A stretch of 38,149 nucleotides of DNA from a virus. Numbering within the stretch: position 1 is the first letter of the stretch; every line of letters begins with the position of its first letter. Position numbers and translations under genes: made by a program. Positions 1-38,149 of this stretch are shown piece after piece. The stretch covers positions 1 to 38,149 of the IMG/VR virus record IMGVR_UViG_3300036781_000824. One strand, given 5' to 3'. The notes under the pieces are model-generated. The model did not search any database. It was not told the DNA's origin and saw only the letters and a program-made list of their open reading frames with translations.

Positions 1-3000
1 TTAGACATTCGCGTCCCCTCCGTACAGCCCATTGCGCTCATTCAGCGCCTGGCCGATCATGCTGGCGCCCTCGTCGCGCAGCCAGCCCTTCATCGTCTTC
101 GTGTCCATCGTGTGAACGTGCAGATGCACATCGCCAGATCCCGAAGAAGACGGCATGATCGAGCCACCGCCGCCAGCCGCCTGCAGATACATCGCGGCCA
201 TCTGCGCCGCGTCCGCGCCGCTGTTGATCGCGCTTAGGAACGGTGCATGCGCCTGGCCGGGGACTGGCTTGATCAGGCGCTCGCCGAGCTGGGCATGAAT
301 GAATCCTTCTGTCGACGACGTGGCGAGATCTCCGAAGCCGGCGATAACGCCGCCCGCATGGAACTGCGCGGCAGAGCGTGCGGTGTATTGGTGGCCGCCA
401 CCAGCCAACGCAGTGATGTCCTGGACAACCTTGCTCGTTTCCTTGTCCAGGTAGTTGCTCTTGACCCAGTCGGCCGCGGACGCGCCCCACTTGGCGCGCA
501 TATAGGCATAGCCTTGGCTCGCCGCCGCGTTCGCCTGCGAGATCCCGTTCAGGAAATCGGCACCAGTCCCGCTGTTGTAACTGGTCTCGATCTGCTCCAT
601 CTGCGGGAACAGCGTCTGCTTGTAGTAGTCGCGCGCGGCAAACCGGCCGCTCTCGCCGAGGATGTCGCCAACCAGGTTCGTCCCCAGTCCGATCGCCGCA
701 CCCACAACCGCGCCAACCGCTGTGCCCAGACCTGGAACGATGGAGCCGATCGCCGCGCCGGCTTCCGCGCCGCTCATCGCACCGCCAAGCGCGCCGTTCA
801 AGCCGCCCTTGTGAAAGGCATCCAGCACGCCCTGCGTGCCGCTGTATGCGCCGTAGGCGAGCGCGCCGAACCCTGCGACACCATTCATCGCCCCCGACAA
901 GCCAGGAGCGCCACCAACGCTCTGCATCGCGCCAGGTGAATTCGACCCGTTCAGCCACGCATCAAGATTGCTGTCGGCGTCGCTGCCCGCAGCAGACTTA
1001 TTCCCTCCAGCGATCTGCGACACCTGGCGGGCCAGGCCCGTCACGCCTTGAATCGTCGAGCCCGTCGAAGCCGGCGAGTAAGTCGAGTTTCCAACTCCGG
1101 CCGGCCGCACGATCCCGCCCGCTCCTACATTCGAGCTCACGCCCGGCGACGCGGTCCAGCTCGGCGGCAGGCTCGTACCGGAAGGGATCACGCCGGCAGT
1201 GCCCAGAGGTGCTCCGCCCGCTGCGCTGGGCATCCCCGCCGCATGGCCTCCCAGCACGCTGCCGAGGATCCCGCCGAATCCAGCCGGCGCGGAGCTCGCG
1301 CCAGGCTGCATCGAACCCAGCGTGTTGCCGAAGAACTGCTTGAAAAGCTGCGTACGCATGATCCAGGCCGCGATGATCTCGAAGAACATCTGCTCCATCT
1401 TTTGCTTGATGAAGGCGGTTGGATCGGTGAACGCCGACTGTAGCTGCCCAGCGATCGTGTGCTGCAGGTTTGCGTTCTGCTCGGCGATCTGCGCATTGGC
1501 CGACGCGTCGATAGCATTCTTGCGGCGATCGAAGTCATCCCACTGGATCAGCTTATTGTTGAAGTCGGCAGTCAGCTTCGCAGTGCGGGCATCGTCCTGC
1601 GCCTGGATCTCGGCTATGCCGTTCTTGTAGGCAGCAACCCAGCCCAGGATCCCTTGCTCGCGGATCCGCTGCACCGACTGCGCTGCCTCACGCTCATATT
1701 GCAGATCTTCATCGGCGTTGCGCTGGCGAAGTGGTGCCTTCTGTGCTTCGCCTTGGGCTTTGATGTTCGCCAGGTCTGCCGCATGATCGGACAACTCTTG
1801 AGGCGTGGCGAACTGGCCCTTATCCCCAAACTTGTCGGCGAAATTCCTGTTCGAAGCCGAGATACTCCGCTGCGTCTCGGCATCGATCTTCGCGAAGCCC
1901 TGCAGCTGCGCATCGGTCCTTTGGTCGATCTGCCCCTTCACGTATTCCGTGAACTGCCGCTCGAACTCCTTGTTCTTCTGGTTGTAAACATCGTCCGCTG
2001 CCGAACGTTGACGCGCAAAATCTGCCAGCTTCGCAGGATCGTCCGAGTCTCCGATCACAGACTTGGCCTGCACCTTGTTGATGTCGGCGATAGCCTCATC
2101 GTGCTCTGCGGCGATCCTTCCAGCCTCCGGCAACCCTGCCTGTTTCGCAGCTTCCGCCAGCTTGTCGGTTTGCTCCGTCAACGCGCGAAGCCGCGCCATG
2201 CGCTCGTTGTCATACTTCGTCTGGTTGGCAGCCAGCAGCGCAGCCTGTGTTGCCGGCTGAATTAGACCCTCGCTGCGCCGGCGATTGATCGTGTCATCCA
2301 TCTGCTGCTTTGCAACCAGATAGGCTCTATCGCCATCGATCCCGGCCTTCACCGCCTCATTGTGGGCGGTGATCGTTTCGTCGCGCTCGGCGCGCGTCAA
2401 CGCTATGGTCTTGCTGTGATACTCGTTGTCCGCTTTCTCCCGCGCAAGGTCGAACTCCTTCTGCCCGGCCTTGGGATCATTCCTGTGGACTGGGGTTAGA
2501 TTGGGATCATTCACATCCATTTTGTTCGCGAGCTGCTCGGCTCGCGCAGCCTTGGTTACATTTACGAGATCCGTTTCGCGATCCAGCGTGTTCTTCTGTA
2601 TCTGCTTCGCTTCTGCGATCGCGTTGTCCCTTGCTTGCGCTGCTTCCGCATAGGCCCGTAGTCCCACAGCCTTGTCCACGCCTTGCAGGCGGACATCTTC
2701 AAGATCTGCCTGCCTCTGCAATTCATTTCTTCGCGCCCGTGACTGCTCATTTTCCAACGCTATTTTTGCTGCCCTGGCAGCGTCTTTTGGCGTATAAACT
2801 TCCGGCCGCACAGCGTTGGAGCCAATTTGCAGGTTGACGCCAGCCCGTTTCAAGGAATCGGGCGTACCCATATCTATGAGCTTGTTGGTCCCTCCGGCCA
2901 CGAGGTATTCAAGCCCCTTCACTCCGTACCGAGGATATTGCAGCAAGTTCCCTTTATTATTTGGGCCAACACCTGCCGCCTCCTTCTTCGCGCGCAGGTC

Positions 3001-3765
3001 GTCGAGCTGGTCGTTAGTCTGGTCCAGCAGGTCTTTCGCCGTCTCCAAGGATGCAGTGTCGAACAGCTCAGCGTTTTTTGATTTCCCGATTGTCTCTTCG
3101 AACTCGCGCAACTGCGCATTGACATCGAAAAGCTGCTTGTAGAACCCATAAGCCTGCTCGCCCAGGTGAACCAGCACTTCGAGTGAGCCGATAGCAACAA
3201 GCCCGCCACCCACGGCGCCCAGCGCCGTCGCAATCGCCGGCACGCGCGAGAACGCAGACTCCAGCGCCCGGGGCAGCCTGATCCCCAGCGACTGTGAAGC
3301 CAGGCGGATATTGTCCAGGCTTGTGGTCAGGTGCCCGGTTTTTTCAACGGCCGGTGTAGCCGCCTTCTCCACCTGCTGCATCCAGCGGAGCGCTGGAACA
3401 CCCACTGTGGCCACACGCGCGCCGGCATCGCCGAGTTGCTGCATCCACCTCACCGCGGGCGCGCCTACGCTCGCAACGCGGCCGCCGGTGTCGCCCATCT
3501 GCTGCATCCACTTCACACCTGGTGCGCCGACACTCGCGGCCCGTGCGCCGGCATTGCCCATTTCCTGCATCCACTTCACGGCAGGCGACCCGGAGCTTAC
3601 GGTCCGCGACACCGCGTTTGTGGCACTGTCGGCGGCTGCACTTAGCTTCTTCATGGAAGCTTCGCCCTGCACGCCGAGCTGCGTCATCTTCGCGGTCATC
3701 GCATCGATCACGGACGACGTATTGCCGTCTTCCACCCGGATCTGGATTGAAACCATCGTCGCCAT
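1..3765 (-). CDS. Tail tape measure protein
   Basis: This protein of 1254 residues would set tail length and thread through the tail tube during assembly. It is the longest gene of the late operon and lies downstream of the tail tube gene, the usual place. Long stretches are alpha-helical and rich in Ala, Gln, Lys and Glu (about 330-790). Two hydrophobic, Gly/Ala-rich segments follow (about 180-205 and 1000-1050), and the C-terminal third is Gly/Ser-rich. Residues 59-142 hold three and a half copies of a 21-residue repeat built around a KWMQQMGDAGAR-like core. The ATG directly abuts the stop codon of the preceding gene, so translation is probably coupled. The stop codon is the first codon of the window, so the gene is complete, but what follows is not visible. 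The call rests on length, composition and position, not on a recognised catalytic domain. Confidence 0.88.
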   Translation of the reverse strand: MATMVSIQIRVEDGNTSSVIDAMTAKMTQLGVQGEASMKKLSAAADSATNAVSRTVSSGSPAVKWMQEMGNAGARAASVGAPGVKWMQQMGDTGGRVASVGAPAVRWMQQLGDAGARVATVGVPALRWMQQVEKAATPAVEKTGHLTTSLDNIRLASQSLGIRLPRALESAFSRVPAIATALGAVGGGLVAIGSLEVLVHLGEQAYGFYKQLFDVNAQLREFEETIGKSKNAELFDTASLETAKDLLDQTNDQLDDLRAKKEAAGVGPNNKGNLLQYPRYGVKGLEYLVAGGTNKLIDMGTPDSLKRAGVNLQIGSNAVRPEVYTPKDAARAAKIALENEQSRARRNELQRQADLEDVRLQGVDKAVGLRAYAEAAQARDNAIAEAKQIQKNTLDRETDLVNVTKAARAEQLANKMDVNDPNLTPVHRNDPKAGQKEFDLAREKADNEYHSKTIALTRAERDETITAHNEAVKAGIDGDRAYLVAKQQMDDTINRRRSEGLIQPATQAALLAANQTKYDNERMARLRALTEQTDKLAEAAKQAGLPEAGRIAAEHDEAIADINKVQAKSVIGDSDDPAKLADFARQRSAADDVYNQKNKEFERQFTEYVKGQIDQRTDAQLQGFAKIDAETQRSISASNRNFADKFGDKGQFATPQELSDHAADLANIKAQGEAQKAPLRQRNADEDLQYEREAAQSVQRIREQGILGWVAAYKNGIAEIQAQDDARTAKLTADFNNKLIQWDDFDRRKNAIDASANAQIAEQNANLQHTIAGQLQSAFTDPTAFIKQKMEQMFFEIIAAWIMRTQLFKQFFGNTLGSMQPGASSAPAGFGGILGSVLGGHAAGMPSAAGGAPLGTAGVIPSGTSLPPSWTASPGVSSNVGAGGIVRPAGVGNSTYSPASTGSTIQGVTGLARQVSQIAGGNKSAAGSDADSNLDAWLNGSNSPGAMQSVGGAPGLSGAMNGVAGFGALAYGAYSGTQGVLDAFHKGGLNGALGGAMSGAEAGAAIGSIVPGLGTAVGAVVGAAIGLGTNLVGDILGESGRFAARDYYKQTLFPQMEQIETSYNSGTGADFLNGISQANAAASQGYAYMRAKWGASAADWVKSNYLDKETSKVVQDITALAGGGHQYTARSAAQFHAGGVIAGFGDLATSSTEGFIHAQLGERLIKPVPGQAHAPFLSAINSGADAAQMAAMYLQAAGGGGSIMPSSSGSGDVHLHVHTMDTKTMKGWLRDEGASMIGQALNERNGLYGGDANV
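3340..3591 (-). repeat. 63-bp tandem coding repeats in the tape measure gene
   Basis: Residues 59-79, 80-100 and 101-121 of the tape measure protein are copies of one 21-residue unit, and a fourth, degenerate copy covers 122-142. Each unit has the form G-x-P-x-V/L-K/R-W-M-Q-Q/E, followed by a GDAGAR-like stretch. The codons differ between copies, so the array is not a very recent duplication. Confidence 0.85.
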
Positions 3766-4176
3766 TTACGATCCCGCCCTCAGAAACGAAATTCCGCAGC
3801 CCTTGCACTTCGAAGCCAACTTGCTGTCCTGCCTCGCACCGCACGAGCTGCACGCTGGATGATCGCTTTCGAACTTCGCCTTCGCCCGCGCCAGCGTCTG
3901 CAGCCCCGCAACATCGGCCCGCGTCAACATCTCCGCCGAATACTGAGCCCCAGCCGCAATCGAATAGCCGAGATCCAGAAGATAGTGCGACCATGTGTAA
4001 TATCCCGGCGAAAGCTTCAACGGCTCGACACTGCTCAGCGCCCGCTCCCGTGTGTCCTCGTCGGCATGGCGCAGCGCAGATCCGACCGCCCCCATCTGGT
4101 ACGACTCTTCAAACAGCCCGACAAGGGCCTCATGAAGGCCCTCCTGGTCGCGTTCGACTTGAATCACTTGTGCCAT
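3766..4176 (-). CDS. Small protein with C-terminal zinc ribbon, possible tail-assembly protein
   Basis: A 136-residue protein encoded directly upstream of the tape measure gene. The N-terminal two thirds are helical and acidic. The C-terminus carries a CxxC-x13-CxxC zinc-ribbon pattern (CSSCGAR and CKGCG). In siphophages the slot between tail tube and tape measure usually holds the tail assembly chaperones, so that role is possible, but a zinc ribbon is not typical of them. No slippery sequence joins it to the previous gene; 17 bases separate them. Its stop codon abuts the tape measure ATG. Real gene: likely. Function: uncertain. Confidence 0.7.
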   Translation of the reverse strand: MAQVIQVERDQEGLHEALVGLFEESYQMGAVGSALRHADEDTRERALSSVEPLKLSPGYYTWSHYLLDLGYSIAAGAQYSAEMLTRADVAGLQTLARAKAKFESDHPACSSCGARQDSKLASKCKGCGISFLRAGS

Positions 4177-4198
4177 GCCTGATCCCTGTTTCTACTTC

Positions 4199-4981
4199 CT
4201 ACTCGATACTTCCCGCTTCCTTCGCCTCCACGCTAACCACTTGCTGCTGTGGCTGGAAGAGTTGCTGTGCAGCCATCACCTTGTGGTGCGCATCCATCTC
4301 GCTCACGATCATGCCGCGGCCATGGAGCTTGAGCCCGTTCGAACAGTAGCCCTCGACACTGTCGATCAGTTGGTCGTAGAGCTTGATGAGCTCCGCCTGC
4401 GCGCCTGGAAACACCGTCGTGCCGGCCCGATTGCCGCCCAGCACGATCGACCGGCTCGCTTCGCGCGCATAGCGCCTGTGTTGCTCTTCAGTTGGCGTGT
4501 TGAAGTAATGCTTCAGCCCGCTGAAACTCTCCATCCCGCTGCCGTCTTCCAGCGCCGACCACACGCAGGAGAGCGTTACGCATGCGGCATCGAACACCAA
4601 GGCATCTTCATCGTCAGCCGGTACCGCCCGCGTACTCGCCAGGATGTCGGCGACGCCGAGCCTGTGCGGGACCGGAAGCTTCGCCTGCCAGTTCTCAATC
4701 GCATCCAGGGTCTTGAACTCCGGAAGCCTATACCCCTCGGCGAACACTAGCACGGCATGCGCCAGCTGCAGCCGCGCCGTGTCATAGTCCTGCGTAGTGA
4801 CCAGGTCGCGGCCATCGCGCTTCTGCGTGTACTCCAGCGCCTTGAAGTATGCGACCCAGTCGTCAGCCACGACGCGCCGGCACGTCAGCGTGAACATCTT
4901 GCTGTTTCCCTGCAACATGATGGCGCGCGGCTTCGCGAGATCGAGCATCGCATTGGTTTCTGTTGATGTGTTTTCAGACAT
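4199..4981 (-). CDS. Unrecognised late protein between tail tube and tape measure (tail assembly candidate)
   Basis: A 260-residue soluble, mainly helical protein with no motif I recognise. I chose the ATG at 4981 because a GAAGGGG ribosome site lies just upstream; the frame stays open further upstream, but that part runs into the hairpin region behind the tail tube gene. Its position points to a tail-assembly chaperone or tail accessory protein; this is inferred from gene order only. The C-terminus is Gln/Glu-rich. Confidence 0.65.
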   Translation of the reverse strand: MSENTSTETNAMLDLAKPRAIMLQGNSKMFTLTCRRVVADDWVAYFKALEYTQKRDGRDLVTTQDYDTARLQLAHAVLVFAEGYRLPEFKTLDAIENWQAKLPVPHRLGVADILASTRAVPADDEDALVFDAACVTLSCVWSALEDGSGMESFSGLKHYFNTPTEEQHRRYAREASRSIVLGGNRAGTTVFPGAQAELIKLYDQLIDSVEGYCSNGLKLHGRGMIVSEMDAHHKVMAAQQLFQPQQQVVSVEAKEAGSIE

Positions 4982-5130
4982 AAAAGCCCCTTCAGAAAAA
5001 TGATTTTGTGTTTGGAATTTACGAAGACTGCTCAGGCGGAAGGTGCCTGTCCTGCATGGGAGCCGCTGGCGAAGAGGGTGCCTTGGCTCGCCGGCCGCGA
5101 AGGGGTGCAGCCGGATACTGCGAGAAAGAA

Positions 5131-5159
5131 CCCGGAGCGCGCCCATTCAACGCTCCGGG
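5131..5159 (-). terminator. Hairpin terminator or attenuator behind the tail tube gene
   Basis: A perfect 9-bp inverted repeat (CCCGGAGCG / CGCTCCGGG) with an 11-nt loop lies 13 bases past the tail tube stop codon. On the minus strand it is followed by a pyrimidine run with several T residues (TTCTTTCT). It probably lowers read-through into the tape measure genes or protects the 3' end of the abundant tail tube message. The 190 bases between 4981 and 5172 hold nothing else I can see. Confidence 0.55.
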
Positions 5160-5171
5160 AGGAGAAACCTT

Positions 5172-6173
5172 TTAGACAGCCACCAGGTAGCCCAGCACCT
5201 GGGCATTCATGATGAAGGCGCTGATAGCGGCCGTCGCGCCCGCCTGCAGACAAGTCGTCTCGTCGACATTGATGGTCCACGCCACCTTGTCTTCGACATC
5301 GGCCAGTTTGGCCAGCTTTACCCTCGCGTTGGGAAAGTTGAATCCGAACTGGAAGGTCTTGGTTGGATCCGTCGCGACCGATATGTCGACGGCCGTGTCG
5401 TTCACTTCCAGTGTCTGGATATCATCCGTGCTGTCCGCGATGATCGTGATCTCCATGGAGAACCCGGTCTTACCCGACTCGCCGCTGCCGGCATACAGGC
5501 CATCGCCGCTGCTCTTGAAAGGTCCAGAACCGCGCGAAAGCTTGATCGTGAGATTGCGCTGCCTGCCCGCGTACGACTTCGCAGATCCCGTCGTGATCGT
5601 GAAGATCATGTCCGAGCCCAGGAAGTAGCTGTTGGTCGGAAGCGCCGGCATCGTGGTGATGGCGCCAGGCGTAAACCGCCCCGTGCCCTGCATGCTCAGC
5701 TCCGCCATGACCGCGCCGCGTTCCGGGATAGTGATCGTCAGGTCCGTGGCGAACATGTCCTGGAACTTGCGCTTGATGTCGGCCGTGTCCTCGACATACA
5801 CGGTGGTGCACGGCATCACAGCCGAGATCGGCGGCACCGTGAAGGTATGCGTGTACGGCGCGCCGGATCCGGTCACCACTTCCTGGCCGAAGATCATGGC
5901 CAGCATCCAGCCCAGGCCCCAGCTATCGGCCTCGATCTTGATGTTGCCATCCGTGTCCCAGGCCGTGATCGTCTCATCGGTGGCGAACTCGGTGCCCTTG
6001 CCGGCGTAATCCTTGTCGCTCCTCCGCGTGGGCGTGGGCGTAAACATGGAGCTGGAGTCGAACCGCAGCCGCTTGGTGAGCGCGGCATCGGCCAGGATGC
6101 CACCGTAAGCAACCTGTGTGTTCGGACCCACGACGATGTTGCGGGCGCTCTGTTTTTGCATCGTGACTGACAT
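5172..6173 (-). CDS. Major tail tube protein
   Basis: This 333-residue protein is rich in beta strands, Thr, Ser and Gly, with few Lys or Cys. It looks like the long siphophage tail tube proteins that stack in hexameric rings to form the tail lumen. It follows the gp37-like gene and precedes the tape measure, exactly where a tail tube gene is expected, and no sheath gene precedes it. The ATG overlaps the preceding stop codon by one base (TAATG). A hairpin follows the gene, as expected for a highly expressed structural gene. Confidence 0.75.
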   Translation of the reverse strand: MSVTMQKQSARNIVVGPNTQVAYGGILADAALTKRLRFDSSSMFTPTPTRRSDKDYAGKGTEFATDETITAWDTDGNIKIEADSWGLGWMLAMIFGQEVVTGSGAPYTHTFTVPPISAVMPCTTVYVEDTADIKRKFQDMFATDLTITIPERGAVMAELSMQGTGRFTPGAITTMPALPTNSYFLGSDMIFTITTGSAKSYAGRQRNLTIKLSRGSGPFKSSGDGLYAGSGESGKTGFSMEITIIADSTDDIQTLEVNDTAVDISVATDPTKTFQFGFNFPNARVKLAKLADVEDKVAWTINVDETTCLQAGATAAISAFIMNAQVLGYLVAV

Positions 6174-6481
6174 TACTCGTGCACCTCGTTTTCAGTGTGT
6201 TCATTGCTTTCGTTATTGCCGTCGTCTTCATTGACGGCTGCGGCCGCAGTGGCGGCGGGCTCGGCATCGTCCGCGATCTCCAGCAGCTCGCGCCCATCTG
6301 GCGTGTGATGATCGCGCAGCCAGAAATTCCATTCATAGCTGCGCTCGACCTTTACCGCGTCCTTGCCCTGAAAGGTGAGGTTGCGCCGGCCATTGGCAAA
6401 CGTCATCACGCCATTGCCGGCGAGCTCGCGTCCGCGCTCTGTCAGCCGCACCATCACAAAATCCGATTGATTCCCAGCCAT
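6173..6481 (-). CDS. Small hypothetical late protein
   Basis: About 102 residues. The frame opens at a GTG at 6505, but the ATG at 6481 is preferred because GGAGGAG stands 3-4 bases before it. The N-terminal half has mixed alpha/beta character (around residues 10-70). The last third is a disordered, acidic Ala/Glu/Asn tail. It lies between the gp37-like gene and the tail tube, so a tail-completion or accessory role is possible. No family recognised. Confidence 0.6.
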   Translation of the reverse strand: MAGNQSDFVMVRLTERGRELAGNGVMTFANGRRNLTFQGKDAVKVERSYEWNFWLRDHHTPDGRELLEIADDAEPAATAAAAVNEDDGNNESNEHTENEVHE

Positions 6482-6497
6482 CACTCCTCCATCCATC

Positions 6498-6989
6498 TCA
6501 GACACTCACTTCCGCGGGCCACGCGTTGGGCGCGTCATAACCGGCCGCACCTTCAACCTCGACCGCCAGGGCATACGCCACGCCGATCCCTTGCACCGGC
6601 AGCGTCTCGGTCGCAACCAGCGTCAGCGGCTCCGAGATCTCATTCGTCGCCAGGCGGATCCGAGCCCCGCCCAGGATCACTTCCACCTGTTGCGAAAGCT
6701 GCAGCGAAGCTTTCGCCTGGTCGCTCTGGCTGGTGCGGTCCTCCGCCGCCGCGAGCACCAGGAACTTATGCGTCTTGCTGTATGCAGTTCTCTGTGTCTC
6801 CATCGTCGCGAAGGACGCCTGCAAATACATCACGCGCACGGCCGTGGCGTAGAACACCAGCTCGCCCTGGTCGTTGAAGTCCTTGTCGGTGATCTGCTCG
6901 ACATCCACATTGCTGAGCTGCGCGCCCAGCAGCGCCGTCAGCGCGTTCCACACGTCCGTGGCGAAGAACTGTAACTGCACATCACTCAT
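6498..6989 (-). CDS. Tail-terminator/gp37-like protein
   Basis: A 163-residue protein in the position of Mu gp37 (DUF1834), after the gpG-like gene and before the tail tube. Proteins in this slot usually cap the tail or join it to the head. Sequence resemblance to the family is weak to my eye, so the name is mostly positional. Its ATG overlaps the preceding stop codon in an ATGA arrangement, showing tight coupling. Confidence 0.55.
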   Translation of the reverse strand: MSDVQLQFFATDVWNALTALLGAQLSNVDVEQITDKDFNDQGELVFYATAVRVMYLQASFATMETQRTAYSKTHKFLVLAAAEDRTSQSDQAKASLQLSQQVEVILGGARIRLATNEISEPLTLVATETLPVQGIGVAYALAVEVEGAAGYDAPNAWPAEVSV

Positions 6990-7651
6990 GCGCCACCAAC
7001 CTTGCCCAGGCGCATCGCCTTGCCGGCCAGATACGCTTCCGCTTTGGACACCAGCCGCGCTGGATCCTCCGGCCGGAACACCAGGAAAGGCCGCGCGGGA
7101 ATGTTCTGCCGGCGCGTGTGCGCCGCGACACCGAACTGCACGCGGTTCTTCGGTCCAATTGACGAGCGAATCGCACGAGGCACCCTGTGCGCGTTGCCAT
7201 GGCGATCCTTGACTTTGACCATCTTGTATCGCGCGTACGCCATCGCCGTGCCCTGGTGCTCGCCAACATCCATCATCTGTGCGCGCGTACGAGGTCCCTC
7301 AACTCCGCCCATGTGGTCCTTAGAGCCGAACTGGTGCACGCCCGCATAAACCAACGCGGTGCCCACAATGAGGACGTCTCCGTCCACCTTGTATGTAATC
7401 GAGCCGAACAGACGCCCGCTCAGAATCAGCAGCTTGTGCCCAGTGGTGTAGCCCTTCTTCAGCAACGTGGACGCGGCCAGCTTGGGCCAGGATCCTGCAG
7501 GCGATCCTTCCTCGCGGAACGTGCGCGCCACCGACGCCTGCATCAGCACACCGAATATATTCAGCAGGGCCGGCTTATCCGTCGCGGCCGCGCGGAACTG
7601 CGCGAGCTCGACCAGCTCATCGCGGTTATCGACTTTGGCGATCAGCTTCAA
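6986..7651 (-). CDS. Phage virion morphogenesis protein, Mu gpG-like
   Basis: A 221-residue protein like the phage virion morphogenesis family (Mu gpG, P2 gpS), which helps complete tails and join them to heads. The recognisable core is the middle region with a SPAGSWPKLAAST-like stretch, then LILSGRL, then an HQFGS motif, and ending in PARPFLVF. This order of W-P-L, L-x-x-T/S-G-R/L and HxxG followed by PARPFL is the family hallmark. The start is a TTG whose last bases form the previous gene's stop codon (TTGA), preceded by GAGGGG. It lies between the gp36-like and gp37-like genes, as in Mu-type phages. Confidence 0.85.
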   Translation of the reverse strand: MKLIAKVDNRDELVELAQFRAAATDKPALLNIFGVLMQASVARTFREEGSPAGSWPKLAASTLLKKGYTTGHKLLILSGRLFGSITYKVDGDVLIVGTALVYAGVHQFGSKDHMGGVEGPRTRAQMMDVGEHQGTAMAYARYKMVKVKDRHGNAHRVPRAIRSSIGPKNRVQFGVAAHTRRQNIPARPFLVFRPEDPARLVSKAEAYLAGKAMRLGKVGGA

Positions 7652-8085
7652 CCCGTATACCCCTCAAGGTTGCAATCCGTAATGCTTCGCCGCTTCCGGC
7701 TCACTACAACATTCCCGGATCCCGTTTGCTCGTTTCCGCCCACTACAGGCGAATCCAGCCCGGCCTTGCCTGTGCTGATGTCCTTGAGCATCTGGATGGC
7801 ATAGGTATAGCCGTCCTTGATGGGTTCAGGCACCTGGCTGGCTCTGCGGCTATACAGCATGTACGCGGCGATCGCGGCCGCCATGCCGGTAAGCTCCCGC
7901 GTTTGCTGCAGAGGCAGCGCATAGCGTGCGCGGCAGTACATCTCGATCGTGCCCGATGCCTGATCAAGCTTTTCCTGGACCACGTCGGTATCGACGGCAT
8001 TGCTGTTGCTGTCATCCGTCAGTTGAACGAGCGTTCTCGCCGGGATGATCCCCGGCGAGAGATCGCTCTGTGTGGCGTAGGCCAT
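7648..8085 (-). CDS. Head-tail connector, DUF1320 (Mu gp36-like)
   Basis: A 145-residue protein that begins with the typical MAYATQSDL opening of DUF1320 (Mu gp36). The family continues through a region with Val/Leu-rich helices and a YCRARYALPL segment, then a short domain with RRAS and a basic end. It is thought to act as a head-tail adaptor at the portal vertex. It sits between the gp35-like and gpG-like genes, exactly the Mu order. Confidence 0.88.
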   Translation of the reverse strand: MAYATQSDLSPGIIPARTLVQLTDDSNSNAVDTDVVQEKLDQASGTIEMYCRARYALPLQQTRELTGMAAAIAAYMLYSRRASQVPEPIKDGYTYAIQMLKDISTGKAGLDSPVVGGNEQTGSGNVVVSRKRRSITDCNLEGYTG

Positions 8086-8088
8086 GAC

Positions 8089-8418
8089 TTACTGGCCGTC
8101 CTGCGTCGCCGCTGCAGCACGCGCGTCGGTGATGGCCTTGCGCAGCTCATCCAGCGTTTGCGTGGCCTTGAGTTCCAGGTGATAGGCCAGGCCCTCTTCG
8201 ATCAGGTCTGCCTTCTTCATGGTGTCCACTTCCGGAACCTGGTCGAGTTCTTCATCCAGCGAGCCGACCTCGCCGCCAAGTTTCTGAATCGCGTTGTGCG
8301 CCAAAAGTGCAGCCGCCTGCTCAGCATCGAGTTCGATGACGGCGTTCTTCGCATAGCGCTTGCCGTCATGCCGGACGGGGCGCTGGGTGACATACTTCGT
8401 TGTTTTCGTTTTCGCCAT
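8089..8418 (-). CDS. Mu gp35-like protein (DUF7210-type N-terminus)
   Basis: About 109 residues from the ATG at 8418, which has an AGGAGA ribosome site 6-8 bases upstream; the frame is open further upstream but only through the hairpin region. The first 50 residues match the pattern of small Mu gp35-type proteins: a VTQRPVRHDGKRYAKN-like strand pair, then a stretch on Glu/Ala positions and a LLAHNAI end. The C-terminal half has a helical segment. It lies between capsid and gp36-like genes. Probable virion accessory or connector protein. Confidence 0.7.
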   Translation of the reverse strand: MAKTKTTKYVTQRPVRHDGKRYAKNAVIELDAEQAAALLAHNAIQKLGGEVGSLDEELDQVPEVDTMKKADLIEEGLAYHLELKATQTLDELRKAITDARAAAATQDGQ

Positions 8419-8439
8419 ACGTCTTCTCCTGAAGAGGAG

Positions 8440-8466
8440 GGCGGCGCGCTTGGAAGCCGCGCCGCC
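8440..8466 (-). terminator. Hairpin behind the major capsid gene
   Basis: A perfect 9-bp inverted repeat (GGCGGCGCG / CGCGCCGCC) with a 9-nt loop lies between the capsid stop codon and the gp35-like start. On the minus strand a pyrimidine-rich CTCCTCTTC follows, but no clean T-run, so it may be an attenuator or an mRNA 3'-end stabiliser rather than a full terminator. Confidence 0.45.
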
Positions 8467-8505
8467 ATCTTCATTACTGCCATCCACTTCTACTGGGTTA
8501 GCTGG

Positions 8506-9456
8506 TTAGCTCGGCACGTAAGCTGTCGAGGCATTGATGAAGGCGAAGGCGGCTTCCGCAGCCGTCAGCTTCACGTCGTAATAGATGTTGCCCGACAGCC
8601 AGTCCTTCTTCGAGCTGGGATAGGGATCCGGATATTCCAGAGCCTCGTAGCCGTCGATGCCCTGTGTGGTGTCGACAAAGGTCTTAACCACGGAGAGATC
8701 GTCCTGCGACGTCGCCTGCTGGACATACGCCACGTAGGCATTCTGGCCCCAGACGAAGCTGTCAACGCCAGCTTCGGAGGTGACCACCATGCCGGCGTCA
8801 AGAATCGGCAGACCCAGCACTTTCGAAAGCATATCGATCGTGATGGCGCCAGGATCGATCGCGTTGAACTTCGCCTTGATGTCCGGATGCGACGCCAACG
8901 AACGAACCACATCGGGCGGAAAGATGAGGGAGTTGGCGCGTATACCGGCCTTGCGAATCTGGAGGATTGCGTCCTGAATGTCAGCAATGGGATGTGACGT
9001 TCCGGAATAGTCACTCCACTGCGACGTCCCTGACAGGGTTTCCGTGTTGCCGGTGATGCCGGCGTAGATGCTGGCAACCTCGATCTCACGCGCCAGGTGG
9101 ATTTGATCCATGACCTGCACGGCTGCACGCTTCTTAGCGGAGAAGCCAAGCTGCCCCGACGTCGCTTCCGTCTCGCGCGGCACTTCAGCTTCCAGCGCGT
9201 GGCTGTCGCAGAAGTACTTGTCGGTCGAGTAGATGAAGCGGATCTGGCCAGGACGCGCACCAGGTGCGCGCCGCGTATCGCCTGGATTCTTGCGGCGACT
9301 TTTGTCGAAGATGAGGTACTGGAAAGACTGACGATCGACCGGAACACGCGGTGCCGCCTGATCGACAATCGAGTCCCCCGGCGAGTAGTCCTTCATAAAG
9401 TTGGACATGGCGACATTGATTGTCCCCAGACCTTGATTGGGTGCCACAGGCGGCAT
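8506..9456 (-). CDS. Major capsid protein
   Basis: A 316-residue protein of the phage capsid group whose N-terminus reads like NxxxxDYxPGDSIVDQAAPRVPV followed by QSFQYLIFDKS; it probably has an HK97-type fold. Many family members keep the same sequence of features: a short N-arm, a DR-like strand, a long helix rich in Ala/Arg (about 105-130) and a Pro/Asp-rich C-terminal domain. It follows protease, scaffold and decoration genes, the standard place. An AGGAAGG ribosome site precedes the ATG. A hairpin follows the gene, as for other high-copy virion genes here. Confidence 0.9.
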   Translation of the reverse strand: MPPVAPNQGLGTINVAMSNFMKDYSPGDSIVDQAAPRVPVDRQSFQYLIFDKSRRKNPGDTRRAPGARPGQIRFIYSTDKYFCDSHALEAEVPRETEATSGQLGFSAKKRAAVQVMDQIHLAREIEVASIYAGITGNTETLSGTSQWSDYSGTSHPIADIQDAILQIRKAGIRANSLIFPPDVVRSLASHPDIKAKFNAIDPGAITIDMLSKVLGLPILDAGMVVTSEAGVDSFVWGQNAYVAYVQQATSQDDLSVVKTFVDTTQGIDGYEALEYPDPYPSSKKDWLSGNIYYDVKLTAAEAAFAFINASTAYVPS

Positions 9457-9516
9457 GGTGTTTTACCTTCCTCATTGCGCCCGAAGGCGTGAATTGAAAA
9501 ACGAGAGAGAACTGAG

Positions 9517-9897
9517 CTACTTGATGAAGGGCGAGATTTCGAGCACGAACTCATCGCCCGAAGCAACCGTGCTGGAAACAGCGCGGCCAAAGATGTTGTC
9601 GCCGGTGGCGCTCGTTGGGATGAACTTGCCAGTGGCATCCATCTTCACGAACACGGGCGCGGTCAACGCTGCTCCGCAGGTCGCATAGCACTCGCCGCGG
9701 CGGACAATGCCGTACACGCCGGTGCCGACTTGGTCCGTCTCTGCGATCACACCCAGGCACTGTCCATTGGCAGCGCTTGGCAGCGCGATCACACCGTCGC
9801 TCGCGCCCTGGATAACACCGAGGCCGGCAGTAAGGCCGGTAGGTCCGGCGTAGGTTCGAACGTCACCGGGGGTGACCTTCATGGTTGCTTTTGCCAT
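9517..9897 (-). CDS. Capsid decoration-like protein (DUF2190-type)
   Basis: A 126-residue beta-rich protein starting at the ATG at 9897, which has a GGAG site upstream. The Gly/Ala/Thr/Val-rich sequence, the PGDVRTY opening and the GVIAETDQVGTG and PVFVK segments fit the DUF2190 or head-decoration group found next to capsid genes. These proteins coat or stabilise the mature head. It lies between the protease/scaffold and capsid genes, a common order in this phage group. Confidence 0.75.
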   Translation of the reverse strand: MAKATMKVTPGDVRTYAGPTGLTAGLGVIQGASDGVIALPSAANGQCLGVIAETDQVGTGVYGIVRRGECYATCGAALTAPVFVKMDATGKFIPTSATGDNIFGRAVSSTVASGDEFVLEISPFIK

Positions 9898-9920
9898 GAC
9901 TCGTAACTCCGTTTGAATTA

Positions 9921-9983
9921 GCGGGGCCGTCTTCACGGCTCCGCACTACTGTGTGTCGGATCGCCACGGCCGTAGCCGCCGTG
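9921..9983 (-). promoter_or_regulatory. Two hairpins between the protease/scaffold and decoration genes
   Basis: Two inverted repeats stand in the 102-base gap. The first is a 9-bp stem with one G-T pair at 9921-9929 and 9936-9944; the second is a 6-bp perfect stem (CACGGC / GCCGTG) at 9965-9970 and 9978-9983. They could uncouple expression of the low-level protease from the abundant decoration and capsid genes by mRNA processing or attenuation. Neither has a clear T-run. Confidence 0.4.
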
Positions 9984-9999
9984 ACTTTTCATAGGAAAA

Positions 10000-10647
10000 C
10001 TAGACTGCGCCGGCCGTCCCGTCGCCCTTGCGCGTCAGTTCGGGGTGCTCGTTCGCAATCTGATCCATGGCTGCGCCGTAGCTGATGTTCTTTTCCTTCT
10101 GGCGCGCCTTGATCGCCTCATGGAACTTCACCGAGTTACCGTCAGCGTTCGCGGGAACGTTGGATTCAACGGGAGGCTGCCCAGCACCATCCACCTTGCG
10201 GTCAGTGGGCACGATCTTGCCGAGCCCTTCCATGAACGCGGTGAAAATCTCCAGCGGCGTCTGCGTTGTCTTGCTTGCGCCTTCGCCGAACTCCACGGTT
10301 GCGGTCTGCTTGGCCAGCTCGGCAAACACCAAGTCGAGGCCCATCTTGTCGAACGCCGGCACCCAGGCGCCCTTAGCCTTGACGCTGGCGATCGCAGCCG
10401 CGGCGCGGGATCCCGTTTCGGCAGTGACCAGTTTCGTGTCGCGCTCGGCGAACAGCTTCTGCTGCTCGTCAAGCTTCACCTGGAAAGGCTTCACCGCCTC
10501 GGTGGCAACTTCGCCGGCTATGCGCTTCACGTCGTCTTCCGAAAACGTCTTGGCGCCAGGCTCGGCAGGCTTCGGCGAGAAGTGCTTTTTGATGTTGCCC
10601 CAGATGCTTTCAGACAGCTTGTTTTGTTCGTCGTCCGTCAACGGCAT
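10000..10647 (-). CDS. Scaffold protein from an internal in-frame start (Mu gpZ-like)
   Basis: The ATG at 10647 (codon 148 of the protease gene) has GGAGGAG six bases upstream, one of the best ribosome sites in the window, while the full-length start has none visible. It lies at the junction between the protease domain and the helical, charged C-terminal part. The product, about 215 residues beginning MPLTDDEQNK, would be the scaffold. In Mu the scaffold Z is made from an internal start in the protease gene I, so this is the expected arrangement; here it is inferred from the sequence and not shown. Confidence 0.72.
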   Translation of the reverse strand: MPLTDDEQNKLSESIWGNIKKHFSPKPAEPGAKTFSEDDVKRIAGEVATEAVKPFQVKLDEQQKLFAERDTKLVTAETGSRAAAAIASVKAKGAWVPAFDKMGLDLVFAELAKQTATVEFGEGASKTTQTPLEIFTAFMEGLGKIVPTDRKVDGAGQPPVESNVPANADGNSVKFHEAIKARQKEKNISYGAAMDQIANEHPELTRKGDGTAGAV

Positions 10648-11088
10648 ACGTTTCTCCTCCGAGAACTCAATCTCGATTGTGTTTGGATCTTCCTGCTCGA
10701 ACGCGATGTCGGCCAGGCCCTTGATGTACGGAGCCTGAGCGCCAAGCCATGCGACGTGGTGCAGATTCCAGCCGTTCGACCGTTGAACCAAACCGATAGA
10801 ACGCTTTTTGTAAAGCTTGCGTTCGAGAGCTTCCTCGAACTCAGGCTGGATCGTGCCCATCTTGCCCTGCAGTAAATCGCCTACCCTGCGCAGCTTTGTC
10901 CACCAACCGTAAGCAGGAGCCTTGTCGTTCGCCTTCGGATGACCGATCGTGCTCGGAGCGTCGTAATGCGCCGGGTCATAGTTATTGACGATGCCGTCGA
11001 GGTCCTTCTCCGTAAACGACCCCTTGCCGTCGGCGGAATAATCGCCGGCGCGAAAGAGGTCGATCCATTGGTCGAGAAGCTTACTCAC
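10000..11088 (-). CDS. Head maturation protease, Mu gpI-like
   Basis: A 362-residue protein of the Mu-like prophage I protein family, the protease that cleaves scaffold and other head proteins before DNA packaging. The first 140 residues are the protease part. They contain the family stretch YDPAHYDAPSTIGHPKAN, then APAYGWW and a KKRSIGL segment near 93-99, with HHVAWLGAQAPYIKGL close to the end of the domain. The rest is a charged, helical scaffold-like region. The start is a GTG with no obvious ribosome site, so protease synthesis may be weak, which would suit a low-copy enzyme. It lies next to the decoration and capsid genes. A second, internal start is listed separately. Confidence 0.85.
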   Translation of the reverse strand: MSKLLDQWIDLFRAGDYSADGKGSFTEKDLDGIVNNYDPAHYDAPSTIGHPKANDKAPAYGWWTKLRRVGDLLQGKMGTIQPEFEEALERKLYKKRSIGLVQRSNGWNLHHVAWLGAQAPYIKGLADIAFEQEDPNTIEIEFSEEKRMPLTDDEQNKLSESIWGNIKKHFSPKPAEPGAKTFSEDDVKRIAGEVATEAVKPFQVKLDEQQKLFAERDTKLVTAETGSRAAAAIASVKAKGAWVPAFDKMGLDLVFAELAKQTATVEFGEGASKTTQTPLEIFTAFMEGLGKIVPTDRKVDGAGQPPVESNVPANADGNSVKFHEAIKARQKEKNISYGAAMDQIANEHPELTRKGDGTAGAV

Positions 11089-11127
11089 AGGTTGCAGACT
11101 AAGTGCCCTCCTTTGTCCCTTCGCTAT

Positions 11128-11165
11128 CCGCGCCGCATCCGGGATACGTGTCCGCTAAAACTGAG
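11128..11165. repeat. Dispersed repeat element, copy c
   Basis: A shorter relative of the elements at 19258-19317 and 20350-20408, sharing a GCGCCG core, CCGGGATA and TGTCCGCT. It overlaps the stop codon of the methyltransferase-like gene and continues into the gap before the protease gene. All three copies border genes that are not part of the Mu-type core. Confidence 0.6.
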
Positions 11166-11712
11166 TGGCGGCGGTTCTCCGTGCTACCTCGACGAGCCAT
11201 TCGGCGAGCATGCTTGGTGTGCGCTCGCGTTCGGCTTTCGTCGTCTCCGGCCATTTACGGCAGCCGCGACTCCGCGTGATGACATGACTTGCCTTGCCCA
11301 ATACGAATGGCATTTCGGGAAGCAGATGAGGTGACACTCCGCAGATATACAACCATGTCGCCTTTTCAGCGCGATGACCAAACCACTGCTGCAGTATGGG
11401 GAGTGTGAAACCGCCCCATCGATCGATCTGGCCTGGACGCGGAAGACGGCAGTGCTTCCACAGTTTGCTGCCGCGTGGATGTTCCAGCACTCCGCCGTTC
11501 CGCCGCACGGCCAGCACGGCCAGCGCTTTGATTGCAGGATTCGGTGTCGCGAATTTATATAAGTTTCCCCACTGAGCACACGGCGGATGCGCAACTACGG
11601 GCGATCCTCCGACCCAGTTGCGAGCGTCCCGCTCCTCATCCCAGACATCGCAGTTTTCCAGCGTCTTATAAACACTGTCACGCCGCGCGAAGAGTATGGC
11701 CACCTTCTTCAT
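11155..11712 (-). CDS. Putative DNA methyltransferase-like protein (C5-MTase-related), extra gene
   Basis: A 185-residue protein inserted between the gpF-like and protease genes, where Mu has nothing. It shows a VVAHPPCAQWG motif (Cys45), like the PC motif holding the catalytic Cys of cytosine-C5 methyltransferases, and a GGVLEHP motif (Glu77), like the ENV motif. It is far too short for a complete methyltransferase and lacks an obvious SAM-binding FxGxG. Similar small phage proteins exist, and their activity is not established as far as I know. It may modify phage DNA against restriction or be a catalytically dead relative. The ATG lies 8 bases after the gpF-like stop codon, and the ribosome site is weak. 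A dispersed repeat lies at its 3' end. Confidence 0.55.
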   Translation of the reverse strand: MKKVAILFARRDSVYKTLENCDVWDEERDARNWVGGSPVVAHPPCAQWGNLYKFATPNPAIKALAVLAVRRNGGVLEHPRGSKLWKHCRLPRPGQIDRWGGFTLPILQQWFGHRAEKATWLYICGVSPHLLPEMPFVLGKASHVITRSRGCRKWPETTKAERERTPSMLAEWLVEVARRTAATQF

Positions 11713-11720
11713 GGGATCCG

Positions 11721-12536
11721 CTAAAACACTTTCTCGAAACCCTGCTGCGGCACCTTCAACCGCGCCAGCATGGGCAGTCTTTCAGTGCCTCCTTCGCTCG
11801 CTTCGTCGCTCGCTTCCTCCGGAAGCAGCCCGATCACGATGCAACGGCAGTTGAATCCGTTGGGCGGATAGATCTTGTTCCACACCGGATCCTCGCCGCG
11901 CGCTTCGAAGCCATCCAGGACGGCATGCTCAGGACGCACGCGGTCATCACCAACCGTCATGTACTTCCAGAACGGCACCACGGCGGCCGTGTCCTCATCG
12001 CTGAGCTGCTCCCAGCGGCCGAGCGCGTGCGCTTTGCCCACAGCCGTCTGGAAGGCCGTATCCAGCGTGAACGCATTGAGCTGCTGCGCTCCCTGGGTGC
12101 TCGTCATACCGGCGACAGCCTTTTCAAAATCCTCTTTTGTGCCGCCGCGCTGCACCACGGTCGCGAGCTCGTCGCGCACCTTACCGATCAGCCTGGTGTC
12201 CGCGGTGCCCGCGATCGTGAATGCCAGCTTGCGATACTGCGCGGTCAGGCCGTCGAACGTGGCTCGCGTCACCGGCGTCAGGCTGCGGATGTACGCGGCC
12301 GCATCGTCTGCCGGCAGATTCAGGTCGAAACCCACAAAGGCATCCGGAAGCGAATCGTCCTCAGCGAACTTCAGCGCCGGCCGCGTGCTCATCGCCAGCG
12401 GCAGCTTCTTCCCGGTCCGCTTGCCGATCGCGTTCACCACACTCAGCCGGCCGAGCACGTTCGCCGCCGCCATCGTGCGGGCGAGCTGCTCCGCAACCTG
12501 CAGCTGCACGCCATGGTCCTTGGGGATCTGCAGCAT
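11721..12536 (-). CDS. Phage head morphogenesis protein, Mu gpF-like
   Basis: A 271-residue protein with the C-terminal signature of the Mu gpF/SPP1 gp7 family: DDRVRPEHAVLDG, then W-x-x-IYPPNGFNCRC, close to residues 205-240. Members are minor head proteins associated with the portal and delivered inside the capsid. The N-terminal part is a helical region. The ATG at 12536 overlaps the portal stop codon (TGATG) and has GAGG seven bases upstream; a GTG three bases earlier is an alternative. It directly follows the portal gene as in Mu. Confidence 0.9.
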   Translation of the reverse strand: MLQIPKDHGVQLQVAEQLARTMAAANVLGRLSVVNAIGKRTGKKLPLAMSTRPALKFAEDDSLPDAFVGFDLNLPADDAAAYIRSLTPVTRATFDGLTAQYRKLAFTIAGTADTRLIGKVRDELATVVQRGGTKEDFEKAVAGMTSTQGAQQLNAFTLDTAFQTAVGKAHALGRWEQLSDEDTAAVVPFWKYMTVGDDRVRPEHAVLDGFEARGEDPVWNKIYPPNGFNCRCIVIGLLPEEASDEASEGGTERLPMLARLKVPQQGFEKVF

Positions 12537-13981
12537 CACTTCCCCTCGCCGGTCGCGATGCTTCCGCTGGGCATCAGCCTGCCGGCGACCTCGCCGATCC
12601 GCGTCCTCAACATCTCCAGGCTGTTGTCCTTGAGCTGGCGCGCCAGCTCATCCATGTCGGCCAGGTCGGCATGCGCCTGCCGGGCTGCCGGCGTGTTCTC
12701 GTTGAACGCCGTCGCCGGTACCGGCTCCGTAGCCGCGTTCACATTTGGAGTCAGCGCTACATCGTTCGCCTCGATCGGCGGGATCTGCAACTGATCCGCA
12801 GCCCAGCGCGCGCCGATCTGGATGCCCATCCGTTGGGCATTGGTGAACAGCGTGGACTTCTGGACCAGGTCCTCTTCTTCCGCGATGTCCCAGCCAAAGA
12901 CAGGCGCCGCCACATTCGGTCCATAGTTCCAAAGGTGAACCTGCCGCACGCACTGCACGTTCAGCACCCGCGCGTGCTTCTTCGCCAGTGAGATCGAGCG
13001 CTGCTGAAACGTCTGCTGGTGAGTCTCGCCCTGTGCCTGCGAGCCGCGGCCGCCTTCGTTCCCATGGCTGGTCAGCGTCTCGCCCTTGATCGCCCGCGCA
13101 ATCGAGTACTGTGATTTCTCGAACAGCTTTTCAAACAGGGATGAATCGCTGCTCTTCGCGACCCTGAGCAGCTCAACGTCGATCTCCATCCCTTCAGGTA
13201 TGGCAAACGCCACGCCCTCAACCAACGCTTCTGCGGCTTCGACCGCCTGCTGCTTCTCCGCATCGGTTGCTCCATCCGCATACCGGGTCAACGCTGTGCC
13301 ATTGCCCTTCGCGCCGGCCTTGAGCCACATGCCCAACACCTGGCGTTTGAACCAGCTCGGCCAGAACGCTCCCCGGATCAGCGGCCGTCCCACACGCGAT
13401 CGCGCCCGGCCACGGTAACTGAAGATCAGGAACTTCTCTTCCGGCATGGGCGTACCCGTGCTGGAGCCGAAGGTCTGCAGCAGCTGCATCTGCCCAACCT
13501 GCGGCTGGAACGTCGGCCCGAAGCTGAACATTTCCTGCGGGCAGTCGTCGATCCCGATCAGGCGCGCCTGGCCAGCGCTCGAATCGAACATCATCTCCTG
13601 CACGCTGTACCCATAGCCGCAGGCGTCGAGCATGGACTCCGCGATCGAATCGAAGTCCAGCGCATCGAGCTGAGCCTTCATCTCCGTCGCCGCGTCGATC
13701 GCAGCGGCCGTCTGATCACCCGGCGTGATATTCCACTCGCGCTCCAGGACGGAGAACCGCAGCTCATCGAGCGCGGAGCTCACATCCTCGTCTTTGTCCT
13801 CCAGCTCCCGATAGAACGGGATCGACCAGCCGTCGCCGCGCATCATCATCGCCCACGTCTGCGACGGATCGCGCATGCCCGTGAACGCGGCAGCGTTGCG
13901 CCACTGCGCATACATCGCCTGCTGCAGCACGCCTGTCGTTACGATTTGCCCGCTGGGCGGTGCGCTCGTTGGATCTGCCAT
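12536..13981 (-). CDS. Portal protein, DUF935 (Mu gp29-like)
   Basis: This 481-residue protein of the DUF935 family forms the dodecameric ring through which DNA enters and leaves the head. Family features include an opening segment with DPSQTWAMMM-like sequence, EDKDEDVSSALDELRFSVL around residues 60-80, and KFLIFSYRGRARSRVGRPLIRG in the middle, followed by the wing and stem helices. The C-terminus ends in helical stretches. Length and position after the large terminase are exactly as in Mu. The ATG is preceded by GAGAGG, and the large terminase stop codon lies one base upstream. Confidence 0.92.
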   Translation of the reverse strand: MADPTSAPPSGQIVTTGVLQQAMYAQWRNAAAFTGMRDPSQTWAMMMRGDGWSIPFYRELEDKDEDVSSALDELRFSVLEREWNITPGDQTAAAIDAATEMKAQLDALDFDSIAESMLDACGYGYSVQEMMFDSSAGQARLIGIDDCPQEMFSFGPTFQPQVGQMQLLQTFGSSTGTPMPEEKFLIFSYRGRARSRVGRPLIRGAFWPSWFKRQVLGMWLKAGAKGNGTALTRYADGATDAEKQQAVEAAEALVEGVAFAIPEGMEIDVELLRVAKSSDSSLFEKLFEKSQYSIARAIKGETLTSHGNEGGRGSQAQGETHQQTFQQRSISLAKKHARVLNVQCVRQVHLWNYGPNVAAPVFGWDIAEEEDLVQKSTLFTNAQRMGIQIGARWAADQLQIPPIEANDVALTPNVNAATEPVPATAFNENTPAARQAHADLADMDELARQLKDNSLEMLRTRIGEVAGRLMPSGSIATGEGK

Positions 13982-13982
13982 C

Positions 13983-15524
13983 TCAGTAACCTCTCAGGAT
14001 TTTCTTGATTCCCAACCCAGCAGCACGTACGCCTGTTGTCGCGATGTTTACAGTGGATGCCGCATACGTCGCCAGGCTCGATCCCCAGAAATGATCGGCG
14101 TGCTGGAAACCCTTTTGCTTTGGTCCACCTGCAACACCCGTCTCGATCGCGATGCGCGGTGCGTCGAAGGTCACGCCACTGGAAGTGGCAACACGCTTGA
14201 TCGCCTGCAGCTCAGTTCGAATGTCCAAGCTGTAGGGAATGCGCTCCTTCCCACCCTCGAACGAACGCTTGAACCTGATTGCCAGATCCGTCTTCATGCT
14301 CACCGCGCCGTCTTCGGTGGCGCTCGTCGCGCGGTTCTTCTTTTTCTTGTCGTCGCGCAGCCGGCTGGATCCAGCGAAGTTCACCGCCATCACCTTGCCG
14401 GGACACAGCTCACCCAGCAGATCCCACAGCGCGATACCCATACCGGTCGAATCGAGCGCGGTCCGCCGCGTCAGCTTTACAAACGGCGCCAGGGTCTTTG
14501 CCTGATCCTGAAACTTCATGCCGTGGATCGAAAGCACCATGCGCGTCCACAGCACGCCGCCGATCTCCTCTTTCAGCCAGAATGTTGTCCGATCGCGAAC
14601 ACGCCCGACGTCGATCCCGCCAAAGAGCCTGCCGCGCGGCACCCAGCCGGGAGGCGGCGTCATCGTTGCGCCGGCATCCTCGGCCGCCTGCAGCAGGTCC
14701 AGACCAAGCCAGGATCCAGTCGACTTCAGGAAGACGCAGTAGAACTCCTGGTTGACGATGTCGTCATCCTGGATGAGCTGCCGCATCTCCGCCATGTTGA
14801 TCGGGCAGCCGTCCGCAACTGCCATGTCCACATCGATAAAATGGATCGACCAGCCTTTGACATGACCAAAGTTGTTCTCAGGCACCCCATCTACGAGGCC
14901 GAGCTCCTTGCAGATGTCGAAAAACTTACCCTGTTCGCCGTTCGGCGTGGATAGCACACGCACTTTATGACCCAGAGAAAGTTGGCGTGTGATCGCGGCC
15001 CAGATGGCATAGCTGTCTTCATGGTGCGCAAACTCATCCAGGATCGCATTGCCTGGATAGCCGCGCGCTGTCCGTGCGTTCGCCGCCAGGGCGATGATGC
15101 GCGAGCCGTTCGCCAGGGTGACGCGCTGCTGGATGGCCTCGTACTCACCCAGCTCATCGAAGAACGATTCGTCCTGGTACAGCTCCACCGCGCCGTGGAT
15201 CAGCTCCAGCAACGTGTGGCACGTCTGGATGAACTCAACAGACTGAGGTTTCGAAGCGCTGAGTACCGTCCAGGTAGTCTTCGGATTCTGAATGCAGTCG
15301 AGGACCGCTTCCAGCGCCGTCGCAAACGAGAAGCCGATGCGCGCCGACTTCACCGAGATCTTGAACCGTGAGTTGTCGTCTATCCAGCGCTGCTGATAGT
15401 TCCGTAGCGGAAGAACTGCGGGATTGAGTACTTCAGGCTTTGGCGGGGCTGGAGATCCAGCCCCAGCGGCAACAGCCGCTCCCAGAGCAGCCGTCGCAAC
15501 TGCCTTGACCAGCGGCCGTCTCAT
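13983..15524 (-). CDS. terL: Terminase large subunit, Mu gp28-like
   Basis: A 513-residue packaging motor protein. Residues 40-49 carry an RNYQQRWIDD adenine-binding (Q) motif. The Walker A-like loop is KSARIGFS at 59-66, Walker B is AILDEFAHHE with Asp163-Glu164, and the coupling motif is LSTPNG at 191-196. The C-terminal nuclease domain begins near FGGIDVGRVRD, with Asp305 as its first metal ligand. The N-terminus has an Ala-rich hydrophobic stretch (about 8-22) that could be read as a membrane segment but is unlikely to matter in this cytoplasmic enzyme. The ATG overlaps the small subunit stop codon (ATGA). Confidence 0.92.
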   Translation of the reverse strand: MRRPLVKAVATAALGAAVAAGAGSPAPPKPEVLNPAVLPLRNYQQRWIDDNSRFKISVKSARIGFSFATALEAVLDCIQNPKTTWTVLSASKPQSVEFIQTCHTLLELIHGAVELYQDESFFDELGEYEAIQQRVTLANGSRIIALAANARTARGYPGNAILDEFAHHEDSYAIWAAITRQLSLGHKVRVLSTPNGEQGKFFDICKELGLVDGVPENNFGHVKGWSIHFIDVDMAVADGCPINMAEMRQLIQDDDIVNQEFYCVFLKSTGSWLGLDLLQAAEDAGATMTPPPGWVPRGRLFGGIDVGRVRDRTTFWLKEEIGGVLWTRMVLSIHGMKFQDQAKTLAPFVKLTRRTALDSTGMGIALWDLLGELCPGKVMAVNFAGSSRLRDDKKKKNRATSATEDGAVSMKTDLAIRFKRSFEGGKERIPYSLDIRTELQAIKRVATSSGVTFDAPRIAIETGVAGGPKQKGFQHADHFWGSSLATYAASTVNIATTGVRAAGLGIKKILRGY

Positions 15525-16297
15525 TCAGCCGCCTTCGGCTTCGGTGGAAGTCCGAACACACGCTCGCGCAGCCGATCGATATCCGCGACGGTGACTTCGC
15601 CCTTCTTCGCTTTCTTCGAGAGCTTCTCCGCTTCAGCGTCCATCTTATTCCGCCTCTGCTCCGCATCCTTTTCCAGCTGGACGATCTTCCGTTCGTCCAC
15701 CGCAACCTTGCGTTCCTTGATGTCATTGGCTCTGGCTGACTGCATCACCTCGGCCAGGCCCAGGAGCGCCTTGGCGGCGCGCATACGTCCCGCGACAGAG
15801 CCATCTTCGGACATCACGACCATCAGCTGGTCGCGGATCGCGTTACTGACAGCCTCAACCTCGTTGTTCACGGCGGACTTCGCAAACGCCTCGGCGATCT
15901 CGCGGGCCTGTGCCGACCGTGTCTGCATCTCTTTGCGCACTTGAGTGAAGCGCAGGTCGTACCAGCGGGCGAGATTGGTGTGTGGAAGCTTCAGGTCTGG
16001 AAACAGCTCCAGCGTCGAGCGCGTCAGGTTATCCCATGGGACAAAGCCGCGGCCGGCATGAACCTTGAAAGCCGGCGTCGTCGTGCCTGTGACGTTGCCT
16101 TCCTCATCTTCGTTGACCTGGTCATCCCACTTCTGTCCGAACGGCTCGGCAGACAGATCCTCGATCTCCTGCCAGCTCAGGAAGTGCTTGTTACGCAGCT
16201 CGATGATGGCGCGGTGCACGATCGGCGGCAAGCGATCGATCTTCAGCGGCTGCTGGACTTCCCGGGCTTCTCCCTGCTTCGGACGCGGCTTCGCCAT
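15521..16297 (-). CDS. terS: Terminase small subunit, Mu gp27-like (DUF3486)
   Basis: About 258 residues from the ATG at 16297, which lies two bases after the preceding stop codon and has GGTGGAG upstream. The N-terminal half has a helix-turn-helix-like region with IDRLPPIVHRAI, then LRNKHFLSWQEIEDLS, as in the DUF3486 family of Mu gp27 relatives. The second half is a long charged helical region (about 125-240), likely a coiled coil for ring assembly. It binds phage DNA and delivers it to the large subunit encoded next. Confidence 0.85.
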   Translation of the reverse strand: MAKPRPKQGEAREVQQPLKIDRLPPIVHRAIIELRNKHFLSWQEIEDLSAEPFGQKWDDQVNEDEEGNVTGTTTPAFKVHAGRGFVPWDNLTRSTLELFPDLKLPHTNLARWYDLRFTQVRKEMQTRSAQAREIAEAFAKSAVNNEVEAVSNAIRDQLMVVMSEDGSVAGRMRAAKALLGLAEVMQSARANDIKERKVAVDERKIVQLEKDAEQRRNKMDAEAEKLSKKAKKGEVTVADIDRLRERVFGLPPKPKAAE

Positions 16298-16299
16298 AG

Positions 16300-16620
16300 C
16301 TAGAGCAGCTCCACCGCTGGATCCGTGATCGTCTCTTCGAGCAGATCCCGGCCCTTGGGGCACAGCTCAATCAACGTGATGAAGATGTCGCCGTTCTTTT
16401 TATCCTTGCGCTGTTCGAACGTGACATAGCCCCGCGCCTTCAGATCCTGCAGCGCCGTGTGGACATCATTGAGAGGCACGTCGAAGCGGAGCCCGCCAAT
16501 CAGCGCGCTCCACAACGCAGAGGAGTCGAACCGCGACGCCTGCTCATCGTGGTTGGTGCACAGCAGCTTCAACAACACGCCGCGCAGCCGCTTCATTTTT
16601 GCTACCGTCGTAAAACTCAC
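16300..16620 (-). CDS. Mu gp26-like winged-helix protein
   Basis: A 106-residue protein in the position of Mu gp26, immediately upstream of the terminase genes. The fold looks like a winged helix: MKRLRGVLLKLL, then LIGGLRFDVPLNDVHTALQDLKARGYVTFEQ and a C-terminal strand. Small proteins of this kind precede the terminase in many Mu-like phages. The start is a GTG overlapping the previous stop codon (GTGA), with GGAGG six bases upstream. Role unknown; possibly packaging or late regulation. Confidence 0.7.
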   Translation of the reverse strand: MSFTTVAKMKRLRGVLLKLLCTNHDEQASRFDSSALWSALIGGLRFDVPLNDVHTALQDLKARGYVTFEQRKDKKNGDIFITLIELCPKGRDLLEETITDPAVELL

Positions 16621-17105
16621 CTGGTACCTCCGCCTCCGGCTGCCTGCAACACATCGATCTTGGCTTCAATCTTCTTCAGCACATCCACAACGTGCTTCAG
16701 AACCTCGCCTTGCCGCTCCGACTGCTGCGACGTATAGGCAGTCAGCGTTCGCGTCTCCTGAGCTTGCCTGTCATCCTTGTCCCCGACGCGCTGCAGCGCC
16801 ACGGCCGTATGCTCCATCGCGATCACGCCACGCTTCACGATGTTCAAAAAGAACTTCGCCAGGTCGTACACCACGAACAGCGCGATCATCGCGAAGATCG
16901 CCCTTGGCCCCCACGAGATCAGAAGCGGAAACGCTTCGCGCGGATTGTTGTGCAGCAGCGAGTAGGCGCCGTACACGATCGCCGCGCCCATCGACCATCC
17001 GCCGCCAAGGGCAACGCGCTTCGCGATCTCGGCCCTCAGCGAAGACTTCGCCGACTGCTCCACAGTCTCGTCATGCTCGGTGCGGCCCAGCAGTGTCCCG
17101 ATCAC
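16617..17105 (-). CDS. Mu gp25-like membrane/coiled-coil protein (DUF2730-type)
   Basis: A 162-residue protein starting at the GTG at 17105, which overlaps the holin-like stop codon (GTGA) and has GGGAGA upstream. The open frame extends far upstream, but that part reads through the holin-like gene and is not coding. Two membrane segments (about 34-50 and 63-83) are followed by a helical C-terminal region ending in a LKKIEAKIDVL coiled coil. Position and architecture match the gp25 type of Mu-like phages, generally found in the lysis/head gene junction. Function unclear. Confidence 0.65.
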   Translation of the reverse strand: MIGTLLGRTEHDETVEQSAKSSLRAEIAKRVALGGGWSMGAAIVYGAYSLLHNNPREAFPLLISWGPRAIFAMIALFVVYDLAKFFLNIVKRGVIAMEHTAVALQRVGDKDDRQAQETRTLTAYTSQQSERQGEVLKHVVDVLKKIEAKIDVLQAAGGGGTR

Positions 17106-17425
17106 GCGCTCTCTCCCGCACCACATTCCGTCGCCAGCACCGCCGCGTCTTTCACCACGCGGGCGCCCGCTGCGATCGCCTGCGGCACGTTCCTGGTCGA
17201 CACGCTCATTCCCATGCCAGCCAGGTCGCGCAGCAGCTGCATGGTGTCCTCCTGGTGCGTCTGCAGAGCGGAGCGGAACGATGCCGCAAACAACCCCAGC
17301 GCGAACAGCCCAACGGCGCACGCCGTCTCCGGCGTCAGCCGGCCGGCGAACACCAGGCCGCCTGTCGCCAGGCACACCGCCGCCGCGATCAAATACGTCT
17401 TCTTTCCAACCAGCCAATTCATCAT
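17102..17425 (-). CDS. Holin-like small membrane protein
   Basis: About 107 residues with a short N-terminus MMNWLVGKKTYL followed by two hydrophobic segments (about 10-30 and 36-54) and a soluble tail. The KKTYLIAAAV opening is common in phage holins. It lies in the lysis module, downstream of the endolysin. It would let the signal-less endolysin cross the membrane. The ATG at 17425 has an AGGAGAGG ribosome region about 10 bases upstream. The call is from topology and position, without a recognised holin family. Confidence 0.65.
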   Translation of the reverse strand: MMNWLVGKKTYLIAAAVCLATGGLVFAGRLTPETACAVGLFALGLFAASFRSALQTHQEDTMQLLRDLAGMGMSVSTRNVPQAIAAGARVVKDAAVLATECGAGESA

Positions 17426-17539
17426 GCCCAACCGCCTCTCCTGATGGCCCGCCGTCGCGTAGCAAAAATGCTGCCAGCCTTGGCAAGGATTTTTAGGCCC
17501 TACCCCACACAAAACTTTCCAACCTCGCTCTACGCGCCT

Positions 17540-17734
17540 CTAATGCCCGATATGCCACTTACCGCAAAATTCGCATTCGTAGGGGTGGGCTCCGTCTCCG
17601 GACCGGGCCACACCCTGACGAACGCGAAAGCCCTGCGTGGCGATCGCGGCCGCCTCGCTCTCGTGCTGCTCTTTGCCCAGGCATCCGTGGTCGAATGCCG
17701 GCAGAGATGTCCACGGAAAGAAGGCGACGGCCAT
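17540..17734 (-). CDS. Small zinc-finger protein
   Basis: A 64-residue protein with the pattern C-x2-K-x2-H-x-S in its centre and a YECEFCGKWHIGH end. Short phage and host proteins of this kind, ending in C-x2-C-x2-WH-x-GH, are common and of unknown function; the Cys and His residues probably hold one zinc. The ATG at 17734 is chosen for its TAGGAG site; it lies 8 bases past the stop codon of the membrane protein gene. Confidence 0.65.
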   Translation of the reverse strand: MAVAFFPWTSLPAFDHGCLGKEQHESEAAAIATQGFRVRQGVARSGDGAHPYECEFCGKWHIGH

Positions 17735-17742
17735 CACCACTC

Positions 17743-18603
17743 CTACTGCTGTGTTTCGTCCTTGCCCTCAGCTTCGCCAGCTTCCGGCTCAGCCTCTTCA
17801 CCCACAGGCTGCTCCACAGGCGCAGGCGCCTCGCTGCCCGCCGGCGCATCCGCACCGTCTTCCTCCGCGATCGCGATCGCAGAAGCGTTGTCGGCAGCAG
17901 CGCCATCGAGGATCTGTGCATCCGTTTCGCCCTTGAGCGCGACCAGCTTCGGCACCAGCTCAGCCGCGGCTTCAGCGGCCAGCGCGATCAGTACATCGAT
18001 CTCGGCTGGCGTCAGCGTCACAGCCGCCAGCATGATCCCGGCGCCCGCGACATGACTGTTACCCGTGCTGCTGGTCTTCGCCGGAACATTCGCCAGGTTG
18101 TTCAGCGTCGCAAGCGCGGCCTTGATGCCACTCATCGTCACAGAGAACGCGGTCTGCGCTTCCGGACTCTTGAGGTGCAGGATGCCTTGATCGTTCAACT
18201 GGTCGATCTGGGCATTGAGATCCTTCAAGTCCTGCACAACGTCCGAGGCGCTCAGGTTGCCGCCGTTGGCCTGGATCTGCTGCAGCACCTTGACGAACTT
18301 GTCATTCGCCGACGTGGCCTGCACGATGTAGTTCGCGTTCTGCTTGCGCTCGTCGGGCAAAATGTTTGGATCGTCGTGATTGATCTGCGCGGCCGTGTTG
18401 AGGCTGGCGGCGATGGATCCGGCAGCCACGCTGGCCTTATGGATGTCACTGCACCCGCCTGATGCGGCCATGCAACTGAGACCCAGCAGGAACACAAACA
18501 ACAGCCGAACCGAGACCTTCCAGTAACGCTTGAATGCCGCGAACGCGATAAACGCCGCGAGCACCATCAGTGCGAGTAAACCAATTGCCATCCAGGGAGT
18601 CAT
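17743..18603 (-). CDS. Membrane-anchored hypothetical protein of the lysis region
   Basis: A 286-residue protein with two hydrophobic segments near the N-terminus (about 4-24 and 33-49). The second is preceded by basic residues and followed by SGGC, so Cys51 could be lipidated if it is processed, though this is not a canonical lipobox. Residues 55-210 are helical and Ala/Asn/Gln-rich. The end is an acidic Glu/Ala/Pro-rich tail that looks disordered. It lies directly after the endolysin and before the holin-like gene, sharing an ATGA overlap with the endolysin. A spanin-like or other envelope role is possible but unproven. Confidence 0.55.
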   Translation of the reverse strand: MTPWMAIGLLALMVLAAFIAFAAFKRYWKVSVRLLFVFLLGLSCMAASGGCSDIHKASVAAGSIAASLNTAAQINHDDPNILPDERKQNANYIVQATSANDKFVKVLQQIQANGGNLSASDVVQDLKDLNAQIDQLNDQGILHLKSPEAQTAFSVTMSGIKAALATLNNLANVPAKTSSTGNSHVAGAGIMLAAVTLTPAEIDVLIALAAEAAAELVPKLVALKGETDAQILDGAAADNASAIAIAEEDGADAPAGSEAPAPVEQPVGEEAEPEAGEAEGKDETQQ

Positions 18604-19109
18604 GCTGCCTCTTTCTGCGCAGCCGGACTCGCCGGCGGCGGCACGTCATACTGCGTGAGGTTGTACAGCCGCATAAACTTCAGCAGCCGATCCGCATAGT
18701 CGGCGGTTGTCGAATAGCCACCACGCGCCAGGCCCACGATGAAAGCTTCCGGCAGGTTCGCCGAGACCATCGCCAGGTGGTAGCGCGGAGCCGTCGCCAG
18801 CAGTCGCGCATGATCGTCGAAGCTGGCGGCCGCGTTGGGATACTTCTGAAATTCCTGCAGCTCGATGACGCGCTTGCCGTTTTCGTATTCCGCCGTCGGC
18901 ATCTCGACATAGCTGTCCGGCCCATACAGGTGCTCGAACTTGATCCCGAAATAGTTGTTCGCCTTGGTCGCAAGCTGCGACTGCCCCCAGGAGCTCTCCG
19001 GGATCCACTGCGCAAGAGTGACTGAGGCAGGTACGCCCCACTTGCGTTGCGCGGCCTGTGCGGCCGGGATTGCGGCGTGGAAGTTTGTCAGCTCGATCTG
19101 GGTAGGCAC
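18600..19109 (-). CDS. Endolysin, glucosaminidase-type
   Basis: A 169-residue peptidoglycan hydrolase of the glucosaminidase (FlgJ/LytD-like) family, cutting the glycan backbone of the cell wall. The motif LAQWIPESSWGQS places the catalytic Glu at position 38, followed by ANNYFGIK at 50-57 and a YPNAAASFDDHARLL stretch. It has no signal peptide, so it needs the holin-like protein for release. The GTG start has GGAG eight bases upstream. It is the first gene of the late operon and follows a strong hairpin. Most Mu-like phages carry a lysozyme at the equivalent position. Confidence 0.9.
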   Translation of the reverse strand: MPTQIELTNFHAAIPAAQAAQRKWGVPASVTLAQWIPESSWGQSQLATKANNYFGIKFEHLYGPDSYVEMPTAEYENGKRVIELQEFQKYPNAAASFDDHARLLATAPRYHLAMVSANLPEAFIVGLARGGYSTTADYADRLLKFMRLYNLTQYDVPPPASPAAQKEAA

Positions 19110-19130
19110 GCACGAATCTCCGATTGAGCC

Positions 19131-19166
19131 GGAGGCTCGCGGCGGTCATCTGCACCGCGAGCCTCC
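19131..19166. promoter_or_regulatory. 12-bp perfect stem-loop upstream of the endolysin gene
   Basis: A perfect 12-bp inverted repeat (GGAGGCTCGCGG / CCGCGAGCCTCC) encloses 12 bases and begins 22 bases upstream of the endolysin start. There is no T-run on the minus strand. It may be part of the late leader RNA, a protein binding site, or a terminator for the gene at 19316-20314. The remainder of 19167-19257 shows nothing else I can name; I could not find a convincing late promoter. Confidence 0.45.
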
Positions 19167-19257
19167 TGCACTCCTGGGTGAACTGGTGTTTCCAGTCCGT
19201 CAGCCATCAATCGAAGGCCGTGATTCGGAGACTAAAAGCGCATCCCGGCCGGCACGT

Positions 19258-19317
19258 CGAGCGCGCCGTAGCCGGGATATGTGTCCGTTGAATTGTGTGT
19301 TTTTGCTGTTACTACTT
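19258..19317. repeat. Dispersed repeat element, copy a
   Basis: About 60 bp, roughly 80% identical to copy b at 20350-20408 by eye. Shared blocks are CGAGCGCGCCG, AGCCGGGATA, TGTCCG and TTGTG, with a similar ending CTACTT. It borders the 3' end of the gene at 19316-20314. Confidence 0.65.
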
Positions 19318-20314
19318 ACGAGGACTGGAGACTGACATTGCCCTTCTGCGGGTCCGCCGCCAGTAACTGGCGTGTGAAACCTTGGCCGTTCTTATTCGGG
19401 GTCTCGGGCAGGGGTTTCAGAATGAACTGGCAGTTCACATAAGCGATGCTGGTGAAAGGAATCATCTTGCCGCCGGAATACACGATGCGCGCATCGTTGA
19501 TCCAGATGTCGAACATCACCATGTTGGGATGGTGCTGCTTCACCAGGAGAAGATATTTCCCAAGTCGCGTGGAATTGAAGTGACCGTCGTCGTCCAGGTT
19601 CAGTTGGCAGTGACCCAGCTCAACATGCGTACGCCATGGTGTATCGGCGGGCGCGTTCGTGAAACCTGGAACATACGATTCGGTGCCTTCAACCTCCAGC
19701 TTGTCGATATTCCCGGCTCCATCCGGCGGAAGCGTGTCTGAGCAATCTGGAAGCGTCTCGGGAAGTTTCACCAATGACTCGGACCGGTAGCTGACGAGCT
19801 CGGCCCCAGCCTGCCAGGCAGTTGGAATATCGCTGTGCTTTACCAGGACGTCATCCAGCGCATCCGCGAGCTTCACGATGTTTTCCGGCTTCGGTGGCTT
19901 CTTTTCCACGCGGTTCTTCTGGATCTCCCCGCTAAAGACGCTGAGGCTCGCTGCCAGGGCAGCATCCGACTTCGGCTTGGTTAGATCCTGGATTGTCGCG
20001 TTGAGTGGATTGCCCAGCTTTCCGTCGAGGTAGGAAATGCGCTCGTCGAGCTTATTGAGCCTCTCTTCGACGGTATCGATTTTATGGGACAACCATCCGA
20101 GACATCCAACCGCGGCGGTGACCAAACCTAGTGCGATGATGCGCGCATATTTCAGGCCGTGTTCAACCGACGCGAGGCGCTTTTCGATGTCGGCGAGTAC
20201 GTCGGGCTTGGGTGCCAATGGTTGCTCCAGATCTGAATCGGCTAGGCATCCATTTTCGGCCTCCGCTTGTTCATCGTCCAGCGAATTCAACGGGTCAACG
20301 GCTAGAAAGTCCAT
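19316..20314 (-). CDS. Unrecognised membrane-anchored accessory protein
   Basis: A 332-residue protein starting at the ATG at 20314; the longer open frame runs into a repeat element and is rejected. The N-terminal 55 residues are acidic. One membrane segment spans about 58-76, followed by a short coiled coil (about 78-100, ERLNKLDERISYLDGKL). The C-terminal two thirds are soluble, containing a few Cys residues and a MVMFDIWINDARIVYSGG stretch that looks beta-rich. It is flanked by copies of a dispersed repeat and is not a known phage structural gene. A host-range, exclusion or conversion role is possible, but I do not recognise it. Confidence 0.55.
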   Translation of the reverse strand: MDFLAVDPLNSLDDEQAEAENGCLADSDLEQPLAPKPDVLADIEKRLASVEHGLKYARIIALGLVTAAVGCLGWLSHKIDTVEERLNKLDERISYLDGKLGNPLNATIQDLTKPKSDAALAASLSVFSGEIQKNRVEKKPPKPENIVKLADALDDVLVKHSDIPTAWQAGAELVSYRSESLVKLPETLPDCSDTLPPDGAGNIDKLEVEGTESYVPGFTNAPADTPWRTHVELGHCQLNLDDDGHFNSTRLGKYLLLVKQHHPNMVMFDIWINDARIVYSGGKMIPFTSIAYVNCQFILKPLPETPNKNGQGFTRQLLAADPQKGNVSLQSS

Positions 20315-20349
20315 TGTCCGAGATTGGATCTCGAACCGCAGTCCGCAAA

Positions 20350-20408
20350 CGAGCGCGCCGAAGCCGGGATACATGTCCGCTCAGTTGTGGGTTTTGTTGT
20401 TCGCTACT
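20350..20408. repeat. Dispersed repeat element, copy b
   Basis: The second copy of the roughly 60-bp element, upstream of the gene at 19316-20314. Together with copy a it brackets that gene. Read on the minus strand the repeat would encode MYPGFGALV, which is why the open frame is artificially extended here. Confidence 0.65.
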
Positions 20409-20418
20409 TCTTTTTGGT

Positions 20419-20510
20419 TGTCATCCCCGCAGGGGATCTGCTGGTCGCTGTTAACTGTTCGCTGTTAACTGATCCCTGCCTTTTTGTCATCTCGACCGAA
20501 GTGGAGAGAG
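20419..20510. repeat. 91-bp direct repeat, copy 1
   Basis: Starts TGTCATCCCCGCAGGGG and runs through a doubled GCTGTTAACT to CTCGACCGAAG. It is nearly identical to 20822-20913 (a single T/C difference seen in the GAAGYGG part). Similar sequences are known to me from intergenic regions of Acidobacteriaceae genomes, so this looks like a host-derived repeat carried into the phage. Confidence 0.75.
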
Positions 20511-20537
20511 CTGCTTCTGTGCTCTTGCTTTTCTTGC

Positions 20538-20562
20538 TGTCATCCCCGCAGGGGATCTGCTG
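20538..20562. repeat. Partial third copy of the same repeat
   Basis: A 25-bp copy of the beginning of the 91-bp repeat (TGTCATCCCCGCAGGGGATC and a few bases more), directly beside the stop codon of the small gene at 20570-20779. The stretch 20315-20569 otherwise has no gene. Confidence 0.65.
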
Positions 20563-20569
20563 TGGGTCC

Positions 20570-20779
20570 CTAAGGAACGATCGTTACCGTCTTCTTTCGG
20601 AGTCCCGCATACTTGACAGCCTTGCCGAGTAATAAGAGCTCAGGCAGATCGAGATCTGCCGCAAAGGCATCCTGGTGAAAGATCAGGTTGTCTTCCTTCG
20701 AACGGCAGGCTTCAGCGAAAGCAGGAAGCTCCCGTTCTATATCCGCCGACAGTTTTTGTTCAAGCTCTTCATTTGCCAT
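20570..20779 (-). CDS. Small hypothetical protein between direct repeats
   Basis: A 69-residue acidic, helical protein starting at the ATG at 20779, with GAGG upstream. The frame continues upstream only through repeat sequence, so the longer version is rejected. The C-terminal part ends in LLLLGKAVKYAGLRKKTVTIVP, basic and amphipathic. No family recognised. It lies between near-identical repeats and could be a passenger gene. Antitoxin-like size, but no partner toxin is obvious. Confidence 0.5.
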   Translation of the reverse strand: MANEELEQKLSADIERELPAFAEACRSKEDNLIFHQDAFAADLDLPELLLLGKAVKYAGLRKKTVTIVP

Positions 20780-20821
20780 CGCTCTATCCCTCGTCCTTGC
20801 TCTTGCTTTTGCTTTTCTTTC

Positions 20822-20988
20822 TGTCATCCCCGCAGGGGATCTGCTGGTCGCTGTTAACTGTTCGCTGTTAACTGATCCCTGCCTTTTTGTCATCTCGACC
20901 GAAGCGGAGAGATCTGCTGTTCGCCCCCTGCCCATGTGGGGGCACCCCATTCATCGCGCTTGCGCTCGGCGCGATGGGTGGGCTACGG
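20822..20988. repeat. 91-bp direct repeat, copy 2, with adjoining host-like palindromic sequence
   Basis: 20822-20913 repeats copy 1 almost exactly. It is followed to about 20980 by a stretch with GGGGCACCCCATTC and GATGGGTGGG around CGCGCTTGCGCTCGGCGCG, also reminiscent of Acidobacteriaceae intergenic repeats. There is no gene here. Confidence 0.65.
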
Positions 20989-21519
20989 CTAGGGTCGCGG
21001 AGCCGGGGGTATATCTAGCGGGGCGGATGCAATCTCTGACTTTAGATTCTGGAGCCTCTCTACCGGGAAGCGCTCCTCGCATCTGCCAAGTGATGCTGGC
21101 GTCTTGTTCCTGAAAGCGATGTCGGCACAAGCCGAATACAGGGCCTGTGTCTTAGCCTCGGCATAAAGCGGGCCTTCGGTTTTGCTTATGGAAATCTCCA
21201 TCATTTCCTTTTCTTTTGCTTCGGCCTTCGCCGTGGCGGCCTGGAATGCGGAATATCCCTTACGCGCGGAATCGTGTTCGAGCACCAGGAGGTCTACATA
21301 TTCCGACATGCTGGTCTCGAACATAGGGCTGATCGCCCCACCTCGATAACTAGTCTCTGACGATGGCGCTTCCGAAGTCCTTGACAAGTCCTCCGCCATG
21401 TCCCAAAAGAATCGGACGACGACCAGGAGCAGGCCAAGCCCAATAACCATAAGGATGAACATAAACGCAGTCCATGCGCCTGTCTTCCGCGCCATCGCGT
21501 TCATTTGCCTATCGTCCAT
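20989..21519 (-). CDS. Single-pass membrane protein, repressor-linked cargo
   Basis: A 176-residue protein starting at the ATG at 21519, preceded by GTGGAA; a GTG three codons earlier is possible. One strong membrane helix covers about 15-38. The rest is soluble and helical, with a KAEAKEKEMMEI charged segment and two Cys residues near the end. It overlaps the 3' end of the preceding gene by 11 bases, so the two are probably translated together. No family recognised; it may act with its neighbour at the membrane. Confidence 0.55.
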   Translation of the reverse strand: MDDRQMNAMARKTGAWTAFMFILMVIGLGLLLVVVRFFWDMAEDLSRTSEAPSSETSYRGGAISPMFETSMSEYVDLLVLEHDSARKGYSAFQAATAKAEAKEKEMMEISISKTEGPLYAEAKTQALYSACADIAFRNKTPASLGRCEERFPVERLQNLKSEIASAPLDIPPAPRP

Positions 21520-22402
21520 TGCTTCCACCAGGCTTAGGCAGCAGTTTGCCTGTCTCCCCCTCGCTCAATGCCTCAAGCCCAAAGATCAGATCGTGCATGA
21601 ACCAACCTTCGCCCTCGTGTGTCATGAACGCCTGATTCCTGGCGCTCGCGTCATCCGTGCAGAAAACAAGCCCATTGTTGACGCAGTGCATATAGGAGAG
21701 TTCAGCAAAGCGGATGTGGGTGATCGAGTGCGGCCCCTGAAACCAGAAGGCGCGGTCCGTCACCACAAGATTCCCTTCAGCTACAGGGACAAGCGCTTCG
21801 AACGTTGACGCTGGAATGGTTGTTCCCGTGTGGGCATACATCCCGCTTGCAACACGGATCGAATAACCCGTATGGACAGTGGGCCTATCTATCATCACCT
21901 TGTCTTGCCATAGCTGCGCTCCGCCAAAGACCCAGACCATTGACTCTCCAGGCTCATAACGGAAGCCAATTCCGGGGTCATCCACGCGCTGCGGGAGCTT
22001 GCCTGCCGCCAGCTCCGCCAACGCCACAAGCATCACGAAATGGTGCCACCCTCGATCGGGGACGTTGGCACCCAGCCGAAACGCCGAAAGGTACTCAGCA
22101 ATTGCACCGTAGGCGTCCATGCCGAGCAGTGACTTGTCTCTCACCATGCGATTGATCGCCCACGAGAAAGAGGATGCCGCAAGCGTCATCCCCTCGCCGG
22201 GCTCTAGCTGCCGCCTCGCCTTTGCCGCAAGCTCTGGAAGCTGGGAAACACGGCCGTCAGAAAACCACCCACGCAGCTCCGCCTCTAGCTCCCGCTTTGC
22301 CAGGTCGCGCTGCCTGGAAATCTCATCCTCATTGCGCTCGCATTCCTCATGGACAGATTTGAAAATCCCTGCCTGTTGATGACAGATTCGACAACGCCCC
22401 AT
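21509..22402 (-). CDS. Zinc-ribbon plus PH-like domain protein, repressor-linked cargo
   Basis: About 297 residues. The N-terminus has a C4-x2-C7 and H18-x2-C21 zinc-binding pattern. A charged helix follows, then an all-helical middle part (about 70-150). The C-terminal 90 residues (about 205-290) look like a bacterial PH-like domain: LVVTDRAFWFQGP, then ITHIRFAELSYMHC and GEGWFMHDLIFGLEAL. Proteins of this type in bacteria are uncharacterised or linked to membrane or defence functions. The gene begins 6 bases after the repressor stop codon (GTG at 22408 or ATG at 22402; the latter is better spaced from AGGAG), so it is likely expressed in the lysogen. Confidence 0.55.
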   Translation of the reverse strand: MGRCRICHQQAGIFKSVHEECERNEDEISRQRDLAKRELEAELRGWFSDGRVSQLPELAAKARRQLEPGEGMTLAASSFSWAINRMVRDKSLLGMDAYGAIAEYLSAFRLGANVPDRGWHHFVMLVALAELAAGKLPQRVDDPGIGFRYEPGESMVWVFGGAQLWQDKVMIDRPTVHTGYSIRVASGMYAHTGTTIPASTFEALVPVAEGNLVVTDRAFWFQGPHSITHIRFAELSYMHCVNNGLVFCTDDASARNQAFMTHEGEGWFMHDLIFGLEALSEGETGKLLPKPGGSNGR

Positions 22403-22408
22403 AACCAC

Positions 22409-23086
22409 TCATCTCCTAACGGCAGGCGGTTTTCCCATGATGTAAACAACTTCGCCAACAATGCTGAAATCACCCTCTGGCCGCATGATCCGGACGGGGT
22501 AGTCGATCGAAGTATGCTGTGGCACAAGCATGTAAATATCCCCGTCATTTCTAAGCCACTTGATCGTTACCCCGTCACCCTCACGCGCGGCAACCATATG
22601 TTTGAGCAATTTCTTTGGATCCCGCCTCGACGTATCCACTATGACGATGTAACCGTCCGGAACAATCGGAGCCATTGAATCCCCAGAAACCTTCAAGGCA
22701 TAAAGCTCGCCACCGCCAGGGAAGAAATCCAACGCAAACGGCAACATCCGCTCAATCTGGCTTTCGTCGGTAGCGCGGGGTGTACCCGCTGCCACTGAAT
22801 CGCGAAGCTGCTTCACCAGCCTCAGCGGCGGTAAGCTGGGCGCACCAGTCTCAGGAACCCGCTTGATCCCTGCGATCGCTAGAAGGTCTTCTTTCAGTCT
22901 TGCATCTGAAGTGTCCTCCGCCATTTGCAGCAGAATTTTGGTTGATGGCTGGTCTAGACCCTTCTCCCATCGCGACACGGCGACCTGGCTAACGCCATAT
23001 TTCCTACCGAAATCAGCCTGATTTTGCCCCGCCGACTTCCGAATACCGGAAATGCGCACACCAAGGGTGAGCGGAGCCAGAGACAT
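22409..23086 (-). CDS. CI/LexA-type repressor with self-cleaving S24 peptidase domain
   Basis: A 225-residue repressor. Residues 8-60 form an XRE helix-turn-helix (NQADFGRKYGVSQVAVSRWE). The linker holds a VAAG cleavage site (Ala100-Gly101), the same residues as in LexA. The catalytic Ser137 is in SGDSMAP and the Lys176 in DGVTIKWL; spacing from cleavage site to Ser and from Ser to Lys is about as in LexA. It should keep the early promoter silent and be inactivated by RecA-stimulated self-cleavage after DNA damage. Mu's own repressor is of a different kind. The ATG at 23086 is preferred; a GTG at 23113 is an alternative, and a leaderless start is possible. It is encoded divergently from the early operon. 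Confidence 0.9.
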   Translation of the reverse strand: MSLAPLTLGVRISGIRKSAGQNQADFGRKYGVSQVAVSRWEKGLDQPSTKILLQMAEDTSDARLKEDLLAIAGIKRVPETGAPSLPPLRLVKQLRDSVAAGTPRATDESQIERMLPFALDFFPGGGELYALKVSGDSMAPIVPDGYIVIVDTSRRDPKKLLKHMVAAREGDGVTIKWLRNDGDIYMLVPQHTSIDYPVRIMRPEGDFSIVGEVVYIMGKPPAVRR

Positions 23087-23102
23087 ACCCTCACTTTTAT
23101 CC

Positions 23103-23150
23103 TTGACATTCACAAAAGCACGCTTTTAGATTGTCCTTATCGAGGGACAA
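23103..23150. promoter_or_regulatory. Divergent switch region: early promoter and two palindromes
   Basis: On the plus strand a consensus TTGACA (23103-23108) is followed 18 bases later by TAGATT (23127-23132), giving a candidate early promoter. A perfect palindrome AAAAGCACGCTTTT (23114-23127) lies between them, and a second inverted repeat, TTGTCC-8-GGACAA (23131-23150), covers the probable start site. On the minus strand TTCAAG and GACAAT could serve the repressor gene. These palindromes are the likely operators for the repressor and/or the small HTH protein. The assignment is inferred from position. Confidence 0.55.
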
Positions 23151-23153
23151 GTC

Positions 23154-23411
23154 TTGAAGCTCCAAAGTATCAGAGCGGCAGCGAAGTGTGAGCGGTCCAT
23201 TGCACCTATCCATCCGCTGTTTGCACACCCGCCATACGGAATCTTTTCCAAGGTCGCCAGGCAAGTGGGTGTTTCGCCCAGTTTTGCTCGCAAGGTCGCG
23301 CTTGGGCTCCATACCTCGGCACGCGTGGCGAAGGTAGCCAACGCAGAGGCTGAACGCATAACGGACAGCCTGAAGCGCGCGGATCGGAAGCGTAAGGCGG
23401 TGGCGGCATGA
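23154..23411 (+). CDS. Small HTH regulator (Ner/Cro-like)
   Basis: An 85-residue DNA-binding protein, first gene of the early operon. The helix-turn-helix is IFSKVARQVGVSPSFARKVA (about 30-49), followed by a short basic C-terminus. In Mu the same place is held by Ner, which turns down early transcription and repressor synthesis. The start is a TTG with GAGGGA about 7 bases upstream; no better start exists in frame. It shares an ATGA overlap with the next gene. The role is inferred from position and fold. Confidence 0.75.
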   Translation: MKLQSIRAAAKCERSIAPIHPLFAHPPYGIFSKVARQVGVSPSFARKVALGLHTSARVAKVANAEAERITDSLKRADRKRKAVAA

Positions 23412-23905
23412 TCTCTTCACACGCCAATCATGCTGGCCGGGCATCTAGGACGTCTCCGGCAAAGGGTGCACGACGTTTTTCCGCGAACGGCCAAGCCCGG
23501 CTCTTTGATCGTCTGGAATCGACACTGCCGGGCTCGCAAAACGACGCTGCCATGGTCCGCGCCGTAGTCGTTGAAGCGATGCGCAACAGCACGCTAAGCC
23601 GCGTACAGATTGCGGAATCGATGAGCCGCCTCACCGGTCTCCAGGTCACGGAAAGAATGCTGAACGCTTTTGCCGCCGACTCGCGCGAAGACCACCGCTT
23701 CCCGGCAGAGCTGATGAGGGCATTCTGCACCGTGACACAGGACGACCGCTTATTGACATGCTGCGCTGAAGCGGCGGGCCTTCACGTCATCGATGACTCG
23801 GGATGGGAACTTTTAGAGCTGGGCCGTGAATACCTCAAACAAAAGCGCGCCGCCGCGGCCATCGCCTCCTATGAACGCAGACTTCAGGGGGTGGAGATTG
23901 AGTAG
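23408..23905 (+). CDS. CII-like phage regulatory protein
   Basis: A 165-residue protein with an Arg/Ser-rich N-terminus and a central helical region resembling the phage regulatory CII/CP76-type proteins: RVQIAESMSRLTGLQVTERM (about 70-90), then DSREDHRFPAELMRAFCTVT and DDRLLTCCAEAAGLHVID. These are DNA-binding proteins of the early region. It overlaps its neighbours on both sides, consistent with one polycistronic message. Confidence 0.65.
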   Translation: MISSHANHAGRASRTSPAKGARRFSANGQARLFDRLESTLPGSQNDAAMVRAVVVEAMRNSTLSRVQIAESMSRLTGLQVTERMLNAFAADSREDHRFPAELMRAFCTVTQDDRLLTCCAEAAGLHVIDDSGWELLELGREYLKQKRAAAAIASYERRLQGVEIE

Positions 23906-24101
23906 CTCCTATCAAAACCCATGGATCGCCGATATCCGCCATTTCTTCCCGCGTTCATTCGCTCGGCAAAGCGACTTCGGTTGGCGCGTCTACAGCGGCA
24001 ACAGCAAGGGCGAAGTCATTGGCATGGGCGAACTCAAGTCCGCCGCATACATGAACGCTTGTGCCAACCTCGCCAAGTGGCGTGCGGAGGCGGAACTGTG
24101 A
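23898..24101 (+). CDS. Small protein translationally coupled to the transposase
   Basis: A 67-residue protein, SSSYQNPWIADIRHFFPRSF at the beginning, starting at a TTG at 23898 inside the end of the previous gene with a GGGGGTGGAGA purine stretch just upstream. It ends in the TGA that overlaps the transposase GTG (GTGA), and its last codons contain the transposase ribosome site. The tight fit supports a real gene. No family recognised; an upstream ATG at 23871 in the same frame is an alternative start. Confidence 0.6.
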   Translation: MSSSYQNPWIADIRHFFPRSFARQSDFGWRVYSGNSKGEVIGMGELKSAAYMNACANLAKWRAEAEL

Positions 24102-26182
24102 TCGCACAGTGGCTGTCCCTCCAGGATTTTATGAATGCGTCCGGCTGGAGCCGGCCTACAGTTTTCCGTCACCAGGCGGCTGGAAAACTCCAAACCAAGA
24201 AACAAGACCGATCCACCCTTTACGCGAGCGCATCCCTACCCGCCGAAGCGCTCGCCAAGCTGGAACCCCTGATCGAGCCTCGCCCAAAGACGCTGCGACT
24301 CTCCGAGCCGGCCAGCGCTCCCGCGCCGCTCTTTGCCGCAGCTGAGGCACATCAGGGGCCAGGCCGCCGCATCGTGCTCTCGCCGGAGCAGGAACGTCAG
24401 GCCATGCAGCGGTTGAAGATCCTTCAGCCGCTGCTTGATTTCTGCAGCAACCGCGATGGCGCCCGCGCTCGCGCATCCATCCTCCCCCTCCGCGACGGCC
24501 GCCACGTCACCAACGCCGACCGCATGGCCGACTACCTCGCCGAGCTGCACTCCACAACAGAGCTTTCCGTCACACGCCCCACCCTGTGGCGCTGGAAGCG
24601 CGCCTATGAAGACCGCGGCCTTGACGGCCTGGTGCGCAAGGTCCGCGACGACAAAGGCCGCTCCAAGTGGGCCGCGCGATTCCCCCAGGCCGCCGAGCTG
24701 GTCGCCGCCACCTTCATGCGCCCCTACTCCACGCGCCAGCGCGCCTATGACGCCCTGGTGAAGGCGCGCGTGCAGCTCGGCATCTCCGACGCCGATCTCC
24801 CTGGCTACGACTCTGTGTGCGACTTCCTGGCCGCGCTGCCGGCCGCTCCTGTTGTCTGGGCACGTCAAGGGGAGCGCGCCCACCACGAGCTTATGGCCAG
24901 TTACCTGCAGCGCGAGTACACCGACATCGCGCCCAACCAGGTCTGGGTGGCCGACACCATGATTCACGACACGCTGGTGCGCAACGACTGCTTTGGAGCC
25001 TGCGGCAATGAGGCCGTCCGCCTGCAGCTCACCGCGCTCATGGACCTGCGTTCCCGCAAGATCGTCGGCTACACCTGGTGCCTGGATGGCAGCAGCCGGT
25101 CGATCACCACCGCGCTGATCGCCGCCGTCAAGCGCTACGGCCCCTGCGTAACCTTCTACTGCGACAACGGCAAAGACTTCAAAAAAGTCGGCCGCTTCGC
25201 CAGGCCGGCCAACAACGCCGGGCTCGTCGACGAGGACGTCCAGGCGATCGAGCGCACCGGCGCCCTCCGTCAGCTCGGCATCGCGGTTCAGTTCTGCATC
25301 AAGTACCACCCGCAGAGCAAGCCCATTGAGCGCTTCTTCCGCACGCTGCACCTCCAGCTGGACGCGACGTTCCCGCACTACACCACGGGCAACGCGTATA
25401 CCAAACCCGACGCCACCATCGCCGCCGCCGCCAAGCACGGCAAGCTGCTGCAGATGTCTCTGAAGGCCGGGGCGCCACAAGACATCGAAGCCTCGCCGCT
25501 CATGCCTGCTTCCGTCTTCATCAAGATGGCCTCGCTGTGGATTGAAGGCGAATACAACGCCCAGCACAGCCACCGCGGCCGTGGCATGGATGGCCGCACG
25601 CCTGACGAAGTCTTCGCGCCCGCGCTGCAGACCCGCCGCCCCTTCGACCTCGGCATTCTCGACACATTGCTCTGGCGTCGCGAACGCCGCCTGGTGCGCA
25701 ACTGTGCGGTCACCGTGGACGACAGCCGCTACATCGGCGTCAACCCCGCAGCCGTGGAACGCCTTTATCTGAGCAACAGGAGCGAGGTCATTGTCTGCTT
25801 CGATCCTAACGATCCGGACACTGGCGTCATCACCGACCTCGACGGCCGCAAGCTCTGCGACGTCCAGACCGAGATCCTCGTTGCACACTCCGCCGAAGCC
25901 GGTCCCATGATCGAAGCCAGCCTGCGAGGCAACCGCGGGCGCCGTAACAACATGGCCGCCAATGTGCGCGGCCTGCGCAAGCGTGTCGCCCTCAACGGTC
26001 ACAAGACCGAATCCCAAGCGCTCTACGAACAGGCTCTCCCCATCGCTGTCGGGCAGAACTCGCCCCAGACCATGACCCAGCCCGCACCATCCTCACGGCG
26101 GCTCGCACAGACGAGCTCCGCGCCGATGTACGCCCATGAAGTAGCCGCAAGTATTTTCCGCTCAAAAAAGGAGAACGAGTAG
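24098..26182 (+). CDS. Transposase, MuA-like (DDE integrase core)
   Basis: About 694 residues from the GTG at 24098, which has GGAGG seven bases upstream. The start of the open frame at 23921 is upstream of any ribosome site and is not used. The N-terminus has a helix-turn-helix segment (DFMNASGWSRPTVFRH). The catalytic core has Asp286 in WVADTMIHD, Asp356 in YCDNGKDF and Glu411 in KPIERFFRTLH; the spacings (70 and 55) are close to MuA's. The C-terminal part, which in MuA contacts MuB, is Ser/Gln-rich at the end. It carries out strand transfer of the phage ends, integrating and replicating the genome. Confidence 0.96.
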   Translation: MIAQWLSLQDFMNASGWSRPTVFRHQAAGKLQTKKQDRSTLYASASLPAEALAKLEPLIEPRPKTLRLSEPASAPAPLFAAAEAHQGPGRRIVLSPEQERQAMQRLKILQPLLDFCSNRDGARARASILPLRDGRHVTNADRMADYLAELHSTTELSVTRPTLWRWKRAYEDRGLDGLVRKVRDDKGRSKWAARFPQAAELVAATFMRPYSTRQRAYDALVKARVQLGISDADLPGYDSVCDFLAALPAAPVVWARQGERAHHELMASYLQREYTDIAPNQVWVADTMIHDTLVRNDCFGACGNEAVRLQLTALMDLRSRKIVGYTWCLDGSSRSITTALIAAVKRYGPCVTFYCDNGKDFKKVGRFARPANNAGLVDEDVQAIERTGALRQLGIAVQFCIKYHPQSKPIERFFRTLHLQLDATFPHYTTGNAYTKPDATIAAAAKHGKLLQMSLKAGAPQDIEASPLMPASVFIKMASLWIEGEYNAQHSHRGRGMDGRTPDEVFAPALQTRRPFDLGILDTLLWRRERRLVRNCAVTVDDSRYIGVNPAAVERLYLSNRSEVIVCFDPNDPDTGVITDLDGRKLCDVQTEILVAHSAEAGPMIEASLRGNRGRRNNMAANVRGLRKRVALNGHKTESQALYEQALPIAVGQNSPQTMTQPAPSSRRLAQTSSAPMYAHEVAASIFRSKKENE

Positions 26183-27172
26183 ATGGGACGCCTCACCGAA
26201 CAGCGCAAAGCAGAGCTGACAAAATCGCTTCCTGCAGCCGAGACCACGAAGAAGACCGCCCGCGCCTACATGGCCGCCGCCAACCTGGGCATCGAGCAGT
26301 TCGCCAGGCTCCTTGGTTATTCGCTCTCCGCAGTGGAGAAGTTCACCCACGGCGACTATTCCAGGGCCGGCACAACCGATCTCTTCATCCGCGAGGCCAT
26401 TGAAGGCTTCATGGCCAAGCACCCGGTCGGCGTGGCCCGCACTGAAAGCGAAGGCCGGCTTTATGAGACGGCCAACGTTCGCGAGATCCGCCAGTGGTTC
26501 ACGCACTGTCAGCACAAGCAGGCCCTGGCCTTCGTCTACGGGCCTCCAGGCAGCCAGAAGACCTTTGCCCTGCAGCACGTCGTCGCGGAGTTCAACCGCC
26601 GCGAGCTCGCCCGCACCAGCTCCAGCAACCGCGCCTACATGGTTCGCGCCAGCATCAACATCTCGCCGCGTGACCTTATCCGCAAGATCTGCGCGGAGGT
26701 AGGCGCGCCGGCCACGGGCGGGATCCAGCGCAGCATGGACGCGATTCGCTTCGCTCTGCGCGGAACCCGCACCGTGATCGTGATCGACGAAGCGCAGCTC
26801 TGCGGCATCCCCGCGCTCGAAGCCGTACGCGAGCTCAATGACAAGCCGCTTTCGCTCGGCATCCTGCTTGCCGGCAGCCACGGCCTGAAGACCTTCTTCG
26901 ACCAGAACGCTCACAAGCTGGAGCAATGGAATTCCCGCATGGACATGGGAGCCGAGCTCTCCGGCGTCAGCGACGAAGACGCCCGCAACATCATCAAGGC
27001 CGAACGCTCCGACCTGAAACAGGGCCAGATCACCGCGCTCATTGCAGGTTCGCGCGTGCGCGACATCTACAGCCGCGAGCGCGACCGCACCTACATCTCG
27101 ATGCGCCGCCTCTTCAAGAACCTCGCCGCGCTCAACGCCCTCGAAGCCGAAGAGAAAGGAATCGCCGCATGA
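26183..27172 (+). CDS. Transposition ATPase, MuB-like
   Basis: A 329-residue AAA+ ATPase that binds target DNA and delivers it to the transposase. Residues 25-60 are a helix-turn-helix, as in MuB. Walker A is GPPGSQKT (120-127) and Walker B is TVIVIDEAQ with Asp202-Glu203. An arginine-rich sensor region follows. The gene follows the transposase with an AGGAG site 10 bases before the ATG. Length and order are as in Mu (MuB is slightly shorter). Confidence 0.92.
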   Translation: MGRLTEQRKAELTKSLPAAETTKKTARAYMAAANLGIEQFARLLGYSLSAVEKFTHGDYSRAGTTDLFIREAIEGFMAKHPVGVARTESEGRLYETANVREIRQWFTHCQHKQALAFVYGPPGSQKTFALQHVVAEFNRRELARTSSSNRAYMVRASINISPRDLIRKICAEVGAPATGGIQRSMDAIRFALRGTRTVIVIDEAQLCGIPALEAVRELNDKPLSLGILLAGSHGLKTFFDQNAHKLEQWNSRMDMGAELSGVSDEDARNIIKAERSDLKQGQITALIAGSRVRDIYSRERDRTYISMRRLFKNLAALNALEAEEKGIAA

Positions 27173-27366
27173 TCCAGACGCCCCGTCCCATCGCCTACCT
27201 GTGCAACCTGCCGCGCCGCTTCGAAGCCTACGTGGATGCCTATGACGATAAGGCCTTCATCGCACGCGCCGACTTCGTCATGAAGATCCTCGCGGTCGGC
27301 ACCGCAGCCGTCCTGATCGGCCTGATCACATCGGGCGCAATCGTGTACTCGCTATCGGCGCAATAG
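27169..27366 (+). CDS. Small membrane protein after the transposition ATPase
   Basis: A 65-residue protein whose ATG overlaps the ATPase stop codon (ATGA). The C-terminal half is one membrane segment (about 40-63, ILAVGTAAVLIGLITSGAIV). The N-terminal half is soluble and contains one Cys. AAAGGA stands about nine bases upstream. Function unknown. Confidence 0.65.
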   Translation: MIQTPRPIAYLCNLPRRFEAYVDAYDDKAFIARADFVMKILAVGTAAVLIGLITSGAIVYSLSAQ

Positions 27367-27401
27367 ACGCCTCAGCCTCAACCCAAAGGAGCAACAAGCC
27401 C

Positions 27402-27947
27402 ATGACGTCAACCACCGAAACGACGGCTGCTGAAATAACGATCAAGCCGCCCACACCGCAGCAAGTCGACACGCTCATCGACCTCTACCAGCAGCAGGAC
27501 GTCATTGCAGACGAGTCCCGTGCAATCGCCGACCAACTTGAACGCGAGCTCATCGACCTCGTGCGGGCGTTCGGCTCGATACCTGAGAGCGCCAACCAAT
27601 CCAAGCGTCTGCAGGGCATCCACAGTCTCGCAACAGTGATCCTTGGTGTCACTCGCAGCCTCAAAGAAGAGCGAATCATCGCCCTGCGCGATTACATGAT
27701 CGAGCGCGATCTGCTGGACCTGTTCAACCTGATGTTCTCGGCGTCCACCAAATACACGCTGATAGACGGAGCGCACGACGTCCTCATTGGCGTCAAGCTC
27801 GCGGACCGCACCCGCGAGAAGATCCTTTCGCTCTTCGGCATGTGCATTGACGTGAAAGATAAAAAGCCCTCCCTCAAGGTCCAGGCCGTGAAGCCCGAAA
27901 AGCCGGCCCGCGCGAAGAAGGCCAAGGCCGGGAAAGCTGTGGCCTGA
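27402..27947 (+). CDS. Early hypothetical protein, helical with Lys/Ala tail
   Basis: A 181-residue, mainly helical protein with a C-terminal basic tail (PARAKKAKAGKAVA). No motif recognised. An AAAGGAG site precedes the ATG by 10 bases. Its position after the ATPase is that of the small semi-essential early genes of Mu. The basic tail suggests nucleic acid contact, which is only a guess. Confidence 0.6.
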   Translation: MTSTTETTAAEITIKPPTPQQVDTLIDLYQQQDVIADESRAIADQLERELIDLVRAFGSIPESANQSKRLQGIHSLATVILGVTRSLKEERIIALRDYMIERDLLDLFNLMFSASTKYTLIDGAHDVLIGVKLADRTREKILSLFGMCIDVKDKKPSLKVQAVKPEKPARAKKAKAGKAVA

Positions 27948-28180
27948 TGCTTCCGCCCTCGGAGAAGTTCCAGGAAATCGCCCTTGACGCGCGGATCGCC
28001 GAGCTGGTCGACCACGCGAAGGAGATCCGCAAGGCTCTTCTGGTCGGCCATGTTTGGGCCGCTGACACCTGGACCCACGTCGCGCTGGACAAGGCCGAGG
28101 AGATCGCAAGTGATCTTCGCGACCTGCAGCGCTGCATTGAAAACCAAGCAGAACTAAAAGAGGAGAATCCCCATGCCTAA
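27947..28180 (+). CDS. Early hypothetical protein
   Basis: A 77-residue helical, charged protein. The ATG overlaps the previous stop codon by one base (TGATG), and its own end overlaps the next gene by 8 bases. No family recognised. Confidence 0.55.
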   Translation: MLPPSEKFQEIALDARIAELVDHAKEIRKALLVGHVWAADTWTHVALDKAEEIASDLRDLQRCIENQAELKEENPHA

Positions 28181-28454
28181 GACTGACGCCGAAATGCGAG
28201 TGCTGGAGCGCTCGCTCGCCTTTGAGCAAGCCCAGCAGTTTGCCGAGTCCGTTTCCAACCCGGTTGAACCCGAAGGCGCGGATGACGCGCGCGACTGGTT
28301 TGACCTCACCGACAGCAGCCGCGCGGAAGACGAGGCACACCTGCTCGACGAAGCGCTGGAGTACCTGACCTGGCGCGGCCTCCTGCTCCGCCATGACGCC
28401 AACCCCAACATCATCGCGATCCGCGACGAGCACGAAGCCGAGGTCAAGCAATGA
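28173..28454 (+). CDS. Early hypothetical acidic protein
   Basis: A 93-residue acidic protein with a good GAGGAG site before the ATG. The sequence is helical with many Asp/Glu residues (DARDWFDLTDSSRAEDEAHL). A strongly acidic small protein could be a DNA mimic or a partner of a DNA-binding protein, but nothing beyond the charge supports that. It overlaps the ASCH-domain gene by four bases (ATGA). Confidence 0.55.
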   Translation: MPKTDAEMRVLERSLAFEQAQQFAESVSNPVEPEGADDARDWFDLTDSSRAEDEAHLLDEALEYLTWRGLLLRHDANPNIIAIRDEHEAEVKQ

Positions 28455-28906
28455 GCACACGCGGCCTGATGGCTCTCAGCTTGACGCAGCCTTGGGCCTC
28501 TCTTGTAGCAACTGGAGCGAAGCGTCTGGAAACGCGCTCATGGCGTACGTCATACCGTGGGCCGCTCGTGATCTGCGCAGCCAAGGCATATCCGAAGGAC
28601 GCCCGCGAGCTGGCGAAGATGCGCTCGTTTCGCGAGGGACTGGGCTGGCCCGAGAACACTGACTCGCTCCCAGTGGGCGTTGCTCTCTGCCTCGTGCATC
28701 TCGCGGGATGTGTGGAAACGGATCGCCTGGAGAAGCTCGAAGTCATAGGCGTCAAGCCTGCGGCGAAAGATCTTTTGTTCGGAAACTATGAACGGGGCCG
28801 TTGGGCCTGGGCGCTCAAGGATGTGCGCGCTTTCACCCCTTTTCCGGTTCGCGGAGCTCTCGGATTGTGGAAGTGGCCCGAACATCTGGAGGTACCCCAT
28901 GTATAG
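28451..28906 (+). CDS. ASCH-domain protein
   Basis: A 151-residue protein of the ASCH fold, a PUA-related beta barrel that binds RNA or nucleotides. The hallmark is the start: ALSLTQPWASLVATGAKRLE, then TRSWRTSYRGPLVICAAK, with the barrel closing near ALGLWKW. Many ASCH proteins in phages and mobile elements are of unknown role; one, YqfB, is an amidohydrolase of modified cytidine. The start overlaps the previous stop codon (ATGA). Confidence 0.85.
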   Translation: MSTRGLMALSLTQPWASLVATGAKRLETRSWRTSYRGPLVICAAKAYPKDARELAKMRSFREGLGWPENTDSLPVGVALCLVHLAGCVETDRLEKLEVIGVKPAAKDLLFGNYERGRWAWALKDVRAFTPFPVRGALGLWKWPEHLEVPHV

Positions 28907-29798
28907 CTACCAATCTCACCAGCCAGCCCATCCCGCTCCAGGCATCCAGTCCTACGCCTACAACGAAGAACGCATGATGGACGGCATCCGCAAGTTCCGC
29001 GCGGAGCAACGCGCGACGTGCGTTGCAAGAAGAACACCGCCCAGCAAGCCCCAGCCCGTCGCTGCCGTTCAACCCTCGGCGGTCTTGATCGCCCCCGCGC
29101 TTCCTGCCGCCCCCGCGCTTCCTGCCGCCACCGTGGTGCCTCAGCCCGTCGCCCAACTGATCTTCGAGCTTGTGTCCAGCGAATATGGTGTTTCCGTGGC
29201 GGAGCTCAAGCACAACAAGTCCCGCGCCGAATGGATCGTTACCCCTCGTCAGCTCGCCATGCTGCTTCTACGCAGGAATGCGTGCTTGAGCTTCGGACAG
29301 ATCGCAGCCATCTTTCGCAAGCACCACACGACAGTGATCTACTCCGTCGAGATGGCTGGCGCCCGCGCCACCCGCGATGAGCGCATGCAGAACGTCATCG
29401 CACGTTGCCCATTTTCGCCAATGCTTGGCTCCCTGGAAGTCACCATCGCGGACAAGCCTGCACTCGGCTTTCCTATCAAAGGCGGCCTGACTGAACTCAT
29501 CTTTGCGCTTGTTGCGCATACCTACTCCATCAGCATCTCCGAGATCCGGTTCACCCGCTCGCGCAAGGCGCGGTTCAAGATACCGCGCTGTCTGGCGATG
29601 CTGTTGCTCCACGAGAAGTGCGCCCTGAAGTTCGAGCACATCGCTCAGATCTTCCGCTGCAAGGCGTCCACCGTTCCCGAATGCATCGCGAAGGCCGAGC
29701 TGCTCGCCCAGAAATATCCAGCCATGAAAGAGCTGATCAACGCCTGCCCATCCCAGCAAGCGCCTGGATGTGGGGCTAGGAGGCTTAGTGGCGATTGA
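28899..29798 (+). CDS. Protein with two tandem DnaA domain IV (DNA-binding) modules, no AAA+ domain
   Basis: About 299 residues from the ATG at 28899, with GGAGG seven bases upstream. Residues 84-165 match the C-terminal DNA-binding domain of DnaA: LVSSEYGVSVAELKHN, then VTPRQLAMLLLRR, LSFGQIAAIF and KHHTTVIYS, the last being the DnaA signature that contacts the DnaA box. Residues 197-285 repeat the same order in degenerate form (ISISEIRFTRS, KIPRCLAMLLL, LKFEHIAQIF, CKASTVPE); the signature HTTV is changed to STV. The N-terminal 83 residues are Pro/Ala-rich, without the DnaA ATPase domain. It may bind DnaA boxes on host or phage DNA to direct or block replication initiation. Confidence 0.85.
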   Translation: MYSYQSHQPAHPAPGIQSYAYNEERMMDGIRKFRAEQRATCVARRTPPSKPQPVAAVQPSAVLIAPALPAAPALPAATVVPQPVAQLIFELVSSEYGVSVAELKHNKSRAEWIVTPRQLAMLLLRRNACLSFGQIAAIFRKHHTTVIYSVEMAGARATRDERMQNVIARCPFSPMLGSLEVTIADKPALGFPIKGGLTELIFALVAHTYSISISEIRFTRSRKARFKIPRCLAMLLLHEKCALKFEHIAQIFRCKASTVPECIAKAELLAQKYPAMKELINACPSQQAPGCGARRLSGD

Positions 29799-29931
29799 TA
29801 ACGACTTCGATCGCGCGAGCGACAAGCACACCGAAGCCCAACGCGCACGCGATGCCTTCGACCGCGCAGACGCCTGGGCCAAGGCCCCGGCCGGCACGAA
29901 GTACTCCGCACCCGAAAAGGAGACCGCATGA
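29788..29931 (+). CDS. 47-residue protein
   Basis: A short gene from a GTG (29788) with AGGAGG four bases upstream to the TGA at 29929-29931. It overlaps the previous gene's end and the next gene's ATG (ATGA), so it fits the operon exactly. The product is charged and helical, MAIDNDFDRASDKHTEAQRA at the start, with many Asp/Ala/Arg. Function unknown. Confidence 0.65.
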   Translation: MAIDNDFDRASDKHTEAQRARDAFDRADAWAKAPAGTKYSAPEKETA

Positions 29932-30365
29932 TCGGAACTTTCTTCGAAACCGCCGAAGACCGCGCTGTCAACCACGCCTACGAAGTGCTCAAGGGGAACA
30001 CGCCCGATGGGCTGCTGCCCACGACACGCCAGCAGGCGATCCTGCGCATCATCGCCGACAAGCGTGGTCTCAAGAACGCCATCCTGGTCGGGCGCCTGGC
30101 CGAGCTGCTGAAGGCCACGCCGCGCCAGATCAAGGACGACATTCGGGATCTCCGCTTGCTTTTCAAAGTGCGGATCGGCAGCTCGCGCGACGCCATCGAT
30201 GGCGGCGTGTACCTCATCACCACGAAAGAGGAAGCGCTCGACACCGCGCGTCCTTTCCTGCGGCAGGCGTCGGCAGAGCTCGCTGTCGCCCGCGCCATCC
30301 TCGAACCCCACGAGCTCGCCGAGCTAGAAGGCCAGCTGCGCCTGGAGGCCGCACCCAATGCCTAG
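29928..30365 (+). CDS. Early winged-helix-like protein
   Basis: A 145-residue protein with a likely winged helix (about 38-100): QQAILRIIADKR, then LVGRLAELLKATPRQIKDDI and a GGVYLI strand pair, followed by a charged helical tail. A DNA-binding role is likely from this pattern. The ATG overlaps the preceding stop codon (ATGA). Confidence 0.6.
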   Translation: MIGTFFETAEDRAVNHAYEVLKGNTPDGLLPTTRQQAILRIIADKRGLKNAILVGRLAELLKATPRQIKDDIRDLRLLFKVRIGSSRDAIDGGVYLITTKEEALDTARPFLRQASAELAVARAILEPHELAELEGQLRLEAAPNA

Positions 30366-30447
30366 ACCCCTTGTTTTTCTTCTCATCCTGGGCGGCGACC
30401 TCTTGATCTGGGTTGTGCTGATCGCCGCTATAAGGAGGTTCTTCTAA
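30358..30447 (+). CDS. 29-residue membrane peptide
   Basis: A very short gene: ATG at 30358, eight bases past GGAGG and inside the preceding gene's last codons, and TAA at 30445-30447 overlapping the next ATG (TAATG). The product MPRPLVFLLILGGDLLIWVV and the rest of its chain form one hydrophobic helix ending in IRRFF. Its own 3' end includes the AAGGAGG ribosome site of the next gene. Small single-helix phage peptides often act on membrane enzymes, but the role is unknown. Confidence 0.55.
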   Translation: MPRPLVFLLILGGDLLIWVVLIAAIRRFF

Positions 30448-30704
30448 TGCCTAAAGCCGTTCATCCTATTCAACCATTGGTTCGCGATAAGCACCGTGTT
30501 TTGCGCTTCAAGAAAAATGCCATCGTCGAGTTTCTTCTAGACAATGGGTCGTTCAACATGAACCACATTGCCGCCATGAGATTCAGCGTGGAGGACCGAG
30601 AGCAGTTCGCACAATTGATCGGCTATTCTTTGTCCGGGTTCGGTGACCTCGACTACGTGCGCAACTCGACGTATAAACGCGCCTCCGAAGCGGGGGTGCG
30701 CTGA
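30447..30704 (+). CDS. Conserved phage hypothetical protein
   Basis: An 85-residue protein of a type widespread in phages and integrative elements: an opening VLRFKKNAIVEFLLDNG, then MNHIAAMRFSVEDREQFAQL and IGYSLSGFGDLDYV. I recognise the pattern but know of no function. AAGGAGG lies 10 bases upstream of the ATG. Confidence 0.75.
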   Translation: MPKAVHPIQPLVRDKHRVLRFKKNAIVEFLLDNGSFNMNHIAAMRFSVEDREQFAQLIGYSLSGFGDLDYVRNSTYKRASEAGVR

Positions 30705-31147
30705 TGGCGGGCTACCCGAAAAACCGGCTTCAGATGAAGAAGGCTGGCTACACGTTCAAAAGCAAGAGCAAGTGCGATGTGTGCGGCGCTGCCATTGAGT
30801 TCTGGAAGACTCTGCACGACAAGTGGTTCTTGACTGATGCACCCACAAGTCAGAACAGCGAAAGCGAAGAGGTGATCGATCACCGCATAACCTGCGATCC
30901 CACCAAGAGGGGCATCGCACCCTCCGCAGCGAGGCCAGTATCCACGCCTCGCACTTTCCAGGCCGCCGATCGCGAGCGCTGCGCCCAGCGCTTGCTGCAG
31001 ACCAGCCAGGCCCGCATTGTCGTCGCGCTCTACGACGACGGGTTCTTCGCCTTCACCTATCGCCAGGGCATTTCACCTGAAGATCTGCGCCATGAGCTCA
31101 TCACGGCGGCCAACAAAATCCGCAACCAGCTTGGAGCGAAGCAGTGA
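30704..31147 (+). CDS. Zinc-ribbon-like early protein
   Basis: A 147-residue protein with a CDVCGAAIEFW zinc-knuckle (Cys24, Cys27) and a later His/Cys pair (DHRITC) that could complete the site. The C-terminal half has a strand-rich part with ARIVVALYDDGFFAFTY. Possibly a nucleic-acid-binding protein. The ATG overlaps the previous stop codon (TGATG). Confidence 0.6.
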   Translation: MAGYPKNRLQMKKAGYTFKSKSKCDVCGAAIEFWKTLHDKWFLTDAPTSQNSESEEVIDHRITCDPTKRGIAPSAARPVSTPRTFQAADRERCAQRLLQTSQARIVVALYDDGFFAFTYRQGISPEDLRHELITAANKIRNQLGAKQ

Positions 31148-31794
31148 ACCGAAAGCCTCTACGGCCGTGGGAGGTTGCAGCTCTGGAGGAGCTCTACCCA
31201 AGCATCGCGACGAACAAACTCGCCGCGCTGCTTGGACGCAGCGAATCCTCGATCTACAACCAGGCGTTCATACTCGGTCTGCACAAAACGCCGGAATATC
31301 TCGCAGGTCCAGATGCCTGCCGGCTGCGCCGTGGCGGCAACATAGGTTCACAATCCCGCTTCAAGAAGGGACAGGTTCCTCACAACAAGGGCATACGGAT
31401 GCCGGGCTGGGCTCCCGGTCGCATGGCCCAAACGCAGTTCAGGAAAGGTCACGTCTCGGCAAACTGGGCACCACTGGGGACAGAGCGCGTTTCTGATGAC
31501 GGATATCTCAAGCGCAAAGTCGCCCTAAACGGCAAACAGATCGAACGCTGGCGGATGGTTCATGTCCTGCTGTGGGAAGAGCATCACGGTCCCATCCCTG
31601 CAGGGCACACCGTGATTTTCAAGGACAAAGACAAAACCAACATCGTCCTGCAGAACCTTGAGCTGGTCTCACGCCGGCAGCTCATGCAACGAAATTCGGT
31701 CCATCGCTGGGGACCTGAAGTGTTCCAGGTCATCCAGTTGCGTGGAGCATTGAACCGCAAGATAAGGAGCTGTAATGAAAAACAAAATGTCTGA
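31144..31794 (+). CDS. HNH-type homing endonuclease-like protein
   Basis: A 216-residue protein. The N-terminal 50 residues look like a helix-turn-helix (LEELYPSIATNKLAALLGRS). A basic linker follows, then an HNH_3-like domain: RWRMVHVLLWEEHHGPIPAG, HTVIFKDKDKTN and LQNLELVSRRQLMQRN. The position that is usually a second His (in VHHKDG) reads IFKDK here, so activity is uncertain. Such proteins are frequent in phages as nicking or homing enzymes. The GTG start overlaps the previous stop codon (GTGA). Confidence 0.75.
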   Translation: MNRKPLRPWEVAALEELYPSIATNKLAALLGRSESSIYNQAFILGLHKTPEYLAGPDACRLRRGGNIGSQSRFKKGQVPHNKGIRMPGWAPGRMAQTQFRKGHVSANWAPLGTERVSDDGYLKRKVALNGKQIERWRMVHVLLWEEHHGPIPAGHTVIFKDKDKTNIVLQNLELVSRRQLMQRNSVHRWGPEVFQVIQLRGALNRKIRSCNEKQNV

Positions 31795-32038
31795 CCTCCG
31801 TAACCATCTCTTTGAGGCCCTCGAAGCGCTGAAAGACGAAGACAAACCGATGGAACTCGCACGCGCGAAGGTGATTAGTGATGTCGCGCAGACGATCATC
31901 AACTCGGCCAAGGTCGAAGTGGAGTTTCTGGATGCACTTGGAGCTACCGGCAGCGCGGAGTTTTTCGACGGCCTCGATCTCGAAGTGCTGCCCGAACAGC
32001 ACAAGCGCCGCCGTATCGAAGCCGGCCGCCGCGCATAA
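31775..32038 (+). CDS. Conserved phage hypothetical protein
   Basis: An 87-residue helical protein of a family common in phages and mobile elements: MSDLRNHLFEALEALKDEDK, then PMELARAKVISDVAQTIINS and AKVEVEFL. No function known to me. AAGGAG lies five bases before the ATG, which is inside the end of the HNH gene (20-base overlap). Confidence 0.75.
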   Translation: MKNKMSDLRNHLFEALEALKDEDKPMELARAKVISDVAQTIINSAKVEVEFLDALGATGSAEFFDGLDLEVLPEQHKRRRIEAGRRA

Positions 32039-32049
32039 CTGGAGGTAGC

Positions 32050-32295
32050 ATGAGCACCCCATACCCAAAGATCGGCTCGATTGTTGTCTCCAAGGACGGA
32101 GAAGCGCTCATCCACGTTTGGCCTTGTGAGCAGAACATTGCCCATTGCTTCACGGGTGTGAGCCTGTTCAGCGGCGATTCATCGTGCATGTGGCTGCGCA
32201 GCCACTTCGAGGCCGACAACATATTCAAGCGTCCACTCCTGAGCAGATACCGGAAGACGCGCAGAAAGCTTCGGAAAGGAAAGGGGCGTGCATGA
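32050..32295 (+). CDS. Early hypothetical protein, basic C-terminus
   Basis: An 81-residue protein with GGAGG seven bases upstream of its ATG. It is beta-rich at the start and ends in a strongly basic tail (SRYRKTRRKLRKGKGRA), suggesting nucleic acid binding. No family recognised. Confidence 0.55.
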   Translation: MSTPYPKIGSIVVSKDGEALIHVWPCEQNIAHCFTGVSLFSGDSSCMWLRSHFEADNIFKRPLLSRYRKTRRKLRKGKGRA

Positions 32296-32621
32296 TGAAG
32301 CAATTTCAAATCACTCGTTATGTATTCGGCGATAGGGCGATGTTTCTTTACCTCGGAACCGATGAGCAGAAAAAAGCGCTGATGCTGGACTTTTTGAAGT
32401 TTTGCCTGACTTCGAGATCCACCACTGAGGTTCAAGAACACATGCTTCGCGTCAGTGAGTGCCCTGGGCATCTCGTGCAGGCTCTCTGCCTAACCCTTTT
32501 CGCGGCTTGCTTCGGTTCGCGTGAGGGAAGACTTGTGGAAAGCAATCTACGTTCCACTCCCTACTCATACAGGACGACGCCTCTGGGCTTGGCGTTTGTC
32601 CTCCAGGATGTGCACCCATGA
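32292..32621 (+). CDS. Early hypothetical protein
   Basis: A 109-residue protein starting at the ATG at 32292, overlapping the previous stop codon (ATGA), with AAGGGG upstream. The open frame runs further upstream but only across the previous gene. Hydrophobic and mixed in character; four Cys residues. No family recognised. Confidence 0.55.
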   Translation: MMKQFQITRYVFGDRAMFLYLGTDEQKKALMLDFLKFCLTSRSTTEVQEHMLRVSECPGHLVQALCLTLFAACFGSREGRLVESNLRSTPYSYRTTPLGLAFVLQDVHP

Positions 32622-33286
32622 AGACCTTCCAACAAATCGGCACAGCAGCCGGCGCCCTCGTCGAAGAGAAGAACCGTGCCTATGGTTCATCCTTCGCCAC
32701 CGCAGGCGCGGCTTTCCGCCTGCTCTACCCGGATGGCATCGCTCCAGAGCAGATAGATGACGCTCTGGTGCTCGTGAGGATCTGGGACAAGATGAAGCGC
32801 ATCGCAACCGATCGCGACGCGCTGGGGGAAAGCCCGTACGCGGACATCATCGGATACGGCATCCTCGGCGTCCACATGCACCAGCACAGGAAGGAAGGCT
32901 CCGCACCATGCAACGGCTCTGCCAGCGATGTACCGCAAAAGTCAAAGGCACAGCAAGGCGCTTCTGCTCCGAGCGATGCCAGCGAGCCGACTACAACGAC
33001 CGCAAACGGCATGACCGCAAAGTCTTCGACCAGGCTGTCGCCGCCGCCGTCCTCAGACACCTTGGCAAACTCAAGTGTCCCTGTCCTAAGTGTGATGGAT
33101 CCTGCATCAAAAAGCGCGGGAGACCTCGAAAGCGAAGCCAACGCACGTAACCTCGGAAACCTTTGCGGAGTGTGTAAGAGCAGGCTTCATGACGTTTGTG
33201 TCGCCAGTGACAAAAAAGGTCTTTGCTTCTGCTCAGTACTCTGCCGGGATGTGTTTTACCAAGAACTCGGAGAGCTCCATGCCTAA
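32618..33286 (+). CDS. Phage protein with NMAD1-like N-terminus, long linker and C-terminal zinc motif
   Basis: A 222-residue open frame. Residues 1-92 resemble a conserved phage protein and, more loosely, the nucleotide-modification-associated domain 1 (DUF1599): EEKNRAYGSSF, then RIWDKMKRIAT and GESPYADIIGYGILG. Residues about 97-178 are a Ser/Thr/Pro/Ala-rich linker of low complexity, and 180-222 carry a Cys-rich motif (CGVC, CFCSVLC). The linker coincides with another reading frame that looks like a zinc-finger gene (32908-33150). The original gene may have ended near residue 95 and been extended, or the C-terminus may be a third gene. The 3' end overlaps the next ATG by 8 bases. Confidence 0.6.
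   Translation: MKTFQQIGTAAGALVEEKNRAYGSSFATAGAAFRLLYPDGIAPEQIDDALVLVRIWDKMKRIATDRDALGESPYADIIGYGILGVHMHQHRKEGSAPCNGSASDVPQKSKAQQGASAPSDASEPTTTTANGMTAKSSTRLSPPPSSDTLANSSVPVLSVMDPASKSAGDLESEANARNLGNLCGVCKSRLHDVCVASDKKGLCFCSVLCRDVFYQELGELHA
32908..33150 (+). CDS. Nested zinc-finger protein (different frame)
   Basis: An 80-residue protein entirely inside the previous frame. Its sequence looks like a real zinc protein: Cys5-x2-Cys8, then Cys20-x3-Cys24 in RRFCSERC, a basic helix, then CPCPKC and CIKKRGRPRKR at the end (Cys57, 59, 62, 66). AGGAAGG stands 9 bases before its ATG. In contrast, the same stretch read in the other frame is low-complexity Ser/Pro/Thr. This suggests that this frame, not the linker of the larger protein, is under selection. 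Possibly both are translated. Confidence 0.6.
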   Translation: MQRLCQRCTAKVKGTARRFCSERCQRADYNDRKRHDRKVFDQAVAAAVLRHLGKLKCPCPKCDGSCIKKRGRPRKRSQRT

Positions 33287-33812
33287 GATCAGCTCAGCCG
33301 CACGGACGCGCCTGCAGATCCTCTATGGCCAGGAAGCCGCGCGCTCCCTGGACTTGGAGAACTCGCGCGCCAGCCGGCTGAGCTGGGCTTCACAGAACGT
33401 CGGCCGCAAGATCGCCAGCTTCTCCGATCTCACCTCTGCCGAAGGCAAGACCTTGATCGACACGCTGCAGCACGCGCTCGGCATTGCTCAGACGGTCGCG
33501 CCGCAGTTTCGTTCCTACACTAGTAAGCGGGATGCGCAGAAGGCGGGCACGGAAGGCCGGCGCGACCAGCTCCATCCCGATACCACCATGCTTGCAGGCA
33601 ACGAAGACGTCCTGCAGCTCATCCGCGCCGAGCTCACCACGCTCGGCTGGGATGAAGCCAAACTCAAAATGTTCCTCCGTTCCAAACACGGCCCCAACCA
33701 GGGCCGCGACACCATGCGGACGCTCGGCGAGGCGAACCGCGTGCATTTTGCCCTGAAGCAGATCTCACGACGAGCGCGCGAAAACGCGTCCAGAAAAGAG
33801 CTCGCATCATGA
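33279..33812 (+). CDS. GemA-like protein (Mu gp16-type, DUF1018-related)
   Basis: A 177-residue protein from the ATG at 33279, which overlaps the end of the preceding frame. The sequence RTRLQILYGQEAARSLDL, then SWASQNVGRKIASFSDLTSA and EGKTLIDTLQ matches the pattern of the GemA/gp16 group, early Mu proteins that modulate host gene expression. The position near the end of the early operon fits. The C-terminus has a charged helical end. The ORF is open upstream but the upstream ATG at 33189 has no ribosome site. Confidence 0.75.
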   Translation: MPKISSAARTRLQILYGQEAARSLDLENSRASRLSWASQNVGRKIASFSDLTSAEGKTLIDTLQHALGIAQTVAPQFRSYTSKRDAQKAGTEGRRDQLHPDTTMLAGNEDVLQLIRAELTTLGWDEAKLKMFLRSKHGPNQGRDTMRTLGEANRVHFALKQISRRARENASRKELAS

Positions 33813-34366
33813 CCAGACTCGCCTGCCCGGAAGGACAACTCGATATCTTCGCGCCCGACATCATGGCCGAGATGTTCGACCACCCCAAGCCCGACGCTCC
33901 TCTGCCTCCGCTCCCTTTTGAGCGCAATCAGGAGGTGGACATGAAGCGCGCCGCCCGGATCCTCCACGTCGACGAACGAACCGTGCGCCGCATGATCGCC
34001 CGCGGCATGATCCGCGCCTACAAGCCTCGCAAGCGGTCCACCTTCCGCATTGAGTACGCCTCGCTGCTCGAACATTGCGATCGCCTGCGCGAGATCAACC
34101 ACATCGCTCCACGCCGGCATGTTGGAAAGCGCATCCCCGATGACGCCATTCTTCCTTTCCCGTGGAAAGAAACCATCATGATCAGCGAGGTCGCCAGGCA
34201 CCTCGACATCGACATCGAGGCGGCCGCCGATCTCATCGCCGATGGCGAGTTGGTTGCGTACCAGATGCACCCTTTCGCCCACGGTCCATGGCGCGTCCAC
34301 CGCCCTTCGTTCGTCAAATATCTCCACAAACTTCGCCGCCAGGCCGCTCCACGGACAGCTTCCTGA
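33809..34366 (+). CDS. Double helix-turn-helix protein, candidate late regulator
   Basis: A 185-residue protein with two excisionase/MerR-like helix-turn-helix units: one at about 45-92 (VDMKRAARILHVDERTVRRM) and one at about 122-175 (TIMISEVARHLDIDIEAAAD). It is the last gene of the early operon. In Mu, the late activators Mor and C stand there; this one has no recognisable Mor fold, so any such role is inferred from position. The ATG overlaps the GemA-like gene end (ATGA). Confidence 0.65.
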   Translation: MTRLACPEGQLDIFAPDIMAEMFDHPKPDAPLPPLPFERNQEVDMKRAARILHVDERTVRRMIARGMIRAYKPRKRSTFRIEYASLLEHCDRLREINHIAPRRHVGKRIPDDAILPFPWKETIMISEVARHLDIDIEAAADLIADGELVAYQMHPFAHGPWRVHRPSFVKYLHKLRRQAAPRTAS

Positions 34367-34417
34367 CTTTCGGCGTGCCCGGTGGAATGCACCCCACGAG
34401 CGCTGAAACTTGCAAGC

Positions 34418-37400
34418 ATGTTTCGTGGATTCACCTCCTGCCTCATCGCTCTGCTTTCGTTCGCCGCTTTACCTGCACTCGCACAGGCTCCGTCCGGCTT
34501 CGTCACGTTCAACGCGTCCTACATGCAGGACGCCACGCACACCCTGATTCAGGACGCCACGATCTACTTCACGCCCGTCGTTATGAGCGGGCAGCCGGCA
34601 TCGTTCAAGGCTGGCGGAACGTCGCAGGGCCAGGTCGCGGCCCGCACCATCCAGGCATCCATCACCAACGGTGTCGTCAACGTGCATGGCTCGGCAGGCG
34701 TCACGCTCGCCGATTCTTCGATCGCATCGCCAGTCAATATCTGCTACACCATCACCGCGACCGACAACGACACCGGTGAAGATCTGCTCGGCCCTGGTTA
34801 TAGCTGTGTGCAGACGGCGGCCAACAACACCTGGTGCACATCCAGCGTCTGCAACTTCGATCTCTATAGCCCCAACCTCGCAGCGCTCGTGGTCTCGCAA
34901 AATGGCCCCACAGGCGCAACCGGACCAACAGGCTCGACCGGTCCGATCGGCGCAACAGGTGCAACCGGACCAACCGGAGTCACGGGCGCAACGGGAGTCA
35001 CCGGACCTACTGGCCCAACAGGCTCGACCGGCTCAACTGGCGCGACAGGTGCAGTCGGCGGAACCGGCCTTCCCACTGTCGCGGATCCAGCGATCGCCAC
35101 GCTCGAAGCCGCGTACACCTATCCATCACCGCCCACGGTGACAACGCAGGTCACCGGGCCGCCGTACGGTGCCTTCGCGAATCAAGGCTCACCGGGCTCG
35201 GTAGTCGTCTTCAACAGTGCATCCACAGCGACCACTTTCGCGGGGATACCCCTAAGCTTCAACGCCAACTTCTTTGCAGCCTCTGCCGGCCGGAACGTCG
35301 AGTTCTACATCTTCGATAACACCAACACAATCATCTACAACTCGGGGCTGCTGTCAGCTCCCAACGCTGGCAACTTCACATACGCGGTACCGCTGGCAAC
35401 GGCGGAACGTACCCGCATGCCCATTGGTTCGTACGTGGGCATGTACAGCAGCACCGCGTTGATCGATCAAGCGTTTCAGTCGTACCCAAGCAGCTATAGC
35501 TATCTGTCCACGTCGGCGACCGGCAGGCTGTCTTACGGCACCACATCGGCGACAAGTTGGGGCTCCAGCGGATTTACGACACAGCATGCGCTGACGGACA
35601 ACGTGATGTTGACCGTCAGGCACGAAGCGGTCTATGTGACCACGCCATGGGAAGGGCAAGCGAATGGGATTGCGGGACTCGACGCCTCCGCGCATTTGCT
35701 GCTTACGCAAGCTCCCGTGGCTCTATCCCAAAAAGACACGCTCACCACGGGTAATGGCGGTGTCGTAACAACTGCGTACGATCCAGCGATCCCAACGGTC
35801 GATCTTGCTGCTGTGTTCCCTCCGATCAAAGACACGATCGAGTACAGTGCCACGCCCTACATGTATTGGCAAAACTCCCTGGATACGTCGACTGGTGGAA
35901 CCAGCCGCGGTTCAACGGGCGTCGGCACGAACACGGCGGGCTCCACTTGTATTTCCTTTACGACTGCCGGCAGTGTGAATGGCGGTTTCCTTCATGACGG
36001 GCTTCTAACCGCAGTCACCCTGTATCCATCGACCACTGCAGCGACAGCGGTTCAGGCATGGGTATTGCGTCCGAACGCCACTTTGACTTCGTCGAAGGTG
36101 ACTGACGCAGGGTCGACGTTCTTCTCTTTGGTGGCGACCATCGGCCAACTCACGCGCACCAGCACGTCTTATTGGGAAGAGTTCAAAGGCCTGGCTATAC
36201 CAGTCAAGACGGGCGATGTCATCGCGGTTCGAGCCCTCGGAGGCTATGTAGGCGGCGGCGTCAATTTCACCGGCGACTATGGGGCCTGCCAGGACATCGC
36301 AGACACGTCTCTCAATGCCCTGAACGGCGGCTTTTCAGTTGGAGATAGCACCAACGGGTTCGCTGGCAACTGGACATCGGGACTAAGAGTGGATGTCAAG
36401 GCGACGATCCAGCCTTGGTCATCGACCGCACTCTCCAACCAGCTTCAGGACGCAAACGGCAATATCCCGGCCAGCAAGTACCGCGCGGATGATATGCCCT
36501 TTGCCGGGAAGATCGGACTGGGGTTTGGGACATCGATTGAGTCTGGCACTGGGTCAAACGGTCCGGCCGGAAACGCACCGTATCCGAACGGATATTACAA
36601 CATTGCTGCCCGCATGCTGCGCTTCGGAAAGTGGGTCAATAATGCCCTGGGTTCTTCCAAAGCAGAGTCTGGTGCGCAGCTGTCCTTGTCATCTACCCGC
36701 GCTGAAATCACTGCGCTTGGCGGTGATCCTACAAACTCCTATGAGTACAGGATGCTTGGTTTGCAGAGCACGGGTGGCTCTCTGCAAGCAGGCTGGATTG
36801 CGCCTGATGTCATCTGGTTTGGGCACTGTACAAATGACAATCTCAGCACAGCACTGGGCACCATGTATGCGAGTGGATCAAGTGGCCCACTCAATGTGGA
36901 CCGTACAACGTTTTACGGTGCACTCAACTACCTACGTATTCAAGCACAGGCTGCCTACCCAAATACGATGTGGGTGTGGGTTGAGCCACCCAACACTGGC
37001 ACAGGTACTACAGGTGGCGGATGCAAAGCCGTGTACGCAACGATGGCGGCATTCTATGGTGATCCACTCATTGATTTCTCTGACTCCATGCGCTTTCCGC
37101 GCGGCGGTGGAGAAAGCAGCACAAGCACTCACACATCGGCCGGCGTCTATCCCGTGTGGCCCGCCTTGGGCACATCTTCGCTTTACCTGAGCGGCCATAC
37201 CTATAACCAATACGACGGCGTGGTTTCCATGACCGATGGTCAGAGCTACATTTCGTTGGTTGGTTCAAATCAAGGCAATGACCCAACAAGCTCCCCGACG
37301 TTCTGGAAGGTGCTCGGCAACACCACGGACGGCACACATCCCGACAAGTGGATTCACCTGCGCTCTGGGTATGCCTTGTATCGCGCGATGCTCAACATCG

Positions 37401-37420
37401 GCAACAACTGGATTCACTAA
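34418..37420 (+). CDS. Secreted protein: collagen-like repeats plus SGNH/GDSL hydrolase domain
   Basis: A 1000-residue protein starting at the ATG at 34418, with an N-terminal signal peptide ([20 protein letters not shown] and cleavage after ALA). A beta-rich domain covers about 25-155. Collagen-like Gly-x-Y repeats ([13 protein letters not shown]-type) span about 162-215. A large Ser/Thr-rich middle follows, then an SGNH hydrolase domain: Ser706 in GFGTSIESG, Asn806 in GHCTND and Asp971/His974 in [14 protein letters not shown] enzymes remove acyl groups from sugars. A signal peptide is odd for a tail fibre; it could be a lysogenic-conversion surface enzyme or a host-derived gene. A GTG at 34382 is an alternative start. 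Confidence 0.75.
34904..35065 (+). repeat. Collagen-like Gly-x-Thr coding repeat
   Basis: About 54 codons with Gly at every third position and mostly Pro/Thr/Ala/Val/Ser between. Tandem DNA repeats such as GGCGCAACAGG and CCGACC variants underlie it. Likely a rod-like trimeric spacer between the N-terminal and hydrolase domains. Confidence 0.85.
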
Positions 37421-37570
37421 CGCCCAAACGGCGCTAAAAGCTCAGGTCGCCAAAGGCCGCCTGATTGACGAAAACGGAGAGGAAAGGAGGTCGCGGAGAA
37501 TCGGCAGAGCCAGCGGCCGGTGGCGCTGAGTTGGACCACCGGAACACTTCAACTACAAGGACGAAAGCCA

Positions 37571-37884
37571 ATGCCGAAATTCACGTTAGGCGCACCAAAA
37601 CCAATCGCAGATATCCCGGCCCTTCCGTCAGAGCGCCGCGCGGTCAGTTCGAACCGGTCTTTGAAAAGCTCGGTGACCTCAAGCGCGGGACCGCATTGCC
37701 GATCACGTTCGCAAGCAATAAGGACGCTCTCGTCGGACGCGCTGCATTGCGCAAGATCGCCAAGCGCAAAGACGAGTTTCTGAGCAGCAGCCTGGCCGAC
37801 GACAAGGTCACCTTCTACTTCTGGATCGAGCCCAAGGAAGTCATCCAGGACATCACCGCCGCGAAGAAACGACAGGCAGCGTAG
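37571..37884 (+). pseudogene. Frameshifted small protein gene
   Basis: The ATG at 37571 has AAGGA about 10 bases upstream and begins a sensible protein, MPKFTLGAPKPIADIPALPS, but this frame turns to nonsense around 37645 and closes at 37783. From there the frame one base back continues sensibly, GQFEPVFEKLGDLKRGTAL and so on, to a stop at 37884. Removing two bases in the CG run at 37637-37643 joins both parts into about 103 residues. The break may be a real loss of function, a sequencing error or, less likely, programmed frameshifting. Product unknown. The gap 37421-37570 holds no further gene I can support, apart from a strong AAAGGAGG without a start codon. Confidence 0.5.
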
Positions 37885-37936
37885 AGCCTGTCGACAACCC
37901 TCACTTCAACCCTTCAATTCAGACCATGAGAAGACA

Positions 37937-38149
37937 GTGCCTTTTGACGACGCAGCCATCGACAATCTCTTCAGTTACCACGCTCCCAAACCGGGCCAGC
38001 CGGAGCGCTATGAGGCCATCCGCAGCGCCGCCCGCGACTTCGCAAAAGTGCTCGTCGCCAACACTCCAGCCGGCGCCGACCAGGCTGCCGCAATCCGCGA
38101 GCTGAGGATCGCCGTCATGACCGCAAACGCCGCCATCGCCCTCGAATGA
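37937..38149 (+). CDS. acb2: Acb2/Tad1-family cyclic-nucleotide sponge (anti-CBASS/anti-Thoeris candidate)
   Basis: A 70-residue protein built almost only of the Acb2/Tad1 hairpin domain. The pattern is IDNLFSYHAPKPGQPERYEA, then IRSAARDFAKVLV, a short loop with ADQAAAIRELRIAVMTANAA and a final IALE. In the family the protein forms an oligomer that traps cyclic di- and trinucleotides (Acb2) or cADPR isomers (Tad1), blocking the defence effector. Tyr14 is in the place of the family's ligand-binding Tyr. The start is a GTG; an ATG at 37926 is out of frame. It closely resembles the Acb2 of Mu-like Pseudomonas phages in size and in the core motif. It is complete and ends at the last base of the window. 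Confidence 0.85.
   Translation: MPFDDAAIDNLFSYHAPKPGQPERYEAIRSAARDFAKVLVANTPAGADQAAAIRELRIAVMTANAAIALE

Follow-up and report, generated by a model that had tools for sequence, protein, structure and literature searches.

Domain IV of the bacterial initiator DnaA (Pfam PF08299, Bac_DnaA_C; PDB 1J1V and 3PVP) contacts the bases of its target in E. coli through R399, P423, D433, H434, T435 and H439 (PMC7561715; PMC5043019). Phages, GTAs and transposases also use this DNA-binding domain without the motor of DnaA, in roles that are settled in few cases. GafA of R. capsulatus has a DnaA-DBD-like N-terminus and a sigma-like C-terminus (PMC6363796), and GafY, or HdaB, of C. crescentus is homologous to DnaA domain IV, its replication role as HdaB being disputed (PMC9632790). 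In the open-licence papers searched, these two were the only characterised phage-derived domain-IV proteins, and both are transcription activators. In TnpA-REP subclass 2.1, the Y1 transposases end in a Bac_DnaA_C domain, for which replication-fork targeting has been proposed (PMC6006769). Short phage proteins with a single domain IV and no ATPase are also on record (phrog_30669, phrog_27829; about 75 ORFs).

We studied a protein, P0001, that has two such domains. It is encoded in a 38,149-nucleotide stretch of viral DNA, IMG/VR record IMGVR_UViG_3300036781_000824, referred to here as the window. Like GafA and GafY, P0001 is phage-derived, has a DnaA-domain-IV-like part and lacks an ATPase, and GafA is bipartite too; however, the second part of GafA is sigma-like and GafY has a single domain, whereas the second part of P0001 is another domain IV. 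The TnpA-REP (RAYT) proteins of subclass 2.1 likewise place domain IV in a mobile element, but fused to a Y1 HuH transposase; P0001 has no catalytic domain, and Pfam found no Y1 HuH transposase domain in it. The first-pass annotation of the window knew of no described protein with two domain IV units, and the tandem form was indeed absent from the open-licence literature searched. Relative to that literature the tandem form is newly described, domain-IV-only phage proteins being already known.

Gene context and domain structure of P0001

The window is a virus record of a Mu-like transposable phage: it encodes a Mu-type transposase, an adjoining AAA ATPase B and a repressor that includes an S24 peptidase domain, and its minus strand carries the genes for the terminase, the portal and the tail. 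A tail fibre gene (34382-37420, +) lies on the early strand and includes a collagen-like repeat with a 9-nt period at 34900-35085. The gene for P0001 stands in the early operon that also holds the A and B genes, as previously annotated, and its start is overlapped by 8 nt by an upstream ASCH-domain gene, with which it is likely co-translated (Table 1). The ORF runs from an ATG at 28899 to a stop codon at 29796-29798, and its third-position GC bias resembles that of the adjoining early genes.

Table 1 Coordinates of the tandem domain IV genes, their parts and neighbouring early genes
Feature	Position	Strand	Description and evidence
Mu-type DDE transposase A (rve, Mu-transpos_C), early operon	23921..26182	+	Pfam; relatives
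MuB-like AAA ATPase B	26183..27172	+	Pfam; relatives
ASCH-domain gene, upstream of tandem gene	28451..28906	+	PF04266
Shine-Dalgarno-like GGAGG	28888..28892	+	6 nt 5' of ATG
Tandem DnaA-domain-IV gene (P0001)	28899..29798	+	299 aa, pI 9.7, no ATPase domain
Predicted N-terminal helix, residues 19-43	28953..29027	+	AlphaFold model
Domain IV copy 1, residues 82-170	29142..29408	+	Pfam 63.1 bits, E 2.5e-17 (residues 84-165); fold matches 1J1V, 3PVP; alignments
Flexible linker, residues 171-196	29409..29486	+	pLDDT <50 over 173-194
Domain IV copy 2, residues 197-284	29487..29750	+	Pfam 35.3 bits, E 1.2e-8 (residues 197-285); own model pLDDT 91
Conserved early gene g29928 (phrog_2113), downstream; syntenic anchor in relatives	29928..30365	+	
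Tandem ORF of prophage in genome G936	L197:9813-10640	-	276 aa from MNLELL start

PF08299 matched P0001 twice, with both scores above the Bac_DnaA_C gathering score of 31.5 bits, and each half also passed when scanned alone. Aligned to each other over 87 aa, the two halves shared 37% identity (E 1e-16). In the AlphaFold model of the protein, a flexible stretch rich in Pro and Ala runs from the N-terminal helix to about residue 80; two six-helix modules come next, at residues 82-169 and 197-282, with a low-confidence linker between them. When domain 2 was modelled alone, its best twelve PDB fold matches were all DnaA (1J1V, TM 0.80). Note that the AlphaFold input alignments included DnaA rows, which may favour the DnaA fold, so that the fold result depends partly on the sequence result. 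Both domains are basic (pI 9.9 and 9.5 for domains 1 and 2). Pfam detected neither an ATPase family nor a known DnaA protein-interaction part (domains I or III) in P0001, and the full-length DnaA equivalog TIGR00362 reached 77.6 bits of the 343.9 needed, with domain IV alone matched. These results confirm what had been proposed on first reading, namely that P0001 consists of two DnaA domain IV units, the second as well as the first matching and folding like that domain, without an ATPase. Since it has no ATPase, P0001 cannot assemble an initiation complex alone.

The two units differ in the residues that read DNA. Where domain 1 has HHTT (29322-29333), domain 2 has KAST (29661-29672), so the earlier remark that the signature is kept in the first copy and lost in the second was correct. 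In alignments, domain 1 retains the equivalents of R399, R407, Q408, H434, T435 and T436, with His at E. coli position 433; in domain 2, R399, R407 and T436 are retained, positions 433-435 read K, A and S, and position 408 is Cys. We take R407, Q408 and T436 to be contact positions of E. coli domain IV as well. From these residues, domain 1 is predicted to be able to read a DnaA box, and domain 2 not to do so in the usual way. P0001 therefore shares with bacterial DnaA the fold and, in domain 1, the box-reading residues, but has two copies of the domain, no AAA+ module, no domain I and, in copy 2, neither H434 nor T435. Position 433 was His in 30 of 32 Acidobacteriota DnaAs, a set partly chosen by similarity to P0001, and in the first domains of P0001 and of the second tandem protein (see below), whereas among the phage single-domain proteins 48 of 56 had Asp. 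The latter thus differ from P0001 in having one domain and mostly Asp-433. KHHTT was also present in DnaAs of the likely host clade, a set chosen via a dispersed repeat (see below).

A second tandem protein, rarity and origin

Further tandems were sought by comparing the domain alignment with Acidobacteriota genomes and inspecting those with several matches. A second tandem match was found at G936:C1:4004857-4005408, in an Acidobacteriota chromosome. With a model built without that ORF, its domain IV matches had E values of 6.7e-12 and 3.2e-5; the second domain by itself scored 21.2 bits (E 2.9e-4), under the Pfam cut-off. This protein resembles P0001 in having an N-terminal helical region, an HHTT-type domain first and a degenerate domain second (STGT in place of HHTT), and in belonging to a Mu-like early operon. 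It differs in sequence, with about 29% identity to P0001 where the two match, and in its position, its gene lying beyond the g29928 homologue whereas that of P0001 lies before g29928. The Mu-like prophage that carries it is related to the window throughout, with identities of 51% for the regulator, 38% for A, 37% for B, 33% for g27402, 33% for g29928, 38% for g33189, 37% for the repressor, 35% for the terminase and 34% for the tail tube. A second tandem in a related Mu-like prophage of a soil bacterium indicates a design that is genuine though rare, and connects the architecture with this phage lineage.

About 75 phage domain-IV ORFs, many of them near-identical, were collected from IMG/VR by the HTTV motif, and no tandem was among them; the phages collection gave single-domain matches alone; and neither tblastn against phages and plasmids nor a scan of viral contigs returned a close homologue of P0001. 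Several candidates were set aside. The larger domain IV protein of phage contig L141 had a weak second match (E 0.05), its second part being a different helix-turn-helix, and the several matches in each of the genomes G756, G763 and G979 were separate single domains or RAYT-like. Two phage contigs carry two separate single-domain-IV genes each, at 2721-3158 (-) and 5878-6489 (+) in L129 and at 2112-2654 and 5815-6513 (+) in L141, and the larger L141 protein adds the different helix-turn-helix just mentioned.

We gathered 39 IMG/VR relatives of the phage via the transposase. Their early genes were syntenic, with a variable stretch from g27402 to g29928; in one of them (L008) the g29928 homologue comes directly after the ASCH gene. 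Domain IV was found in none of the 39, several of which are partial records, which indicates that the tandem gene is accessory and that transposition does not require its product.

In a careful tree the two P0001 domains were sisters (99/97.8), on an alignment of 88 columns, few for so many rows, and in a quick tree domain 2 stood on a long branch. This sister relation points to P0001 having arisen by internal duplication, followed, as the long branch suggests, by fast change in the second copy. A single clade of all four tandem domains, those of P0001 and of the G936 protein, was not rejected (p-AU 0.26). A recent acquisition of domain 1 from a host dnaA is not supported, given its 33-36% identity to the DnaAs of the probable host clade and its position in the tree among phage single domains. 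The long branch of domain 2, together with the singleton status of P0001 in viral collections, would fit a captured gene that is degenerating and has no present function. We consider this very improbable: the ORF is intact, with a ribosome-binding site, a tight operon overlap and the third-position GC bias noted above, and the very divergent second tandem retains the same layout.

Host and candidate DNA targets

The window contains a direct repeat of 97 nt (20419-20515 and 20822-20918, 98% identical), that is, a host-type dispersed repeat inside a phage record. The 16-mer GTCATCTCGACCGAAG within it occurred in 4 of 30 Acidobacteriota genomes (3, 24, 35 and 79 copies) and in none of 30 genomes from the order to which a betaproteobacterial MAG belongs, and its reversed control was absent from the same genomes. 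Two of the three relatives found in genome_contigs were labelled acidobacterial MAGs. On the indirect evidence of the dispersed repeat and the G936 prophage, the host is probably an acidobacterium, and the tandem protein thereby links a Mu-like lineage to a phylum with few known phages. Given its 33-36% identity to likely host DnaAs, domain 1 may have drifted in its target.

Searches of the phage DNA gave few DnaA boxes. The 38-kb window had no exact TTWTNCACA (0.7 expected) and 16 one-mismatch boxes against 26 expected, i.e., fewer than by chance, and related shorter words were not in excess; the G936 early region likewise lacked both exact TTWTNCACA and any such excess. The search for box pairs thus gave no support to the suggestion that P0001 binds pairs of DnaA boxes on the phage DNA, and the lack of enrichment also argues against a phage origin made of DnaA boxes. 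TTCCACA sites do occur on the minus strand at 28866 and 28711, 33 and 188 nt before the P0001 start codon. We do not take them for operators: both lie inside the ASCH gene, the nearer one in a conserved LWK motif, and these half-boxes are probably coding sequence. In Acidobacteriota, TTTTCCAC-type sites lie directly after dnaA, sequences of the TTTCCAC and TTTCCACA types are among those recurring there, and box-like sites were also present in the dnaA-downstream region of G936. Mainly because the phage shows no box enrichment, we place the targets of P0001 on the host chromosome.

Possible functions

Our preferred reading, to which we assign a probability of roughly 40%, is that P0001 is an accessory early DNA-binding protein acting as a host-directed DnaA-box-binding competitor or regulator. 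Domain 1 would bind DnaA-box-type sequences on the acidobacterial chromosome (oriC, DnaA-regulated promoters), with TTTTCCACA/TTATCCACA as candidate boxes, and domain 2, still basic and DnaA-folded, would add affinity for neighbouring DNA or read a different sequence. P0001 would in this way limit or redirect initiation, or DnaA-controlled transcription, during the early phase of the phage, a role in accessory host takeover and not in the core of transposition. The reading is supported by the box-reading residues and host-type His-433 kept in domain 1, and by the same division, HHTT and then a degenerate domain, in the G936 protein.

The main rival, and the one with the best precedent, is that P0001 regulates phage transcription in the manner of GafA/GafY: the domain IV pair would bind phage promoters and control middle or late genes, with replication uninvolved. 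GafA activates the RcGTA promoter, to which it binds (PMC6363796), and GafY activates a GTA (PMC9632790); in addition, P0001 weakly matches NCBIfam PRK06030 (E 8.5e-4), and in the scanned early genes Pfam recognised neither a Mor nor a C regulator. Yet domain 2 is DnaA-like and not sigma-like (sigma region 4 gave a TM of about 0.4, to query), the phage has no enriched box or obvious shared site, and a gene missing from all 39 relatives is not the standard late activator of the lineage. We regard such a role as a genuine possibility, if short of an even chance. The first-pass annotation stood as regards the tandem, the missing ATPase and the early operon and fell short on the phage box pairs, and it had missed the GafA/GafY precedent. 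With one intact and one re-shaped head, the tandem offers a concrete test of an anti-host-initiator against a transcription factor.

The same annotation suggested that P0001 recruits or blocks the host initiator, and that it links replicative transposition to the host replication machinery; both are possible. A direct aid to replicative transposition, by steering integration to DnaA-bound regions of the host or by bringing replication proteins to the transpososome, would agree with the shared operon with A and B, with the second tandem in a related transposable prophage and, by analogy, with the Bac_DnaA_C domain at the C-terminus of TnpA-REP subclass 2.1 (PMC6006769). It appears improbable, however, as most related transposable phages have no tandem gene, DnaA boxes are not clustered in the phage and P0001 has neither domain I nor domain III of DnaA. 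A broader version of the host-directed reading is speculative and rather unlikely: Mu-like phages of Acidobacteriota would repeatedly have built a two-headed DnaA mimic, one head being a box reader with the host His-433 and the other re-tuned, that commandeers oriC or the DnaA regulon to the benefit of replicative transposition.

Other domain IV proteins were observed in Acidobacteriota. A family of short proteins has a shortened domain IV (SRQVAMYLAKHVG...NGRHHTTV) and occurs at L163, L165, L168, L174 and others (G979, G1008, G819), with up to eight copies in G979. Another acidobacterial locus, L172:625-1692 (+), encodes a Y1/RAYT-like transposase with a weak C-terminal domain IV match, which fits TnpA-REP subclass 2.1.
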